A stretch of DNA of 64,000 nucleotides from assembly GCF_019720895.1 (NCBI RefSeq), contig NZ_JAHKSH010000001.1:186001-250000 (forward strand). The letters run 5' to 3'. The stretch is from Microbacterium salitolerans (GTDB lineage: Bacteria > Actinomycetota > Actinomycetes > Actinomycetales > Microbacteriaceae). Numbering within the stretch: the first letter of the stretch is position 1; each line of letters opens with the position of its first letter. The notes beneath the pieces are model-generated. The model made no database searches. It saw nothing but the letters and a program-made list of their open reading frames with translations, and had not been told where the DNA came from. A program made the position numbers and the translations under genes. Positions 1 to 64,000 of the stretch are shown one piece after another.

Positions 1-334
1 CGAGGTTGAGCACGCCGCGCTGCGAGAACAGGAAGTCGTACTCGAGGTCCTCGGGCAGCCGCTCCCAGAGCTTCAGCGATGTCTCGTACATCGCGGCGCT
101 CTCGTCCCAGAGGTAGTTGGAGCGGATGATGGTCGTGTTGCGCGCCATGTTGCCGCCGGCGAGCCAGGAGCGCTCGAGCACCGCGACGTTCGTGATCCCG
201 AACTCGCTCGCGAGGTAGTACGCCGTGGCGAGGCCGTGCCCGCCGCCGCCGACGATCACGACGTCGTAGGACGACTTCGGATCGGGGTCTCGCCAGAGGA
301 AGTCGGGGTGCTCGGGGAGCGCGTCGGCGACCAT
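1..334 (-). CDS. soxB: Sarcosine oxidase beta subunit, N-terminal part (runs off left edge)
   Basis: The visible 111 codons match the N-terminus of the heterotetrameric sarcosine oxidase beta subunit. They start with [14 protein letters not shown], followed by a Rossmann dinucleotide-binding loop [17 protein letters not shown], then [17 protein letters not shown], which is very typical of SoxB. The enzyme oxidatively demethylates sarcosine to glycine and passes the methyl group to tetrahydrofolate. The start ATG (334-332) overlaps the TGA of a possible 15-codon leader ORF (381-334), and its own Shine-Dalgarno is weak. The gene lies 88 bp downstream of sdaA on the same strand, so co-transcription is likely. 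The remainder (and probably soxDAG) lies outside the window. Confidence 0.93.
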
Positions 335-422
335 CAGAGGTCCGTCGTCCGTGCGGGCTGCGGCCGGAGGATGTGCGGCATGGGGTCTCCTGGAACTCGC
401 GTGCTTCTGCCGGGGCCGACCA

Positions 423-1802
423 TCAGCACTCCACCGCGTTGACGGCGAGGCCGCCTCGCGACGTCTCCTTGTACTTCGTCTTCATCGCGGCGCCGACCTC
501 GCGCATGGTCGCGATGGCCTGGTCGAGGCTGACGCGGTGCGCGCCGTCGCCGGCGAGTGCGAGCCGGGCGGCGGTGATCGCCTTCACGGACGCGACCGCG
601 TTGCGTTCGATGCAGGGCACCTGGACGAGCCCGCCGATGGGGTCGCAGATCAGGCCCAGGTTGTGCTCGAGGCCGATCTCGGCCGCGTTCTCGACCTGCT
701 CCGGGGTGCCGCCGAGGACGGCGCACAGCCCGCCCGCGGCCATGGCGCAGGCCGAGCCGACCTCTCCCTGGCATCCGACCTCCGCTCCGGAGATCGAGGC
801 GTTGCGCTTGAAGAGCATGCCGATCGCGCCCGCGGTGAGCAGGAACACGATGACCCCCTCCTCGTCCGCGCCCGGAACGAACCGCATGTAGTAGTGCAGA
901 ACCGCGGGGATGATGCCGGCCGCCCCGTTCGTCGGCGCGGTCACGACGCGTCCGCCGGAGGCGTTCTCCTCGTTGACGGCCAGGGCATAGAGATCGACCC
1001 ACTCCAGTGCGGACAGGGGATCCTGGTCGGGCGCCGCCTCGCGCTCCCGCAGGCGGGCGTGGAGGAGCGGCGCGCGCCGGCGTACGTTCAGGTCGCCGGG
1101 GAGCATCGTCTCGGTCCGCCGGCAGCCGGTGTCGACGCACTCCTGCATCACCGACCAGATGTCGAGCAGGCGCTCGCGGAGCGCCGTCGGATCGTGCTGG
1201 ACCAGCTCGTTCGAGTGGATGACCTCGGCGATCGACAATCCGGATCCGCGGCACTGCTCGAGCAGCTCCCGTCCGCTGGTGAAGGGGTGCGGCTCGAGCG
1301 TCGCGGAGACGAGCGCGGGAGCGCCGAGCTCGTCGGGTGTCACGACGAATCCGCCGCCGACGGAGTAGTACTCGCGCTCCGTCAGGGTCTCGCCATCGGC
1401 GTCGAACGCCGTGAGCCGCATGCCGTTCGGGTGCCCCGGGAGCGACCGGCGGCGGTGCAGGACGATGTCGCGCGCGCGATCGAAGCCGATCTCGTGTGCG
1501 CCGGCCAGGCACAGGCGGTGGGATCCCGCCGCGTCCGCCGCGGTCTGCGCCACGATGCGGGGGTGAACGGACTCCGGGTCGTGGCCGGCCAGTCCGACGA
1601 TCACGGCGGTGTCCGACCCGTGGCCGATCCCGGTTGCGCCGAGCGATCCGAACAGCTCGCCGCGGACGCGGTGCACCCGGCCGAGGTCGCCGCTCTCGGC
1701 CAGCTCGGCAGTGAAGCGGCGTGCCGCGCGCATCGGCCCGACGGTGTGAGACGACGACGGCCCCACGCCGATTGAGAACAGATCGAGGACGCTCACGCGC
1801 AT
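423..1802 (-). CDS. sdaA: L-serine dehydratase (iron-sulfur, single chain)
   Basis: 459 aa, the usual length for single-chain SdaA. It deaminates L-serine to pyruvate using a 4Fe-4S cluster. Visible hallmarks are the N-terminal [22 protein letters not shown] substrate-binding segment, a central [20 protein letters not shown] segment, and a Cys as the very last residue; in the Legionella enzyme the C-terminal Cys is known to insert into the active site. The start at 1802 is preceded by a strong GGAGG about 9 nt upstream. Neighbouring soxB and the divergent gcvT-like and fhs genes suggest a sarcosine to glycine to serine to pyruvate route. It is divergent from the gene at 2059. Confidence 0.93.
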
Positions 1803-2058
1803 GCCGCCACCCGCCTCCTTCAGATCGACAACTGATACATCACGGGGAGCGTACGAGGCCGGACGCACGGGTGTCAAGGGATCCGCGGGTGGTGTGCACG
1901 ACCGCTCGCCCGCGCCGAGACTGTTGGATGACCTCTCTTCCGTTCGAGGCATCCGCGGGATTACGATCTGGCTCCCCGCACTTCCGAGGAAGGCGGCGAG
2001 GGGCGGACGCTCGGCGGACCGCCGAGGTCGACGGGATATGTCGGACGAGGAGGTCCTC
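1803..2058. promoter_or_regulatory. Divergent intergenic region between sdaA and the GcvT-like gene
   Basis: This 256-bp region must hold the promoters of both one-carbon transcription units. It contains strong Shine-Dalgarno sequences for both genes (GGAGG before sdaA; GAGGAGG about 5 nt before the ATG at 2059). I looked for a tandem glycine riboswitch and saw none, nor a convincing operator palindrome. Confidence 0.4.
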
Positions 2059-3282
2059 ATGCCTGTGAACCCGGATCCACGGATCCTGCTGTACCCGCGA
2101 CTGCGCCAGTCGCTGTTCTTCCACGCCTCCCGTCAGCACGGGGTGGCGATGTACAGCGTCTACAACCACACGTACCATCCGCGCCACTACGGCGATCCCG
2201 TCGCTGAGTACTGGGCGCTCGTGAACGGCGTCACCCTCTGGGACGTCGGCGTCGAGCGGCAGATCGAGATCACGGGCCCCGACGCCTTCGCGTTCACGAA
2301 CATGCTCGTGCCGCGCGACCTGTCGAAGTGCGCGGTCGGCCAGTGCAAGTACGTCTTCCTCACGGCGGAGGACGGCGGAATCGTCAATGATCCCGTGCTG
2401 CTGCGGCTGGGTGAGAACCACTTCTGGCTCTCGCTCGCCGACAGCGATGTGCTGCTGTGGGCGCGCGGCGTCGCCCTCCACTCCGGGTTCGACGTCACGA
2501 TCCGCGAGGCCGACGTCGCCCCCGTGCAGGTGCAGGGGCCGCTGTCGGGTGCGCTCATGAGCGAGCTGTTCGGCGCCGACGTCCTCGACATCGGCTACTA
2601 CTGGCTGCGCGAATATGAGATCGACGGCATGAACGTGGTCGTCTCGCGCACGGGGTACACCGCCGAGCTCGGCTTCGAGATCTACGTCCGCGACGCGAGC
2701 AGCGACGCCGTGCGCCTCTGGAACAGGATCTGGCAGGCCGGACGCCCGTTCGACCTGAAGGTCATCGGGCCGTGCCACATGCGCCGCATCGAGGCGGGGA
2801 TCCTCTCCTACGGATGCGACATCACACTCGACACGAATCCGTTCGAGGTCGGCATGGGGTACGACTGGATGGTCGACGTCGACCAGGAGCAGGACTTCAT
2901 CGGCAGGGACGCCCTGCGCCGCGTCAAGCAGGAGGGCGTCAGTCGCCGCATCGTCGGCCTCGAGATCGGCGGCGAGCCGCTCGGAACCTACAACGACGGA
3001 TCCATGATCGAGGAGTTCACGGTGCTCGACGGCGAGATGCCCGTCGGCGCGGTGACGTCGGCCTGCTTCTCGCCGATGCTCGAGCGCAACATCGGGCTCG
3101 CGATGATGCCCGTCGCGCTCGGCGAGGTCGGCACCGGCGTGCAGGTCGCGACGCCGCGCGGGATCGTGTCGGCGCACGTCGTGCAGAAGCCCTTCGTGGA
3201 CCCCACGAAGGAGCGCCCGAAGCAGTCGCTGCGCCCGAAGGTGGACGGCGACGACGGATCCGACGTGCGGGCGAGCATCTGA
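2059..3282 (+). CDS. GcvT/DmdA-family tetrahydrofolate-dependent demethylase/aminomethyltransferase
   Basis: 407 aa. The protein follows the GcvT fold order: an N-terminal [10 protein letters not shown] and [16 protein letters not shown] segment, [26 protein letters not shown], then [22 protein letters not shown] and the C-terminal [19 protein letters not shown] barrel. The pattern is closer to DMSP demethylase (DmdA) and related methyl-transfer proteins than to the glycine-cleavage T protein. By context (sox, sdaA, fhs) it probably moves a methyl or methylene group from a methylated amine to THF; the substrate is inferred, not proven. Start 2059 is chosen over the in-frame ATG at 2038 because GAGGAGG sits just before it. 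fhs follows 44 bp downstream. Confidence 0.82.
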
Positions 3283-3326
3283 TGCGCCTGGCGGCGGGGT
3301 CGTCGAGCACTCGAGAAGGAGACGGA

Positions 3327-5045
3327 ATGAACGACGCCCCCCGCACCCCTCGCCGGGTGGACAGCCTGGGCATCGCCGCGCGCGCGACGCTGCGCCCGAT
3401 CGCCGACATCGCCGAGGCGATGGGCCTCCCGGACGAGTTCCTCGAACCGTACGGATCCGGCGTCGCGAAGGTCGACCTCGCGGCGATCGACGCGCTCGCG
3501 GACCGACCTCGCGCGAAGTACGTGATCGTCACGGCCGTCACGCCCACGCCGCTCGGCGAGGGGAAGACGACCACGACGGTCGGCCTCGGGCAGGGACTGC
3601 AGCACATCGGCCGGCGCGCGGTCATCGCCGTGCGCCAGCCGTCGCTCGGCCCCACTCTGGGCATCAAGGGCGGCGGCGCGGGCGCGGGGCAGAGTCAGGT
3701 GGTCCCGATGGAGCGCCTCAACCTGCACCTCACGGGCGACATCCACGCCGTCAGCGCCGCCCACAACCAGCTCGCGGCGCAGGTCGACAACCATCTGATG
3801 CGCGGGGCGCCCTCCGGGCTCGACCTCGCCCGCACGACGTGGCGTCGAGTGGTCGACATCGACGACCGCTCGCTCCGCTCCGTCGTGACGGGGCTCGGCG
3901 GATCCGCGAACGGCCCGGTGCGTGAGACGGGCTTCGACATCACGGCGGCATCGGAGGTCATGGCGGCGCTGTCGCTGGCGACGTCGCTGAAGGATCTGCG
4001 CGCGCGGATGGGGCGGATCGTCGTCGGCTGGACCCGCGACGGGGATCCCGTCACGGCGGAGGACGTGCGCGGCGCCGGCGCCATGACCGTGCTGCTCAAG
4101 CAGGCGCTGCGCCCCAACCTCCTGCAGACGATCGAGCACACGCCCGCGCTCGTGCACTGCGGCCCCTTCGGCAACATCGCGACCGGCAACTCGTCGGTCG
4201 TCGCGGATCTCATCGGCAGCCGCTGCGGCGAGTTCCTCGTGACCGAGGCCGGATTCGCGTCGGACATGGGGGCCGAGCGGTTCTTCAACATCAAGTGCCG
4301 GGTGTCGGGCATGACGCCCGACGCCGCCGTCATCGTCACCACGGTGCGCGCGCTCAAGGCGCATTCGGGGCGGCACCGGGTCGTCGCCGGGCGCCCGCTG
4401 CCCGACGAGATGCTCGCGGAGAGCCCCGACGACGTCCTCGCGGGGGCGGACAACCTGCGGCATCACATCGGCATCGTCCGGCGCCACGGCGTCCCCGTCG
4501 TCGTGGCGATCAACGCGTTCGACACCGACTTCGCGAGCGAGCACGACGCGATCCTGCGCGTCGCCCAGGAGGAGGGTGCGAAGGCGGCCGTGTCGACGCA
4601 CGTCGCCGACGGAGGATCCGGGGCCGCCGACCTCGCCCGCCTGGTCGAGGAGGCGACCGACGCGCCGAACTCGTTCCGCTTCCTGTACCCCGATGACGCA
4701 TCGCTCACCGCAAAGGTGGAGGCGATCGCGACCGAGGTGTACGGCGCCGATGGCGTCGACATCAGCCCGCAGGCCGCGAAGGACCTCGCCGCCTTCGAGG
4801 CGCAGGGGTTCGGGCACCTGCCCGTGTGCGTCGCGAAGACCCACCTGTCGCTGTCGGCGGATCCCACCCTCCGCGGAGCCCCCACCGGATGGCGCCTGCC
4901 CGTGCGCGAGGTGCGCCTCTCCGCCGGCGCCGGCTTCGTCTACCTGATCTGCGGCACCATGCAGACGATGCCGGGCCTCGGCTCCACCCCCGCCGCCGAG
5001 CAGATCGACATCGACGACGACGGGGAGACGGTCGGGCTGTACTGA
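3327..5045 (+). CDS. fhs: Formate-tetrahydrofolate ligase
   Basis: 572 aa. It interconverts formate plus THF plus ATP with 10-formyl-THF. The P-loop-like segment TPTPLGEGKTTTTVGLGQGL, the VRQPSLGPTLGIKGGGAGAG motif and the MTGDIHA-type LTGDIHAVSAAHNQLAAQ segment are all present. A GAAGGAGA Shine-Dalgarno precedes the ATG. Its position directly behind the GcvT-like gene fits handling of C1 units released by demethylation. The stop is followed by a palindromic repeat (5059-5128) that may act as a terminator. Confidence 0.95.
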   Translation: MNDAPRTPRRVDSLGIAARATLRPIADIAEAMGLPDEFLEPYGSGVAKVDLAAIDALADRPRAKYVIVTAVTPTPLGEGKTTTTVGLGQGLQHIGRRAVIAVRQPSLGPTLGIKGGGAGAGQSQVVPMERLNLHLTGDIHAVSAAHNQLAAQVDNHLMRGAPSGLDLARTTWRRVVDIDDRSLRSVVTGLGGSANGPVRETGFDITAASEVMAALSLATSLKDLRARMGRIVVGWTRDGDPVTAEDVRGAGAMTVLLKQALRPNLLQTIEHTPALVHCGPFGNIATGNSSVVADLIGSRCGEFLVTEAGFASDMGAERFFNIKCRVSGMTPDAAVIVTTVRALKAHSGRHRVVAGRPLPDEMLAESPDDVLAGADNLRHHIGIVRRHGVPVVVAINAFDTDFASEHDAILRVAQEEGAKAAVSTHVADGGSGAADLARLVEEATDAPNSFRFLYPDDASLTAKVEAIATEVYGADGVDISPQAAKDLAAFEAQGFGHLPVCVAKTHLSLSADPTLRGAPTGWRLPVREVRLSAGAGFVYLICGTMQTMPGLGSTPAAEQIDIDDDGETVGLY

Positions 5046-5058
5046 GAGGTCCCGCATT

Positions 5059-5128
5059 CCTGAGGAGATGTGCGGTGCTGAGGAGGGATCCGGGGCCGGG
5101 GATCCTCAGATGTCCGCTTCTCCTCAGG
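5059..5128. repeat. 70-bp imperfect palindrome, copy 1 of 2 (CCTGAGGAGA family)
   Basis: The arms begin CCTGAGGAGATGTGCGG and end GCTTCTCCTCAGG, with a second nested pair CTGAGGA...TCCTCAG around a GC-rich centre. A second copy with the same left arm lies at 6734-6803. It sits directly after fhs and could form a terminator-like hairpin, but the sharing of sequence with the second copy marks it as a dispersed element. Confidence 0.75.
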
Positions 5129-5181
5129 GGCGCACGCGGACGTGGGCCCATTGTGGCCACAGCCGTCGGTACACTCGCCAC

Positions 5182-5487
5182 ATGCCGCTCGCTCTGCCGG
5201 TCGACCACGAGGCGCTGGCACGCATCTGCCAGGTGCACGGAGTCGCGAGCCTGCGTGTGTTCGGATCCGCGGTGACCTCGCGGTTCGACGAGGACAGCAG
5301 CGACGTCGACCTGCTCGTGGAGTTCCAGCCGGACCTGGCCGATGCCTTCGCGGAATACTTCGGCCTGAAGGAGGACCTCGAAGCGCTGTTCGGCCGGACA
5401 GTCGATCTGGTGATGGCCACGGCCGTGCGCAACCCGTACTTCGCCCGCACTGCGCTCCGCGAAGCGGAGGATCTGTATGCGGCCTGA
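5182..5487 (+). CDS. mntA: MntA-type antitoxin (minimal nucleotidyltransferase)
   Basis: 101 aa. It carries the minimal nucleotidyltransferase motif GSAVTSRFDEDSSDVDLLVEF (GS...DxD, residues about 30-50). In type VII systems MntA neutralises the HepT RNase by adding AMP to a tyrosine next to its active site. It overlaps the HEPN gene by 11 bp, the usual arrangement. Start 5182 is favoured because a TACACT -10-like box (5170-5175) lies exactly 6 nt upstream, so the mRNA is probably leaderless; there is no Shine-Dalgarno. Confidence 0.88.
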   Translation: MPLALPVDHEALARICQVHGVASLRVFGSAVTSRFDEDSSDVDLLVEFQPDLADAFAEYFGLKEDLEALFGRTVDLVMATAVRNPYFARTALREAEDLYAA

Positions 5488-5812
5488 GGCGGCAGCGCTG
5501 CTCTGGGACATCGATTCGGCGACGGAGCGAGTAGGGGCGTTCATCTCGGGGCTGTCCCTGTCCGAGTACATCGAGGACGCGCTTGTGAGGTCCGCTGTCG
5601 AGCGACAGCTGGAGATCGCGGGGGAGGCGCTGAAGCGGCTGCGCGACCTCGATCCCGAGATGGCGGCGGGGATCCCCGACAGCAGTCGAATCATCGGAAT
5701 GAGGAACATTCTCGCGCATGGCTACGCGGTCGTCGACGACGGCGTGGTCTGGACGGCGGCCACCCGACATGCACCCCGGCTGCGCGCCGAGGTCGCACGA
5801 CTGCTCGGCTGA
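5477..5812 (+). CDS. hepT: HepT-like HEPN ribonuclease toxin (DUF86)
   Basis: 111 aa, all-helical HEPN domain. The RX4HXY catalytic motif is intact as RNILAHGY near residue 76, so the RNase should be active and the tyrosine that MntA modifies is present. It follows and overlaps the nucleotidyltransferase gene by 11 bp, which gives translational coupling. Established knowledge of the family points to a type VII toxin-antitoxin pair acting on RNA in the cytoplasm; possible phage-defence or stress roles here are inference. Confidence 0.88.
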   Translation: MRPEAAALLWDIDSATERVGAFISGLSLSEYIEDALVRSAVERQLEIAGEALKRLRDLDPEMAAGIPDSSRIIGMRNILAHGYAVVDDGVVWTAATRHAPRLRAEVARLLG

Positions 5813-5856
5813 GATTCCCGCGGATCCGATCGCCATGCGCGTCGTTCGCGTGCAGG

Positions 5857-5887
5857 TTGACACTCACATCGTGTGAGGCGCCACGAT
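5857..5887 (+). promoter_or_regulatory. MerR-type promoter with 19-bp spacer and dyad
   Basis: A TTGACA -35 box (5857-5862) is followed after 19 bp by CACGAT (5882-5887). The long spacer carries the dyad CTCACA-TCG-TGTGAG, the arrangement typical of MerR-activated promoters. The A of the ATG at 5894 lies 7 nt after the -10 box, where transcription would start, so the regulator mRNA would be leaderless. Confidence 0.6.
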
Positions 5888-5893
5888 GAGGGC

Positions 5894-6739
5894 ATGGCCG
5901 AGACCACGAACCTCATGACGATCGGGACGTTCAGCTCGCTGAGCCGGTTGTCGGTGCGCATGCTGCGCCACTATGACTCCCACGGGGTCCTGGTGCCCGC
6001 GAGCATCGACTCTTCGTCGGGGTACCGGCGCTATGCGCCGCGTCAGCTCGTCGACGCGGCCGACATCCGCAACCTGCGCGATGTCGGGTTCGGCGTCTCC
6101 GCCATCGGCATCCTCCTCGCCGCCCGGGGAACTCCCGCGTGGACTCACGCTCTGCAGCTGCAGCGCGAAACCCTCGTGGACGAGCAACGCGCGGCCCAGG
6201 GACGGGTGACTCTCATCACTCGACTGCTCGACCAAGGAGACCAGAACATGTCCATCACCCTGACGCGCACGACGATCCCCGGGATGACCGTCGTCGCGCT
6301 GCGCGGCACCGTCCCCACCTACACCGACGAACCGCAGCTGTGGGATCAGTTGATGCCCACGCTCGCCGCCCAGTCCATCCAGCCCATCGGCCCGTGCGGT
6401 GTCATCGAACACGACGACGAATACACCGAGCGCGACGTCGACCTGTCGATCTTCCTGCCTGTCCCGTCGGGCACGCGGGTCGAGGCTCCCGCGGAGGTCC
6501 TCGACCTGCCGGAGCGCGACTGCCTCGTCGCGACGGTGCGCGGATCCTATGACCAGATCAGCGAGGCGCACGAGCTCATCGGTGCGCGAATCGCATCCGA
6601 GAACCTGACCGTGCGCAGCGACGGGACGATCGGCAACAGAGCGTTCAACCGATACTTGACGACGCCCGACGGGGTCGGAGAGTCGGAGCTCGTGACAGAG
6701 ATCTGCGTGCCGTTGGCGGAGGGATCCGCGCGTTCCTGA
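5894..6739 (+). CDS. MerR-family regulator with GyrI-like effector-binding domain
   Basis: 281 aa. An N-terminal MerR winged helix ([27 protein letters not shown], then [10 protein letters not shown]) and a dimerisation helix are followed from about residue 117 by a GyrI-like/BmrR-type ligand-binding domain ([20 protein letters not shown]...). Such proteins sense small hydrophobic or cationic drugs and usually control an exporter, but no exporter lies next to it. Start 5894 is chosen because of the promoter geometry; an ATG at 5873 is possible but lies within the promoter. Autoregulation is likely from the dyad just upstream. Confidence 0.85.
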
Positions 6740-6803
6740 GGAGATGTGCGGCGATGAGGACGGATTCAGGGGGTGGGATCCGCAGAAGTGCGCATCTCCT
6801 CAG
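6734..6803. repeat. 70-bp imperfect palindrome, copy 2 of 2 (CCTGAGGAGA family)
   Basis: It shares TTCCTGAGGAGATGTGCGG with copy 1 at 5059 and ends GCATCTCCTCAG. It begins within the last codons of the MerR gene and lies between that gene and hemL. The stem would be imperfect in the middle. Confidence 0.72.
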
Positions 6804-6851
6804 CACCGCACGCCGACGCGGGTCCCAGCCGCACCGCGAGACAATGGACGC

Positions 6852-8174
6852 ATGACCGATCGCAACGACGTGCTGTTCGCCCATGCCCGCGACGTGATCC
6901 CCGGTGGGGTGAACTCGCCGGTCCGCGCATACGGATCCGTCGGCGGCACGCCGCGCTTCCTCGAGAGCGCTCGCGGGGCGTACGTGACCGACGTGAATGG
7001 CCGCGAGTACGTCGATCTCGTCGCGTCCTGGGGCCCGGCGCTGCTCGGCCACGCGCACCCCGAGGTCGTCCAGGCCGTGCAGGAGGCGGCGGCGAAGGGC
7101 CTCTCCTTCGGCGCGCCGACCGAGGCGGAGGTGCGCCTCGCCGATCTCATCACCGAGCGCGTCCAGGCGGGCGGCCTGCGACCCGTCGAGGAGGTGCGCC
7201 TGGTCTCGACCGGCACCGAGGCGACGATGACCGCGATCCGTCTCGCCCGCGGCGCCACGGGCCGCGACCTGCTCGTGAAGTTCGATGGCAACTACCACGG
7301 TCACTCCGACGGGCTGCTCGCGGCGGCCGGATCCGGCGTCGCGACCCTCGCGCTGCCGGGAACCGCGGGCGTGCCGGCGGGCGTCGCCGCCGAGACCCTC
7401 GTCGTCCCCTACGGCGACCTCGACGCCGTGCGCGAGGTCTTCGCCGCGCACGGCGACCGCATCGCCGCGATCATCGTCGAGGCCGCGCCCGCCAACATGG
7501 GCGTCGTCGAGCCGCCCGCCGGATACAACGCGGCGCTCGCCGACATCGCGCACGGCGCCGGATCCCTGCTGATCGTCGACGAGGTGCTCACCGGGTTCCG
7601 CGTGCACCCCGCGGGAGAGTGGGGCCGCCAGGTCGCCGCGGGGCACGCGTACGAGCCCGACATCATCACCTTCGGCAAAGTCATCGGCGGCGGCATGCCG
7701 CTCGCGGCGCTGGGCGGAAAGAGGGCCGTGATGGAGCACCTCGCGCCGACCGGTCCCGTCTACCAGGCGGGGACGCTCTCGGGGAACCCGCTCTCGGTGG
7801 CGGCCGGCATCGCGACCCTCGAGCGCGCGACGCCCGAGGTCTACACGCAGCTGAACGCCACCGTGGATCGCGTGATCGCGGACCTCACGGGCGCGCTCGC
7901 CGCGGAGGGCGTCGCTCACGCGATCTCGCGCGTCGGCACGCTGTTCGGCTTCGCGTTCCTGGAGTCCACGCCCCGCGACTACGCGACCGCGAAGACGCAG
8001 GAGGCGTTCCGCTTCGGTCCCTTCTTCCACGCGATGCTCGATGGCGGCGTGCACCTGCCGCCGAGCGTGTTCGAAGCGTGGTTCGTCATGGCCGCGCACG
8101 ATGACGCGGCGCTCGGGCGAATCGCTGATGCCCTCCCTGCGGCAGCGCGGGCGGCGGCCGCCGCGCGGGCGTAG
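6852..8174 (+). CDS. hemL: Glutamate-1-semialdehyde 2,1-aminomutase
   Basis: 440 aa, PLP enzyme of the C5 heme pathway converting glutamate-1-semialdehyde to 5-aminolevulinate. Typical segments are [17 protein letters not shown] at the N-terminus, [10 protein letters not shown], the DEVLTGFR loop, and the PLP-lysine motif [13 protein letters not shown]. The start 6852 has a GACAAT -10 box (6840-6845) 6 nt upstream and no Shine-Dalgarno, so the transcript is probably leaderless. An almost identical GAGACAATGGACGCATG arrangement starts the aminotransferase at 36748. No other heme genes are adjacent. A strong hairpin (8291-8343) ends the unit. Confidence 0.95.
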
Positions 8175-8290
8175 CGCGAGCAGCAGGCTGCGACCGCGGA
8201 TCGAGAGGCGAGCGGATCCGCCGTCTCGACGCGAACGGATGCCGCGCCTGGTCGGATCGGAGAGATCCGCGGCTGTCGCCACTGAACCGC

Positions 8291-8343
8291 GGCGCGGCGA
8301 CCGAGTGACCCGAACGGGGCCCTGATCACTCGGTCGCCGCGCC
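8291..8343. terminator. Bidirectional hairpin terminator between hemL and soxR
   Basis: A perfect 18-bp stem (GGCGCGGCGACCGAGTGA / TCACTCGGTCGCCGCGCC) with a 17-nt loop is followed by TTT on the plus strand. The right arm contains the soxR stop codon and last codons, so the terminator overlaps the coding end. It serves two convergent genes. Confidence 0.8.
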
Positions 8344-8799
8344 TTTGTCGAGCCAGCGGATCGGTCCGGCGCCCGTGCTGCCCAGTACGTCGGCGGGGTT
8401 CTGCAGCGCGCAGGAGTTCAGGCTCAGGCATCCGCATCCGATGCATCCGTCGAGGTCCCCGCGAAGATGCTCGAGCTGCCTGATGCGCGTGTCGAGATCA
8501 TCGCGCCAGCGCTGCGAGAGGCGCGCCCAGTCCTTCTTGGTCGGCGTGCGTCCCTCCGGCAGCGATTCGAGCGCGGCGCGGATGTCCTTCAAGGGGATGC
8601 CGACCCGTTGGGACACCCGGATGAAGGCGACCCGGCGCAGAGTGTCGCGGCCGTACCGCCGCTGGTTCCCGTCGGTGCGATCCGCGCGGATCAGACCGTT
8701 GCGCTCGTAGAAGTGCAACGCCGACGAGGCGACGCCGCTCCGGCTGGAGAGCTCTCCGATCGTGAGCTGTCGGTGCTTGTCCCCACCCAGCTGCGGCAT
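8326..8799 (-). CDS. soxR: SoxR redox-sensing MerR-family activator
   Basis: 157 aa. The MerR helix-turn-helix (LTIGELSSRSGVASSALHFYERNGLI) is followed by a dimerisation helix and the [2Fe-2S] ligand set CIGCGCLSLNSC (CX2CXCX5C), diagnostic for SoxR. The cluster is oxidised by redox-cycling compounds and activates target promoters. The start at 8799 has GGAGCAG 5 nt upstream. It is divergent from an MFS exporter and a quinone oxidoreductase, and a SoxR-box promoter lies in the gap, matching the small SoxR regulons known in actinobacteria and pseudomonads. Confidence 0.94.
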   Translation of the reverse strand: MPQLGGDKHRQLTIGELSSRSGVASSALHFYERNGLIRADRTDGNQRRYGRDTLRRVAFIRVSQRVGIPLKDIRAALESLPEGRTPTKKDWARLSQRWRDDLDTRIRQLEHLRGDLDGCIGCGCLSLNSCALQNPADVLGSTGAGPIRWLDKGAATE

Positions 8800-8825
8800 G
8801 TTCTGCTCCTCGGCGCATCGTCGGC

Positions 8826-8856
8826 TTGACCTCAACCATAGTTGAGGTTCTAGCGT
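8826..8856 (+). promoter_or_regulatory. SoxR box and promoter of the MFS gene
   Basis: TTGACCTCAACCATAGTTGAGG matches the known SoxR operator pattern TTGACYTCAA...TTGAGG. It is placed between a TTGACC -35 box (8826-8831) and a TAGCGT -10 box (8851-8856) with the 19-bp spacer expected for SoxR activation. The ATG of the MFS gene begins 7 nt after the -10 box (leaderless). Confidence 0.85.
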
Positions 8857-8863
8857 CATCTGC

Positions 8864-10255
8864 ATGACAGCCGAAACAGGAACGGTGCGGACCGCCGGGA
8901 CCGACGCACCGGGGATCATGAGCGGCATCTACCTCTGGATCACGATCGGCGCGTGTGCGCTCGTGTTCCTCGGAGCCTTCGAATCGCTGGCGGTGACGAC
9001 GGTGATGCCGGTGGTGAGCGCCGAGCTCGGCGGCCAACGCCTCTATGCCCTCGCATTCGCAGGCCCCCTGGCCACCGGAGTCGTCGGAATGGTCGCCGCG
9101 GGGAACTGGGCGGATCGCCGCGGACCCACGGCGCCGCTGCACACGGCGGTCGCCGCGTTCGTCGTTGGCCTGCTCATCGCCGGGCTCGCGCCGAGCATGG
9201 AGGCGTTCGTGGCGGGGCGCTTCGTGCAGGGGCTGGGCAGCGGAGGGATGATGGTCGCGCTCTACGTCGTCGTCGCTCGCGTGTATCCGCAGGAGAGGCA
9301 TCCGGCGATCTTCGCCGGGTTCGCCGCCGCGTGGGTCGTGCCGTCGTTGATCGGACCGACCATCGCCGCGGTCGTCACCGACGTGTGGAGCTGGCACTGG
9401 GTGTTCCTCGGCGTCGTCGTGCTCTCTCTCGCTGCGCTTCTCATGGTGGTGCCGGCGCTTCGCGGCCTGTCCGGCGGCGGCGATGTCTCAGTTCCCTGGG
9501 CATTCGGACGGCTGGGATGGTCCGTGCTTGCGGCGCTCGCCGTGCTCGCTCTGAACCTGATCGGCGACATTCCGGGGATCGGACCGGCGCTCGCCAGCGC
9601 GGCCGTGGTCGTCGCATTGATCGCGGTGCGACCGCTGGTGCCGAGGGGCACCCTGCGCGCGCGCAGGGGCCTGCCATCGGTCATCCTCGTGCGCGGACTC
9701 GTGGCCGGCGCCTTCTTCGGCACGCAGGTACACCTGCCCTACTTGCTCACGGACCGGTACGCGCTGACGCCGACCCTCGCCGGTCTGGCTCTGACGGGCG
9801 GCGCTCTGGCATGGTCGATCGCGTCGACCGTGCAGGGGCGGCTGGGTGCTCGACTGCCGAATACGACCGCCCTGCGGTTCGGAACGGCGTTCGTCCTGGT
9901 CGGCATCGCGATGGTGCTGGTGACGGCCGTTCTCCAGGCGAGTGCGCTGGTCATCGCCGCGACATGGATCATCGCCGGTGCGGGCATGGGACTCATGAGC
10001 CCCAGAAGCAGCGTGCTGACGCTGGCACTGTCGACACCCGCGAATCAGGGGTTCAACAGTTCGGCCCTGACGGTCGCCGACTCGTTCGGCAGTGCGATGG
10101 TGCTGGCGGTCGCCGGGACCCTGTTCGCGGCTCTGGCGACGATCACGGATCCGTTCACCGCCGTGTTCTCGCTGGCCGGCGTGATCGCCGCCGCGGCGGT
10201 CATCCTGGTGTCGAGGGTTTCCGGCCCCCGCGTCCGTGCGGAGGCGACGGCATGA
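8864..10255 (+). CDS. MFS drug/redox-compound exporter (DHA-type), SoxR target
   Basis: 463 aa with about 14 hydrophobic segments, as in DHA2-type multidrug exporters. The first helices carry LGAFESLAVTTVMPVVSAELGG and the motif-A-like loop GNWADRRGP, and VLYVVVARVYPQ-like segments follow. It probably exports a redox-active or toxic small molecule across the membrane. Its promoter carries a SoxR box, and the next gene overlaps by 4 nt (ATGA), forming a two-gene redox-stress operon. GGATCC, otherwise very frequent in this window, occurs only once in this operon, which may point to more recent acquisition. Confidence 0.88.
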   Translation: MTAETGTVRTAGTDAPGIMSGIYLWITIGACALVFLGAFESLAVTTVMPVVSAELGGQRLYALAFAGPLATGVVGMVAAGNWADRRGPTAPLHTAVAAFVVGLLIAGLAPSMEAFVAGRFVQGLGSGGMMVALYVVVARVYPQERHPAIFAGFAAAWVVPSLIGPTIAAVVTDVWSWHWVFLGVVVLSLAALLMVVPALRGLSGGGDVSVPWAFGRLGWSVLAALAVLALNLIGDIPGIGPALASAAVVVALIAVRPLVPRGTLRARRGLPSVILVRGLVAGAFFGTQVHLPYLLTDRYALTPTLAGLALTGGALAWSIASTVQGRLGARLPNTTALRFGTAFVLVGIAMVLVTAVLQASALVIAATWIIAGAGMGLMSPRSSVLTLALSTPANQGFNSSALTVADSFGSAMVLAVAGTLFAALATITDPFTAVFSLAGVIAAAAVILVSRVSGPRVRAEATA

Positions 10256-11232
10256 GGGCGGTCATCCAGCGCGAGTTCGGCGGGCCGCAGGTGCTCGTCG
10301 TCGAGGAGGTCGACCTTCCCGCACCTGCCGAAGGGCAGGTGCGGGTGCGGGTCGAGGCCGCCGGTGTCCACGCGGTCGACGTGAACATCCGCGAAGGAGA
10401 CGTCCCGCCGTCGATGCCGCGACCGCCGCTTCCCATGACACCCGGTCGCGAGGTGGCGGGCACGGTGGATGCGGTCGGCCCGGGCGTCGACAGGACACTC
10501 ATCGGTGAACGAGCGGTGGCGCACGTCGGTTTCCTGAACGGCGGCTACGCCGAGTACGCGCTGGCATCGGCCGCCGCGCTGCACATCGTTCCCGACGACG
10601 TGACATTCCCTCACGCCGTCGCGTCGATCGGGACGGGTCGCACCGCGCAGTACGTGCTGGACGAGGCGCGCCTGCAGGAGACAGACGTCGTTGTCGTCCC
10701 GGGGGCCTCGGGGGGCCTCGGAAGCCATCTCGTGCACCTCGTCCTCTCGAGCGGAGCCACAGTCGTCGCCCTCTACGGCGGCGTCCGGAAGCGCGCGGTC
10801 GTGGAAGGGCTGACATCGGATCGCGAGAGGTTCTTGGCGTTGGATGCCACGGATGACTCCTGGCCATCGCAGATGGACGGGCTGCTCGGAGAGCGTGAAC
10901 CATCGCTGCTGATCGACGGCGTCGGCGGCACGACCGCCCGCGCGGCTCTCGAGACGCTGGGTCGCGGCGGCCGTGTCGTGATCATCGGGTGGGCGAGCGG
11001 CGACGCGCTCCAGCTCGACACCGGCGACATCGTCGGTCGATCGCTGACGGTGAGCGTTCCCCTCGGCAGGCCGTTGCCGCAGCTGCGGGAGCTGGAGGCC
11101 CGTGCGCTCGCCGCCGTGGCTGAGGGGCGAGTCGAACCGGTCGTCGACGAGTATCCGCTCGACCGCGCCGCGGAGGCTCACGCGGCGCTCGAGCGGCGAC
11201 GACAGCGGAGGAAGGTCGTGCTGGTCCCGTGA
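10252..11232 (+). CDS. Zinc-independent quinone oxidoreductase (MDR family)
   Basis: 326 aa. An N-terminal GroES-like fold (MRAVIQREFGGPQVLVVEEV...) and the NADPH-binding loop VVPGASGGLGSHLVHLV define a quinone oxidoreductase-type medium-chain reductase. The zinc-ligand Cys/His set of true alcohol dehydrogenases is absent. It would reduce quinones or enones in the cytoplasm with NADPH. It overlaps the MFS gene by 4 nt, so both are under the SoxR-box promoter. This is a typical SoxR target. Confidence 0.87.
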   Translation: MRAVIQREFGGPQVLVVEEVDLPAPAEGQVRVRVEAAGVHAVDVNIREGDVPPSMPRPPLPMTPGREVAGTVDAVGPGVDRTLIGERAVAHVGFLNGGYAEYALASAAALHIVPDDVTFPHAVASIGTGRTAQYVLDEARLQETDVVVVPGASGGLGSHLVHLVLSSGATVVALYGGVRKRAVVEGLTSDRERFLALDATDDSWPSQMDGLLGEREPSLLIDGVGGTTARAALETLGRGGRVVIIGWASGDALQLDTGDIVGRSLTVSVPLGRPLPQLRELEARALAAVAEGRVEPVVDEYPLDRAAEAHAALERRRQRRKVVLVP

Positions 11233-11351
11233 CCGGTGCGAATTCTCGCTCGGTCTCCGCATGCGCATGAGGGCGTGGCAGGGGATGCTCCTCCGATCGT
11301 TACGCGGCGTCGCCGCTCCGAATGTCGGAGGTCCGGCGTAGCCTCGGCCGC

Positions 11352-12215
11352 ATGAGATTCGGATTCATCGGAAGCTACGGCTCCCCGGAACAGCAAGTCC
11401 ATCTCGCCCGCGAGTGCGAGGCCCACGGGTGGGACGGGTTCTTCACCTGGGATGGGGTGAGTCTCGACGCGGGCGACTTCGACGCGGGTGCCACGTGGGA
11501 TCCGTTCGCCCTGCTCGGGGCGGCTGCGGTGGTCACCGAGCGCATCGCTCTCGGAGCGATGGTGTTCGCGCCTCCGCGGCGCCGCCCGTGGGAGCTCGCG
11601 CAGCAGGCGCTCACGGTCGACCACCTGTCGGGCGGGCGGCTGGTCCTGCCGGTCGGCACGGGCGTTCCGTTCGACAGGGCCTTCACCTCGGTGCCGGGTC
11701 AGCCGATCGCGCTGCGCGACCGCGCCCGCGCGCTCGACGAGGTGCTCGACTGGCTTGAGCGCTCCTGGTCGACCGAGACGTTCGCGTTCGAGGGCGAGCA
11801 CGTCGCGACGGGCGACTTCCAGTTCCCGCAGGCACCGGTGAACGGGCGGATCCCCGTCTGGCCGGTGGGTGTGTGGGATGCCGAGCGGCCGCCGCGCCGC
11901 AGTCTCGATCGCGCGTTGCGGTGGGACGGCATCGTGCCCCAGGTGCGGGGCGAATCCCCGGAGGACGCCGAGCCGTCGCCCGACGACATCACGGCGCTCG
12001 CCGGGTGGATCGCGGAGCACCGCGACGATGCGTCCGAGCCGTTCGACATCATCTACCAGGGGCGTCTCGACGCCGATCCGGCCGTCGCGGCCGATCAGGC
12101 GCGTGCGGCAGAAGAGGCCGGTGTGACGTGGTGGATCGAGTCCTGGTGGGATCCTGCGTCCGTCACCCCCGAGTTCCTCCTCGATCGCGCCCGCCAGGGT
12201 CCGCCGGCCGTGTGA
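11352..12215 (+). CDS. LLM-class F420-dependent oxidoreductase
   Basis: 287 aa. MRFGFIGSYGSPEQQVHLARECEAHGWDGFF is a luciferase-like TIM-barrel start; the barrel continues with VLPVGTGVPFD and a C-terminal AEEAGVTWWIESWWDP. Such proteins use F420H2 or FMN. The F420 operon on the opposite strand close by makes F420 likely, though the substrate is unknown. A TAGCCT -10 box (11339-11344) lies 7 nt before the ATG, so the mRNA is probably leaderless. Confidence 0.83.
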   Translation: MRFGFIGSYGSPEQQVHLARECEAHGWDGFFTWDGVSLDAGDFDAGATWDPFALLGAAAVVTERIALGAMVFAPPRRRPWELAQQALTVDHLSGGRLVLPVGTGVPFDRAFTSVPGQPIALRDRARALDEVLDWLERSWSTETFAFEGEHVATGDFQFPQAPVNGRIPVWPVGVWDAERPPRRSLDRALRWDGIVPQVRGESPEDAEPSPDDITALAGWIAEHRDDASEPFDIIYQGRLDADPAVAADQARAAEEAGVTWWIESWWDPASVTPEFLLDRARQGPPAV

Positions 12216-12365
12216 CGCGCGGCGCGGGCGAGGGCCGGGGCGCCCGCGCTGAGCCGCTGAAGAATCGCCGGGGCGCGGACGATTCCGCCCGAAAGAGCCG
12301 ATCATCGACGAATCGTCAGCGCCTCGGCGCGGGCCTTCGCGGCCTGGCCCACGGCAGCGCGAGCA

Positions 12366-12872
12366 TCAGCGCACCGACCCGCCCTCGAGCTCGATCAGCT
12401 GTCGCTTGACGTCTTCGCGGCCGCCGAACTCGCCGAGGGATCCGTCGGATCGGATCACGCGGTGCACGGGCACGACGAGCGTGAGCGGCGTGAAACGGCA
12501 GGCCGTTCCGACGGCGCGGGCCGCGCGGGGGCGGCCCGCGCGGTCGGCCATCTCGCCGTAGCTCGCGGTCTCGCCGTAGGGGATATCGCACACCGCCCGC
12601 AGCGCCTCGCCCGCGAAGCCGGGGGACAGGCGCCAGTCGATCTCGACATCGAAGGTTCGTCGGCGTCCGTCGAAGTACTCCGTCAGCTGCGCGCCGAGCC
12701 CCGCGATGTCGTCGTGTGCCGCGACGAGCTCGCGGCGCAGCTCGCGCGTGACGCCCTCGACGACCCACAGCGGATCCTCCGCGGTGCCGAGCGCGAGGAT
12801 CCGCTCGTCGTCGCCGAACACCGCGACTGCAGCCCCGATCGGTGTCGCCGTGACCGTGAACCGGTACGTCAT
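12366..12872 (-). CDS. Ogt/MGMT-like protein lacking the catalytic cysteine
   Basis: 168 aa, full-length Ogt architecture: an N-terminal RNase-H-like domain followed by the DNA-binding/methyltransferase domain (IPYGETASYGEMADRAGRP, AARAVGTA). The acceptor motif PCHRV reads PVHRV here (VVPVHRVIRSDGSLGEFGG), so the methyl-accepting Cys is Val. The conserved Asn hinge (NP) before it is TP. The Arg finger (ARAVG) is kept, so lesion binding without repair, as in alkyltransferase-like (ATL) proteins, is plausible. It is the last gene of the F420 operon, 4 nt after the IMP-family gene. Confidence 0.85.
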   Translation of the reverse strand: MTYRFTVTATPIGAAVAVFGDDERILALGTAEDPLWVVEGVTRELRRELVAAHDDIAGLGAQLTEYFDGRRRTFDVEIDWRLSPGFAGEALRAVCDIPYGETASYGEMADRAGRPRAARAVGTACRFTPLTLVVPVHRVIRSDGSLGEFGGREDVKRQLIELEGGSVR

Positions 12873-12876
12873 GGCG

Positions 12877-13713
12877 TCAGCGTGCGAGGGGCTCGCGCCG
12901 GCCGCTCTGCTGGCGCATGATGCGGTCGATCAGAGGGAAGTCAGCGCCGCGGACGGCCCCGAAGTAGTGCGCGTTGAGGTGGTCCGACGCGGCGGGCAGC
13001 TCGTCGCCCGCATCGTACGTGCGGTAGTCGCCTCCCGCGCGCTTGAGGATGAACGCGGCCGCGGCGACGTCCCACGGGCTCGCGCCGAGCGAGAACGTCG
13101 CGTCGGCCCATCCTGCTGCCACGTGACAGAGCGAGATCGCGCTGCTGCCGAACGTGCGCACGTGCGCGAAGGTCTCGAGCAGCTGCCCGAACGAGTCGAG
13201 GGCGTCGGCGCGGCGCACCCGGAGGTCGCGGTGCGACACGAAGCCCGGGACGATCGTCGCGCGCTCGGCGGTCGTCGCCCCTTCGGCGCGCAGCGGCTCG
13301 CCGTCGAGGAACGCCCCGCGCTCGTCGGCGCGGAACATCTGATCGGCGACCGGATCGTAGACGACGCCCGCGACGACCTCGCCGTCGATGGCCGCCGCGA
13401 CGCAGACCGTCCAGAGGGCGATTCCGCTCGCGAAGTTCGCCGTGCCGTCGATCGGGTCGATGTACCACGTGACCTCGCCGTCGCCCGTGGAACCGCCCTC
13501 CTCGCCGACGATGCGCGATCCCGGAACCTCGCGCTCGATGACCGCGCGCACGTGCTCCTCGCTGCGCTTGTCGAACAGCGTGACGGGGTCGTGGAAGTCC
13601 CGCTTCTCGTCGACGACGAGATCGCGAACCCGGAACCCTTCGAGAGCGATGGCGCCGGCGCCGCGCGCGGCGGTCTCGGCGATCTCCGCAAGGCGGACGG
13701 AGGTCGCGGTCAT
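12877..13713 (-). CDS. Inositol monophosphatase family phosphatase
   Basis: 278 aa. The metal-binding motifs are present: GEEGG near residue 73, WYIDPIDGTANFASG near 85-100, and the C-terminal GASPWDVAAAAFILKRAGG. The family includes inositol-1-phosphatase, histidinol phosphatase (HisN) and 3'-phosphoadenosine 5'-phosphate phosphatase; the sequence alone does not decide between them. It overlaps cofC by 4 nt (ATGA), so it belongs to the F420 operon; a role on a phosphorylated F420 precursor is a guess. Confidence 0.88.
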   Translation of the reverse strand: MTATSVRLAEIAETAARGAGAIALEGFRVRDLVVDEKRDFHDPVTLFDKRSEEHVRAVIEREVPGSRIVGEEGGSTGDGEVTWYIDPIDGTANFASGIALWTVCVAAAIDGEVVAGVVYDPVADQMFRADERGAFLDGEPLRAEGATTAERATIVPGFVSHRDLRVRRADALDSFGQLLETFAHVRTFGSSAISLCHVAAGWADATFSLGASPWDVAAAAFILKRAGGDYRTYDAGDELPAASDHLNAHYFGAVRGADFPLIDRIMRQQSGRREPLAR

Positions 13714-14354
13714 GCGGCGGTCGGATCCTCTTCGTCGGCGGTGCGCTGTCGAGACGCCTTCAGCAGCGCCGTCGTGCGGGGGCCGAGACCGAGCTCGGCC
13801 GCAGCGGTGAGCTGCTCGTAGGTGTCGACGTCGCGGCGCAGCGACGTCGCCGCGACGAGGTCGAGCGGCTCGTGCCCGGCTTCGCTGTGGTGGTGCGCCG
13901 AGTCGGCGCCGAAGTGCGACTCGAACGTCACGGGCGTGCGCCACGTGACGAGGGTGGAGCCGTGGCCCTCTTCGTCGCGGACGAAGGCGCGCTCGTGGTG
14001 TGCGGCGGCGTCGAGCGCGGCGTCGAGATCGGCGCTCGTGAGCGCGGGCAGGTCGCCGAGCATCGCCGCGCGAGGGGCCTGCTCCGCGCGCTCGAGGCCG
14101 GCGCGCACGGCGCCGTTGAGCCCCATTCCCGGGTCAGCGATCCAGCGCGCCGAGGGGATCAGGTCGACGCCCGCCTGCACATCGGCATCGCTCGTGACCG
14201 CGATGACCTCGTCGACGTGCGCCGCCTTCGCGGCCGCATCGATCGTGTCGAGGGCGATCGCGAGCGCCAGCCGCGGGCGATCCGTGCCCGGCAGATCCAG
14301 CCTCGACTTCCCTGCGGCGGTTGTCTTGACGGGGATGACGACGGACCACTTCAC
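13710..14354 (-). CDS. cofC: 2-phospho-L-lactate/phosphoenolpyruvate guanylyltransferase
   Basis: 214 aa. The nucleotidyltransferase start MKWSVVIPVKTTAAGKSRLDLP, DPGMGLNGAVRAGL and MLGDLPALTSADL are typical of CofC/FbiD. It activates 2-phospholactate or PEP with GTP to make the side chain of coenzyme F420. The start is GTG (14354-14352), overlapping the fgd stop as GTGA. A TAAGGT -10 box (14366-14361) lies exactly 6 nt before the GTG inside fgd, suggesting an extra internal leaderless promoter besides operon read-through. Confidence 0.92.
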   Translation of the reverse strand: MKWSVVIPVKTTAAGKSRLDLPGTDRPRLALAIALDTIDAAAKAAHVDEVIAVTSDADVQAGVDLIPSARWIADPGMGLNGAVRAGLERAEQAPRAAMLGDLPALTSADLDAALDAAAHHERAFVRDEEGHGSTLVTWRTPVTFESHFGADSAHHHSEAGHEPLDLVAATSLRRDVDTYEQLTAAAELGLGPRTTALLKASRQRTADEEDPTAA

Positions 14355-15364
14355 GAGGCCACCTTAGCGCGCAGCTTCGGCAGGACCTCGCGCCCATAGA
14401 GCTCGAGGAAGTCGGCCTGATCGTGGCCGGGGTCGTGGAAGACGAGGTGCGTGAACCCCATGTCCAGGTATGTCTGGATCTGCGCGATGTGATCGTCGGG
14501 GTCGTCCGAGACGATGAAGCGGCTCGCGGCGCGCTCGATCGGCAGCTCCTGTGCGAGCCGCTGCATCTCCATGGGATCGGACGTGCCCATCTTCTCCTCG
14601 GGTGTGAGGGCGAGCGGCGCCCAGAAGCGCGTGTTCTCGAGGGCCTTCTCGCGGTCGGGACGCAGCGAGACCTTCACCTCGAGCATGCGGTCCACGGATC
14701 CGGGCTCGCGGGATCCCTTCTCGAGGCCTTCCTCGAACGCGGGGAGGAGCTTGTCGGTGTAGAGCTCGGGCGCCTTGCCGCTCGTGGTGATCCAGCCGTC
14801 GCCCATGCGCCCCGCGAGGCGCGTCGCCGCGGGCCCGGATGCGCCGATGTAGATGGGCACCTCCTGGTCGGGGCGGTCGTAGATCGTCGCGCCCTTGACC
14901 GTGTAGTAGGTGCCCTCGTAGGTCACGCGCTCGCCCCGCCACAGCTCGCGGATGAGGAGGATCGCCTCCTTCATGCGCTGGAAGCGCTCGGGCGGATCCG
15001 GCCAGTTCTGGCCCAGCGTGACCTCGTTCAGCGCCTCGCCGGTTCCGACGCCGAGGATCATGCGGCCCGGGTAGAGCGACCCCAGGGTGCCGAACTCCTG
15101 CGCGATGACGCCGGGGTGATAGCGGAACGTGGGCGTGAGGACGGACGTTCCGAGCAGGATCGACGTCGTGGCCTCGCCGGCCGCGCCGAGCCAGGGGAGC
15201 GCGGCGGGAGCGTGCCCGCCCTCGTGCATCCAGGGCTGGAGGTGGTCGCTGAGGAAGACGGAGTCGAAGCCGTTCTCCTCGGCGCCGACGGCGTAGTCGA
15301 GCAGCTCGCGCGGGGCGAACTGCTCGGACGAGGCCTTGTAGCCGAATCGGAAGGGGACGGTCAT
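14351..15364 (-). CDS. fgd: F420-dependent glucose-6-phosphate dehydrogenase-like LLM enzyme
   Basis: 337 aa, the same length as mycobacterial FGD. Sequence features include FGYKASSEQFAPRELLDYAV, SDHLQPWMHEGGHAP, GVGTGEALNEVTLG and YIGASGPAATRLAGRMGDGWITTSG, which match the F420-dependent glucose-6-phosphate dehydrogenase family that reduces F420 to F420H2. Its place between a monooxygenase and cofC in the F420 operon supports a role in supplying F420H2. Both ends overlap neighbours by 4 nt. Confidence 0.88.
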   Translation of the reverse strand: MTVPFRFGYKASSEQFAPRELLDYAVGAEENGFDSVFLSDHLQPWMHEGGHAPAALPWLGAAGEATTSILLGTSVLTPTFRYHPGVIAQEFGTLGSLYPGRMILGVGTGEALNEVTLGQNWPDPPERFQRMKEAILLIRELWRGERVTYEGTYYTVKGATIYDRPDQEVPIYIGASGPAATRLAGRMGDGWITTSGKAPELYTDKLLPAFEEGLEKGSREPGSVDRMLEVKVSLRPDREKALENTRFWAPLALTPEEKMGTSDPMEMQRLAQELPIERAASRFIVSDDPDDHIAQIQTYLDMGFTHLVFHDPGHDQADFLELYGREVLPKLRAKVAS

Positions 15365-16950
15365 GGGATGACTCCTTCGTTCTGCAAGAGGGGCGCCCCA
15401 GAGGGCCTCGCGCGATCGAGCCGCGCACGGAAGTCAGCGACCGTGCCGGGCCACAGCAGGGCGAGCCTGCCGCTGCGATCGTCAACGTACCAGTTGATGC
15501 ACCCGCCGGTCAGCCACGGAGTACGGGCCGCGCGCGCGGACACATCGGCCGTCGACGCACGCTCCTCCTCGCCCGTGACGCGCACGGGATCCGGGAAGGC
15601 GAACGGCGCCGCGGCCCGCTCCGCGATCAGCGACGCGGCGAACTCCGCCTGCGCCTCGGAGATCAGGACCGACGAGTTGTGGCCGAGAGACGCGTTCGGG
15701 CCGTTGAGCACGTACATGTTCGGGAAGCCCGCGACGAGCGTCGAGGCCACGGCGGTCATCCCCGTCGCCCAGTGCGCGTCGAGCGTGGTGCCGCGTTCGC
15801 CCGTGACGAGGTGCGCGTAGGGCTGCCTCGTCGTCTCGAATCCCGTCGCGAGCACGAGCATGTCGGCCTCATACGCGGATCCGGATCGCGCCACGAGACG
15901 GGATCCGCGCACCTCCGCGAGCTCGGAGGGTTCGAGGACGACGGATCCGCTCGCGATCGCCGGGTAGAAGTCGTCGCTCAGGAGCACGCGCTTGCAGCCG
16001 AAGGCGTAGTCGGGCGTGAGGGCCGCGCGGAGCTCGGGATCGGGGACCTGGCGCGCGAGGTGGGCGAGCGCGACGTCGCGCATCGCGGACGCGGCGACCT
16101 CGTCCCCCGAACGCGAGGCGAAGCGGGCCTCGCCGTCGACGAAGAGGGCGTCGCGGTGGGCGGCGAGCGCGGCCGGGTCCTCGGCGAATCGCTGCCGATC
16201 GGCGGCGTCGACGGGGTGGTCCCCGCGGGGCACGATCCACGCGGGCGTGCGCTGGAACAGGGTGACGCGGGCGCCGCGACGAGCGAGTTCGGGGACGAGC
16301 TGGATCGCGCTCGCGCCCGTGCCGACGACGGCGATGCGGCGCCCCGCGAGGTCGTCGTGGGGCGCCGCGGCGTGGTCCCAGCGCGCGGAGTGGAACAGCG
16401 TCCCCCCGAACGTCGCGAGTCCGGCGATGTCGGGGATCCGCGGCTCCGTGAGGCGGCCGGCGGCCAGCACGAGATGGTCGGCGACGATCTCTCGCCTGCA
16501 TGACGACGGCAGATCGACGCCGGCTCCGCGTTCTCGGTCTCCCTTCTGCGGACCCGCTTCGGCGCTGCCGTCTTTGTGCGTCGGCGAGCTTGTTGAGATG
16601 CGCCAGGAGCCGCCGTCCCAGCGCGCGTCGGCCATCGTCGTGCCGAGCAGCAGGTGCTGGTCGAGGCGCTCATCGGCCACCACCCGCTCGAGGTAGGACT
16701 GGATCTCGGATCCCGGCGCGAACACGCGCGACCAGTGCGGCCACGGGTGCGAGGCCAGGCCGTAGAGGTGCGAGGGCACATCGCACGCGATGCCGGGGTA
16801 GGTGTTGTCGCGCCATGTGCCGCCGATGCGGCTCTCTCGTTCGAGGATGACGAACGACTCCACGCCCGCCTCGCGCAGCGCGAGAGCCTGTGCGATGCCC
16901 GCGAAGCCCGCGCCCACGATGACCGCGTCGACGTGCAGCGCGTCAGCCAC
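15361..16950 (-). CDS. Flavin-dependent (Baeyer-Villiger-type) monooxygenase
   Basis: 529 aa. Two Rossmann motifs (VIVGAGFAGIAQALALREAG; VVGTGASAIQLVPELARRGA) flank the Baeyer-Villiger fingerprint FxGxxxHxxxW (FGGTLFHSARWDHA). It probably uses FAD and NADPH to oxygenate a ketone or aldehyde; the substrate is unknown. The start is GTG (16950-16948), overlapping the fbiC end by 8 nt. Between WRIST and REIVAD there is an unusual hydrophilic segment of about 33 residues rich in Gly, Asp and Lys, encoded by a palindromic element (16505-16572). Confidence 0.88.
   Translation of the reverse strand: MADALHVDAVIVGAGFAGIAQALALREAGVESFVILERESRIGGTWRDNTYPGIACDVPSHLYGLASHPWPHWSRVFAPGSEIQSYLERVVADERLDQHLLLGTTMADARWDGGSWRISTSSPTHKDGSAEAGPQKGDRERGAGVDLPSSCRREIVADHLVLAAGRLTEPRIPDIAGLATFGGTLFHSARWDHAAAPHDDLAGRRIAVVGTGASAIQLVPELARRGARVTLFQRTPAWIVPRGDHPVDAADRQRFAEDPAALAAHRDALFVDGEARFASRSGDEVAASAMRDVALAHLARQVPDPELRAALTPDYAFGCKRVLLSDDFYPAIASGSVVLEPSELAEVRGSRLVARSGSAYEADMLVLATGFETTRQPYAHLVTGERGTTLDAHWATGMTAVASTLVAGFPNMYVLNGPNASLGHNSSVLISEAQAEFAASLIAERAAAPFAFPDPVRVTGEEERASTADVSARAARTPWLTGGCINWYVDDRSGRLALLWPGTVADFRARLDRARPSGAPLLQNEGVIP
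16505..16572. repeat. Palindromic element inside the monooxygenase gene
   Basis: Arms GACGGCAG (16505-16512) and CTGCCGTC (16565-16572) with nested CGCCG...CGGCG and CCGC...GCGG pairs. The element encodes part of a 33-residue low-complexity insertion in a position that is a tight turn in related monooxygenases. No stop or frameshift is introduced. Confidence 0.6.
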
Positions 16951-19273
16951 GGCTCACCTCGCCGTACGTCGTCGTGCGCCGCCGCAGCGGCCGGAACAGG
17001 GGCTTCAGGAGAGAGCGCGCCGCGTCGAGGGTCAGCTCCTGCCCGGCCTCGACGCCGCTGAGCGGTCCGACGCGGCCGTCGCGCAGCGTGCCGCCGAGAT
17101 CGTCGCCGCCGGCGTTCAGGAGCTCCGCGGTCGTCGCGAGGCCGTGGCGCGTCCAGGGCAGCTGGATGTGGGGGATCGAGCCGGTCAGCATCAGGCGCGA
17201 CACGGCCGCCATCGCGCGATGCTCGTCGAGATCGCGGCGCCCCTCGACGAGGGGGCGCCCCCAGCCCGGCATCGGGATCGGCACGAATTCGTTGAAGCCG
17301 CCGGTCTCCGCCTGGATCGCGAGCAGCGTGCGCAGGTGCGCGATGCGCTCGGCGGCCGTCTCGACGTGCCCGTAGAACAGCACCGACGTCGACGAGAATC
17401 CCGCGCGGTGCGCCGCGCGGATCGTCTCGACCCACCGGTCGATCTCGAGGTCGGACGGCATGATCTCGCGGCGCACGCGCTCGCTCAGGACCTTCACGCC
17501 CGTTCCGGGGACCGTGTCGACGCCCGCCTCGCGCATCGCGGCGAGGGCGCCGTCGAGGCCGAGTCCCGAGCGGTCGGCGAGGTCGGCGATGTCCTGCGGG
17601 CGGAACGCGTGCAGGTGGATCCGCGGGGCCGCGCTCCGGATCGTGCGCGCGATGTCGAGGTACGACTCGGGCGCGAGAGACGGATCCACCGTGCCCTGCA
17701 CGCAGATCTCGGTGAGACCCAGATCCTGCGCGTCGCGGGCCATGTCGGCGAGCTGCTCGAGGTCGTACCCGCCGGCGTCGGACGACCGGAACAGGGAGCC
17801 GGCGATGTTGCGATTGTCGACGATGCTCACGGCCTCGCCGACCGTGTAGCGGCGCACGTCGTCCGCCGTCTGCACGAGCGCCTCGAGCTCGTCGCCCGTT
17901 GCGGTGAGCAGACGTTCCCACTCGGTGTCGTCGAGCGACGCCGGATCCTGCGCCGCGCGCTCGATGACGGCCGCGATCAGCCCGCCCGGCGCGCTGAGGG
18001 TCGGCGTGTGGTCGGCGAGATCCTCGTCGGCGACATCGTGCCGCACCGTTCCCTCAGGGTGTGCGCCCTCGCGGGCGAGGCCCGACGGATCCGCCAGCGC
18101 GTCGACCGCGCCCCGCAGCGATTCATGGATCCACGCGTCGCCGAGGAACTCGGGGTGGGCCGTGAGGCGCTCGCGCAGCGTGAAGCCGAGCGCGCTCGTC
18201 TCGCGGGCGAGATCGTCGAGGTGCGGCCACGGCCGCTCGGGGTTGACGTGGTCGGCGGTGAGCGGCGACACCCCGCCCCAGTCGTCGGCGCCCGCGCGCG
18301 CGAGCAGCTCGAGCTCGACGACGTCCTGCAGGTTCGGCGGCACCTGCACGCGCATGCGCGGCCCGAACACGAGGCGCATCACGGCGACGGCCGCGACGTA
18401 CTCGAGCAGCTCGGCGTCGGGGACGTTCTGCATCGCCGTGCGCGGCTTCGCGCGGAAGTTCTGCACGATGATCTCCTGCAGGTGCCCGTGCCGCTCGTGC
18501 GCCTCGCGCAGGGCGATCATCGACTCGGCCCGGTCGCGGAGCGTCTCGCCGATGCCCACGAGGATCCCCGTCGTGAACGGGATCCTCGACGCGCCCGCGT
18601 CGTCGAGGAGCCGCAGCCTGACGTCTGGATCCTTGTCGGGGGATCCGTAGTGCACCTCGCCCTTGTTCTCGTACAGCACGCGGGACGTCGTCTCGAGCAT
18701 GATGCCCATCGACGGGGCGACCTCGCGCAGCCACGCGAGCTCGTCGGGGCGCATGACCCCGGGGTTGAGATGCGGGAGGAGGCCCGTCTCCTCCCGGATG
18801 AGCCGCGCCATCGCGCCGACGTAGTCGAGGGTCGACGTGTAGCCGTGCTCGTCCAACCAGGCGCGGGCCTCCGGCCAACGGTCCTCCGGCCGGTCGCCGA
18901 GCGTCAGCAGCGCCTCCTTGCACCCCTGCGCCTGGCCCTGCCGCGCGACCGCGAGCACCTGCGCGGGGCTCATATAGGCCGGCTTGCGCTTGGCGAGCAG
19001 CTGCCCCGGGGTGTCGACGAAGACGCAGTAGTGGCACCGGTCGCGGCAGAGCGTGGTCAGGGGGACGAACACCTTGCGCGAGTAAGTGATGATCCCCTCG
19101 CGTCCGGCGAGCCGCAGTCCCTCGTCGCGGGCGCGCGACGCCGCGTCGAGCACGCGCTCGAACTCCGCGCCCGTCGCATGCAGGAGAGCCTCGGCATCGT
19201 CGACGTCGAGGCGCTCGCCGCGGTCGGCGCGAGCGAGGGCGGCCGTGAGGGGAGACGGATCCAGGAGGGTCAT
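16943..19273 (-). CDS. fbiC: FO synthase FbiC-like (CofG-CofH fusion) with degenerate CofH half
   Basis: 776 aa. The N-terminal CofG half has an intact radical-SAM motif (CRDRCHYCVF) and CofG-type segments such as TLGDRPEDRWPEA and HLNPGVMRPDEL. The C-terminal CofH half is recognisable (EICVQGTVDPSLAPESYLDI, HLHAFRPQDI, YGHVETAAERIAHL, C-terminal RRRTTTYGE), but the segment after NRNI, where FbiC proteins carry the second CX3CX2C cluster motif, reads AGSLFRSSDAGGYDLE. The protein is also about 80 residues shorter than mycobacterial FbiC. It heads the F420 operon. The ATG at 19273 has no Shine-Dalgarno. Whether it still makes the full deazaflavin FO alone is doubtful. Confidence 0.88.
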   Translation of the reverse strand: MTLLDPSPLTAALARADRGERLDVDDAEALLHATGAEFERVLDAASRARDEGLRLAGREGIITYSRKVFVPLTTLCRDRCHYCVFVDTPGQLLAKRKPAYMSPAQVLAVARQGQAQGCKEALLTLGDRPEDRWPEARAWLDEHGYTSTLDYVGAMARLIREETGLLPHLNPGVMRPDELAWLREVAPSMGIMLETTSRVLYENKGEVHYGSPDKDPDVRLRLLDDAGASRIPFTTGILVGIGETLRDRAESMIALREAHERHGHLQEIIVQNFRAKPRTAMQNVPDAELLEYVAAVAVMRLVFGPRMRVQVPPNLQDVVELELLARAGADDWGGVSPLTADHVNPERPWPHLDDLARETSALGFTLRERLTAHPEFLGDAWIHESLRGAVDALADPSGLAREGAHPEGTVRHDVADEDLADHTPTLSAPGGLIAAVIERAAQDPASLDDTEWERLLTATGDELEALVQTADDVRRYTVGEAVSIVDNRNIAGSLFRSSDAGGYDLEQLADMARDAQDLGLTEICVQGTVDPSLAPESYLDIARTIRSAAPRIHLHAFRPQDIADLADRSGLGLDGALAAMREAGVDTVPGTGVKVLSERVRREIMPSDLEIDRWVETIRAAHRAGFSSTSVLFYGHVETAAERIAHLRTLLAIQAETGGFNEFVPIPMPGWGRPLVEGRRDLDEHRAMAAVSRLMLTGSIPHIQLPWTRHGLATTAELLNAGGDDLGGTLRDGRVGPLSGVEAGQELTLDAARSLLKPLFRPLRRRTTTYGEVSRG

Positions 19274-19382
19274 CACGACAAGTCTTCCACTGCGCGGGCC
19301 CGGGGGCTCGTGTCGCTCCGAGTCGGACGCCCGGTGCGCGTGACAGAGCCCATCTCGGGCGGGGGAGTGCCAGGATGGTTCC

Positions 19383-19772
19383 ATGACTCGGCTGCTCGTG
19401 GATTCCGACACCTTCGAGGTGCAGCTCGCTCCCGCGGAGCGACTGCTCGCCCTGCGCAAGGAGAGCGTGCGCGTCGACCGCGCGCACATCGCCAAGGTGC
19501 AGCTGACGGAGGAGCCGTTCACGTGGCTGCGCGGCGTCCGCGCGCCCGGATCTCACATCCCGAATGCGCTCGCCTACGGCACGTGGCGCTCGGTGTTCGG
19601 CAACGACTTCGCCGCCGTGCGCAAGGGGCGGCCGGGCGTCGTGATCGACCTCGAGGGCGACGAGGACTTCGCCCGCATCGTGGTGTCGACCAACCACGGC
19701 CTGGCGCTCCTCAAGGCGCTTCAGCGCGAGGGCGTCGACACCGGAGACGTCGCCGACCTCGACGCGGAGTAG
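19383..19772 (+). CDS. Conserved small protein of unknown function (PH-like fold suspected)
   Basis: 129 aa, soluble, no signal peptide. It starts MTRLLVDSDTFEVQLAPAERLLALRKESVRV and contains WLRGVRAPGSHIPNALAYGTW and VVIDLEGDEDFARIVVST. The alternation of short beta-like segments and one C-terminal helix recalls bacterial PH-like proteins that start with a hydrophobic mobile loop; I do not recognise a specific family. A CAGGAT box lies 6 nt before the ATG with no Shine-Dalgarno, suggesting a leaderless transcript. It is divergent from fbiC and convergent with the ABC ATPase gene. Confidence 0.7.
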   Translation: MTRLLVDSDTFEVQLAPAERLLALRKESVRVDRAHIAKVQLTEEPFTWLRGVRAPGSHIPNALAYGTWRSVFGNDFAAVRKGRPGVVIDLEGDEDFARIVVSTNHGLALLKALQREGVDTGDVADLDAE

Positions 19773-19785
19773 ACGGCGGCGTTCG

Positions 19786-21543
19786 CTAGTCCTCGTCGCG
19801 CTTGGCCGACAGGCCGAACGTGGCGCCGGAGAAGCCGAGCGTGCTCTTCGGCTCGGGGACGCCGTCGAGGGGACCGAACATCTCGCGGAGCTGAGCCTCC
19901 CACTCGTCCTTCGCGGCAGCCTGCTCCTCCTGCGTGACGACGGCGGCCTCCATCGCCTCCGCGTCGGCGTCGAGAGCCTCCGCGGTCGCGAAGGCGGCGC
20001 GCACCTCGGGTGACGTGCCCTCGAGGGGATCCTCGGAGCCGGCGTCTTCGTCGGCAGCCGGGGCGTCCGTCGGCTCGTCGGCGTCCGCCTCTTCATCCGC
20101 GCGGTCCTCGTCGCGGGGCGCGAACGGGTTCGGGAGATCCTCGTCGTCGTCCTCCGGCGTGCGCACCGAGGTCGCGAGGCCCGCGAGCGCACCGATCCCG
20201 GGCAGCGCCGCGCCCGCGCGGGGGTCGTCGTCCTCGTCAGATGCGTCGTCCGATTCGGTCGCGCCGTCCGAGGGGACATCGGACTCGCTGATGTCGTCGT
20301 CCGACTCGTCGTCCGCGGAGGCATCGCCCGCGTCGTCCGCGGAGGCGTCGATCTCGTCTTCCGCGTCGTCGTCGCCCTCGCGGGTGTCGGCGACGTCTGC
20401 ATCCGCCTCGTCGTCACCCGCCGTGTCGATCTCGCCGGTGAGGATCGCGTCGAACTCGTCGTCGTCGGCAGGTGCGTCGTCGTGGTCTTCCGGCGTCGCG
20501 TCGGCGGTCTCCTCGACGTCGTCTCCCGATGCGTCGGATCCGCTCTCGCCGCTCGCGGCTTCCGGATCGCCCTCAGCCACGATATCGGCGAAGGCCCCCG
20601 TGAGCGTCATGGGCGCGAGGGCGGCCGTGCGGGCGGGTGCGGTCCACGTGCCGTCGATGATCTGCAGATAGATGTCTTCGAGGGTCGGACCGCGCTGTGT
20701 CAGCGTCTTGAGGGCGACGCCCGCCTCGGCCGCCAGCGTGCCGACCTCGGCCGTCGTGGTGTCGTCGATCGCGATTCCCGAACGCAGGATCCGGTAGTCG
20801 AGTCCGGCCGCGTCGAGCACCTTCGCGAGGGATCCGCGGTCGTCGGAGTCGACCGTGACGATGCCGCCTTCGGCCTCGCTCAGGAGCTCGATCGGGCCCT
20901 CGAACAGCAGTTGCCCCTCGTTGAGCACCAGAAGCGAGTCGGCGACCTGCTCGACCTCGCTGAGCAGGTGCGACGACATGAGCACGGTGCGGCCCTCGTC
21001 GGCGAAGCGGCGCATGAGCAGGCGGATCCAGCGGATCCCCTCGGGGTCGAGCCCGTTCGCGGGCTCATCGAAGACCAGCACGCTCGGGTCGCCGAGCAGC
21101 GCCTGCGCGACGGCGAGACGATGCTTCATCCCGAGGGAAAGGCTGCCGATGCGCATGTCGCCGACGTCGGCGAGGCCGACGATCGTCAGGACCTCGCGCA
21201 CGCGACCCGCGCCGACGCCCACCTGCTTGGCGGCCTTGGCGAGATGCTTCGCCGCCGTCTTGCGGCGGGCGCGCTCGAGCGTGGCGATCGACATGACGGA
21301 TCCGATCGCGGCCGCGGGGCGCACGATCTGGGTGTACGTCTTGCCGCCGATCGTCGCGGTGCCTCGCGTGGGGCGCAGCTGTCCGAGCAGGATGCGCAGC
21401 GTGGTGGTCTTGCCGGCGCCGTTCGGGCCGAGGAACGCGGTCACGCGGCCGGGGTCGATGCGCACTGTGAGACCGTCGACGGCCGGCACGTCGCCGAACA
21501 CCATCGACACGTCGGAGAATTCGAGCACTTTGCCGTCGCTCAC
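19786..21543 (-). CDS. ABC transporter ATPase with long acidic C-terminal tail
   Basis: 585 aa. The first 300 residues are an ABC ATPase: GPNGAGKT Walker A, a modified signature LSLGMKHR, Walker B VLVFDEP, and SSHLLSEVEQVADS, as in ABC-2-type exporters such as bacitracin-resistance systems. From about residue 330 a roughly 200-residue segment is composed mostly of Asp, Glu, Ala and Ser and should be disordered; it ends in a helical SPEVRAAFATAEALDADAEAME region and a conserved-looking end (MFGPLDGVPEPKSTLGFSGATFG). No permease gene is adjacent. The start GTG 21543 has AGGAGG 5 nt upstream; a GTG at 21549 is too close to that site. Confidence 0.85.
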   Translation of the reverse strand: MSDGKVLEFSDVSMVFGDVPAVDGLTVRIDPGRVTAFLGPNGAGKTTTLRILLGQLRPTRGTATIGGKTYTQIVRPAAAIGSVMSIATLERARRKTAAKHLAKAAKQVGVGAGRVREVLTIVGLADVGDMRIGSLSLGMKHRLAVAQALLGDPSVLVFDEPANGLDPEGIRWIRLLMRRFADEGRTVLMSSHLLSEVEQVADSLLVLNEGQLLFEGPIELLSEAEGGIVTVDSDDRGSLAKVLDAAGLDYRILRSGIAIDDTTTAEVGTLAAEAGVALKTLTQRGPTLEDIYLQIIDGTWTAPARTAALAPMTLTGAFADIVAEGDPEAASGESGSDASGDDVEETADATPEDHDDAPADDDEFDAILTGEIDTAGDDEADADVADTREGDDDAEDEIDASADDAGDASADDESDDDISESDVPSDGATESDDASDEDDDPRAGAALPGIGALAGLATSVRTPEDDDEDLPNPFAPRDEDRADEEADADEPTDAPAADEDAGSEDPLEGTSPEVRAAFATAEALDADAEAMEAAVVTQEEQAAAKDEWEAQLREMFGPLDGVPEPKSTLGFSGATFGLSAKRDED

Positions 21544-21633
21544 GCGCACCTCCTCAGGTCATCGCGGGTCCACCCCATCTTGGCGGATAACCCTTGGCAG
21601 ATGTGGGAAGCCCACGCAGGTAACGTGTGGCGG

Positions 21634-22719
21634 GTGACCGCGAACGACGCCGAGCGCATCCTGACCCGCAAGCAGAACGGTGTGGGGCGCATCACGCTCG
21701 ACAGGCCCGAGGCGCTCAACGCGCTCGACCTCGGTATGGCGCAGGCGATCATGCGCGCGCTCGACGGGTGGCGCGAGGATCCGGACGTGCAGGTGGTCCT
21801 GCTCGACGGCGCGGGCTACCGCGGCTTCTGCGCGGGCGGCGACGTTCGGGCGCTCCACCGGGCGCTCGCGTCGGGCGACTTCACTCCGGGCGACGAGTTC
21901 CTGCGGCACGAGTACCGCACGGACCTCGCCATCGCCGAGTATGCGACCCCCATCGTCTCGATCGCCGACGGCGTCACGATGGGCGGAGGCATCGGCCTCG
22001 CGAGCCACGCGCACGTGCGCATCGTGACCGAGACGGCGTCGCTCGCGATGCCCGAGACGCGCATCGGGTTCACCCCCGACGCCGGCGGCAGCTGGCTGCT
22101 CGCCCACGCGCCCGGCCGCATCGGCGAGTACCTCGCGCTTACGAGCGACACGATGGGGCCCGCCGATGCGATCTACGCCGGATTCGCCGACCACTTCGTG
22201 CGCCGCGCCGATGTCGGGGCCGTGCGCCACGCCCTCGAGACACGGGCCGATCCGGCGACCGCGACCGAGCTCGTCATGCTGTTCGACGAGACGCCAGAGG
22301 AGGGCGATCTGCGCGCGGCGCGCGAGTGGATCGACGAGGCGTTCGCCATCGACACGGCCGAGGGAGTGGTCGACCGGCTGCGCTCTCTCGCCGAGGATCC
22401 GCGGTGGAGCGGACGGCGGATCTCCCCGGCGACGGCGCTGGCCGCACTCGAGGAGCGCCCGCCGACCGCGCTCGCCGTGACCCTCGCCGCGATCCGCTCG
22501 TCGCGCGCCCTGCGGGGCCTGCGCGAGGCGATCGACCAGGAGCACCGCCTCGTCACCTGGTTCGCTGAGACGCAGCCCGACATGCTCGAGGGGATCCGCG
22601 CGCAGATGATCGACAAGGACCGCGCGCCGCGGTGGAACCCCGCGACGTTCGCGGATCTGTCCGATGACATCGTCGGCGACGCGTTCTCCTACGAGCCCGC
22701 GCGCCCGCTCTTCGACTGA
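21634..22719 (+). CDS. 3-hydroxyisobutyryl-CoA hydrolase-like (crotonase fold)
   Basis: 361 aa. The crotonase core is present (RITLDRPEALNALDLGMAQ, GYRGFCAGGDVRALH oxyanion loop, GVTMGGGIGLASHAHVRIVTE, MPETRIGFTPDAGGSWLLA), together with the extra C-terminal region (SRALRGLREAIDQEHRLVTWF) found in 3-hydroxyisobutyryl-CoA hydrolases of valine degradation. Chosen start is GTG 21634: a TAACGT -10 box (21621-21626) lies 7 nt upstream and there is no Shine-Dalgarno. It is divergent from the ABC ATPase gene. Confidence 0.86.
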   Translation: MTANDAERILTRKQNGVGRITLDRPEALNALDLGMAQAIMRALDGWREDPDVQVVLLDGAGYRGFCAGGDVRALHRALASGDFTPGDEFLRHEYRTDLAIAEYATPIVSIADGVTMGGGIGLASHAHVRIVTETASLAMPETRIGFTPDAGGSWLLAHAPGRIGEYLALTSDTMGPADAIYAGFADHFVRRADVGAVRHALETRADPATATELVMLFDETPEEGDLRAAREWIDEAFAIDTAEGVVDRLRSLAEDPRWSGRRISPATALAALEERPPTALAVTLAAIRSSRALRGLREAIDQEHRLVTWFAETQPDMLEGIRAQMIDKDRAPRWNPATFADLSDDIVGDAFSYEPARPLFD

Positions 22720-22844
22720 GCGGCGGCCCGGCGGTCGCATCGCGGCGGCGTTCCGCGCCGTTACGCGAGGTCTACCCGCGCGCAATGTCGCGTGCATAGG
22801 GTGGGGGCGGCCGTGGATCCAACCCCGGCCGAGGAGGACGACTC

Positions 22845-23687
22845 ATGGTGAGCAGGAAAGACTTCGGAACCTACGGCGTGTGGCTGTGGGAGGGCGCGTG
22901 GACGCCGGGGACGGCGGCAGTCGCCGAACGGCTCGGCTACGGCACGCTGTGGATCGGCGGGTCCCCCGATGCCGATCTTGCGAGCGTCGAGGCCGTGCTC
23001 AACGAGACCGAGCACGTCACGGTCGCGACCGGGATCGTCAACATCTGGAAGTCGGACCCCCTCGATGTCGCCGCCTCGTACCTGCGGATCGCCGACGAGC
23101 ACCCCGGCCGCTTCGTCGTCGGCATCGGCTCCGGGCACCGCGAGGCGTCGCCCGAGCGCGTCAGGCCGCTGGCAGCGCTGAAGGAGTACCTCGACGTCTT
23201 CGACGCCGAGGGCGTCCCCGCCGACCAGCGCCTGCTCGCGGCGCTCGGCGACAAGACGCTCGCGCTGTCGGCCGAGCGCTCACTCGGCGCGCACCCGTAC
23301 CTCACGACGCCCGCGCACACGGCGCACGCGCGGCAGATTCTGGGCGATGCCCTGCTGGCCCCCGAGCTGAAGATCTCGCTCGACGCCGACCAGGAGACGG
23401 CCCGGATGGCGGCGCGGGCGTACCTCAAGAAGTACTTCCGCCTCGAGAACTACGTGAACGCGCTCCAGCGCTTCGGAATCGAGGCGAGCGCGTTCGACGA
23501 CGGCGGATCCGACGAGCTCATCGACATCGTCGCCGCGAACCCCTCGGCGACAGCGGCGGCCGCGGGCCTGCAGCGGCACCTCGATGCGGGAGCCGACCAC
23601 GTCAGCGTGCAGCCGATCGGGAGCGACGTGCTCGGCACGCTCGAGCAGGTCGCCGACGTGATCGGCCTCACCGACGACGTGGCCTGA
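22845..23687 (+). CDS. LLM-class F420-dependent oxidoreductase (TIGR03620-like)
   Basis: 280 aa. FGTYGVWLWEGAWTPGTAAVAERLGYGTLWIGGS at the N-terminus and VVGIGSGHREASPERVRPLAALKEYLD are typical of an actinobacterial LLM subfamily that uses F420. Substrate unknown. The ATG at 22845 has GAGGAGGAC upstream with normal spacing, so unlike many neighbours it has a leader. It is followed by an array of palindromic repeats. Confidence 0.83.
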   Translation: MVSRKDFGTYGVWLWEGAWTPGTAAVAERLGYGTLWIGGSPDADLASVEAVLNETEHVTVATGIVNIWKSDPLDVAASYLRIADEHPGRFVVGIGSGHREASPERVRPLAALKEYLDVFDAEGVPADQRLLAALGDKTLALSAERSLGAHPYLTTPAHTAHARQILGDALLAPELKISLDADQETARMAARAYLKKYFRLENYVNALQRFGIEASAFDDGGSDELIDIVAANPSATAAAAGLQRHLDAGADHVSVQPIGSDVLGTLEQVADVIGLTDDVA

Positions 23688-23711
23688 TCCGCACGACGCG
23701 GGTCCGTTCGT

Positions 23712-23759
23712 GTGACGCGTGTGGCCCTTCCGGCGCGTGTGAAGGGTCGTGGGCGTCAC
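23712..23759. repeat. 48-bp palindromic repeat (GTGACG family), copy A
   Basis: Begins GTGACGCGTGTGGCCCTTCC and ends GGGTCGTGGGCGTCAC; the ends pair to an 18-bp imperfect stem. First of three copies in the 379-bp gap between the LLM gene and the ABC exporter. The left flank GGTCCGTTCGT is shared with copy C. Confidence 0.85.
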
Positions 23760-23794
23760 TTGGGAGCGGGGGCTGGACCGGGGGATCCGTTCGT

Positions 23795-23842
23795 GTGACG
23801 CGTGTGGCCCTTCCGGCGCGAGGGAAGGTGCGTAGGCGTCAC
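23795..23842. repeat. 48-bp palindromic repeat (GTGACG family), copy B
   Basis: Identical to copy A over the first 26 bases, then GAAGGTGCGTAGGCGTCAC. The right flank TTGAGTTC is shared with copy C. Confidence 0.85.
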
Positions 23843-23917
23843 TTGAGTTCGCCGTGTGCGCCCGGCTGGCCGATGGAGCCGTCGTCGGCGGCGCGGGGGC
23901 GGCGCGGGTCCGTTCGT

Positions 23918-23965
23918 GTGACGCGTGTGGCCCTGCCTGTGCCTGGGAAGGGGCGTACGCGTCAC
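23918..23965. repeat. 48-bp palindromic repeat (GTGACG family), copy C
   Basis: Begins GTGACGCGTGTGGCCCTGCC and ends GGGCGTACGCGTCAC. Exactly 48 bp like the other copies. A partial fourth left end (GATCCGTGCGTGTGACGCC) follows near 23992-24008. Confidence 0.82.
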
Positions 23966-24021
23966 TTGAGTTCTGGGCCCTGGCCTGTGGATCCGTGCGT
24001 GTGACGCCACCCTCGCGTGAC

Positions 24022-24057
24022 GACGCGGGCCCCGGCCGATCGGCCGGGGCCCGCGTC
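24022..24057. terminator. Perfect 36-bp palindrome, likely terminator of the ABC exporter operon
   Basis: GACGCGGGCCCCGGCCGA and its exact reverse complement are joined without a loop. It lies 10 bp beyond the stop of the exporter gene at 24067 (minus strand). There is no T-tract, as is common for actinobacterial terminators. Confidence 0.65.
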
Positions 24058-24066
24058 ATGCGTGCG

Positions 24067-26148
24067 TCAGCTCTCGTCGACGGGCGGCGGGCCGCCGACG
24101 ACCGGGACCTCGGCCGTTCCGAGCGATTCCTCGATCGCCTCGACCTCGTCGAGGTCGACCGCGGCGTGCTCGAATTGGCTCTGGTAGAGCCGCCAGTACG
24201 CGCCGCGCTGGGCGATGAGCTGCGCGTGGTCGCCCTGCTCGACGATGGATCCGTGCTCCATCACGAGGATGAGGTCGGCGTCGCGGATCGTCGAGAGGCG
24301 GTGCGCGATGACGAACGACGTGCGCCCCTCTCGGAGCGCGGCCATCGCCTGCTGCAGCAGCAGTTCGGTGCGGGTGTCGACCGAGCTTGTGGCCTCATCG
24401 AGGATGAGCACCTGCGGGCGGCGCACGAAGGCGCGGGCGATCGTGATCAGCTGTCGCTCGCCGGCGGACACGTTCGCCGCGTCCTCCTCGAGCATCGTGT
24501 CGTAGCCGTCGGGCAGCGAGTGCACGAACCGGTCGACGTAGGTCGCCTCGGCGGCCTCGTGGATCTCGTCGTCGGTCGCGTCCTCGTTGCCGTAGCGGAT
24601 GTTGTCGCGGATGGATCCGGCGAACAGCCACGGATCCTGCAGCACCATGCCCGTGCGCGACCGGAGGTCGCCGCGCCGCATCTGGCCGACGTCCTGCCCG
24701 TCGAGCAGGATGGCGCCGCCGTCGACTTCGTAGAACCGCATGAGCAGGTTGACGAGCGTCGTCTTGCCGGCGCCCGTCGGCCCGACGATCGCGACGGTGT
24801 GCCCCGGCTCGACGCGGAACGACAGGTCGTCGATGAGCGGCTGGTCGTCGCTGTACGAGAACCGCACGTTCTGGAACTCGATGACGCCCTCGCCGCCCTC
24901 CGGCACCGTCGGAGCGTCGTCGGCATCCGGATCCTGCTCGTCTTCGTCGAGCAGCTGGAACACGCGCTCCGCCGACGCGGTGCCCGACTGGACGACGGGC
25001 AGCATGCCGCCGAGCTCGGTGAGCGGCTGCGTGAACTGCTGCGAGTACTGCACGAAGGCCTGCACGTCGCCGATGCGGATCTGGCCGCCCGCGACCATGA
25101 TGCCGCCGAGCACGGCGATGCCCGCGTACGTGAGATACCCGACGAACTGCATCGACGGCATCATCACTCCCGAGAGGAACTGGGCCTTGAACGATGCCCG
25201 GTAGAGCTCTTCGTTCTCTTCCTGGAAGGCGTCGCTGACGGCCTTCTCGCGCCCGTAGACCTTGACGAGCGCGTGGCCCGAGAACGACTCCTCCACGCGC
25301 GAGTTGAGGCGGCCGACCTTCTTCCACTGCGACTGGAAGGCCTTCTGCGACTTCGGCCCGATGACGCCCATGATGACGCCGATCAGCGGCAGGGAGACGA
25401 GCGCCACGAGCGCGAGCTGCCACGAGATCGAGAACATCATGCTGATGACGCCGACCACCATGAGGAGCGACGTGAGCGCTCCCGACAGCGACTGCTGCAG
25501 GGTCTGCGTCATGTTGTCGACATCGTTCGTGACGCGGCTGATGAGCTCACCGCGCTGCACGCGGTCGAAGTGGCTGAGCGGCAGGCGGTTGATCTTCGCC
25601 TCGATCTGCTCGCGCAGGCGCCACATCGTGCGCACCATGATGACGTTGATGATGTAGCCCTGCAGCCACTGCAGAATCGCGGAGAGGACGTAGATCGACA
25701 TCGCCCAGACCACGATGACGCGCAGACGGTCGAAGTCGACGCCCTCGCCCGGTGCGAAGTTGTCCATGGCCGCGACCATGTTCGCGAACTCCTGCTGGCC
25801 CGAGGCCTCGAGCGCGGCGACGACCTCCTGCTGGTTCATCCCGTCGAAGTTCGCCCCCATCGCGGCTGACATGACGCCCTCGAAGACGACGTTCGTCGCC
25901 TCGCCGAGCACCTTCGGGCCCGCGACAGCCAGCACGACGCCGATCGCACCGAGGATCGACGCGAAGATGAACGCCCACTTGTAGGGGGCCAGGAGCTTCA
26001 CGAACCGCACGAAGCTCGGCCAGAAGTTCTCCGGCTTGCCGCCTGCCGGACCATCCCAGCCGCCGCCGTCCTGGCGTGCCTTCTCGGCGAGTTCGGCTTC
26101 GATCCGCTCCTGATCGGTCAGGACCTCGTCCTGCGTCTGGACGCTCAT
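24067..26148 (-). CDS. ABC exporter half-transporter, subunit 2 (TMD-NBD)
   Basis: 693 aa. A cytoplasmic N-terminus, six membrane helices from about residue 55, then an NBD with Walker A GPTGAGKTT, signature VSAGERQ (divergent from LSGGQ) and Walker B VLILDEATSSVD with the catalytic Glu. The extracellular loop after the first helix carries an insertion of about 60 residues (MSAAMGANFDGMNQQEVVAALEAS...). With the overlapping upstream gene it should form a heterodimeric exporter of lipids, peptides or drugs. Its ATG overlaps the upstream stop (ATGA). Confidence 0.9.
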   Translation of the reverse strand: MSVQTQDEVLTDQERIEAELAEKARQDGGGWDGPAGGKPENFWPSFVRFVKLLAPYKWAFIFASILGAIGVVLAVAGPKVLGEATNVVFEGVMSAAMGANFDGMNQQEVVAALEASGQQEFANMVAAMDNFAPGEGVDFDRLRVIVVWAMSIYVLSAILQWLQGYIINVIMVRTMWRLREQIEAKINRLPLSHFDRVQRGELISRVTNDVDNMTQTLQQSLSGALTSLLMVVGVISMMFSISWQLALVALVSLPLIGVIMGVIGPKSQKAFQSQWKKVGRLNSRVEESFSGHALVKVYGREKAVSDAFQEENEELYRASFKAQFLSGVMMPSMQFVGYLTYAGIAVLGGIMVAGGQIRIGDVQAFVQYSQQFTQPLTELGGMLPVVQSGTASAERVFQLLDEDEQDPDADDAPTVPEGGEGVIEFQNVRFSYSDDQPLIDDLSFRVEPGHTVAIVGPTGAGKTTLVNLLMRFYEVDGGAILLDGQDVGQMRRGDLRSRTGMVLQDPWLFAGSIRDNIRYGNEDATDDEIHEAAEATYVDRFVHSLPDGYDTMLEEDAANVSAGERQLITIARAFVRRPQVLILDEATSSVDTRTELLLQQAMAALREGRTSFVIAHRLSTIRDADLILVMEHGSIVEQGDHAQLIAQRGAYWRLYQSQFEHAAVDLDEVEAIEESLGTAEVPVVGGPPPVDES

Positions 26149-27887
26149 GCGGACACTCCGCTCTCGTCGGCGCTCTTCTGAGATTCGACGATCTCCTGGT
26201 ACGTCGTGCTGGTCTCGAGCAGGTGCTCGTGGGTGCCGAGACCGGCCATCTTCCCGTCGTCGATGACGACGATGCGGTCGGCGTCGGTGATCGTCGACAC
26301 GCGCTGCGCGACGACGATCTTGGTGACGTCGGGCAGTTCTCGCCAGAGCGCCTGGCGGAGCCGCGCGTCGGTCGTGAGATCGAGCGCCGAGAACGAGTCG
26401 TCGAAGACGAGGACGTCGGGCTGATGCACGATCGCGCGGGCGATCGCGAGGCGCTGGCGCTGGCCGCCTGACACGTTCGTGCCGCCCTGCGAGATGGGGG
26501 TATCGAGCCCCTGCGGCTTCTCGCGGACGAAGTCGGCCGCCTGGGCGATCTCGAGGGCGTGCCAGAGCTCGTCGTCGGTGGCGTCTTCGCGGCCGAAGCG
26601 CAGGTTGGTCGCGATGGTCCCGCTGAACAGGAACGGCCGCTGCGGCACGAGTCCGATGCCCGTCCAGAGCACGTCGAGGTCGGCCTCGGCCACGTCGACG
26701 CCCTGCACGCGGACGGATCCGCTCGTCGCGTCGAACAGTCGGGGGATCAGCGAGATGAGCGTCGTCTTGCCCGCTCCGGTCGAGCCGATGATCGCGACGG
26801 TCTCGCCGGGATCCGCGCGGAAGCTGATGCCCGACAGCACCGGCTGCTCGGCGCCGGGGTAGGTGAAGGACACGTCGTCGAACTCGACGCGACCGGGAGC
26901 CGGCATCTCGGTGACCGGCTGGTCAGGGCGGTGGAGCGTCGTCTCGCTCGCGAGCACCTCGCCGATGCGATCGGCGGAGACCGCGGCGCGCGGGATCATG
27001 ATCGCCATGAAGCTCGCCATCATGACGCCGCCGAGGATCTGGCCGACGTACTGCATGAAGGCGAACAGCGTGCCGATCTCGGTGTTGCCTGCGTCGACCT
27101 CGATGCCGCCGAACCACACGACCCCGACGATCGTCACGTTGAGGACGAGCATGACGAGCGGGAACATGAGCACGAACAGCGAGCCGACCTTGCGGCCGAC
27201 GATCATGATGTCGGTGTTCGCGAGGCGGAAGCGCTCCTCCTCGATCGATTCGCGCACGAAGGCGCGCACGACGCGCACGCCCGTGAGCTGCTCGCGCATG
27301 ACGCGGTTCACCGCGTCGAGCTTGGACTGGTAGCTGCGGAACAGCGGCACCATGCGGCTGATGATCACGCCGGCGGCGATGAGGAGCGCGGGGATCGAGA
27401 CCGCGAGGATCCAGCTGAGCCCGACGTCCTGTCGGACGGCCATGATGATGCCGCCGATCGCCATCATGGGCGCCATGACGAGCATCGTCGCGCTCATCAT
27501 CGCGAGCATCTGCACCTGCTGCACGTCGTTCGTGTTGCGGGTGATGAGGGATCCGGAGCCGAAGGACGACACCTCGCGCTCGCTGAACCCGGAGACGCGG
27601 GAGAAGACGTCGTGACGGATGTCGCGGCCCAGGCTCATGGCCGCGCGGGCGGCGCAGTACGTCGCGATGATCGCGGCGAGGATCTGGCCGAGCGCGACGA
27701 GCAGCATCCACATGCCCGTGCGGATGATGTATGGCACGTCGGCGCTGGCGACGCCGTTGTCGATGATGTCGGCGTTGAGCGTCGGGAGGTAGAGAGCGGC
27801 GAGGGCCGAGCAGAGCTGGAAGACCAGCACGCCCAGCAGAAGGAAGCGATACCGCTTGAGGTATCTGAGGAGGAGTTTCCAGAGCAC
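26145..27887 (-). CDS. ABC exporter half-transporter, subunit 1 (TMD-NBD, degenerate ATP site)
   Basis: About 580 aa from the GTG at 27887 (LWKLLLRYLKRYRFLLLG). Six membrane helices are followed by an NBD with Walker A GSTGAGKTT, signature NVSGGQRQR and Walker B VLVFDDSFSALD, where the catalytic Glu is Asp. Asymmetric ATP sites of this kind are known in heterodimeric exporters (TmrAB, BmrCD). Neither GTG 27887 nor the in-frame TTG at 27899 has a clear Shine-Dalgarno, though TTG has AGGGG about 8 nt upstream; the start is therefore uncertain by a few codons. The 27890-27980 stretch is noticeably less GC-rich than its surroundings. Confidence 0.88.
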   Translation of the reverse strand: MLWKLLLRYLKRYRFLLLGVLVFQLCSALAALYLPTLNADIIDNGVASADVPYIIRTGMWMLLVALGQILAAIIATYCAARAAMSLGRDIRHDVFSRVSGFSEREVSSFGSGSLITRNTNDVQQVQMLAMMSATMLVMAPMMAIGGIIMAVRQDVGLSWILAVSIPALLIAAGVIISRMVPLFRSYQSKLDAVNRVMREQLTGVRVVRAFVRESIEEERFRLANTDIMIVGRKVGSLFVLMFPLVMLVLNVTIVGVVWFGGIEVDAGNTEIGTLFAFMQYVGQILGGVMMASFMAIMIPRAAVSADRIGEVLASETTLHRPDQPVTEMPAPGRVEFDDVSFTYPGAEQPVLSGISFRADPGETVAIIGSTGAGKTTLISLIPRLFDATSGSVRVQGVDVAEADLDVLWTGIGLVPQRPFLFSGTIATNLRFGREDATDDELWHALEIAQAADFVREKPQGLDTPISQGGTNVSGGQRQRLAIARAIVHQPDVLVFDDSFSALDLTTDARLRQALWRELPDVTKIVVAQRVSTITDADRIVVIDDGKMAGLGTHEHLLETSTTYQEIVESQKSADESGVSA

Positions 27888-27996
27888 TGAAGAAGCCAAC
27901 CAGGAACCCCTGACATTCGGAAGCCAGGCGGCATTAATGGACCTGGTCTCGGGGGAAATCCCCACCCTTCATCCCGGTATCCGCTGGGGGTGCGCG

Positions 27997-28908
27997 TCAC
28001 ACCACCCGCGTATGCCCGGGAAGGGGATCCGGATCCTCGGTGAGCAGGGCGGCGAGCACGAGCGCGCCGTCGAGGGGCGACCCCTGTGCTCCGACGACCG
28101 AGACGCCCGGGCGCGCGTCGCGCACGTGCGTGAGGACCCCCTCGGTCAGCCGCGTCGCGCCGCTCAGCCCGCCGGTCAGAGCCACCCGTTCGGGAACCCC
28201 CGGGACGAGCGCTGCGGTGAGCGAGCGGGCGAGGTGGCGGGCCGCGTCGGCGAGGACCTGCGCGGAGGCGTCGTCATCGGCCTCGAGCACCTCGGGCACG
28301 AAGGAGCCGAGGATCCGCGCGCGGTCGACGGCGCGGTACACGTGGCCGGGCCACTCGAGGGGCGGGCCGAAGCGCCGCGTCGCCCGCGCGGCCAGTGCGG
28401 GCGCATCGGCGCGCCGCCCGTCGAGCTGCTCCGCTGCCGCGCGCAGGGCCTCCATTCCGATCCAGGCGCCGGATCCGAGGTCGCCCAACAGGTGGCCCCA
28501 CCCGTCGACGCGATGCCATGTGCCCGAGAGGTCGGTCCCGAGGGCGATCGCGCCGGTTCCGGCCGCGAGCACGGCGCCCGGCTCGCCGCCGAGCGCGCCG
28601 AGGTGCGCCGTCACGATGTCGCTCGTCACGACGGCGCGGGCGGCGTCGAACGCGCGAGCGATGTCCGGCGTGAGCGCCTGCGGATCCTCCGCGTGCGTCG
28701 ACAGGCCCGCGGCGCCGATCGCGACGGCCGCGATGGGCGCGCCGTCCGCGAGCTCGCGCGCCCGGGCACCGAGCTGTGCGACCGCGCCCCGTGGGTCCGC
28801 CGCCACGACGGACGCGGGAAGCGTCGGCAGCTCGGCGCGAGCGGACGCGGCACCCCGCAGGGCGAGCCGCGCGCCGGATCCGCCGATGTCGACGCCGACG
28901 GTGATCAT
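27997..28908 (-). CDS. Amino-sugar kinase of the BadF/BadG/BcrA/BcrD ATPase family (GlcNAc/MurNAc kinase)
   Basis: 303 aa. MITVGVDIGGSGARLAL is the phosphate-1 motif of the ASKHA fold; AAGTGAIALGTDLSG and GHLLGDLGSGAWIGMEAL are typical of N-acetylglucosamine kinases and of the MurK-type kinase of Clostridium. Context (murQ overlapping by 4 nt, nagZ, anmK, murR) suggests phosphorylation of GlcNAc and/or MurNAc in the cytoplasm. It is the distal gene of the leftward murQ operon. Confidence 0.87.
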   Translation of the reverse strand: MITVGVDIGGSGARLALRGAASARAELPTLPASVVAADPRGAVAQLGARARELADGAPIAAVAIGAAGLSTHAEDPQALTPDIARAFDAARAVVTSDIVTAHLGALGGEPGAVLAAGTGAIALGTDLSGTWHRVDGWGHLLGDLGSGAWIGMEALRAAAEQLDGRRADAPALAARATRRFGPPLEWPGHVYRAVDRARILGSFVPEVLEADDDASAQVLADAARHLARSLTAALVPGVPERVALTGGLSGATRLTEGVLTHVRDARPGVSVVGAQGSPLDGALVLAALLTEDPDPLPGHTRVV

Positions 28909-29792
28909 CCGCGCATCGCCTCGCGCACGGATCCGTCGGCCGCCCGCAGACGCGTGCGGGCGTCGTTCGCCGAGACCTCGGCGAACGACATCACGATCGC
29001 CGTCTTGACCTCGCCATCGGATGCCTCGAGCGTCGCGGCGGCGTCCTCCTCGCTCATGCCGGTCGCCTCGCAGAGGATCCGCACCGAGCGCTTCCGCAGC
29101 TTGTCGTTCGTCGCGACGACGGAGACCATGAGATTCGACCACGTGCGGCCGACCGCGATCATGAGCGCCGTGGAGAACCCGTTGAGCACGAGCTTCTCGG
29201 CGGTGCCCGCCTTAAGGCGCGTGGATCCGGTGATGACCTCGGCGCCCGTCTCGGTGATGATCGGCACGTCGGCGAGCGCGGCGAGAGGGCTCTCGGGGTT
29301 GCTGGTGACGAGCGCCGTGGCGGCTCCCACGGCGCGCGCCGCCTCGAGCGCCGCGCCGACGTACGGCGTCGTGCCGCTCGCTGTCAGGCCGATCGCGACG
29401 TCTCCCGCGCCGACCTCCGCGGCGGCCTCCGCGCCCTCGGATCGCGAGTCCTCCGCGTCCTCGACGGCCTGCACGATGCCGCTCTGTCCACCGGCCATGT
29501 GGGCGATGACGCGCCCCGGCTCGAGGTCGAACGTCGGCAGCAGCTCGGCCGCATCGAGCACGCCGAGGCGCCCGCTCGTGCCGGCGCCGAAGTAGTGGAT
29601 CCGCCCGCCGGCGCGGAATCGCTCGGCCGCGATGTCGACGAGCCGGGCGAGGGCGTCGAGCGTCGGGCCGACGGATCGCGCCGCGACGATGTCGTGCTCG
29701 TGCAGGACCTGGAGGACCTCTCGGGTCGACTTCTCGTGGAGATCGCGCGAGGCGTCGAGGCGCCGCTCGGTCGGGGGAAGGATGCTCGTCAT
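28905..29792 (-). CDS. murQ: N-acetylmuramic acid 6-phosphate etherase
   Basis: 295 aa, the usual size. The SIS fold carries IHYFGAGTSGRLGVLDAAELLPTF and IGLTASGTTPYVGAALEAAR, and MIAVGRTWSNLMVSVVATNDKLRKRSVRI is a typical MurQ C-terminal segment. The enzyme removes D-lactate from MurNAc-6-P to give GlcNAc-6-P. It is divergent from the MurR/RpiR regulator, with a shared operator region, and overlaps the kinase gene (ATGA). Confidence 0.94.
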   Translation of the reverse strand: MTSILPPTERRLDASRDLHEKSTREVLQVLHEHDIVAARSVGPTLDALARLVDIAAERFRAGGRIHYFGAGTSGRLGVLDAAELLPTFDLEPGRVIAHMAGGQSGIVQAVEDAEDSRSEGAEAAAEVGAGDVAIGLTASGTTPYVGAALEAARAVGAATALVTSNPESPLAALADVPIITETGAEVITGSTRLKAGTAEKLVLNGFSTALMIAVGRTWSNLMVSVVATNDKLRKRSVRILCEATGMSEEDAAATLEASDGEVKTAIVMSFAEVSANDARTRLRAADGSVREAMRG

Positions 29793-29839
29793 GCGCTCTC
29801 TCTCGCCGTGCTGAAGCCGGGGCAGGCCCACCGGTGAAA

Positions 29840-29880
29840 GAAAAATTACCGCAGACGTGCAAGATGCGGTAAGAATTTTC
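29840..29880. promoter_or_regulatory. Inverted repeat operator between murQ and murR
   Basis: An AT-rich inverted repeat, GAAAAATTACCGCA (29840-29853) and TGCGGTAAGAATTTTC (29865-29880), stands out in an otherwise GC-rich region. It lies in the 113-bp gap between the divergent murQ and RpiR-type genes. The GAAA/TTTC-bounded form resembles known RpiR/MurR operators, so it is the likely binding site controlling both units. Confidence 0.75.
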
Positions 29881-29905
29881 ATAACACGACTCGCAAGGAG
29901 GCGCC

Positions 29906-30766
29906 GTGCAGAACATCTTCGTCCGCATGAGGCGACAGCTGCACGCGTTCAGCAATGCTGAGCGACGCGTGGCAGAGACGGTGCTGGCCGACCCCGCGGT
30001 CGCCACGGCATCGACCATCACGAAGCTCGCCGAGGCGTGCGGGACGTCGGCCGCGACGGTCGCCCGGTTCTGTCGCTCGATGGGTTTCAGCGGGTATCCC
30101 GAGTTCCGGCTCGCCGTCGCGTCCGCGGTCAGCCGCGACAAGGCGGCGCTCGACCTGTTCCGCATTGACGACGCCGAGATCGATTCCGATGACTCGGCCC
30201 GCGACGTCGTGACGAAGGTGGCCTACCGCGAGGCGAAGGCGGTCGAGGACACGGCGCGCCATATCGACCTGCGGGCGCTCGACGACGCGGTCGCCGCCAT
30301 CCGCGACGCGCGCCGGATCCACATCTACGGCGTGGGATCCAGCGGGATCACGGCGTTCGACCTCGAGCAGAAGCTGCAGCGCGTCGGGCTTCCCGTCTGG
30401 TCGATCGCGGATCCCCACCTCGCCCTGACGAACGTCGCGCAGTGCGGTGCGGGGGACGTCGTCATCGGCATCTCGCACTCCGGGCAGACGCCGGAGACCT
30501 ACGAGGTGCTCGCGCTCGGCCGGAAGCGAGAGGCGACCGCGATCGCGATCACGAACGTGCCGTCGTCGCGCGTCGGGCAGGAGGCGGATCTCGTGCTCGC
30601 GACGAGCGCGAGCGAGTCGGTGTTCCGTGCGATGTCGAGCGGCATCGCGCAGCTGGCGATCGTCGACTTCGTCATGGTCCGGCTGCTGCAGCAGTCGTTC
30701 CCCATCGCGAGCGAGCGGCTGGAGGAGTCGTATCGCGCGCTCCGCGCCCATAACGAACGGATGTAG
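29906..30766 (+). CDS. murR: MurR/RpiR-family transcriptional regulator
   Basis: 286 aa. An N-terminal HTH_6 domain (FSNAERRVAETVLADP, SAATVARFCRSMGFSGYPEFRLAV) is followed by a SIS sugar-phosphate-binding domain (IHIYGVGSSGITAFDLEQKL; VVIGISHSGQTPETYEVLALG). It probably senses MurNAc-6-P or a related sugar phosphate. Start is GTG with AAGGAGGCGCC just upstream. It lies at the head of the rightward importer-nagZ-anmK unit and is divergent from murQ. Confidence 0.9.
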   Translation: MQNIFVRMRRQLHAFSNAERRVAETVLADPAVATASTITKLAEACGTSAATVARFCRSMGFSGYPEFRLAVASAVSRDKAALDLFRIDDAEIDSDDSARDVVTKVAYREAKAVEDTARHIDLRALDDAVAAIRDARRIHIYGVGSSGITAFDLEQKLQRVGLPVWSIADPHLALTNVAQCGAGDVVIGISHSGQTPETYEVLALGRKREATAIAITNVPSSRVGQEADLVLATSASESVFRAMSSGIAQLAIVDFVMVRLLQQSFPIASERLEESYRALRAHNERM

Positions 30767-30874
30767 AAGCGGCATCAGATGTTGAAAATTTGTTGCACGG
30801 CCGAAACACTCGACGAATAATCTTTCCGAGATCTTCCGCCCGCGGCACCCGCCGCGCCGAACGATGGAGTTTCT

Positions 30875-32161
30875 ATGCGGTCTCGTTTCATCACCACAGC
30901 AGCAGTGGGCACCGTCGCCCTGCTCGGCCTCGCCGGTTGCTCCGGCGGGGGATCCTCGGAGGGCGGTGACTCCTCCGGGGGCTCGCTCGACGTCTGGATC
31001 ATGCAGGGCACGAACCCCGACGGCGAGGCGTTCTTCGACGACGTCGCCGCCGCTTTCGAAGAGGAGACGGGTGCGACGCTCAACGTCGAGTTCGTCCAGT
31101 GGGCCGACGCCCACGACCGCTTCGTGACCTCGATCGCGGGCGGCACGACGCCCGACATCGCCGAGACGGGCACGACCTGGACCGCGGAGTTCGCCGACGC
31201 CGGCGCGCTCGCGCCGATCGGCGACTACGTCTCCGAGGCGGGACTCGAGGGCGACCTCGTCGAGGGCCTCGTCGAGGCGGGCACGTATGACGACGAGCTC
31301 TACGGCATGCCCTGGTACGCCGGTGTGCGCTCGATCGTCTACCGCGCCGATGTCTTCGAGGAGCTCGGGCTCGAGGCGCCGACCACCTGGGACGAGATCG
31401 TCGCGGCCGGCGAGGCGATCGAGGCCGAGCACCCCGACATGAACGCGTTCGCCGTACCGGGCGGCGCCGAGATGGTCACGTACCCGTGGGTGTGGGGCGC
31501 GGGCGGCGAGGTCGCCACGCAGAGCGGCGACGAATGGACGAGCGAGCTCGACAGCGCCGAGTCGGTCGAGGGCATCGAGTTCTTCACCGGTCTCGCGACC
31601 GAGCACGGATTCTCGTCGGCCGGTGCGACGACGTGGAACGAGGTCGACGTGCTCGACAGCTTCGCGGCGGGCGACACGGCGATGGCGGTGATGGGATCCT
31701 GGACTCCCTCCGCCATCGTCGAGCAGAACCCGGATCTCGAGGGCAGCATCGCGGCTGCTCCGATCCCCGGCAAGGACGGCGGCATCGCGCCCAGCGTCCT
31801 CGGCGGATCCCACCTGTCGATGTTCCAGACGGCCGACGACAAGGACCTCGCGTGGCAGTTCCTCGAGCTGATGACGACGGGCGACTTCGCCGAGCAGTGG
31901 GGTGAGCAGAGCGGGTACTTCCCCGGTCAGACGTCGCTGCTCGAGTCGGTCATGTCGAGCGACGACCCGCTCGTGGCCCCGTTCGCGACGCAGTTCGTCG
32001 AGGGCGGTGCGACGCTCCCCGTGACGCCCGCGTTCGGCGCCGTGCAGGCGAAGGAGACGACGAACACGGCGATGCAGTCGATCCTCTCGGGCGACAAGGA
32101 CGCGGAGAGCGCCATGGGCGACGCCGCGACCGAGATGACCGAGATCCTCAACCAGGAGTGA
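30875..32161 (+). CDS. Sugar ABC transporter substrate-binding lipoprotein
   Basis: 428 aa. A signal peptide with lipobox (LLGLAGC) is followed by a Gly/Ser linker and a family-1 solute-binding fold (LDVWIMQGTNPDGEAFFDDVAAAFEEETG). It belongs with the carbohydrate CUT1 importers. Cargo is inferred from context to be peptidoglycan sugars such as GlcNAc-anhMurNAc or MurNAc. Upstream, TTGAAAATTTGTTGCACGG (about 30781-30799) resembles part of the murR operator. Confidence 0.88.
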   Translation: MRSRFITTAAVGTVALLGLAGCSGGGSSEGGDSSGGSLDVWIMQGTNPDGEAFFDDVAAAFEEETGATLNVEFVQWADAHDRFVTSIAGGTTPDIAETGTTWTAEFADAGALAPIGDYVSEAGLEGDLVEGLVEAGTYDDELYGMPWYAGVRSIVYRADVFEELGLEAPTTWDEIVAAGEAIEAEHPDMNAFAVPGGAEMVTYPWVWGAGGEVATQSGDEWTSELDSAESVEGIEFFTGLATEHGFSSAGATTWNEVDVLDSFAAGDTAMAVMGSWTPSAIVEQNPDLEGSIAAAPIPGKDGGIAPSVLGGSHLSMFQTADDKDLAWQFLELMTTGDFAEQWGEQSGYFPGQTSLLESVMSSDDPLVAPFATQFVEGGATLPVTPAFGAVQAKETTNTAMQSILSGDKDAESAMGDAATEMTEILNQE

Positions 32162-32171
32162 CGACGATCTC

Positions 32172-33140
32172 GTGACCGCACCACTCACCACGGCCCCCTC
32201 CGGCTCGCGTGCCCCCCGCCCGCGGCCCGGAGGGGGTCCTCTCGGCGCGAAGGCCCTCACCCGGATCCGTCCCTGGGTCCTGCTCGCGCCCGCCCTCGCG
32301 GTTCTCGCCGTGCTCATGCTGTGGCCGCTCGTCCGCGTCGTGCTGTTCTCCCTTCAGGACTACGGCCTGCCGGAGATCGTCTCGGGAGAGAGCAACTGGA
32401 ACGGCGTCGCGAACTACAGCGAGCTGTTCACGAGCGACCAGCTGTGGGCCACCGTCCTCCCCAACACGATCGGCTTCGCGGTGCTCGCCGTCGTCTTCAC
32501 GGTCGCGCTCGGAACAGCCGTCGCGGTGCTCATGGCATCGCTCGGGCGCTTCTGGCGCACGGTCGTCGGCAGCGCGATCATGGTCGCGTGGGCGATGCCC
32601 GCCGTCACCGGTACGTACGTCTGGATCTGGATCTTCGACGCCGACCGAGGGATCGTCAACCAGTCGCTGATGGCGCTCGGGCTCATGGACGACCCCGTCA
32701 ACTGGTTCACGAACCGCTACTCGTTCTATGCGATCGCGCTGATCAACGTCGTGCACCACGGTTTCCCGTTCGTCGCCGTGACCGTGCTCGCGGCGCTCCT
32801 CGGCGTCTCGAAGGAGATGCTCGAGGCGGCCGAGGTCGACGGGGCGGGTCCGTGGCGCCGGTTCTGGCAGATCATCGTGCCGAACCTGCGCCAGGTGTTC
32901 GCCGTCGTGATCATCCTGTCGACGATCTGGGACATCAAGGCGTTCGCGCAGATCTACCTCATGCCGGGTGGATCGGGCTCCAACCGCGACGTGCTCAACC
33001 TGGGCGTGTGGTCGTACGTCGAATCGTTCGGTCAGAACCGCTACGGGTTCGGATCCGCGATCGCCGTCGTGCTCACGCTGCTGCTCGTGCTCATCACGGT
33101 GTTCTACGTGCGGGCGCTCATGAAGGAGGACGAGCTGTGA
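32172..33140 (+). CDS. Sugar ABC transporter permease 1 (CUT1, MalF-type)
   Basis: 322 aa with six predicted membrane helices. The EAA loop reads EMLEAAEVDGAGPWRRFWQIIVPNLRQ, typical of carbohydrate importers. The start is GTG, with only a distant AGGAG in the preceding gene. It follows the binding protein by 10 bp. No ATPase gene is present in the cluster, so a shared MsiK-type ATPase encoded elsewhere is expected. Confidence 0.9.
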   Translation: MTAPLTTAPSGSRAPRPRPGGGPLGAKALTRIRPWVLLAPALAVLAVLMLWPLVRVVLFSLQDYGLPEIVSGESNWNGVANYSELFTSDQLWATVLPNTIGFAVLAVVFTVALGTAVAVLMASLGRFWRTVVGSAIMVAWAMPAVTGTYVWIWIFDADRGIVNQSLMALGLMDDPVNWFTNRYSFYAIALINVVHHGFPFVAVTVLAALLGVSKEMLEAAEVDGAGPWRRFWQIIVPNLRQVFAVVIILSTIWDIKAFAQIYLMPGGSGSNRDVLNLGVWSYVESFGQNRYGFGSAIAVVLTLLLVLITVFYVRALMKEDEL

Positions 33141-33973
33141 GCCGTCACACCACCCGGCGCCGGACGTCCTCGGCCGTCAAGGCCGTGCTCGTCGTGCTGC
33201 TGCTCGCGTTCACCCTGTTCCCCGCGTGGTGGATGGTGTCGAGCGCGTTCATCCCGAATCCGTCCGCGCGGACGTCGCTCGGCATCAGCGAGTTCACGTT
33301 CGAGCACTTCGAGTACGTGCTGTCCGACGGCGGATTCGGGGTGTTCCTCCGGAACTCCGCGATCGTCGCCGTTGCCGTCGTGCTCGTCAGCGCCCTGCTC
33401 GCCGTGCTCGCCAGCGTCGCGGTCGCCCGCTTCCGGTTCCGATTCCGCACGGGGATCCTCATGATGATCCTCATCGTACAGATGGTGCCGCTTGAGGCGC
33501 TCGTGATCCCGCTGTTCGTGCAGGTGCGCGACCTCGGCATGCTCAACACCCTGCTGGGCCTCGTGATCGTCTACATCGCCCTCTCGCTGCCGTTCGGGAT
33601 CTGGATGCTGCGCGGCTTCGTCGCCGCCGTCCCGGTCGAGATCGAGGAGGCCGCCTACCTCGACGGCGCCACGTGGGGGCGCATGTTCCGATCGGTCCTG
33701 CTGCCGCTCGTCATGCCCGGCCTCGTCGCGACGAGCATCTTCAGCTTCATCACGGCGTGGAACGAGTTCGTCTTCGCCATGACGCTCCTCGGCGGCGAGA
33801 CGAGTCAGTACACGGTCGCGATCGGTCTGCGGCAGTTCTTCGGCGAGCACTCGAACGAGTGGGGCGCCATCATGGCGGCCTCGACGATCATCACGCTGCC
33901 CGTCATGATCTTCTTCGTGATCGTGCAGGGCAAGCTGTCGAGCGGCCTCGTCTCGGGCTCGGTCAAGGGATGA
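33137..33973 (+). CDS. Sugar ABC transporter permease 2 (CUT1, MalG-type)
   Basis: 278 aa, six membrane helices. The EAA motif reads EIEEAAYLDGATWGRMFRSVLLPLVMPG, and the C-terminus has the MalG-like ITAWNEFVFAMTLLGG segment. It starts with GTG overlapping the stop of permease 1 (GTGA) and overlaps nagZ by 4 nt (ATGA), so translation of the whole unit is coupled. Confidence 0.91.
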   Translation: MSRHTTRRRTSSAVKAVLVVLLLAFTLFPAWWMVSSAFIPNPSARTSLGISEFTFEHFEYVLSDGGFGVFLRNSAIVAVAVVLVSALLAVLASVAVARFRFRFRTGILMMILIVQMVPLEALVIPLFVQVRDLGMLNTLLGLVIVYIALSLPFGIWMLRGFVAAVPVEIEEAAYLDGATWGRMFRSVLLPLVMPGLVATSIFSFITAWNEFVFAMTLLGGETSQYTVAIGLRQFFGEHSNEWGAIMAASTIITLPVMIFFVIVQGKLSSGLVSGSVKG

Positions 33974-35364
33974 GCACGTCGCTCCTGCGCCTCGCGAACG
34001 GCGTGCTGTGGCCGGGGTTCCTCGGCCGCGGCACGCCCGACTGGATCCGCCGCGAGCGCGACGCGGGGCTCGCGGGCGTCGTCCTGTTCGCGCAGAACAT
34101 CGGGGCGGATCCCGTGGAGGCGCCCGACGGCTTCCTCATCGGCCTCGACGAGGAGGGCGGCACCGTCACCCGCCTCGACGCGGAGACAGGATCCACGGAG
34201 CTCGGCCCGCACCAGCTCGGCGCGCTCGACGAGATCGCCGTGACGCGCACGGTCGGGGAGCGCCTCGCTCTCCGCTCGGCGGAAGCGGGCGCGAACGTCG
34301 TCATCGCGCCAGACGCCGACGTCAACGCGAATCCGCTCAATCCTGTGATCGGCACGCGGGCGTTCGGCGCGGATCCGGCGCTCGTCTCGCGACACGTGCG
34401 CGCGGCGATCGAGGGGATCCACGCGGGCGGGGCGATCGCCGTGCCGAAGCACTTCCCCGGCCACGGCGACACCGCGACCGACTCGCATCACGGCCTGCCC
34501 GTCTCGGAGGCGTCGGAGCGGGCGCAGCGCGACGTGCACCTTCCGCCCTTCGCCGCGGCGATCGCGGCGGGCGCGCGCATGATCATGACCGCGCACCTCG
34601 TCGTGCCCGCGTGGGGCGACGACCCGGCGACGGCGAATCCGCGGGCGCTCGCCGAGCTGCGTGCCCTCGGCTTCGACGGCGTCATCGCGAGCGACGCCCT
34701 CGACATGGGGGCGATGCAGGAGCGCTTCGGGGCGGACGCGCCCGTGCGAGCGCTCGCCGCGGGCTGCGACCTGCTGTGCATCTCGAACCCGGCGAACCCC
34801 GGCAGCTCGGGCGACGCCGAGGCCGACTTCCTCGCCGTCCGCGCGCGGGTCGTCGCCGCCGTCCGGTCGGGCGAGCTGCCGCTCGCACGGCTCGAGGAGG
34901 CGTCCGCGCGCGTGTCGGCGCTGCGCGAGCACGCCGCCGGGCTCGACGCGACGGGACCTGCTCCCGACATCGACGCGGCGGCGCTCGCCCGGCGCGCGTG
35001 CCGTGTCGACGGATCCGTCGCCCCGCTTCCCGGGCCGCGCACCGTGATCGACGCGCGGGCCACCGCGACGTGGGCCGTCAGCTCGACCGGATCCCGGTAC
35101 GCAGACGTGCTCGCGCGCGGCGGATCCGTCGTCCGGCCGGACGACCTCATCGAGGCGGAGCGCCCCGTCGTGCTCGTCGATCGCGCCGCCCGCTCGGACC
35201 AGGTCGCCGCGATCGCGCGCGTCGCCGAGCGGCACCCCGGCGCGGTCGTCGTGAACCTCGGCGTCGAGCCGCCCGCGCCGCTGCCCGTCGCCGCGATCCA
35301 CGCTCGGGCCGCGAGCCTGCTCGCGGTGCAGGCAGCCGAGGCGATCCTGCAGGACAGGGCGTGA
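33970..35364 (+). CDS. nagZ: Beta-N-acetylglucosaminidase, glycoside hydrolase family 3 (NagZ)
   Basis: 464 aa. The NagZ fingerprint KHFPGHGDTATDSHHGLP (residues about 160-177) supplies the Asp-His catalytic dyad, and IASDALDMGAMQ carries the Asp nucleophile. There is no signal peptide or lipobox, so the enzyme should act in the cytoplasm, cutting GlcNAc from GlcNAc-MurNAc or GlcNAc-anhMurNAc brought in by the preceding importer. About 110 C-terminal residues beyond the catalytic barrel form an extra domain. It is translationally coupled to the permease gene. Confidence 0.9.
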   Translation: MSTSLLRLANGVLWPGFLGRGTPDWIRRERDAGLAGVVLFAQNIGADPVEAPDGFLIGLDEEGGTVTRLDAETGSTELGPHQLGALDEIAVTRTVGERLALRSAEAGANVVIAPDADVNANPLNPVIGTRAFGADPALVSRHVRAAIEGIHAGGAIAVPKHFPGHGDTATDSHHGLPVSEASERAQRDVHLPPFAAAIAAGARMIMTAHLVVPAWGDDPATANPRALAELRALGFDGVIASDALDMGAMQERFGADAPVRALAAGCDLLCISNPANPGSSGDAEADFLAVRARVVAAVRSGELPLARLEEASARVSALREHAAGLDATGPAPDIDAAALARRACRVDGSVAPLPGPRTVIDARATATWAVSSTGSRYADVLARGGSVVRPDDLIEAERPVVLVDRAARSDQVAAIARVAERHPGAVVVNLGVEPPAPLPVAAIHARAASLLAVQAAEAILQDRA

Positions 35365-35469
35365 CGATGCGCGTGCGTGCCGATTGCGACATACAGGCTG
35401 CCGGGGCCGGGCGCTCATGATGCGCGTGCATTCCGGCGGCGGCGGACGGAGCCCCGGGGGCGGAGCCTG

Positions 35470-36585
35470 ATGCGCGTCGTCGCGATGCAGTCGGGTACCT
35501 CGGCCGACGGCATCGACGTCGCGACCGTCGAGGTCGGGGTGCGGGGGACGGCGCTCGACCTGCACCCCGTGCGCCTCGAGACGGTGCCGTGGGACCCGGC
35601 GGTCCGCGACGAGATCCTCGCCGCCGCGCACGGATCCCCGCGCGACGCGCTCGCGTGGACGCGCCTCGACACGGAGCTCGGCCAGGCCTTCGCCGACGCC
35701 GCCGCGGAGGCGGGACCGTGCGACGTCGTCGTGTCGCACGGTCAGACGATCCACCACTGGACCGAGGCCGGACGCACGCGCGGCACCCTCCAGCTCGGCG
35801 AGCCGAGCTGGATCGCCGAGCGCACGGGATCCCCCGTCGTGTCCCACGTGCGGAGCCAGGACGTCGCGGCCGGCGGCGACGGCGCCCCGCTCATGGGGGT
35901 GTTCGACCGGCTCTGGGCCGCGGGTCTCGGGCGCGATCGCGTCACGACCGTGAACCTCGGCGGCATAGCGAACGTCCAGATCGTCGCGCCCGAGGGCGTG
36001 ACGGCCTTCGACACGGGCCCCGCGAACTGCCTCATCGACGATGTCGTGCAGCGCGCGACCGGCCGGGCGTGCGACATCGACGGCGCGCTCGCGACCGCGG
36101 GGTCGGTGGACGCGCGCACCTTGGAGACCCTGCTCGCGCACCCCTACCTCGCGCAGCTCCCGCCCAAGTCGACGGGACGCGAGACGTGGAACCTGGACGT
36201 CGTCGACCACGCGGCGCCCCCGTCGCTGCGGCTCGAGGACCTCGTCGCGACGCTGACCGCGTTCACGGCGGAGACCGTCGCGCGCGCCGTGACCGGCGAC
36301 CTCGTCGTGCTCTCGGGCGGTGGCGTACGCAATCCGGCCCTCGTGCGGGCGCTGCGCGAGCGGATCCCCCAGGCCCGCGTCAGCGACGAGCTCGGCATCG
36401 ATGCGGAGCACAAGGAGTCGCTCCTGTTCGCGACGCTCGGCGCCCTCGCGTGGTTCCGCGTGCCCGTGCGTCCGGGCCGCGCCCCCGCGCGCATCGCGGG
36501 ACGCTTCACGCCGGGCCCGCGCGGCCTCGACCTCCCACCCGCGCTCCCGGCGATCGACGCGGTGCGCGTCGCGCCGTTCGGGTGA
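35470..36585 (+). CDS. anmK: Anhydro-N-acetylmuramic acid kinase
   Basis: 371 aa. MQSGTSADGIDVATVEV is the ATP-binding start of AnmK; SHGQTIHHW, TLQLGEPSWIAERTG, FDTGPANCLID and LSGGGVRNPALV are all family hallmarks. It converts anhydroMurNAc to MurNAc-6-P, the substrate of MurQ. The start at 35470 has GGGGCGGAG upstream; two further ATGCGCGT sequences occur at 35367 and 35420 in the 105-bp gap after nagZ. Its TGA stop lies inside a 48-bp palindromic repeat (36582-36629). Confidence 0.94.
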   Translation: MRVVAMQSGTSADGIDVATVEVGVRGTALDLHPVRLETVPWDPAVRDEILAAAHGSPRDALAWTRLDTELGQAFADAAAEAGPCDVVVSHGQTIHHWTEAGRTRGTLQLGEPSWIAERTGSPVVSHVRSQDVAAGGDGAPLMGVFDRLWAAGLGRDRVTTVNLGGIANVQIVAPEGVTAFDTGPANCLIDDVVQRATGRACDIDGALATAGSVDARTLETLLAHPYLAQLPPKSTGRETWNLDVVDHAAPPSLRLEDLVATLTAFTAETVARAVTGDLVVLSGGGVRNPALVRALRERIPQARVSDELGIDAEHKESLLFATLGALAWFRVPVRPGRAPARIAGRFTPGPRGLDLPPALPAIDAVRVAPFG

Positions 36586-36629
36586 CGCGTACGACCCTTC
36601 CGGACCGTGCGGAGGGCCACGGGCGTCAC
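36582..36629. repeat. 48-bp palindromic repeat (GTGACG family), copy D
   Basis: Begins GTGACGCGTACGACCCTTCC and ends GGGCCACGGGCGTCAC. The second to fourth bases provide the TGA stop of anmK. The stem may also serve as its terminator. Confidence 0.83.
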
Positions 36630-36664
36630 CTGAAGGGATCCGCTATCCCCGCCGCGTCCCCCAA

Positions 36665-36712
36665 GTGACGAGTACGACCCCTCTGGGCCGCCGGACGGGT
36701 CGCGGGCGTCAC
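36665..36712. repeat. 48-bp palindromic repeat (GTGACG family), copy E
   Basis: Begins GTGACGAGTACGACCC and ends GGGTCGCGGGCGTCAC, again exactly 48 bp. It lies 35 bp after copy D and just upstream of the promoter of the aminotransferase gene. Confidence 0.82.
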
Positions 36713-36747
36713 GCGAATGCCCCGGATCGGTCCGAGACAATGGACGC

Positions 36748-37851
36748 ATGACGATCTCGTTCCGCGCCGCGCACGACGACATCCCCCTCTTCCGCCGGGC
36801 GGAGCTGCCCGACGGGGCGCGCGCCTGCTTCAACGAGCCCCACGTCCCGCCGCTCGAGGGGCTCGCCGAGGCGATCGCCGCCGAGATCCCGCATCTCAAC
36901 GAGTACGGATCCCGCCTCGAGGGCGCGCTCGCGAACATCGCCCGGGCCCACCGCCGCGCGCCCGACGAGGTGCTGCTCGGATCCGGGAGCATGGATCTCA
37001 TCCGAGCGCTCATCGGATCCGTCTGCGAACCCGGCGACGAGGTCGTCTTCAGCTGGCTGACGTTCGAGGGCTACGTCGGCGCGTGCCACGCGCACGCTGC
37101 GACGCCCGTGAAGGTCGCGACGATGTCCGACGGATCCCACGACGTCGACGCGCTGCTCGCCGCGATCACCGACCGCACCCGCGTCGTCCTGCTCGCGAGC
37201 CCCAACAACCCCTCCGGCCGCGCCCTCACGCGTGACCAGCTCGACCGCCTCCTCGCCGAGGTGCCGCCGCACGTCGTGCTCGCGCTCGACGAGGCGTACA
37301 GCGAGTTCAGCTCGAGCCCCCGTGCGGCCTACGCGGCCGACCTGTTCGGATCCGCGGATCCGAACCTCCCCGACAACGTCGTCGTCCTGCGCACGCTCTC
37401 GAAGGCCGCCGCCCTCGCGAGCCTGCGCGTCGGCTACGCCCTCGCGACGCCCGATGTCATCGACGGCCTCTCGAAGATGCGCACGCAGAACGGCGTCGAC
37501 CGTCTCGCCGTCGCAGCCGCGGAGTTCTGCTTCACAGATCGTGGCCTCGAGCAGATCGAGGACCGCGCGTGGTGGATCAAGGCCGAGCGCCAGCGCATCG
37601 AGCGCACCCTCCGCGACCGCATGGAGCGCGCCGAGATCGACGACAGGCCCCACATCGACATCCCGCACTCCGACGGCAACTTCGTGTGGCTGCCCGTCGG
37701 CGAGCGTGCGGACGACCTGCGCCGCCACCTCGTCGACACCGCCGGCATCGTGCCCCGCGCCTACACCGGCGCCGGGGTGCGATACACGGTGATCGAGCCG
37801 GAGCACAACGACCGCTTCATCGACGCCGTCACGGAGTGGGCGACGGGGTGA
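36748..37851 (+). CDS. PLP-dependent class I/II aminotransferase (HisC-like)
   Basis: 367 aa. The fold-type I layout is clear: NEYGSRLEGALANIA, VLLGSGSMDLIRALI, ASPNNPSGRALTRDQLDRLL, DEAYSEFS, and the PLP lysine in LRTLSKAAALASLRVGYALA. It resembles histidinol-phosphate and aromatic aminotransferases; the lack of other his genes leaves the substrate open. A GACAAT box (36736-36741) lies 6 nt before the ATG, so it is probably leaderless. Confidence 0.87.
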   Translation: MTISFRAAHDDIPLFRRAELPDGARACFNEPHVPPLEGLAEAIAAEIPHLNEYGSRLEGALANIARAHRRAPDEVLLGSGSMDLIRALIGSVCEPGDEVVFSWLTFEGYVGACHAHAATPVKVATMSDGSHDVDALLAAITDRTRVVLLASPNNPSGRALTRDQLDRLLAEVPPHVVLALDEAYSEFSSSPRAAYAADLFGSADPNLPDNVVVLRTLSKAAALASLRVGYALATPDVIDGLSKMRTQNGVDRLAVAAAEFCFTDRGLEQIEDRAWWIKAERQRIERTLRDRMERAEIDDRPHIDIPHSDGNFVWLPVGERADDLRRHLVDTAGIVPRAYTGAGVRYTVIEPEHNDRFIDAVTEWATG

Positions 37852-37863
37852 GGCAGGCGCGGG

Positions 37864-38970
37864 TCAATCCCTGACCGCCTGCAGGTCGCCGAGGAGGGCG
37901 AGGATCCGCGCGTCCATCTCGACCTGCGTGAGCAGGATGCAGATCGTGCCGTCAGGGTCGACGAAGAAGTCGGTGCCGTATCCGCCCGACCAGCCGAATC
38001 GGCCGCGGTGCGGGCCCTCGGTCACGACCGAGGCGCCGAATCCCCATCCGGTGCTGGACCAGAACCCCGGGAAGAAGCTGTCGTCGGTCTTCGCCGCGGC
38101 GTCCACCTGATCTGTGCGGATCAGCTCGAGGGATGCGGGGGAGACGAGCTCGCCGTCGATGAGCGCGCGCAGGAACGCGTGGTAGTCGGCGAGCGTTGAG
38201 ACGAGCTCGGAGTGGCTCTCATCGAACGGCGCGGGCCCGGTGTGGAACCCGCCGCCGGCCGGCTCGACCTCGGCGAAGAACCCCTCCTCCGTGCGACGGA
38301 AGGCCGGGAGCAGGCGGTGCGCCTCGGCGTCTGGAACGCGGAACCCCGTGTCGGGCATGCCGACCGGGTCGAGGACCTCGCGCCGCAGCACCTCGCGGGT
38401 GCTCGTCTCGGCGACGCGACTGAGCAGGATCCCGAGCAGCCCGAACGACAGGTGATAGCGCCACCCCTCGCCCGGCTGATGCGCGAGCGGCAGGGCGGAG
38501 AGCGCGTCGAGCCATTCCTGCGCGGGGAGATCGACGGGCTCGTTCGCGGGGTCGAGGCCGGCATCGCCCAGGGCGACCTGCAGCGGCGAATCGGCGACGA
38601 TGATGCCGTACCCCGACTGGTTCGTCAGCACGTGGCGCAGCGTGATGGGCCGCGCGGCTGCCACGGTGTCGTCGAGCGGGGCCCGCGGATCCGCGAGCAC
38701 GCGCCGGTCGGCGAGCTCCGGCATCCACGGATCCACCGGGTCGTCGAGCGCGATCGCGCCCTGCTCGACGAGCCTCAGCGCGGCGACGGCCGCGACGATC
38801 TTCGTCATCGACTGGATCCGTACGATCGCGTCAGAGCGCAGCGGCGCGCCGTCCGGCCCCGCGGCGCCGACGACGATCGGGCTCAGCTCTCGCCCGATCG
38901 ACGCGACGGCGCCGGGCATCGTCCCCTCGGCGACATGGCGAGCGAGGAGGTGTTCGAGCGCGACGTCCAT
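37864..38970 (-). CDS. Serine hydrolase of the beta-lactamase/class C PBP family
   Basis: 368 aa. The active-site SxxK motif is SMTK (IVRIQSMTKIVAAVAALRLVEQGAI), the second motif region is WRYHLSFGLLG, and GWSGGYGTDFFVDP gives the third (HxG-like) motif. No signal peptide is visible, so it is likely a cytoplasmic esterase or peptidase rather than a true beta-lactamase. Start 38970 is chosen over an upstream ATG because a TACCCT -10 box (38982-38977) lies 6 nt before it (leaderless). It is convergent with the aminotransferase gene, with only 12 bp between them. Confidence 0.86.
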   Translation of the reverse strand: MDVALEHLLARHVAEGTMPGAVASIGRELSPIVVGAAGPDGAPLRSDAIVRIQSMTKIVAAVAALRLVEQGAIALDDPVDPWMPELADRRVLADPRAPLDDTVAAARPITLRHVLTNQSGYGIIVADSPLQVALGDAGLDPANEPVDLPAQEWLDALSALPLAHQPGEGWRYHLSFGLLGILLSRVAETSTREVLRREVLDPVGMPDTGFRVPDAEAHRLLPAFRRTEEGFFAEVEPAGGGFHTGPAPFDESHSELVSTLADYHAFLRALIDGELVSPASLELIRTDQVDAAAKTDDSFFPGFWSSTGWGFGASVVTEGPHRGRFGWSGGYGTDFFVDPDGTICILLTQVEMDARILALLGDLQAVRD

Positions 38971-39012
38971 GCGGCCAGGGTAGGCAGGGAGCACCCCGTG
39001 CGAAAGCCCCGC

Positions 39013-39069
39013 TCGAATGCCGCAGATCGTCGTTCCTGGCGCCCTTATGGATCCATCTGCGGCATTCGA
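39013..39069. repeat. 57-bp palindrome (TCGAATGCC family), copy 1
   Basis: Perfect 15-bp arms TCGAATGCCGCAGAT and ATCTGCGGCATTCGA around a 27-nt centre containing CTTATGGATCC. It lies in the 180-bp gap between the serine hydrolase promoter and the PhzF-like gene. Confidence 0.85.
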
Positions 39070-39083
39070 ACGCTGGATCCCTG

Positions 39084-39134
39084 CTTGAATGCCCGAGGAT
39101 GTTCTTCCCGAGGGACTCCGGATCCGTCTGCGGC
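39084..39134. repeat. Degenerate second copy of the TCGAATGCC palindrome
   Basis: Begins CTTGAATGCC and ends GGATCCGTCTGCGGCA, aligning in direct orientation with copy 1 (GAATGCC, TTCC, GGATCC, TCTGCGGCA in the same order). The right-hand TTCGA arm is missing, so it is no longer a full palindrome. Confidence 0.65.
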
Positions 39135-39150
39135 AGAGGCGGCCGCGACG

Positions 39151-39981
39151 CTACACAGCGATGTGCCGAGCGGACCCGCTGATGCGTACGCCGGCATCAC
39201 CGGAGGCGTCGACGTCGATCAGGCACGGCTGCCCCATGTCTGCGCCCTGCACCACGGTGAACCGGCCGCTGGCGGGGAGCAGGCCCTGGTCGCGGAGGAA
39301 CCCGCCCAAAGCCCCGGCCGCGGCGCCCGTCGCGGGATCCTCGACGACACCGCCGATCGCGAAGGCGTTGCGCGAGTGTATGAGGTCGGGGCGCTCACGG
39401 AAGAGGAGGCTGACGGTGCCCCACCCGCGCAGTTCCATCAGCGACCGCAGCGCGGAGAAGTCGTAGTCGAGGTGTGCCAGGCGCTCGCGGGTGCCTGCCC
39501 AGAGGATCGGATGCCAGAGACCTGCGAACCCCATGCCGGCAGGAAGCTCGGGATCGAGGTCTGAACGACGCCACTGCAGGAGGTCGAGCAGGTCGTCGAG
39601 GTCGTCGAGTTCAGCTGACTCAGCAGGAACGGTCGTCAAGGAGGCCACGAGATCGTTGCCATGCCGCTCTACCGTGACCGGGATCACACCTGCCTTCGCG
39701 TGCAGGACGATGTCGCCAGGGCCATCTCGTTCGGCGAGCGCGATCGCCGAGGCGATCGTTGCGTGGCCGCAGAACGCCACCTCGGCGGCGGGCGAGAAGT
39801 ATCGGACGGTGTACTCGCGGTCGCCGTCTTTCGCGGTCAGGAACGCCGTCTCCGAATATCCGACGTCCGCGGCGACGCCGAGCATCTCGTCTGCACTCAT
39901 TCCCAAGGCGTCGAGGATCACACCGGCAGGGTTTCCTCCGCCGGTGGGTGTCGGGAAGGCAGCGAGTCGCAGGGTGCTCAT
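39151..39981 (-). CDS. PhzF-family isomerase/epimerase-like protein
   Basis: 276 aa. GNPAGVILD at the N-terminus, GYSETAFL with the conserved catalytic Glu, AFCGHATIASAIAL, and EDPATGAAAGALGGFL near the C-terminus define the PhzF family, named for trans-2,3-dihydro-3-hydroxyanthranilate isomerase. No phenazine genes are near, so the role is unknown. A TATGCT -10 box (39993-39988) lies 6 nt before the ATG (leaderless). Confidence 0.9.
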   Translation of the reverse strand: MSTLRLAAFPTPTGGGNPAGVILDALGMSADEMLGVAADVGYSETAFLTAKDGDREYTVRYFSPAAEVAFCGHATIASAIALAERDGPGDIVLHAKAGVIPVTVERHGNDLVASLTTVPAESAELDDLDDLLDLLQWRRSDLDPELPAGMGFAGLWHPILWAGTRERLAHLDYDFSALRSLMELRGWGTVSLLFRERPDLIHSRNAFAIGGVVEDPATGAAAGALGGFLRDQGLLPASGRFTVVQGADMGQPCLIDVDASGDAGVRISGSARHIAV

Positions 39982-40074
39982 CGGCTCAGCATATTGGAGG
40001 ACGTGCGAACGAATGACTCCATCCGATGCCGGAGATCGTCGTCCACGGCATCATCCGCCGCAGCGGGCGCCGCC

Positions 40075-42108
40075 TCAGTCGGAGATGCCCAGGAGCTCGA
40101 GGGGGTGGGTGAGGCGCCACTTGAGACTGGGACGCGGGAGGTCCTCCGTCGCGACGAGGTCGATCTCGTCGCTGTCGAGGGCTCCGGCGATCGTGATGGT
40201 GCCGACCTCGTCGCCGGCGCTGTCGCCGAGGTCGATGTCGTACTCGGAGGTCACCTGGGCCTGCTCGCCGTTCCAGAGCGTCAGGGAGGCGGTGCCGTCG
40301 GCGATGACCTCGGTGCTCGCACCCCAGGGCGTCTGGACGCGGGCGATGACGGTGCCCTCGGACATGGCCTCGACCGGCTGCAGCGACTCGGAGACGGCGC
40401 CGAGCAGGCTGCGGCTGACGTCCTCCTGCGCGATGTCGTCCGGCTGGCCCATGACGGCGGCGTAGACGCGAGTCGGCTCGTCGTCACCGGTCTCGACGTC
40501 CATGGCCGTCGTGAGGTTGTAGCTCACGATGTTCCACTCATCGAGGTGACCGGTCTTGATGCCCACGACGCCGGTGTCGTCGATGAGCGGGTTGGAGTTC
40601 TCGACGAAGCCCGCCCCGGGGATCTCCGTGTCGGCTTTCGCGGCGATCTCGGCGACGACGGGGTGCTCGAGCGCGATCTCGGATACCTTCAGCATCGACG
40701 ACGGCGTCGACTGGTTGTCGGGGCTGATGCCGGTCGCATCGACGACGAGTGTGTCGTCGATGCCGTGGGACTGCAGCCAGGAGAGCGCATCGGTGGTGAA
40801 GTCGTCGCGGTCGCCCTCCCAGAGCTCGTCGACGAGCTTGTTCACGTAGTTGCCGGCGGATCCCATGAGGATCCCCTCGAGCATCTGGTAGTAGGTGAGC
40901 GTGCCGCCGATGGGAACGTCGAGCGCCGACTCGTTGGCCCAGCGGAGCGCGTCGGCCTCGGTCTGGTCGAGGAAGCCGAACTCGTACTCCGGGCCCTGCT
41001 CGCCGAGCTCGAGGGGCTGGCGCTCGAGCAGCACCATGACGCTGATGACCTTCGTGAGGCTGGCCATCGGCGCGACGACCTCGGGGAACTCGTCCGTTGC
41101 GGACAGGAGCGGCTCGTCGACGCCGGCGATGGAGATGCCGGCCTGACCGGTCTCGGGCCAGGGCAGCTCGGCGACTGGCGCCGTGGGCGTGTCGATCTCG
41201 GCCTCGGCGATCGCGGGCGCGACGTGGGTGAGCGGCCACACCGAGAAGGCGACGACGTAGGCGACGGCGAGCACGATCGCCGTGATGATCGGAGCGAACA
41301 CGGCTCCGATCCAGCGGCGGCGCTTCTGCGGAACGAGACCGGGGGCCGACTGGAGGTGCGGGGTCTGCCCCGGGCCGACGTTCTCGGCCGTGAGCCACGC
41401 GAGCGCGCGCTCGGTCTCGTTGCCCTCTTCGCGCGGCACGTACGCCGTCGTCACGGGCGAGGGCGGGGCGTCGGCAGCCGCCATCGCGTCCTCCTGGGGT
41501 GTCTCCGAGGAGGCGAGGGGCGACGCGACCGTCTCCGGAGCGTCGGCGGAATCCTGCTCGTCGGCCGGCGTGCGCGTGAGGGCGGCGGGTGCCGCCGCGT
41601 GCGCCACGGGCGTCGGCTCGGCGATGAGGGCCTCGTCGCTCGACGCGTCGTCGGCCTCGTCGGCGGCATCCGCGTCGGCGTCGGTCTCGTCGTCGGGCAC
41701 GTTGGCCGAGGGCTGGATGATCGGGATCGTGCCGGCGGTCGCGACCGGTTCGGAGGGCGCGACGCGGCCGTCGGTGATCACGGGCAGCGACTGCGTCGCG
41801 GTGCCGAGGATCTGCTGCAGGTCCTGCTCGGGCGTCGCGCTCCGGCGGCGGAAGCCGCTGAACATCTCGGCGATGAGGCGCACCGAATCGGTCGGCGGCT
41901 GCGAGGAGTCGACGAAATCGGGCTGCGGATCCTCGTCGCGCGTCTCGTCGGATCCGTCGTCGCCGCGCGCCTGGTGCGGCATGTCGAACAGGCCCGTGAT
42001 CGTCGGCACGGGCTCGGTCGTCGGCGCGGGCTCGGCCGGCGTCGCCTGCTCCGCTGCGGCGTCGTCGCCCGGTGCCTCGCGCGCGTCGAAGTCGTCGTCT
42101 GTCCCCAC
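40075..42108 (-). CDS. D-alanyl-D-alanine carboxypeptidase-like protein with long acidic cytoplasmic N-terminus
   Basis: 677 aa. Residues 1-270 form an acidic, Pro/Ala-rich cytoplasmic region; one membrane helix follows (IGAVFAPIITAIVLAVAYVV), then the extracellular penicillin-binding domain. SxxK is MASLTKVISV and KTG is IKTGHLDEWN. At the second motif the sequence reads GSAGNYVNKL where related enzymes have SANNYA, so the SxN Asn may be replaced by Gly. It should trim peptidoglycan stem peptides. The start is GTG 42108 with TAAGTT (42120-42115) 6 nt upstream (leaderless). A small GATGCCG/CGGCATC hairpin lies past its stop (about 40024-40051). Confidence 0.84.
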   Translation of the reverse strand: MGTDDDFDAREAPGDDAAAEQATPAEPAPTTEPVPTITGLFDMPHQARGDDGSDETRDEDPQPDFVDSSQPPTDSVRLIAEMFSGFRRRSATPEQDLQQILGTATQSLPVITDGRVAPSEPVATAGTIPIIQPSANVPDDETDADADAADEADDASSDEALIAEPTPVAHAAAPAALTRTPADEQDSADAPETVASPLASSETPQEDAMAAADAPPSPVTTAYVPREEGNETERALAWLTAENVGPGQTPHLQSAPGLVPQKRRRWIGAVFAPIITAIVLAVAYVVAFSVWPLTHVAPAIAEAEIDTPTAPVAELPWPETGQAGISIAGVDEPLLSATDEFPEVVAPMASLTKVISVMVLLERQPLELGEQGPEYEFGFLDQTEADALRWANESALDVPIGGTLTYYQMLEGILMGSAGNYVNKLVDELWEGDRDDFTTDALSWLQSHGIDDTLVVDATGISPDNQSTPSSMLKVSEIALEHPVVAEIAAKADTEIPGAGFVENSNPLIDDTGVVGIKTGHLDEWNIVSYNLTTAMDVETGDDEPTRVYAAVMGQPDDIAQEDVSRSLLGAVSESLQPVEAMSEGTVIARVQTPWGASTEVIADGTASLTLWNGEQAQVTSEYDIDLGDSAGDEVGTITIAGALDSDEIDLVATEDLPRPSLKWRLTHPLELLGISD

Positions 42109-42201
42109 GCGGTCAACTTACCTGGTGGATCCGCCAGTTCCCCGCAGATCGGGCTCACGATCCGATGACATTGTCGAGTGGCGTGGGAGGGGCTGCGTGC
42201 C

Positions 42202-42207
42202 TATACT
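42202..42207 (+). promoter_or_regulatory. -10 box of the ykoEDC/TPP riboswitch transcript
   Basis: TATACT lies about 50 nt before the riboswitch aptamer in an otherwise GC-rich stretch. I did not see a convincing -35 box. Confidence 0.5.
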
Positions 42208-42257
42208 CCGTTGCGCAGAGGAGATCACCTCGCCTGCCGCATCGGATGATGCCGCAG

Positions 42258-42347
42258 CACCACGGGAGTCCGAGAAGCCGGGCTGAGAGGGCGCGAGCCG
42301 CGCGTCGACCGTCGAACCTGATCCGGATCATGCCGGCGCAGGAAGGG
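42258..42347 (+). ncRNA. TPP riboswitch (THI element)
   Basis: The conserved blocks appear in order: CACGGGAGTCC, CTGAGAGG, then GAACCTGATCCGGATCATGC, CGGCGCAGGAAGGGAG, matching the TPP aptamer core (CUGAGA ... ACCUGAUCYGGRUNAUGCCNGCGNAGG). It ends a few bases before the ATG of ykoE, so control of translation initiation by sequestering the GGAAGGGAG region is likely. TPP binding should lower expression of the transporter. Confidence 0.95.
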
Positions 42348-42355
42348 AGAAGCAC

Positions 42356-42985
42356 ATGTTCGCATCCGCGCGCACCGACGCCCGCTCGGCCGTCACGGGA
42401 GGGCGCAGCCTGCGGTGGCGCGTCGTCGACATCGTCGTGGCGAGCGTCGTCGCCGTCGCTTGCGCCGTGATCTTCCTCGTCTGGAACGTCGGCTACGAGA
42501 TCCCCGGCAGCCTGCTCAGCGCCGTTCTGCCCGGACTCGGCGGGCTCATGATCGGTCCTTGGCTCCTCGCCGGCGTCCTCGGCGGCCTCATCGTGCGCAA
42601 GCCGGGCGCCGCGCTCTACACCGAGGTCGTCGCAGCCGTCATCTCCGCGCTCGTCGGCAATCAGTGGGCCGCGCTGACGATCGTCTCGGGCCTCGCCCAG
42701 GGCATCGGCGCCGAGCTCATCCTCGCGATCTTCCTCTACAAGCGCTTCGGGGTCGTCGTCGCGATGCTCGCGGGTGCGGCGGCGGGCCTCGGCGGCGGCA
42801 TCAACGACCGGATCCTCTGGTACGCGGGCGCCGACGCCTCCTTCACCACCATCTACATCATCTCGACGACGATCTCCGGAGCGGTCATCGCGGGCCTCGG
42901 CGGCTGGCTCATCACGCGCGGGCTCGCCGCAACCGGCGCGCTGAACCGCTTCGCCGCGGGCAGATCCGCGTCGACGCGCGTGTGA
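42356..42985 (+). CDS. ykoE: YkoE-type ECF transporter S component (thiamine precursor, HMP)
   Basis: 209 aa, strongly hydrophobic, about six helices. VDIVVASVVAVACAVIFLVWNVGYE, the GLGGLMIGPWLLAGVLGGLIVRKPGAALYTE segment and GNQWAALTIVSGLAQGIGAELI are characteristic of YkoE, the substrate-binding component for hydroxymethylpyrimidine or thiamine. It sits directly behind the TPP riboswitch, whose GGAAGGGAG doubles as the Shine-Dalgarno. Its stop overlaps the next start (GTGA). Confidence 0.94.
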   Translation: MFASARTDARSAVTGGRSLRWRVVDIVVASVVAVACAVIFLVWNVGYEIPGSLLSAVLPGLGGLMIGPWLLAGVLGGLIVRKPGAALYTEVVAAVISALVGNQWAALTIVSGLAQGIGAELILAIFLYKRFGVVVAMLAGAAAGLGGGINDRILWYAGADASFTTIYIISTTISGAVIAGLGGWLITRGLAATGALNRFAAGRSASTRV

Positions 42986-44574
42986 CCGGCGTTCCCGTCA
43001 CGGCCCGCGGGTGGGGCTGGCGCTACGCCACCCGCCGCGCGTGGGCCGCGCGCGATCTCGACCTCGACGTCGCGGCCGGCGAGCGGATCCTGCTGACCGG
43101 GCTGTCCGGATCCGGCAAGTCCACGCTCCTGCACGCGCTCGCGGGCGTGCTCGGGGGAGACGACGAGGGCGAGCACGAGGGATCCCTGCGCGTCGATGGG
43201 TCCGCCCCGCACGCCGCGCGCGGACGCACGGGGCTCGTCCTGCAGGATCCGGACACGCAGGCCGTCATGGCGCGTGTCGGCGACGACGTCGCGTTCGGCT
43301 GCGAGAACCTCGGCGTTCCGCGGGACGAGATCTGGTCGCGGGTCCGTGAGGCGCTCGACCTGGTTGGACTCGACGTCGAGCTCGATCACCCGACATCGGC
43401 GCTGTCGGGCGGGCAGAAGCAGCGCCTCGCGCTCGCCGGCGCTCTCGCGATGCGTCCGGGGCTGCTGCTCCTCGACGAGCCGACCGCCAACCTCGACCCG
43501 CACGGGGTGATCGAGGTGCGCGACGCCGTGGCGCGCATCGCCGAGGCGACGGGCGCCACGCTCATCGTCGTCGAGCACCGCGCCGACGTGTGGCGGCAGG
43601 TGGTCAGCCGCGAGGTGCGGCTGGGCTCCGGCATTCCCCCCAACACAACGCAGTCACAAGCGGCGCCGGGTGAAGCGACACGCCGGGATGCGGTGGGCTC
43701 GGTGCCCGGATCGACTGCGTTGTGTTCTGGCGAGCCGCTGCTCGACGGCGGTGAGATCGAGGCCGGTCCCGAGCTGTCCGCGGGAGTCGGGGCGGGCTCG
43801 CCCGGCGTCCCCGTCGACACAACTCAGTCACAAGCGGCGCCGGGTGGGGCGACACGCCGGGATGCGGTGGGCTCGGTGCCCGGATCGACTGCGTTGTGTT
43901 CGGGGGAGCCGCTGCTCGAGGCCCGCGACCTGCTCGTCGGCCGGGTGAAGGGGCGGCCGGTCGCCGGGCCCATCGACCTCACGGTGCACGCGGGCGAAGT
44001 CGTGGGGATCACGGGCGCGAACGGCGCGGGAAAGTCGACCCTCGGGCGCACCCTCGCCGGACTGCTGCCCGCGGTGTCCGGACGCGTGGTCGCGGCGGAC
44101 GCGCTGCGCGACGGGGCGAAGGCGGATCCGTTCCGCTGGTCGTCGCGTCAGCTGCTCACCCGGATCGGCACGGTCCTGCAGTCGCCCGACCACCAGCTGC
44201 TCGCATCGACCGTGCGCGCCGAACTCGAGGTGGGGCCGCGCGCTCTGAAGCTGCCCGCGGACGAGATCGACCGCCGCGCCACCGACCTCCTCGTGCGCCT
44301 CCGCCTCGACCACCTCGACCGTGCGAATCCCCACACCCTCTCGGGCGGGGAGAAGAGGCGCCTCACCGTCGCGGCGATGCTCGCGACGCGTCCCCGCGTG
44401 TGCGTCCTCGACGAGCCGACGTTCGGCCAGGATCCGCAGACCTGGCGCGAGATGGTCGACATCATCCGCGACCTGCGCCGCGACGGGATCGCGGTCGTCG
44501 CGATCACGCATGACCGCGAGCTGCTCGACGCCCTCGGCGCCCGCGAGGTCGTCCTCGAGAAGGCCGCGGCGTGA
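42982..44574 (+). CDS. ykoD: YkoD-type duplicated ECF ATPase carrying two in-frame palindromic repeats
   Basis: 530 aa. Two ABC domains are fused: the first has GLSGSGKST, LSGGQKQRLALAGALA and LLLLDEPTANLD; the second has GANGAGKST, LSGGEKRRLTVAAMLA and VCVLDEPTFGQD. It energises uptake through YkoC/YkoE. The linker between the domains is long, about 100 residues, and contains two nearly identical peptides (TTQSQAAPG, ATRRDAVGSVPGSTALCSGEPLL), each encoded by an 85-bp palindromic element (43642-43726 and 43816-43900). The end of the first ABC domain may also be altered. The start is GTG overlapping the ykoE stop. Confidence 0.92.
   Translation: MTGVPVTARGWGWRYATRRAWAARDLDLDVAAGERILLTGLSGSGKSTLLHALAGVLGGDDEGEHEGSLRVDGSAPHAARGRTGLVLQDPDTQAVMARVGDDVAFGCENLGVPRDEIWSRVREALDLVGLDVELDHPTSALSGGQKQRLALAGALAMRPGLLLLDEPTANLDPHGVIEVRDAVARIAEATGATLIVVEHRADVWRQVVSREVRLGSGIPPNTTQSQAAPGEATRRDAVGSVPGSTALCSGEPLLDGGEIEAGPELSAGVGAGSPGVPVDTTQSQAAPGGATRRDAVGSVPGSTALCSGEPLLEARDLLVGRVKGRPVAGPIDLTVHAGEVVGITGANGAGKSTLGRTLAGLLPAVSGRVVAADALRDGAKADPFRWSSRQLLTRIGTVLQSPDHQLLASTVRAELEVGPRALKLPADEIDRRATDLLVRLRLDHLDRANPHTLSGGEKRRLTVAAMLATRPRVCVLDEPTFGQDPQTWREMVDIIRDLRRDGIAVVAITHDRELLDALGAREVVLEKAAA
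43642..43726. repeat. 85-bp palindromic element within ykoD, copy 1
   Basis: Perfect 14-bp terminal inverted repeats AACACAACGCAGTC (43642-43655) and GACTGCGTTGTGTT (43713-43726). It is translated in frame within the inter-domain linker. A direct-repeat tail GAGCCGCTGCTCGA follows in both copies. Confidence 0.88.
43816..43900. repeat. 85-bp palindromic element within ykoD, copy 2
   Basis: Same length and core as copy 1; the left arm is GACACAACTCAGTC (two changes) and the right arm is identical. It begins 174 bp after copy 1, a multiple of three, so both copies encode the same peptide. Confidence 0.88.
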
Positions 44575-45353
44575 TCCCGGCACAGGAGGCGGCCCGCGGT
44601 CCGCTCGCCCGCATCAATCCCGTCGCCAAGCTCGCGGCGGCGCTGCTGATCGCGCTGCCGCTCGTCGTGACGATCGACTGGGTGTCGGGTGTCACGGCCC
44701 TCGTCCTCGAGATCCCGCTGCTCGTGATGGCGGGGCTGCGCTGGCGCACGTTCTGGATCCGCACCCTCCCCGTCTGGATCGCCGCGCCGCTCACCGCCCT
44801 CACCATCGCGCTCTACGGCGCTCCGAGCGGCGAGACGCACTTCCAGTGGCTGCTCATGAACGTGACGGACGGATCCCTCGCGCTCGCGGCGGCGACGTTC
44901 TTCCGCGTGCTCGCGATCGCGCTGCCCGGCATCGTGCTGTTCGCGGGGGTCGACGCGACCGACCTCGCCGACGGCCTCGCGCAGCGGGCGAAGCTCCCCG
45001 CGCGGTTCGTGCTCGGCGCGCTCGGCGGCATGCGCCTCGTCGGGCTGCTCGTGACCGACTGGCGGGAGCTCGAGACCGCCCGTCGTGCGCGCGGCGTGGC
45101 CGACAGCGGGCGGCTCCGCCGGCTGGTCGGCATGGGCTTCGCGCTCGTCGTGCTGGCGATCCGCCGCGGATCCCACCTCGCGACGGCGATGGAGGCGCGG
45201 GCGTTCGGATCCGACCGCCCCCGCACGTGGGCGCGCGAGAGCCCGTGGGGCGGCCGCGAGTGGGCACTGTCGGCGGCGGGGCTCGCGATCAGCGCGACGG
45301 CCCTCGCCGTGACGACGGCGACGGGCCACCTCAACATCATCCTCGGGGGATAG
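44571..45353 (+). CDS. ykoC: YkoC-type ECF transporter transmembrane (T) component
   Basis: 260 aa. Four to five membrane helices and the cytoplasmic coupling segments LETARRARGVADSGRLRRLVG and ATAMEARAFGSD with the two Ala-Arg-type motifs typical of EcfT. It couples the YkoD ATPase to YkoE. The start is GTG overlapping the ykoD stop by 4 nt. A hairpin (45356-45387) follows directly. Confidence 0.92.
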   Translation: MIPAQEAARGPLARINPVAKLAAALLIALPLVVTIDWVSGVTALVLEIPLLVMAGLRWRTFWIRTLPVWIAAPLTALTIALYGAPSGETHFQWLLMNVTDGSLALAAATFFRVLAIALPGIVLFAGVDATDLADGLAQRAKLPARFVLGALGGMRLVGLLVTDWRELETARRARGVADSGRLRRLVGMGFALVVLAIRRGSHLATAMEARAFGSDRPRTWARESPWGGREWALSAAGLAISATALAVTTATGHLNIILGG

Positions 45354-45355
45354 GC

Positions 45356-45387
45356 ACGGGCGGCCGACCCGGAGGTCGACCGCCCGT
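45356..45387. terminator. Hairpin between ykoC and the Nramp-related gene
   Basis: ACGGGCGG-CCGACC pairs with GGTCGA-CCGCCCGT around a CGGA loop. It sits between two convergent stops and can serve both; no T-tract. Confidence 0.7.
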
Positions 45388-45400
45388 TCCGGCGCATCTG

Positions 45401-46681
45401 TCAGCCGAGCATCGGCCAGCCGAGCGGCTCGGCGAGGGTGTTCCAGCCCTGGTAGACGCCGAGCACGATGAAGATGAGCGCCGTGAATCCCAGCGCCATG
45501 TTCGTGTACCAGCGGTTGCGGTGCTCCTTCGGCACGCGGCTCGTGTTGAGCAGCGGGATGAGGGTGATGGCGAGGAACGGCATGAACAGCGATCCGAGGA
45601 ACCCGTAGAGCAGCACGAGCAGGATCGGCTTGCCGAGCATGAGGAAGAGCATCGGCGGGAAGGTGAGCCAGATCAGGTACACCTTGAACCACTTGCCGCC
45701 GTTGCGGGAGTCGGGGTGGTCGGATCCCTTGCCCGTCACGTTGCCCATGAAGTCGGCGAACATGAGCGAGACGCCGTGCCAGACGCCGAGGACCGACGAG
45801 AGGCCGGCGGCCCAGAAGCCGATGAGGAACCAGACGCCGATGAAGTCGCCGTAGCGGTCGCGCAGCACGGAGTCGAGGTCGAGGAGACCTGCGTCTCCGC
45901 TCGACAGGGCGACGCCCGCGGCGCGCACGACCTCGGCGCCGACGATGAGCATCGAGATGACGAAGATGCCCGTCACGATGTACGCCGTCATGTTGTCGAT
46001 GCGCATCACCTTGAGGAACCGGGGCTTGTCCCAGCCCTTCTCGCGCAGCCAGTAGCCGTAGGCCGCGAGCGTGATCGTGCCGCCGACGCCGCCCGCGAGT
46101 GCGAGCGTCGTGAACAGACCGCCCTCGGGGATGATCGGCACGAGTCCGGTGATCGTGTCGAGGAAGTTCGGCGCCGCGATCACCGCGAGGGCGACGATCG
46201 TGAGGAACATGAGGCCGACGAGCGCGGCGGTGATCTTCTCGAACACCGAGTAGCGGTTGAACCACACGAGCACGAACGCGAGGAGGCCCGTGAGGATCGC
46301 CCACGGCCAGATCTCGCTGAGGATCGGCACGCCGTCGAACAGCGCTGCGATGGGCATGGCTGTCGAGCTCATCGCGCTCGCGGCGTAGATGAAGCCCCAG
46401 ATGACGATGTACGGCGCGAAGTAGTAGACGGGCCACTTCCCGAGGGAGCGCCAGCCCTCGAAGATCGTCTTGCCGGTCACCACCGTGTAGCGTCCGGCGC
46501 CCTCGACGAGGATGATCTTGAGGATCACGCCGAGCACGATGGCCCAGAGCAGCATGTATCCGTAGGTGGATCCGGCGACGAGCGTCGCGACCATGTCGGC
46601 GGATCCGACACCCGTCGCGGCGACGACGAGCCCCGGGCCGATGAGCTTCCATTTGGGGGCGACGTCAGACGGTGCGGCCAC
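45401..46681 (-). CDS. Nramp-family (non-canonical) metal ion transporter
   Basis: 426 aa, about 11 helices. GPGLVVAATGVGSADMVATLVAGSTYGYMLLWAIVLGVILK aligns with the first Nramp helices, but the metal-binding DPGN motif of helix 1 is replaced by GSAD-type residues, as in Nramp-related transporters whose cargo differs from Mn/Fe (for example Mg). The start GTG 46681 has GAGGAGG about 5 nt upstream. Cargo is unknown. It is divergent from the DASS transporter. Confidence 0.82.
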   Translation of the reverse strand: MAAPSDVAPKWKLIGPGLVVAATGVGSADMVATLVAGSTYGYMLLWAIVLGVILKIILVEGAGRYTVVTGKTIFEGWRSLGKWPVYYFAPYIVIWGFIYAASAMSSTAMPIAALFDGVPILSEIWPWAILTGLLAFVLVWFNRYSVFEKITAALVGLMFLTIVALAVIAAPNFLDTITGLVPIIPEGGLFTTLALAGGVGGTITLAAYGYWLREKGWDKPRFLKVMRIDNMTAYIVTGIFVISMLIVGAEVVRAAGVALSSGDAGLLDLDSVLRDRYGDFIGVWFLIGFWAAGLSSVLGVWHGVSLMFADFMGNVTGKGSDHPDSRNGGKWFKVYLIWLTFPPMLFLMLGKPILLVLLYGFLGSLFMPFLAITLIPLLNTSRVPKEHRNRWYTNMALGFTALIFIVLGVYQGWNTLAEPLGWPMLG

Positions 46682-46886
46682 GACAACCTCCTCGTTGTGA
46701 GAGTGGGGGAGCGCCCGCCTCGAGCGAGGCGCGCGGCGGGAAGGGACAGCCGAGAACTCTACTCGTGCGCGTGACGACGTGTTTTCGACCGGCGTCGACT
46801 TTATCGCGAGATCGCGCGCCGCCATCGCGCACCCGTCGCGGACGGCCATAGGGTGTGCGCACACTGTGCATGCAAAGGAGCGTGTG

Positions 46887-48488
46887 ATGTCCGATGACCG
46901 ACGCGCAGGCGAACACGCCTCGCTCAACGCCCCACTCCCCACGACCAATACCGAAGTGCAGGCGAAATCGAAGGGAGAGCGCGCACCCGGCGTCTCTCCG
47001 CGAACGAACGGGATCCGCTGGGGCGGACTCGCGGGCGGCCTCGTCCTCGCGATCCTGCTCTGGGTGATCATGCCCGCCGACGTCCCCCACGACGCGCGCC
47101 TGACCGCGGCCATCGCGGGGCTCATGGCCGTGTGGTGGATGACCGAGGCGCTGCCGATCCCGGCGACGGCGCTCGTGCCGCTTGTCGCGTTCCCGATCTT
47201 CGCGCAGGGCACCGAGGAGGCACCCGTCACGGTGTCGTCGGTCGGCGCGAGCTACGGCGCCGACACGATCTTCCTGTTCATGGGCGGCTTCCTCATCGCC
47301 CTAGCGATGCAGCGCTGGAACCTCCATCGCCGCATCGCCCTGCTCGTGCTCCTCATGATGGGCGAGCGCACGGGAGCCCTCATCGGCGGCTTCATGATCG
47401 CGACCGGCTTCCTCTCGATGTGGATCTCGAACACTGCGACGGCCGTCCTCATGCTGCCGATCGGCCTCTCGGTGCTCCTCCTCGTCACGGAGGCGATGGA
47501 GCAGAACGGCGTCATCGCGAAGGGCTCGGGCGTCGCCGGTGCGCTGCAGACGCGGTTCGGCGCCGCGCTCATGCTCGGCATCGCCTACTCGGCGTCGATC
47601 GGATCCCTCGGCACGATCATCGGTACGCCGCCGAACGCCTTCCTCGCGGGCTACCTCGAACAGGAGCACGGCATCCAGCTGGGCTTCGGCGAGTGGATGC
47701 TGGTCGGCGTGCCGCTGTCGATCGTCATGATGGTGCTCACGTGGCTGCTGCTCGTGAAGGTGCTGTTCCGTCCCGAGGTGCCGCGGATCCCCGGCGGCCG
47801 CTCGCTGATCCGCGAGGAGATCGCGAAGCTCGGGCCGGTGTCGACGGGCGAGAAGCTCGTGCTCACGATCTTCGTGCTCGCGGCGGCGAGCTGGATCATC
47901 ATCCCGACGGCATTCGACCCCGCCCCGATCTCGGACGCCGGCATCGCGCTGGTCGCGGGTCTGCTGCTCTTCCTGATCCCCGCGGGCGCCCAGCGCGGCG
48001 TGCGCCTGCTGGACTGGGAGTCGGCGGTCAAGCTGCCGTGGGGCGTCCTGCTCCTGTTCGGCGGCGGGCTCGCGCTCGCCGGCCAGTTCTCGGGATCCGG
48101 TCTCACGGCGTGGATCGGCGAGGTCTCCGCGGGGCTGGGCGGGCTTCCGGTCGTCACCATCGTCCTGGTGCTCGCGGCGGGGACGATCTTCCTCACCGAG
48201 ATCACGTCGAACACGGCGACGGCGGCGACCTTCATCCCGCTCGTCGGTGGCGTCGCGCTCGGGATCGGGCTGGATCCGATGCTGCTCGCGATCCCCGTGG
48301 CGCTCGCCGCGACGTGCGCGTTCATGCTGCCCGTCGCGACGCCGCCGAACGCCGTCGTCTACGGCACCGGCTACGTCACGATCGGGCAGATGGTGCGCGG
48401 CGGCGTGCTGCTCAACGCGATCGGCATCATCCTCATCACGCTCGTCTCGATGACGACGGCCGTCTGGGTGTTCGGCATCGCGTACTGA
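46887..48488 (+). CDS. DASS/SLC13-family sodium-coupled dicarboxylate or anion transporter
   Basis: 533 aa. Two SNT motifs (WISNTATAVLMLPIG; TSNTATAATFIPLVGG), GTIIGTPPNAFLAGYL and VATPPNAVVYGTGYV are diagnostic for the family. An N-terminal hydrophilic tail of about 40 residues precedes the first helix. It probably imports C4-dicarboxylates with Na+. ATG 46887 has AAAGGAG upstream; a TGTGCGCACA palindrome lies about 30 bp before it and might be an operator. A hairpin follows its stop. Confidence 0.9.
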   Translation: MSDDRRAGEHASLNAPLPTTNTEVQAKSKGERAPGVSPRTNGIRWGGLAGGLVLAILLWVIMPADVPHDARLTAAIAGLMAVWWMTEALPIPATALVPLVAFPIFAQGTEEAPVTVSSVGASYGADTIFLFMGGFLIALAMQRWNLHRRIALLVLLMMGERTGALIGGFMIATGFLSMWISNTATAVLMLPIGLSVLLLVTEAMEQNGVIAKGSGVAGALQTRFGAALMLGIAYSASIGSLGTIIGTPPNAFLAGYLEQEHGIQLGFGEWMLVGVPLSIVMMVLTWLLLVKVLFRPEVPRIPGGRSLIREEIAKLGPVSTGEKLVLTIFVLAAASWIIIPTAFDPAPISDAGIALVAGLLLFLIPAGAQRGVRLLDWESAVKLPWGVLLLFGGGLALAGQFSGSGLTAWIGEVSAGLGGLPVVTIVLVLAAGTIFLTEITSNTATAATFIPLVGGVALGIGLDPMLLAIPVALAATCAFMLPVATPPNAVVYGTGYVTIGQMVRGGVLLNAIGIILITLVSMTTAVWVFGIAY

Positions 48489-48497
48489 TCCTCCGGC

Positions 48498-48528
48498 GCC
48501 GGTCGCGGGCTCGTCGCCCGCGACCGGC
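48498..48528. terminator. Hairpin terminator between the DASS transporter and the LLM gene
   Basis: Perfect 13-bp stem GCCGGTCGCGGGC / GCCCGCGACCGGC with a TCGTC loop. Located between convergent stops; no T-tract. Confidence 0.75.
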
Positions 48529-48533
48529 CGCCG

Positions 48534-49487
48534 TCAGCCGAGCGTGACGCAGGCGCGTGTGCCGACGTGGGCGAAGCGATCCTCGAGCGCCGCGCGCAGG
48601 TCGGCCGGCTCGCAGAACGTCGCGAAGGCGTTCATCATGTCGTCGGTGATGATCGACCCCATCGTGTCCCACTCGCCGCGCCGGCTGGCGGCGTGCAGCG
48701 CATCGGCCGCGTCCTCCCAGCCGTGCAGCGCGAGGACGGGGCGGTACGACGGAGTGGATCCGTAGAACGCGATCTGCGAGCGCACGGCCTTCTCCATCTC
48801 CGCGCGCTCCTGCGCGCTTCGGCCCGTGACGACGAACGGCGTGAGGATGACGTCGGTCGCGGCGCGGTCGGTGCGCGCCCGCCCCTCGGCGAGTGCGGGG
48901 AGGCTCACCTCGGTGAGGTAGTCGGGCGTCGTGAAGGCGTGCGCGATGAAGCCGTCGGCGGCCTCGCCCGCGAGCTTCGTCATTGCGGGGCCGACGGCCG
49001 CGAGCCAGATGTCGGGCGCGCCGTGCGGGTTCGGCCCGGGGCTGAACATCGGCGTCATGAGCGTGTGCCGGTAGTGCTCGCCGCGCACGTTGAGCCGCTC
49101 GCCCGTCTCCCACGAGTGCCAGATGGCGCGCACGGCGGCGATGAACTCGCGCATGCGCGGCGCGGGAGCGGACCACGGCATCGAGAACCGCTTCTCGATG
49201 TGCGGCTGCACCTGCGACCCGAGGCCGAGCGAGAACCGCCCCTCGGAGGCGAGCTGCACGTCGTTGGCCGACTGGGCGACGGTCATGGGGTTGCGGGCGA
49301 AGGCGACCGCGATGGACGTGGCCGTGTGGATCCGCTCCGTCGCGGATCCCGCCAGGGCGCACGCCATCAGCGGATCGTGGGCGAGCTCCGGCACCTGGAT
49401 CCCATCGAAGCCCTCGCGCTCGGCGCGGGCGGCGGTGGCGAGAACGGCGGACGGGGCGGCGTCGCGGATTCCGAGGTCGATCTGCAT
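48534..49487 (-). CDS. LLM-class F420-dependent oxidoreductase
   Basis: 317 aa. MQIDLGIRDAAPSAVLATAARAEREGFDGIQVPE, ASEGRFSLGLGSQVQPHIEKRFSMPW and AAVGPAMTKLAGEAADGFIAHAF are typical of an actinobacterial F420-dependent LLM subfamily. Substrate unknown. A CACACT box lies 7 nt before the ATG at 49487 and there is no Shine-Dalgarno. Confidence 0.85.
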   Translation of the reverse strand: MQIDLGIRDAAPSAVLATAARAEREGFDGIQVPELAHDPLMACALAGSATERIHTATSIAVAFARNPMTVAQSANDVQLASEGRFSLGLGSQVQPHIEKRFSMPWSAPAPRMREFIAAVRAIWHSWETGERLNVRGEHYRHTLMTPMFSPGPNPHGAPDIWLAAVGPAMTKLAGEAADGFIAHAFTTPDYLTEVSLPALAEGRARTDRAATDVILTPFVVTGRSAQERAEMEKAVRSQIAFYGSTPSYRPVLALHGWEDAADALHAASRRGEWDTMGSIITDDMMNAFATFCEPADLRAALEDRFAHVGTRACVTLG

Positions 49488-49678
49488 GAGGAACAGTGTG
49501 ACGAACCGGCGCCCGGCGCGCGCGGACGTTGTCGAGCGGTCACAACGACCCTGACGGGCAGAACTGCCCATGGTGTGGATTCGGACGCGCGCACAGCGGC
49601 GGATAAGTTGGACCCCGGTGAGAGGGGGAGCTCGCCGCACCGGACAACTCTGACTCCTCCGCGATCTCGGAGGATCCT

Positions 49679-50131
49679 ATGACCACCCAGCGCATCGCCC
49701 GCGTCTCTGCCGCTCTCGCCGTCATCGCCCTGATCCCGGCGGGCCTTGCGGCCTGCTCGGGCGGTCAGAGTGTCGAAGAGGCCTGCGGCACGATCGAGGG
49801 CGAGCTCACGTCGGCCGGCGAGGAGCTGCAGTCGGCGCTCACCGACATGATGTCCGGCGAGGGCGAGAACCCGATGCCGCAGATGAGCGAGGCGCTCGCC
49901 GCCGCGGGCGACGACGTCACCAACGAGGAGGTCAAGGAGGTCTACGGCACCTTCGTCACGAGCTTCGACGAGCTCCTCCCGTTCTTCGAGGAGTTCGAGA
50001 ACGTCGACATGGAGGACCCCGAGTCCCTCCAGAAGCTCCAGGAGATGTCCGCCGACGTGCAGACGAAGGCCACCGACCTCGAGAAGGCCGGCGCCGACGT
50101 GCAGGAGCTCTGCGGCTTCAGCGCGAGCTGA
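49679..50131 (+). CDS. Small secreted lipoprotein of unknown function
   Basis: 150 aa. Signal peptide with lipobox (IPAGLAAC), then an acidic, largely helical mature part (QSVEEACGTIEGELTSAGEELQSALTDMM...). Two further Cys, one near the start of the mature part and one near the C-terminus (ELCGF), could form a disulfide. I do not recognise the family. A GGAGGA Shine-Dalgarno precedes the ATG, and a TAAGTT-like -10 lies about 65 bp upstream. The stop is followed by a strong hairpin. Confidence 0.78.
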   Translation: MTTQRIARVSAALAVIALIPAGLAACSGGQSVEEACGTIEGELTSAGEELQSALTDMMSGEGENPMPQMSEALAAAGDDVTNEEVKEVYGTFVTSFDELLPFFEEFENVDMEDPESLQKLQEMSADVQTKATDLEKAGADVQELCGFSAS

Positions 50132-50142
50132 CGACACCGCGC

Positions 50143-50188
50143 ACACGACAGCGGCGGCCGAGATCCCTCCCGGCCGCCGCTGTCGTGT
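50143..50188. terminator. Bidirectional hairpin terminator
   Basis: Perfect 18-bp stem ACACGACAGCGGCGGCCG / CGGCCGCCGCTGTCGTGT with a 10-nt loop. It separates the convergent lipoprotein and adenosine deaminase genes. Confidence 0.85.
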
Positions 50189-50197
50189 AGGGGCGCG

Positions 50198-51361
50198 CTA
50201 CGCCAGGCTGTGCTCCGCGTCGAGGCGGGCGATCTCGGCCTCGAACGAAGAGCGGAGCGCGGCGCGCTCCGAGGCGGGGAGCCACGAAGCGTCGACGCCG
50301 CGCAGCGCCATCGCCGTGAGCTCCGCGTGCGAGGAGCCGTTCTGGTCGCGCATGATGGCGTACTCGTTCGCGAGCGACGTCGGGAACATCCCCGGGTCGT
50401 CCGAGCAGGGCGTGAGCGCCAGGCCCTGCGCGAGCATCGCGCGGATCGACGCGCGGCGCCACGGGCGCCATGAGCGGCGCGAGGTCGTGGATCCGACCGT
50501 GAAGACGACGCCGCGCTCGCGCACCTCGTCGACGACGCGGGGATCCTCGAGCACGTAGTAGCCGTGGTCGATGCGGTCGCAGCCGAGCTCGTCCAGGCAG
50601 GTGATCGTGTTCTGCGCGCTCGGCACGTGCTCCGACGAGTGCGCCGTGCGACCGAGCCCCGCCTCGCCCGCGAGCCGGTAGGCGTCGACGAAGCGCTCGG
50701 GCGGCCCCGCGGTCTCGAGGTTGTCGAGCCCGATCCCCGCGAGGTACTCATGGGGCGTGTCGACCACCTGGCGCACCTGCTCGAGCGCGTGCTCGCCCGA
50801 GAGCGAGCGGTCGATGCCCTTGATCATGCGACCCGTCATGCCGAAGTCGCGCTCGGCCTGCCGGATCCCCTCGGCGTACGCCTCCATCGCGCCGGCGAGG
50901 CCGAGGTGCGACAGGTGCGCGGGGACGTCGTCGAAGAACAGCTCGAGGTGGCGGGTGCCGCTCGCGTGCGCGCCCTCGAACGCCTCATAGACGATGCGGG
51001 TGAGGTCGTCGGCCGAGCGCAGCGACTCGACGACCCACTTCGAGGCCTGGAAGAGCGAGTACGACACGTCCGGCTCGCCGGGTGCGCGGCCCTGGGGGAC
51101 GGGGATCGCCGTGTCCGCGTAGAGCCCAGGGTCGGGCGGGAGCGAGTTGATGTCGCGCCAGATCGCCTCCGGCTCGTCCGGCAGGTCGAGCTTCTCGCGG
51201 CGGGCGAGCTCGGCGAACGTCGAGGCCCGAACGGTGCCGATGAGGTGGCAGTGCAGGTCGACCTTCGGGAGCGCGGCGAGCCACGCATCGGGGACGGGGT
51301 CGGCCGCGGGGCCCTCGGGGCGCGCGATCGGGCTCTGCAGGGTCGCCTCGGCGCCCGTCAC
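50198..51361 (-). CDS. add: Adenosine deaminase family protein
   Basis: 387 aa. Metal-site and catalytic motifs are present: KVDLHCHLIGTVR (HxH), TAHSSEH (catalytic Glu), RIDHGYYVL and CSDDPGMF. The usual CPTS segment before the last helices is altered (VGSTTSRRSW), so substrate preference could differ from adenosine. The start is GTG 51361, overlapping the stop of the binding-protein gene (GTGA). It is the last gene of a PotABCD-like importer operon, which hints that the importer brings in a purine nucleoside or related amine. Confidence 0.85.
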   Translation of the reverse strand: MTGAEATLQSPIARPEGPAADPVPDAWLAALPKVDLHCHLIGTVRASTFAELARREKLDLPDEPEAIWRDINSLPPDPGLYADTAIPVPQGRAPGEPDVSYSLFQASKWVVESLRSADDLTRIVYEAFEGAHASGTRHLELFFDDVPAHLSHLGLAGAMEAYAEGIRQAERDFGMTGRMIKGIDRSLSGEHALEQVRQVVDTPHEYLAGIGLDNLETAGPPERFVDAYRLAGEAGLGRTAHSSEHVPSAQNTITCLDELGCDRIDHGYYVLEDPRVVDEVRERGVVFTVGSTTSRRSWRPWRRASIRAMLAQGLALTPCSDDPGMFPTSLANEYAIMRDQNGSSHAELTAMALRGVDASWLPASERAALRSSFEAEIARLDAEHSLA

Positions 51362-52428
51362 TGAGCCGTCACCTCGCGGGCGAAGCGCTCGACCCACTCA
51401 TTCCGCGTGGGGACGAGCTCGGCCGGGTCGAGCGTCGCGTAGCCGGCGGCCACGGGATCCGCGGCGATGTCGCCGACCGCGTCCGTGATGGCGGCGGGGA
51501 TCTCGGCCTCGGGATTGACGGGCAGGTCGCCGACGAGCTCGGCGGAGGCCGACTGCGCCTCGACGCTCAGCAGGTAGTCGATGAACTGGTGCGCCTCGTC
51601 GACGTGCGCGGCGCCGGCGGGGATCATCGCGCGGTTCGTCGCCATGAACGCGCCGGACTCCGGGGGCGTCCACGCGACGGGCTCGCCGGCGGCGATCAGG
51701 TCGGTCGCGAAGGCGCTGATGGTGTCGGCCGCCACGATCTCGCCCTGGACGAGGAGGTTCGTGACCTCGGTCGACGAGCTGTAGAACTGCAGCATGTTCG
51801 GCGCCCACTCGCCCATCGTCGAGAACGCCGTGTCGACGTCGTACGGGCCGGATCCGAAGGTGTCCGCGACGCCGCTGATCGTCAGCTGGCCCGCGGTGAT
51901 CGAGATGTCGGGGAGCGCGAGGTCGCCCGCGAGGTCCTCGTTCGCCCACAGATCCCAGCTCGCCGCCTCCTCGGCGGAGAGCTCGTCGGTGCGGTACAGC
52001 GTGCCGTTGAGCTGGTAGCTGTAGGCGGGGCCGGCGTAGGCCTCTTCCTTGGCGAAGTCGGCGATCTCCGCGAGCGCGGGGACCTGGTCGGGGTCCACCG
52101 GCTGGAACAGCTCCTTCTCCTGCGCGAGCGCCGCGTAGTAGTCGCTGATGAGCATGACGTCGACGCCCGGATCCTCGCCGCCCGTGAGCTCGAGCTGCGA
52201 GACGCGGTCGGCGTTCGAGCCGGTCGCGATCTCGACCTCGATGCCGGTCGCCTCGGTGAACGGATCGATGACCGCCTCCTGCATCTGCTCGACGCCGAAC
52301 GGGAAGGTGCTGACGACGAGGGCGTCCGGGTCGGCGTCGCCGCCACCGGCCGTGCAGCCGGTCAGGGCGAGGGCGCCGACAGCGGCGGAGGAGGTGAGCG
52401 CGAGAACGCGCCGGCGGGTGCGCTGCAT
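51358..52428 (-). CDS. PotD-like ABC transporter substrate-binding lipoprotein
   Basis: 356 aa. Signal peptide with lipobox (GALALTGC), then an extracellular family-1/PotD-like fold (VVSTFPFGVEQMQEAVIDPFTEATGIEVEIATG; DVMLISDYYAALAQ; YSYQLNGTLYRTDEL). The fold is that of spermidine/putrescine- or iron-type binding proteins; the actual ligand is not evident. ATG 52428 has AAAGGA upstream. It overlaps the deaminase gene by 4 nt. Confidence 0.86.
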   Translation of the reverse strand: MQRTRRRVLALTSSAAVGALALTGCTAGGGDADPDALVVSTFPFGVEQMQEAVIDPFTEATGIEVEIATGSNADRVSQLELTGGEDPGVDVMLISDYYAALAQEKELFQPVDPDQVPALAEIADFAKEEAYAGPAYSYQLNGTLYRTDELSAEEAASWDLWANEDLAGDLALPDISITAGQLTISGVADTFGSGPYDVDTAFSTMGEWAPNMLQFYSSSTEVTNLLVQGEIVAADTISAFATDLIAAGEPVAWTPPESGAFMATNRAMIPAGAAHVDEAHQFIDYLLSVEAQSASAELVGDLPVNPEAEIPAAITDAVGDIAADPVAAGYATLDPAELVPTRNEWVERFAREVTAQ

Positions 52429-52460
52429 GGAGCAGTCCTTTCGTGGGCGTGCGGGGAGGG

Positions 52461-53453
52461 TCATTCGTCGAGTGCGACGAGACGTGAGGCGGGAGCGGAG
52501 ACCGTGACGGTGTCGCCCGCCGAGACGTGCGGAGCACCGTCGGCGCGCACGTTCGAGAGGACGCGCGTCTCGCCCTTCTCATCGCGCGTGACGACGCTGA
52601 CGAGCAGGTCGACGCCGCGGTAGGCGACGTCCGTGACGACGCCGCTCAGCGCGAGGCCGTCGTGCGGGGCGGATCCGGGCGCGACGTCCACGTGCTCGGG
52701 ACGCACGGCGACGAGGCCGTCGGGCGTGTGGAGGAAGTTCTCGTAGCCCATGAAGTCGGCGACGAAGCGGTTGCGCGGGGACCCGAAGACCTCGGTGGGC
52801 GACCCCTGCTGCATGATCTGTCCCTGGCGCATGAGCACCATCTCGTCGCTCATCTCGAGCGCCTCGTCCTGGTCGTGCGTGACGAGGACGACGGTCAGCC
52901 CGGTCTCGTGCTGGATCCGACGGATCTCCGCGCGCATCTGCACGCGGAGCCGCGCGTCGAGGTTGCTGAGCGGCTCGTCGAGGAGCAGGAGCTTCGGCTG
53001 GATCGCGATCGCGCGGGCGAGCGCGACGCGCTGCTGCTGTCCGCCGGAGAGGGCGCGTGGCTTGCGGGCGCCGAGGTGACCGAGGCCGACGAGCTCGAGG
53101 CACTCGGCGACGCGCGCGCGTCGCTCCCGTCCCGCCACTCCGCGCAGCTTGAGGCCGTAGCCGACGTTGTCGGCGACCGTCATGTGCGGGAACAGCGCGT
53201 ACGACTGGAACACCATGCCGAGTCCGCGCTTCTCAGGCGGTGTGCGCGTGCTGTCGACGCCGTCGATGAACACGCGACCCGACGTGGGGCGGGTGTATCC
53301 CGCCAGCATGCGCAGCGACGTCGTCTTGCCGCATCCGCTCGGACCGAGCAGGGTCGTGAGCTTGCCCTGCGGAATGGACAGGTCGATGGCGTCGACGGCG
53401 GTGAAGTCGCCGAACACCTGACTGACCTGCTGGAACTGTGCTGCGGCGGTCAT
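52461..53453 (-). CDS. PotA-like ABC transporter ATPase
   Basis: 330 aa. Walker A GPSGCGKTT, Q-loop GMVFQSYALFPHMTV, signature LSGGQQQRVALARA, Walker B LLLLDEPLSNLD and a C-terminal TOBE domain (VAVRPEHVDV...). It energises the importer formed with the two permeases upstream. Its ATG overlaps the permease stop (ATGA). Confidence 0.93.
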   Translation of the reverse strand: MTAAAQFQQVSQVFGDFTAVDAIDLSIPQGKLTTLLGPSGCGKTTSLRMLAGYTRPTSGRVFIDGVDSTRTPPEKRGLGMVFQSYALFPHMTVADNVGYGLKLRGVAGRERRARVAECLELVGLGHLGARKPRALSGGQQQRVALARAIAIQPKLLLLDEPLSNLDARLRVQMRAEIRRIQHETGLTVVLVTHDQDEALEMSDEMVLMRQGQIMQQGSPTEVFGSPRNRFVADFMGYENFLHTPDGLVAVRPEHVDVAPGSAPHDGLALSGVVTDVAYRGVDLLVSVVTRDEKGETRVLSNVRADGAPHVSAGDTVTVSAPASRLVALDE

Positions 53454-54247
53454 CGGCTGATTCCTCCGAAGATCTTGGCGAACCCGACGGTGCGCTCGGC
53501 GATGATGGCGATCACGACGGTGACGGCGAGGATGAGGGCCGATGTCGCCGCGACCATGGGGTCGTAGCTCTGCTGCACGTAGTCGAGCATCGTGATCGGC
53601 AGGGTCTGGGTGTCGCGGCTCTGCAGCAGCAGCGACAGGGGCACGTTGTTGAACGACGTGATGAAGCTGAGCAGCGCGGCCGAGAAGATGCCGGGCCGCA
53701 GCAGCGGCAGCGTGATGGTCCAGAACGTGCGCATCGGCGAGGCGCCGAGCCCGCGCGCGGCCTCCTCGAGGGCGGAGTCCGAGTTCGCGAGGGCCGCGCC
53801 CGTCACCCGCACCGCGTAGGGCAGCAGGAGCGCCGTGTGCCCGATGAGCAGCACGGGCCAGTTGTCGATGCGCAGGGCGACGATCAGCTGCTGGAACAGG
53901 GCGAGGCCGACGACGAGCTCGGGGACGATGAGCGGCGACAGGAACAGCGCCTCGACGACGCCCTTGCCGGGCAGCTTCCCCCGGTGGATCGCGAGCGTCA
54001 CCGGCACGCCGACGAGCAGCGCGAGCGCCGTCGCGAGCAGCGCGATCTCGGCGCTCGTCGCGAGCGCGCTCAGGAAGGGCGAGTAGGTGAGCGCTTCGCC
54101 GAACCACCGCAGCGAGAAGCCCTCCGGCGGGAACTTGAGGGTGTCGCCCGTCGTGAACGCCGTCGCGACGACGAACAGGATCGGGACGATCATGATGATG
54201 TAGCCCGCGACGGCGAGGGTCGCGGCCACGGGGTGTCGGTTCTTCAC
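53450..54247 (-). CDS. PotC-like ABC transporter permease
   Basis: 265 aa, six helices, EAA loop ALEEAARGLGASPMRTFWTITLPLLRPG. The start is GTG overlapping the preceding permease stop (GTGA). Middle gene of the five-gene importer-deaminase operon. Confidence 0.91.
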   Translation of the reverse strand: MKNRHPVAATLAVAGYIIMIVPILFVVATAFTTGDTLKFPPEGFSLRWFGEALTYSPFLSALATSAEIALLATALALLVGVPVTLAIHRGKLPGKGVVEALFLSPLIVPELVVGLALFQQLIVALRIDNWPVLLIGHTALLLPYAVRVTGAALANSDSALEEAARGLGASPMRTFWTITLPLLRPGIFSAALLSFITSFNNVPLSLLLQSRDTQTLPITMLDYVQQSYDPMVAATSALILAVTVVIAIIAERTVGFAKIFGGISR

Positions 54248-55068
54248 TCGGTCGCCCCCTTCCGCCCGACGGCCGCGGAGATGCCGGACACCGCGAAGAC
54301 GAGGATCGTCATGATGAGCGCGGTCGCGCTTGCGCTGGCCCAGTCGAGCGTCGCGGTCGAGTACGAGTAGAGCTGCGTCGAGAGCATGCGGTTCGTGGAT
54401 CCGCCCAGGAGGTAGGGCGTCGTGTACGCCGTGACGGATCCCGCGAACACCAGGGTCGACGCGACGACGATGCCCGGGAGCGACAGGGGGAAGACGATGT
54501 CCCAGAACGTGCGCGTGCGGCCGGCGCCGAGCCCGCGTGCGGCATCGTCGAGGCCCCCATCGACCTGCGAGACCGCCGAATAGCAGGTGACGATGGCGAG
54601 CGGCAGGAACAGCTGCGTGAGGCCGAGGATGATCGCGAGGGGCGTGTACAGCAGCTGCGGGGCCTCGTCGACGACGCCGAGCCACACGAGCAGCTGACCG
54701 AGGGCGCCGTTCGATCCGAGCACGACGAGCCACCCGAAGGTGCGCACGACGTTGCTCAGGAGCAGGGGGAAGATCGCGAGGGCGAGGAGGATCCCCGCCC
54801 AGCGGGATCCCGTGCGGGCGAGCATGTACGAGATCGGGAATCCGAGTGCGACGCAGATGACCGTGACGACGACGCCGTACAGCACGGTGCGCCCGATGAT
54901 CGCGAGGTCGTAGGGATCCGTGAGCATTTCGCCGAAGCGCACGAAGATGTCGGAGGTGTCGGTGCCGGGCGGCGCGAAGAGCATCGCGAGCGACGGCACG
55001 AGGAAGCCGATCAGAAGGAACGCGAGTCCAGGCAGCAGCAGGAGCACGGGGGAGAGGCGTGACCGCAT
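54244..55068 (-). CDS. PotB-like ABC transporter permease
   Basis: 274 aa, six helices, EAA-type loop GLDDAARGLGAGRTRTFWDIVFPLSLPG. First gene of the operon; it starts MRSRLSPVLLLLPGLAFLLIGF. A LacI-type operator lies about 30 bp upstream in the gap shared with the divergent regulator. Confidence 0.91.
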   Translation of the reverse strand: MRSRLSPVLLLLPGLAFLLIGFLVPSLAMLFAPPGTDTSDIFVRFGEMLTDPYDLAIIGRTVLYGVVVTVICVALGFPISYMLARTGSRWAGILLALAIFPLLLSNVVRTFGWLVVLGSNGALGQLLVWLGVVDEAPQLLYTPLAIILGLTQLFLPLAIVTCYSAVSQVDGGLDDAARGLGAGRTRTFWDIVFPLSLPGIVVASTLVFAGSVTAYTTPYLLGGSTNRMLSTQLYSYSTATLDWASASATALIMTILVFAVSGISAAVGRKGATE

Positions 55069-55097
55069 GCAGGGTTCTCCGGGGAAGAGGGTCAGAA

Positions 55098-55111
55098 TGT
55101 AACCGGTTGCA
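55098..55111. promoter_or_regulatory. LacI-type operator in the divergent gap
   Basis: TGTAACCGGTTGCA is an almost perfect palindrome around the central CG, the form bound by many LacI-family regulators. It lies between the importer operon and the LacI gene, so it could control both. Confidence 0.78.
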
Positions 55112-55229
55112 TCTACGGTAAACGTGTCCGGCCCGAAAGTGCGAATTCTTCATGTAAAAATTGCGTGACGAGGATCTTGGATCCGGTTTCAGAACGACCG
55201 CAGGCCGCACCAGATCGAGAGGAATGGCG

Positions 55230-56171
55230 ATGGCAACGCTCGCCGATGTCGCGGCGCTCGCCGGCGTCTCGAAGGCGACGGCGTCGCGCGTCTTCTCGCG
55301 CCCCGACGTCGTGACGGCCGCGACCGCACGCCGCGTGAACGAGGCGGCGGTCAAGCTCGGCTTCGTGGCGAACCGCGCCGCCCGCCAGCTCGCCGGCGGC
55401 CGCACGGGCGTCATCGCGCTCACCGTTCCCACGCTCGCGAACTCCTTCTTCACGCCCGTCATCGCGGGCGCGCAGGCGCGCGCCGACGCGGCCGCCATGC
55501 AGCTCACCGTCGTCGTGCATCCGCTCGAGCACGGCGACGAGCTCGCGCCCTTCGCGCGGCTCGCGAAGCAGGTCGACGGCATGATCGTCGTCGCGCCGCG
55601 TGGCTCCGACGATCTCGTCGAGGCCGCGACCGGCACGCGTCCGACCGTGCTCGTCGACCGCGAGATCGCCTCGCTCGACAGCGTGCGCGTCGAGACCCCG
55701 GAGGCCTTCGGGGTCATGACCGCTCGCCTCATCGAGGCCGGCCATCGTCGCCTCGTCTACGTCGGCGGTCCCGCAGGATCCTGGCAGGACCGCCTGCGCG
55801 AGAAGCGCGTGCGTGCGGCGGCGGAGCGCACGGGCGCGCATCTCGAGGTCGTCTCGCCCTACGAGTCGACGTTCGCCGCCGGCGTCCGCGCGGCCGACGC
55901 GGTGCGTGCCTGCCGCCCCGACGCCGTCATCCCGTACGCGACCGACATCGGGCTCGGGGTGCAGTACGCCATGATGGCGGCCGGCGACGACCTTCCCGTC
56001 GTCACGAGCGAGAGCGACGTCGTCGCGGCGCTCGGGTCCTCGGCGCCCGCCATCGACGTCGACGGCGAAGAGCTGGGGCGGGAAGCGGTCGCCCGCCTGC
56101 TCGCCCGCATCGCGGATCCCGACCTCCCGGTCGCGCACCGCACGCTCGCGGTGCGCGTCGCCTTCGCCTGA
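55230..56171 (+). CDS. LacI-family transcriptional regulator
   Basis: 313 aa. The N-terminal helix-turn-helix [21 protein letters not shown] and hinge helix AARQLAGG are followed by a periplasmic-binding-protein-like sensor domain ([23 protein letters not shown]). Start 55230 is preferred to ATG 55224 because GAGAGGA is then at a normal distance. It is divergent from the PotABCD-like importer and probably represses it until a ligand binds. Ligand unknown; the linked deaminase suggests a purine compound. Confidence 0.9.
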
Positions 56172-56244
56172 GGCGCGGCGGGGCGGCGGCGGGTTTCGCC
56201 CGTCGGCCAGCGGATTCGCACCTCGTCGCCCTACCCTGGTGAGC

Positions 56245-57486
56245 ATGACGGACACCCCCTCGCGCCCCCAGTCGACGGCCGGCCCCGTGCGCCAGGTCAA
56301 GCCGAAGGCGGAGGGGTGGACCCAGCGCAAGGACGCCGAGGGGCGTCCGCTGCTGCAGTTCGCGAGCCCGAAGCGCGGCCAGCCGCCCGTGCACCTCGCT
56401 GACCTCACGCCCGAGGAGCGCGTCGCGAAGGCGAAGGAGGTCGGGCTGCCCGGGTTCCGCGCGAAGCAGCTCGCGAAGCACTACTTCGACCACTACACGC
56501 GCGATCCCGAGAAGATGACGGATCTGCCGAAGGAGGGGCGCGCAGAGCTGGTCGCCGGCATGCTGCCGAACCTGCTCACGGAGGTGCGTCGCCTGCAGAC
56601 CGACGGCGGCGACACGATCAAGTTCCTGTGGAAGCTGCACGATGGCGCGCTCGTCGAGTCGGTGCTCATGCGCTACCCCGGCCGGATCACGCTGTGCGTG
56701 AGCTCGCAGGCCGGCTGCGGCATGAACTGCCCCTTCTGCGCGACGGGGCAGAACGGCCTGACGCGCAACATGTCCGCGGCCGAGATCGTCGACCAGGTCG
56801 TGCGCGCCAACGAACTCATCGCGCTCGGCGAGCTCGGCGGCAAGAAGGCCGACGACAACAGCGCCGAGCGCGTCAGCAACATCGTCTTCATGGGAATGGG
56901 CGAGCCGCTCGCCAACTACAAGCGCGTCATGCAGGCCGTGCGCACGATGGTCGACAAGAAGCAGGGGCTCGGCATGAGCGCCCGCGGCATCACGATCTCG
57001 ACCGTCGGGCTCGCCCCCGCGATCCGCAAGCTCACCGACGAGGACATCCCCGTCACGTTCGCGCTGTCGCTGCACGCGCCCGACGACGAGCTGCGCGACG
57101 AGATGATCCCCGTCAACTCGCGCTGGAAGGTCGACGAGGTCCTCGACGCGGCCCGCGCCTACTTCGACAGGACCAAGCGCCGCGTCTCGATCGAGTACGC
57201 GCTCATCCGCGACATGAACGACCACCCGTGGCGGGCCGATCTCCTCGCCGACAAGCTCCTCGCACGCGGTCGGGGCTGGGTGCACGTCAACCCGATCCCG
57301 CTCAACCCGACCCCCGGATCCGTGTGGGACGCCTCGACGAAGGCCGCGCAGCTCGAATTCGTGCGGATCCTCAACGATCGCGGGATCCCCACGACGATCC
57401 GCGACACGAGGGGCAAGGAGATCGACGGCGCCTGCGGGCAGCTCGTCGTGACCGAGGAGGACGAGCGCGCCGGCGCGAGCGCGTAG
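56245..57486 (+). CDS. rlmN: 23S rRNA (adenine-C2)-methyltransferase RlmN
   Basis: 413 aa. Radical-SAM motif CGMNCPFC, with VSSQAG before it and [28 protein letters not shown] and the catalytic Cys region EIDGACGQL near the C-terminus. It methylates A2503 of 23S rRNA (and A37 of some tRNAs). A TACCCT -10 box (56232-56237) lies 7 nt before the ATG, so it is probably leaderless; an in-frame GTG at 56239 is too close to the box. Confidence 0.95.
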
Positions 57487-57506
57487 GTCTGCGCCGCGGG
57501 CGCGTT

Positions 57507-57560
57507 CCCGAGTGCGGACACGCCCTTTCGCGACGTGCGCGGGGCGGTTGCGCACTCGGG
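57507..57560. repeat. 54-bp palindrome (CCCGAGTGCG family)
   Basis: Perfect 10-bp arms CCCGAGTGCG and CGCACTCGGG with a nested CGCCC...GGGCG pair. A further half-arm (AGCACTCGGACGG) follows near 57591. Located in the 138-bp gap between rlmN and the nitronate monooxygenase gene; it may also end rlmN transcription. Confidence 0.7.
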
Positions 57561-57624
57561 CAGGCGTGGTCGTTGTGCGTGCGGGACGGGAGCACTCGGA
57601 CGGCCCGAGCGTTAGCGTGGGTCC

Positions 57625-58635
57625 GTGACCGCCAGCGCTCTCCCCGCCCCGTTCGACCGCGCCGCCCCCGTGTGGGCCGCTCCCATGGCCGGCGGGCCGA
57701 CGACGCCCGAGCTCGTCATCGCGGCGGCTCGGGCGGGATACGTCGCGCAGCTCGCCGCCGGCTATCAGACCGCCGAGGCGATGGTCGACGACGTGCGCCG
57801 TGTGCGCGAGGCGGGCGTCGACCTGTTCGGCGTCAACCTCTTCGTGCCGAACACCCACACGATCTCGCCCGTCGCGCACGCGGCGTACGCGCGGTCGCTC
57901 GGCATCGACGACCCGGCGGATCCGCGCGAGGACGACGACGACTGGCCCGCGAAGATCGCGCGCCTCGTCGCGGATCCCGTTCCCCTCGTCAGCTTCACGT
58001 TCGGGCTCCCCGACGCCGCCGACATCGCGGCTCTGCGCGGAGCGGGGACGACGACGGCGCAGACGGTCACGGGCCTCGATGAGGCGCGTGCGGCCGAGGC
58101 CGCGGGGGTCGACCTCGTCGTCGTCCAGGGCGTCGCGGCCGGTGGGCACTCCGGCATCTGGTCCGCCGACGCGCTCCCCGCCGAGCGCCCGCTGCCCGAG
58201 CTCGTCGCGGAGATCGCGGCCGCGGTGACCCTGCCGATCGTCGCGGCGGGCGGCATCGTCTCGCCGTCCGACGTCGCCGACGTGCTCGCGGCGGGGGCGC
58301 GGGCCGCGTCCGTCGGGACCGCGCTGCTGCGCGCGACCGAGAGCGGGGCGTCGCCGACCCACCGCGCGGCGCTCGCGGATCCGCGGTTCGACGACACGAC
58401 GCTGACCCGCGCCTTCACGGGCCGGTACGCGCGCGCCCTCGTCAACGCGTTCGTCGACGCGCACGATGCGGAGGCGCCGAGCGGATATCCCGCGATCCAC
58501 TTCCTCACGAAGCCGCTGCGCGCGGAGGCTTCTGCTGCGGGCGACGCCGAGCACCTCCACCTCTGGGCCGGCCGCGGATGGCGGGCGTGCCGAGAGGCGC
58601 CCGCCGCGGAGATCCTCGCGTCGCTCGTCCCATGA
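57625..58635 (+). CDS. Nitronate monooxygenase (2-nitropropane dioxygenase-like)
   Basis: 336 aa TIM barrel. VWAAPMAGGPTTPELVIAAARAGYVAQLAAGYQ, VVVQGVAAGGHSG and PIVAAGGIVSPSDVADVLAAGARAASVGTALL carry the FMN-binding and active-site residues of the family. It oxidises alkyl nitronates such as propionate-3-nitronate. The start is GTG 57625 with TAGCGT (57613-57618) 6 nt upstream (leaderless). Confidence 0.88.
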   Translation: MTASALPAPFDRAAPVWAAPMAGGPTTPELVIAAARAGYVAQLAAGYQTAEAMVDDVRRVREAGVDLFGVNLFVPNTHTISPVAHAAYARSLGIDDPADPREDDDDWPAKIARLVADPVPLVSFTFGLPDAADIAALRGAGTTTAQTVTGLDEARAAEAAGVDLVVVQGVAAGGHSGIWSADALPAERPLPELVAEIAAAVTLPIVAAGGIVSPSDVADVLAAGARAASVGTALLRATESGASPTHRAALADPRFDDTTLTRAFTGRYARALVNAFVDAHDAEAPSGYPAIHFLTKPLRAEASAAGDAEHLHLWAGRGWRACREAPAAEILASLVP

Positions 58636-58772
58636 GCTGAGCGCGGGCGCATCGGGGCGTCGTCGCTCCCGGTCTCGCCGCATGAGCACGGCAATCCGTG
58701 GCGTGGGGGTCGCTGCGTGGCCTGGGCCAGGGGGCGTCGACGTGCCCTAGATCTGCACGGGTCCGCCGCCAC

Positions 58773-58802
58773 TGTCACACGCGGCGCCCGAGCGGTGTCG
58801 TA
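58773..58802 (+). promoter_or_regulatory. Candidate ECF41-dependent promoter
   Basis: TGTCACA (58773-58779), the known -35 motif of ECF41 sigma factors, is followed 16-19 nt later by TGTCGTA, which resembles the CGTC-type -10 element. It lies about 45 bp before the carboxymuconolactone decarboxylase family gene. Confidence 0.65.
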
Positions 58803-58848
58803 TGGGCAGGAGGGGCAGAACCGCCCCGAAATCGCGAAGGAGATCGCC

Positions 58849-59427
58849 ATGCCCAGTCGCTTCCTCATCCCCCGGGCCCGTATCGCGGGGCCGTACGGCG
58901 CATTTCTCAGGTTCATCGTGACGCGCATGTGGGGGAAGGTCCCCGACAACGCCTACATCCTGTGGCACAACCGGCGCGTCCTCAACAGCACGCTCGGCCT
59001 GGAGCGCAGCGCCGCGAAGTGGAACCAGCTCGATCCGCAGCTCGCGTCGTACGCCGAGATGGCGTCGGCGGGATCCATCGGGTGCAGCTGGTGCCTCGAT
59101 TTCGGCTACTTCCTCGCCCACAACGAGGGCCTCGATCTCGCCAAGGTGCGCGAGGTGCCTCGGTGGCGTGAAAGCGACGTGTTCACGCCGCTCGAGCGCG
59201 ACGTGCTGGAGTACGCCGAGGCGATGACGGACACCCCGCCCGCCGTGCCCGACGCGCTGTCGGCGCGACTGCTCGAGGCGCTCGGCGCCCCCGCGATGGT
59301 CGAGCTGACGCAGCGCGTGGCGCTCGAGAACATGCGCTCGCGATTCAATGCGGCCGCGGGCCTCGAGAGCCAGGGCTACTCCGACGTGTGCGAGCTCCCC
59401 CTCGCCACGAGCTCCGCCGCCGCGTAG
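58849..59427 (+). CDS. Carboxymuconolactone decarboxylase family (AhpD-like) protein
   Basis: 192 aa, helical. The redox motif CSWC (SIGCSWCLDFGYFLAHNEG) is followed by the family helix. Such proteins are the standard partners of ECF41 sigma factors, whose gene comes next, 10 bp downstream. It probably acts as a thiol peroxidase-like or small-molecule-modifying enzyme in the cytoplasm. ATG 58849 has GAAGGAGA upstream. An ECF41-type promoter motif lies ahead. Confidence 0.88.
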   Translation: MPSRFLIPRARIAGPYGAFLRFIVTRMWGKVPDNAYILWHNRRVLNSTLGLERSAAKWNQLDPQLASYAEMASAGSIGCSWCLDFGYFLAHNEGLDLAKVREVPRWRESDVFTPLERDVLEYAEAMTDTPPAVPDALSARLLEALGAPAMVELTQRVALENMRSRFNAAAGLESQGYSDVCELPLATSSAAA

Positions 59428-59437
59428 CGTCGCTCGC

Positions 59438-60307
59438 ATGAGTGCCGACGCGTTCACCGTGCATCGCGGGCTGCTGTTCACGATCGCCTACGAGATCCTC
59501 GGATCCGCGTCCGACGCCGAGGACGTCGTGCAGGAGTCGTGGATCCGGTGGAACGACGTGGACGAGGGATCCGTGCGCGACGTGCGCGCCTACCTCGCGC
59601 GGATCGTGACCCGACAGGCCCTGAATCGCCTGCGCACCGTGAGCCGGCGCCGCGAGGAGTACGTCGGCCCGTGGCTTCCCGAGCCGATGCTGACCACGGG
59701 CGATGTCGCCGACGACGCCGTGCTCGCGGAGAGCGTGTCGACCGCGATGATGCTCGTGCTCGAGACGCTCGGCCCGCTCGAGCGGGCCGTGTTCGTGCTT
59801 CGCGAGGTGTTCGCGTTCGAGTACGACGAGATCGCCGATGCGGTCGACCGCAGCGCCGACGCCGTGCGGCAGATCGCCCACCGCGCGCGCAACCATGTCG
59901 CGGCGCGGCGCCCCCGCGTCGAGGTGACGGCGGAGGAGTCGGCCGCTGCCGTCGAGCGCTTCCGCGTCGCCGCGTCGACGGGCGACGTCCAGGCGCTCGT
60001 CGACGTGCTCGCGCCCGACGTCGTCTTCCTGGCCGACGGCGGCGGCCGGGTCACCGCCGCGCGGCGCCCGGTCGTCGGGATCGACCGCGCGCTGCGCTTC
60101 CTCCAGGGGCTTCTCGCGCAGTACCCCGACATCCGGCTTGAGCCGGCCGTCATCGGCGGCGGCCCCGGCCTGCGGGTCATGGACGGCGATGCCCTCGACG
60201 GCGCGCTGTCGTTCGCGTTCGACGGCCCCCGGATCCAGGCGGCGTACTACGTGCGCAATCCCGACAAGCTCTCGGCGCTCGCGGATCCGGTGCGGCTCGC
60301 GCGGTAG
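59438..60307 (+). CDS. ECF41-type RNA polymerase sigma factor (SigJ-like) with SnoaL-like C-terminus
   Basis: 289 aa. The sigma-2 region (GSASDAEDVVQESWIRW) and sigma-4 region (LGPLERAVFVLREVFAFEYDEIADAV) are followed by a SnoaL-like domain that controls activity. ECF41 signature motifs are visible: WLPEP, DGGGRVTA and NPDKL. These factors need no separate anti-sigma factor. It is adjacent to a carboxymuconolactone decarboxylase gene, as expected. A TAGCGT -10 box (59425-59430, sharing the upstream stop codon) lies 7 nt before the ATG (leaderless). Confidence 0.92.
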   Translation: MSADAFTVHRGLLFTIAYEILGSASDAEDVVQESWIRWNDVDEGSVRDVRAYLARIVTRQALNRLRTVSRRREEYVGPWLPEPMLTTGDVADDAVLAESVSTAMMLVLETLGPLERAVFVLREVFAFEYDEIADAVDRSADAVRQIAHRARNHVAARRPRVEVTAEESAAAVERFRVAASTGDVQALVDVLAPDVVFLADGGGRVTAARRPVVGIDRALRFLQGLLAQYPDIRLEPAVIGGGPGLRVMDGDALDGALSFAFDGPRIQAAYYVRNPDKLSALADPVRLAR

Positions 60308-60450
60308 GCCGAAGGGGCGGATCCGCCGCGCACTGCGTAGGAGATCTGCGTTCGCAGAGGAGCCTGTCCGTGCGAATCCGCCTCGTCCAAACGCAGGCGA
60401 CGCCGGACGTGACGGGTCGACTCGACCTCCGCCAACGCGAAGGGAAACGT

Positions 60451-60723
60451 CTAGCGGGCCGTCCATGGGCGCACGGCGATCGAGCGGCGGCTGGCCGCGG
60501 ATCCCGCGACGGACAGGGGATGGTGGGCGCCCTCGTGACCGAGGACGACCGGCGGGGTGGCGAGTTGGTCGAACCCCTCGTCGAGGATTTCGATATCAGT
60601 GGCACAAATGCCCGCCGACTCGATCCTGACCAGCACCTCGTCCTCGCGAATCTCGCCGACGTCGAGGTCTTCCAGACTGATGGTCTTTGCCGCGCGCATC
60701 ACCGCGGCATGGGTGGCAGTCAT
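60451..60723 (-). pseudogene. Truncated zinc-type alcohol dehydrogenase (N-terminal fragment)
   Basis: 90 codons. The first 65 residues (MRAAKTISLEDLDVGEIREDEVLVRI, SAGICATDIEILDEGF, PPVVLGHEGA) match the GroES-like start of an MDR alcohol dehydrogenase, including the first zinc-ligand Cys and the GHE motif. After GHEGA the sequence becomes unrelated (HHPLSVAGSAASRRS...) and stops. The rest of the enzyme is missing. It lies 32 bp downstream of the SDR gene on the same strand, so it was probably co-transcribed. Confidence 0.75.
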
Positions 60724-60755
60724 GGTCGCTTCTTTCCGACGTCGGAGCGCGAGGA

Positions 60756-61514
60756 TCAGGGCTGGTCGGTGGGGCGGATGACGATCTCGTTCACCGCGAC
60801 CCGGCGGGGGTTCGTCACGATGAACACGGCGGCGTCAGCGATGTCCTCGGCGTGCAGCGCCTCGACCTCACCAAACATCGAGGTGAAGCCTTCGGCGGCA
60901 CCTTCCTTCTGGTCGAACAGCTCGCTCTCGGTGCGGCCCGGCTCGATGACTGAGAAACGGAGGTTACGGGTGGTGTACTCCTGACGCCATGCCTCGGTGG
61001 CCGAGGTTACGGCGAACTTCGTCGCGGTGTAGACGGCGACGCCGCCCGCGGCGACCCGGCCCGACACAGACGAGATGTTGACGACGTCGGCCACTGTGCG
61101 GGAGCTGCTCTGTGCGGCTTCGAGCAGGTGTGGGAGTGCGGCTTTGGTGACGTAGAGCAGACCACGGAGGTTGATGTCGACCATCCGGTCCCACTCCTCC
61201 AAGGGGGACTCGTCGGAGGGGCCGTTGAGCATGGTGCCAGCGGCGTTGACGAGGGTGTCGAGGCGGCCGAGTTCGGTCACGACCCGTTCGATCGCGGTGT
61301 GGGCGGAGTCCGCGTCGGTGAGGTCGGCGCCGATGACCAGCGCGGTGCCGCCGTCTGCCCGGACCTCAGTGGCGAGCTCCTGGAGGCGGTCTTCGCGGCG
61401 CGCGATGAGGGCGACGGTGGCGCCAGCGGCGGACAATCGACGGGCGGTCGCACGGCCGATGCCGCTGGATGCGCCGGTGATGACCGCGACGGTCCCGTTC
61501 AGGTTCTCAGACAT
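60756..61514 (-). CDS. Short-chain dehydrogenase/reductase (SDR)
   Basis: 252 aa classical SDR: VAVITGASSGIGRATARRL (NAD(P)-binding), NAAG, ISSVSG with the catalytic Ser and YTATK with the Tyr-Lys pair. An Arg-rich stretch after the second beta strand (IARRED) suggests NADP(H). Substrate unknown. GAAGGA lies ahead of the ATG. It is divergent from an XRE/MmyB-type regulator, a frequent actinobacterial pairing. GGATCC, very common elsewhere in the window, is absent from it. Confidence 0.9.
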   Translation of the reverse strand: MSENLNGTVAVITGASSGIGRATARRLSAAGATVALIARREDRLQELATEVRADGGTALVIGADLTDADSAHTAIERVVTELGRLDTLVNAAGTMLNGPSDESPLEEWDRMVDINLRGLLYVTKAALPHLLEAAQSSSRTVADVVNISSVSGRVAAGGVAVYTATKFAVTSATEAWRQEYTTRNLRFSVIEPGRTESELFDQKEGAAEGFTSMFGEVEALHAEDIADAAVFIVTNPRRVAVNEIVIRPTDQP

Positions 61515-61669
61515 GGTTGGTTTCCTTCGGTAGTCGAGATGAGCGCGTGCCTAACAAGCTGAACATCCCCGACCGGTGACCGTGTCGGTCTAGCCCGCAC
61601 TGGTCGACCTGGCACCACGAGTACCTGCTAGAACAGTGAACCGGCTGTGCCCGGGAGGAGAATGGTGGT

Positions 61670-62563
61670 GTGACCGAATCTCACGACCTGCGCGAGTTCC
61701 TGATGTCACGTCGCGCCCAGATCGACCCGGCGTCGACGGGGCTTCCCGAGTCCGCGACCGCCCGCCGTAGGAAAGGTCTGCGTAGGGAAGAGGTGGCCGC
61801 TTTGGCCGGCGTGAGTGTCGACTACTACGCCCGACTTGAGCAAGGCCGGATCGGTAACGTCTCCGACCAGATCCTCACCGCGATCGAAGATGTCCTCGAG
61901 CTCTCCCCGCTCGAACGCGATCATCTGCGCGCTCTGGTGCGCACTGAACCGGCGCGGGCCCGAAAGAAGGCGCCGCCAGCCACGCGAGTGCGAGGCGGTC
62001 TGCGGGATCTGATCGCAGCGATGGACCCCATCCCGGTGATCCTGCAAGGGCCGCGGATGGAGGTTCTGGCGTGGAACCGCGCCGCAGCAATTTTGCTCTC
62101 CGACTTCGCCGCCATGTCACCTTCGGATCGCAATATCGCCCGTTGGCTCTTCCTCGACTCCTCCACGCGCACGAAATACCCAGACTGGGAAGAAGTTGCC
62201 GCGCCGACCGTCGCAGCGCTCCGCGCCGCGCGCGACCCCCGCCGTCCAGATGAGGCGTTGGAACGGCTCGTCGGCGAGCTGTCCGTCGCTTCGGAGGACT
62301 TCGCCCGGTTCTGGGCCAACTACAGGCTGTTCAAGCACGGTCACGGCGCTAAGCGCATCTTCCACGAGACCGTAGGCACAATGACTCTCAACTACGAGAC
62401 GCTCGATGTCCCCGACTCCGGCGGACAGTTCCTCTCCGTCTACACCGCCGACGTGGGATCGCCCTCGGCCGAGAAGCTACAGATCCTTCTGAGTTGGAAT
62501 GAGCCCGCACCTATTGCGCAAGGACAGGAGGCCAGCGCTCCACGGGCCGTTGACGAGCGCTGA
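61670..62563 (+). CDS. XRE-family regulator with MmyB-like ligand-binding domain
   Basis: 297 aa. An N-terminal helix-turn-helix ([28 protein letters not shown]) is followed by the MmyB-like PAS-type domain (MEVLAWNRAAAILLSDF...). Members bind fatty-acid-like ligands and often control a divergent SDR, as here. The start is GTG 61670 with GGGAGGAG upstream. The 155-bp gap to the SDR gene should hold the operator; CTAGAACAGTGAACC near 61628 is one candidate half-site. Confidence 0.9.
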   Translation: MTESHDLREFLMSRRAQIDPASTGLPESATARRRKGLRREEVAALAGVSVDYYARLEQGRIGNVSDQILTAIEDVLELSPLERDHLRALVRTEPARARKKAPPATRVRGGLRDLIAAMDPIPVILQGPRMEVLAWNRAAAILLSDFAAMSPSDRNIARWLFLDSSTRTKYPDWEEVAAPTVAALRAARDPRRPDEALERLVGELSVASEDFARFWANYRLFKHGHGAKRIFHETVGTMTLNYETLDVPDSGGQFLSVYTADVGSPSAEKLQILLSWNEPAPIAQGQEASAPRAVDER

Positions 62564-62708
62564 GTGGCATATGCCGTAAACGGTCGTCTACGGCGCGCAC
62601 CTCGGCGCTGTTCGTCGATTGCGCGACACGCCGACTCGTAGTCGATCGAAACCCCCTGCCGAAACTGAAGCGCGCCGAAACTGATGCCATGCCGTTCTCG
62701 GCCTGGGA

Positions 62709-63072
62709 GTGAACATCGGGTATGCCGCGTCTCGACACGTGAGCAGACCCCGGACGCACAAGACTCCGAGCTGCGCGAGGCCGGATGTTCGCGCATATTG
62801 GTCGGCCACGAGGTCTCGAGCCGCATCGCTGATCGACCCACGTGGTTGAGGCGCCTCGACCACATGCGCCCTGGTGACACGCTCGTGATCCGCGCGCTCG
62901 ACCGCATCGCCGGATCCGAGATGCTGGCGATTCAAACACTCCATGATCGGAGCGAACGGGGCATCGCCGTCAGCAGCCAGTCGCCGATGCGGCGTTGAAC
63001 GTAGCTCCATCGACACCCATAGGTCGCGCGATGCTGAGCATGATGGCGACCATCGTGCAGCTACGCGTCTGA
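62709..63072 (+). pseudogene. Decayed serine recombinase (resolvase/invertase)
   Basis: The catalytic-domain sequence is recognisable in pieces: NIGYA in one frame, RVSTREQTPDAQDSELREAG and SSRIADRPTWLRRLDHMRPGD and LDRIAG in the next, then LNVAPSTPIGRAMLSMMATIVQLRV in a third. One missing C near 62723 breaks the start (GCC-CGC reads GCCGC), and a second shift lies near 62994. The C-terminal DNA-binding part is missing or unrecognisable. It is a relic of a mobile element in the accessory tail. Confidence 0.8.
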
Positions 63073-63573
63073 ATCCGAACGGGGCCGACGACGGTGCACG
63101 CCGCGCAAGAGGCCCCAGTTGCCCTCGACACCGCGGCATTGTCCGCTCACAAACTGACGCATGAGTCCGGAGCAATTCGTGGGACCGATGTCGCGAGAGG
63201 TCAGTCACTGAGGCATCGAGATGTAGCGCGTGTCGCTCCCCGTGATCTCGAAGGCGTGGCGGGCACGCGGACGCACACTCAGAGCCAGCGCGAACAGGCC
63301 GCCTGGCGGAGTGACGACGTGGACAAAGAGCCCACCCGCACGCAGCGCACACCGGCTGAGGCAGAGGAACGTGCGGAACGTGGCGTCGAGACCCGCCGCG
63401 TCAGAAAGCGAACCCGGGGATGCGAACGCTGATCGGCAAACCGAGCCCAATTACCCTGAATCAGAACCTCGCCCTCGCGACCTGCCACGCGTTGCCGCCT
63501 GTTCCGAGGGCAATGCGTGCATCCGAAGCATCTGCGGAAGGCGCCCGTCGACACGAAACGGCCCGAGATATCC
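63073..63573. other. Gene-free stretch with possible gene remnants
   Basis: About 500 bp in which I see no intact gene. A minus-strand frame (63205-63450) reads TFRTFLCLSRCALRAGGLFVHV, vaguely like the end of a methyltransferase, but it has no proper beginning. Codon usage is unlike the core genes and GGATCC is absent. Probably decayed accessory DNA. Confidence 0.4.
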
Positions 63574-64000
63574 ATGACCCCGAACACACCGCAGACTCCC
63601 GCAATGTCGCCCTCCGAGCTCCCGGTCGAGGCAGCTCTGGGCCGTGCGTCAGGGGGACGGCGGGCCGAAGCCGATGAGCTTCTCGCCTTGTTCGGTGACG
63701 TCACCCGTCAGCAGCCCACGGTGTGGGCGGGGCGCATCATCGGGTACGGCGAGTACGAATACCGCTACGACAGCGGCCGCACCGGGCGGGCTCCGGAGCT
63801 TGCCTTTGCGACGGGCGCACGGGAGCACACCCTGTACCTCGTGAACGACGCCTCCACGCGATGGCCGGACGTCTTCGATCGGCTCGGCAAGCATCGCGCC
63901 AGCAGGGCCTGCGTCTACCTCACCCGGCTCACCGGGGTGGATCGTGGAGCACTGCGTGAGCTGCTGGAGCTGTCGCTGGCCGAGACACGGAGGACTCAGG
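63574..64000 (+). CDS. DUF1801 (YdhG-like) domain protein, runs off right edge
   Basis: 142 codons visible from ATG 63574 (MTPNTPQTPAMSPSELPVEAAL). The DUF1801 pattern is clear: RRAEADELLALFGDVTRQQP, VWAGRIIGYGEYEYRYDSGR, ELAFATGAREHTLYLV and LGKHRASRACVYLTRL. The function of the family is unknown. No good Shine-Dalgarno precedes 63574; an in-frame ATG at 63604 is the alternative start. The end lies outside the window. Confidence 0.8.
   Translation, partial: MTPNTPQTPAMSPSELPVEAALGRASGGRRAEADELLALFGDVTRQQPTVWAGRIIGYGEYEYRYDSGRTGRAPELAFATGAREHTLYLVNDASTRWPDVFDRLGKHRASRACVYLTRLTGVDRGALRELLELSLAETRRTQ

Follow-up and report, generated by a model that had tools for sequence, protein, structure and literature searches.

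The fbiC gene of Microbacterium salitolerans encodes a protein whose CofH half has no CX3CX2C motif, and one dedicated clade of flavin monooxygenases accompanies this motif-less FbiC. Together, the two genes probably encode a modified FO synthase, with an O2-dependent step in place of the radical CofH step. The CofH half without CX3CX2C is called CofH* here, and the variant protein and gene are called FbiC* and fbiC*; the window is the whole stretch of 64,000 nucleotides of M. salitolerans DNA that was analysed. The following features in the window define the locus:

16943..19273, minus strand: fbiC*, 776 aa, with a CofG half and a cluster-less CofH half
19025..19048, minus strand: CX3CX2C motif of the CofG half, CRDRCHYC, intact
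16946..17881, minus strand: CofH* domain, a predicted radical-SAM-type barrel without the cluster motif
17756..17815, minus strand: site of the absent CofH cluster loop, which reads NRNIAGSLFRSSDAGGYDLE
15361..16950, minus strand: Type I Baeyer-Villiger-type flavin monooxygenase (BVMO), whose frame shares 8 bases with the 3' part of fbiC*
16375..16410, minus strand: BVMO fingerprint FxGxxxHxxxWD, FGGTLFHSARWD, aa 181-192 (coordinates computed)

The CofG half retains CRDRCHYC (nt 19048-19025), as the initial annotation had stated, and matched the CofG model TIGR03550 with 462.9 bits (cut-off 213.35); judged by its sequence, it is an ordinary radical-SAM enzyme. In alignments with canonical relatives, all three CofH cysteines were gone at NRNIAGSLFRSSDAGGYDLE. 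The absence of the cysteine motif from the CofH half, noted in the initial annotation, is thus real, and it was found to be conserved among the variants. The motif was indeed lost within an in-frame deletion, although the size of about 14 residues first given for it has to be corrected, since our own count gave about 12 residues fewer than in the canonical relatives. The change from QGG to QGT and the loss of the HQN segment, also described earlier, were both visible in the alignment, the latter as an absent H-N-S-P segment. CofH* and canonical CofH also differed at other positions, each fixed within its own group; examples are HAFSP, replaced by HA-Y/F-RP, and the EE that follows GGTL, replaced by DG. 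The CofH score of FbiC* (TIGR03551, 291.5 bits) fell below the cut-off of 374.1, and the CofGH score (NF006687, 910.2 bits) below that of 1018. FbiC* is therefore not a canonical FbiC: the CofG CX3CX2C is present, the defining CofH CX3CX2C is absent, and the curated scores are not reached. When the model of CofH* was compared with known folds using VIA-align, the barrel fold of the radical-SAM CofH/MqnE superfamily was recovered; the [4Fe-4S]-binding cysteine triad of that superfamily is missing. CofH* thus lacks the [4Fe-4S]/SAM machinery, and according to the alignments and the model it keeps the predicted barrel and a conserved pocket.

An FbiC match was found in 54 of the 99 genomes of the genus Microbacterium. 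Translation of the best-scoring 30 of these 54 matches showed the CofG motif in 30/30 and the CofH motif in 0/30. Neighbourhoods were collected for all 54 genus loci, for 26 of 47 variants from other genera and for 14 of 18 canonical loci; the 82 variant entries in this set include three fragmentary ones and one that consists of CofH* only. The late (CofH-half) motif occurred in 0/82 variant neighbourhood entries and in 0/80 variant loci of a named collection, compared to 14/14 canonical controls. Among 299 Microbacteriaceae genomes, the CofH profile identified 68 carriers, 50 of the variant and 18 of the canonical type, with a bimodal distribution of scores (canonical 511-527 bits, variant 147-332 bits). 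Each of the 68 genomes had exactly one CofH-type match, so the two types are mutually exclusive, and CofG was detected in the same 68 genomes. Both types can nevertheless occur within one genus: in genera g12 and g77 some species had the variant and others the canonical form, and in genus g125, outside the family, G494, G609, G660 and G737 were variant while G636 and G627 were canonical.

In the Microbacteriaceae genomes, a monooxygenase gene was located downstream of fbiC* on the same strand and within 3 kb in 48/50 variant genomes, compared to 0/18 canonical ones. The fetched neighbourhoods gave a similar picture (80/82 variant entries versus 0/14 canonical), as did genomes outside the family, where the monooxygenase was linked in 5/5 variants and in 0/39 canonical loci, many of them short-flanked. 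All 80 loci of the named collection, a set picked by likeness to the variant, had the linked gene. A monooxygenase tree was built from 41 linked copies and 20 non-adjacent copies (19 of the 23 non-adjacent family copies and one of G301). All 41 linked copies fell into a single clade with a support of 100/100, together with one row scored as non-adjacent, from G273. This row lies on a 3.2-kb contig with the C-terminal end of CofH* directly upstream, and is thus linked too; for the other 19 non-adjacent monooxygenases, the surrounding 2.6-3.0 kb contained no CofH*-like sequence. CofH* and the monooxygenase are thus associated at the gene level.

In 15 of 168 variant entries, a set in which certain genomes occur twice, fbiC* and the monooxygenase gene were separated by a same-strand alpha/beta-hydrolase gene, compared to 0/53 canonical entries (L236, L242, L241, L245, L145, L146, L149, L154, L157, L160, L161, L165, L167, L247, and L143; a weak match in L150 was excluded). 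The hydrolase of L149 has no GxSxG serine motif, and the homologues in the M. salitolerans genome are weak (best 36.5 bits). With only 15 of 168 variant entries having the gene, the hydrolase was ruled out as an essential part of the system.

The monooxygenase of the window carries the Type I BVMO fingerprint FxGxxxHxxxW[PD]. Among the linked monooxygenases, the core of the fingerprint was present in 78/80, all except L175 and L192, and its strict form in 71/80. The best solved relative was phenylacetone monooxygenase (PAMO), an enzyme that reportedly makes benzyl esters. D57 and R321 of the window protein align with the catalytic residues D66 and R337 of PAMO, and are invariant in 33/33 sequences. 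By the criteria of sequence and predicted fold, the protein is a Type I BVMO, predicted to use NADPH and O2 and to insert oxygen next to a carbonyl. Known Type I BVMOs, PAMO among them (PDB 1w4x, 5m0z), serve catabolism or secondary metabolism, whereas the fbiC*-linked clade is tied to FO synthesis genes.

Two gene arrangements indicate that CofH* and the monooxygenase stay paired when CofG is separate. G526, a member of a different family, has an individual gene for each of CofH*, the monooxygenase, and CofG; the three follow one another on a single strand, with spacings estimated from the alignment at about +33 and -15 bases, and the CofG clustered with the canonical CofGs of its own family (support 100/97 and 100/99) in a tree of 74 rows, from which L300 and L063 had been left out. 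In G252 (also L241, 3FA27C10), CofG lies alone on one contig, and a second contig carries CofH*, a hydrolase, and the monooxygenase side by side. The nearest CofG by identity was a canonical one (79%), and the larger tree placed the G252 CofG with the canonical CofGs (83/94), whereas a smaller tree of 50 rows placed it at the base of the variants; because of this disagreement, G252 is a weaker case than G526. The CofG tree contains three label changes, two of which are forced by well-supported branches, the variants otherwise forming largely one lineage. A pair test on this tree cannot reach significance; the evidence for module swapping is strong in kind, without being a statistical test.

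The initial annotation had considered that a stand-alone CofH might exist elsewhere, or that the gene might be a decayed paralogue next to an intact copy. Neither proposal was supported by the M. salitolerans genome (3.46 Mb in 21 contigs, with a stated completeness of 100%), which encodes a single FbiC. A search with the CofH profile returned no second CofH; besides FbiC*, there was one weak match (E 0.0165), located within a different radical-SAM gene. Eight radical-SAM genes were found in total: FbiC*, MoaA, MiaB, MftC, HemW-like, Rv2578c-family, LipA, and RlmN. The mycofactocin maturase MftC, the Rv2578c-family protein and RlmN were confirmed with profiles, and the remaining four are what we take, by recognition, to be MoaA, MiaB, a HemW-like protein and LipA, so the other radical-SAM genes are of a different kind. 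A decayed paralogue was also ruled out by the single CofH-type match per genome, in FbiC carriers too, and a sequencing or assembly error by the same loss in all variant entries across many genera. The ratios of pN/pS from four pairwise comparisons (CofH* 0.29-0.53, CofG 0.21-0.40, monooxygenase 0.27-0.59) indicate purifying selection on all three. In one genome with a stated completeness of 68% (L078, G091), stops break the fbiC*-monooxygenase locus into several frames, which probably reflects sequencing errors. The MftC named above, at G000:C14:434191-434640 (L037) in the Microbacterium-type genome analysed here, scored 654 bits against TIGR03962 (cut-off 265).

Downstream of the monooxygenase gene, the window contains two further genes of F420 metabolism:

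14351..15364, minus strand: fgd, overlapping the monooxygenase gene by 4 bases (462.5 bits, cut-off 420)
13710..14354, minus strand: cofC, phospholactate guanylyltransferase type, overlapping fgd by 4 bases (122.2 bits, cut-off 105)

The operon of fbiC with fgd and cofC that had been recognized initially was confirmed in this way, and the monooxygenase gene, which had been overlooked, lies additionally between fbiC and fgd. The coupling does not in general include fgd and cofC: in the regions fetched for 26 variant loci of other genera, a same-strand fgd was found in six and cofC in none. CofD was present in 49/50 variant genomes of the family, and CofE in 63/99 genomes of the genus, including all 54 with FbiC*. 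Of the 45 genus genomes that lack FbiC, however, 9 have CofE, and 64/299 family genomes have CofD with no CofG or CofH scoring above the threshold applied, which means that these tail genes support FO synthesis but do not prove it. Genomes with CofD or CofE and without FbiC may rely on FO uptake or on another route to FO. In the open-access literature searched, no measurement of F420 or FO in a carrier of fbiC* was found. FbiC* in all likelihood functions as an FO synthase. It resembles FbiC and the CofG-CofH pair in the order of its two predicted barrels, the intact CofG half, its presence in genomes that have cofD and cofE, and, within Microbacterium, the linkage to fgd and cofC. It differs from them in a CofH* that has no CX3CX2C, lacks the second glycine of QGG and is some 12 residues shorter, and in its coupling to a monooxygenase. 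MqnE, the aminofutalosine synthase (PDB 6xi9), is likewise a radical-SAM enzyme, whereas CofH* has no cluster motif.

In the canonical route, as described in PMC8498797, CofH converts tyrosine to a p-hydroxybenzyl radical that adds to ribitylaminouracil, the adduct is oxidised by the cluster, and ring closure is left to CofG, the intermediate apparently passing between the CofH and CofG domains by diffusion. The strict linkage and the module swapping suggest that in the variant the monooxygenase takes over the chemistry of the tyrosine radical step. We tentatively propose a Baeyer-Villiger O2 route to FO, in which the dedicated monooxygenase may make a precursor of a p-quinone methide and the cluster-stripped barrel may act as a non-radical enzyme forming the C-C bond. 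The monooxygenase, using O2 and NADPH, would act on a tyrosine-derived carbonyl compound, with 4-hydroxyphenylpyruvate and 4-hydroxyphenylacetaldehyde as candidate substrates, and would yield a 4-hydroxybenzyl ester, the product expected from BVMO chemistry on either compound. Loss of the carboxylate from this ester would give the p-quinone methide, which CofH* would join to the nucleophilic C5 of 5-amino-6-ribitylaminouracil. The resulting adduct would equal the canonical one, oxidation level included; closure of the ring to FO by CofG would follow, and CofC, CofD, and CofE would make F420. The alpha/beta-hydrolase encoded between the two genes in some loci fits an ester intermediate, as in known BVMO-esterase pairs. 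From the genes, then, we infer the substrate of the monooxygenase, the activity of CofH*, and the need for O2.

An unlikely alternative, in line with the different product that the initial annotation had suggested, is that the product is a modified deazaflavin, with the monooxygenase and CofH* feeding another aromatic partner to CofG and with CofD and CofE tailing that product. The group-fixed differences between CofH* and canonical CofH would agree with this, as would the entry of a new enzyme into the pathway. However, the CofGs score alike (variants 438-468 bits, canonical 430-472 bits, the fragmentary G294 excluded) and the CofG beside CofH* in G526 is of the canonical type, which suggests that CofG probably still acts on its usual substrate; moreover, the operon contains a normal Fgd. 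Quinone methides are readily attacked by nucleophiles, and a donor made by the monooxygenase might alkylate the uracil non-enzymatically; alternatively, both steps might be carried out by the CofG half, whose motif is conserved throughout, with its one cluster. In either case CofH* would serve as a mere scaffold, which we consider rather improbable, since CofH* has 62 invariant columns among 35 mostly Microbacterium sequences and 35 among 29 more diverse ones, which is much for a scaffold, and remains with the monooxygenase where CofG is separate.

It is also conceivable that FbiC* is non-functional and that its carriers import FO made by their neighbours. The family genomes with CofD and without CofG or CofH do suggest that salvage or another route may exist; against this, purifying selection acts on CofG, CofH*, and the monooxygenase, and the three have been kept together in several families, which makes this reading highly improbable. 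Least probable of all, and hardly to be expected, is that the monooxygenase is merely co-transcribed with fbiC* and uses or modifies F420 in an unrelated role, while an unlinked enzyme performs the lost CofH step. BVMO-type relatives are common, with a match in 77/299 family genomes, some of which have no FbiC, yet none was found beside canonical fbiC in any of the three comparisons (0/18, 0/14, 0/39), although those hosts presumably make and use F420 as well.

For the proposed O2-dependent FO synthase, the closest precedents are ThiH/ThiO and HemN/HemF, pairs in which a radical-SAM step of cofactor synthesis is replaced in aerobes by an O2-using enzyme. The likeness lies in the putative replacement, and the exclusive distribution with respect to the radical-SAM form that marks replacements of the ThiO/HemF kind was found across the 68 family genomes. 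The difference is that the old radical-SAM barrel appears to be retained without its cluster rather than discarded, and that its partner is a BVMO. In a large actinobacterial group, one of the two radical centres is missing and a linked oxygenase is present instead, which is at odds with the statement that FO synthases universally use two radical steps. If the proposed route is true, a widespread cofactor would be made by a new chemistry, nature would provide a case of a radical-SAM barrel that has become non-radical, and F420 synthesis would perhaps tolerate oxygen better. The oxygen sensitivity of FO synthase has been suggested as a limit on production in PMC11917521. The portions of the open-access literature covered, including parts of PMC8498797, PMC3288000, PMC6279831, and PMC11917521, contain no description of a cysteine-less CofH or of a monooxygenase in FO synthesis.

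Further genes of the window include possible F420 users. The count of four LLM-class enzymes in the initial annotation was reproduced, as fgd and three luciferase-like frames all score above the Pfam cut-off:

11271-12212, plus strand: luciferase-like frame (PF00296), possible F420 user
22845-23684, plus strand: luciferase-like frame (PF00296), possible F420 user
48537-49676, minus strand: luciferase-like frame (PF00296), possible F420 user
19383-19772, plus strand: 129-aa protein, divergent from fbiC*

Some database records deserve separate mention. Two actinobacterial-type fbiC*-monooxygenase loci come from entries titled Planococcus sp. APC 4015 (L201) and Acidobacteria bacterium MAG (L247), which are probably mislabelled or mixed assemblies. 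Two fbiC*-monooxygenase pairs were found under the single genome record of M. ureisolvens HU12 (L187 and L190), and two more in one record (L052 and L089, G079) with 5% contamination and 700 contigs, possibly a mixed assembly. Finally, the 129-aa protein resembles, by eye, a family that 29 of the genus's variant loci encode in this position; the copy in the window fell outside the computed group.
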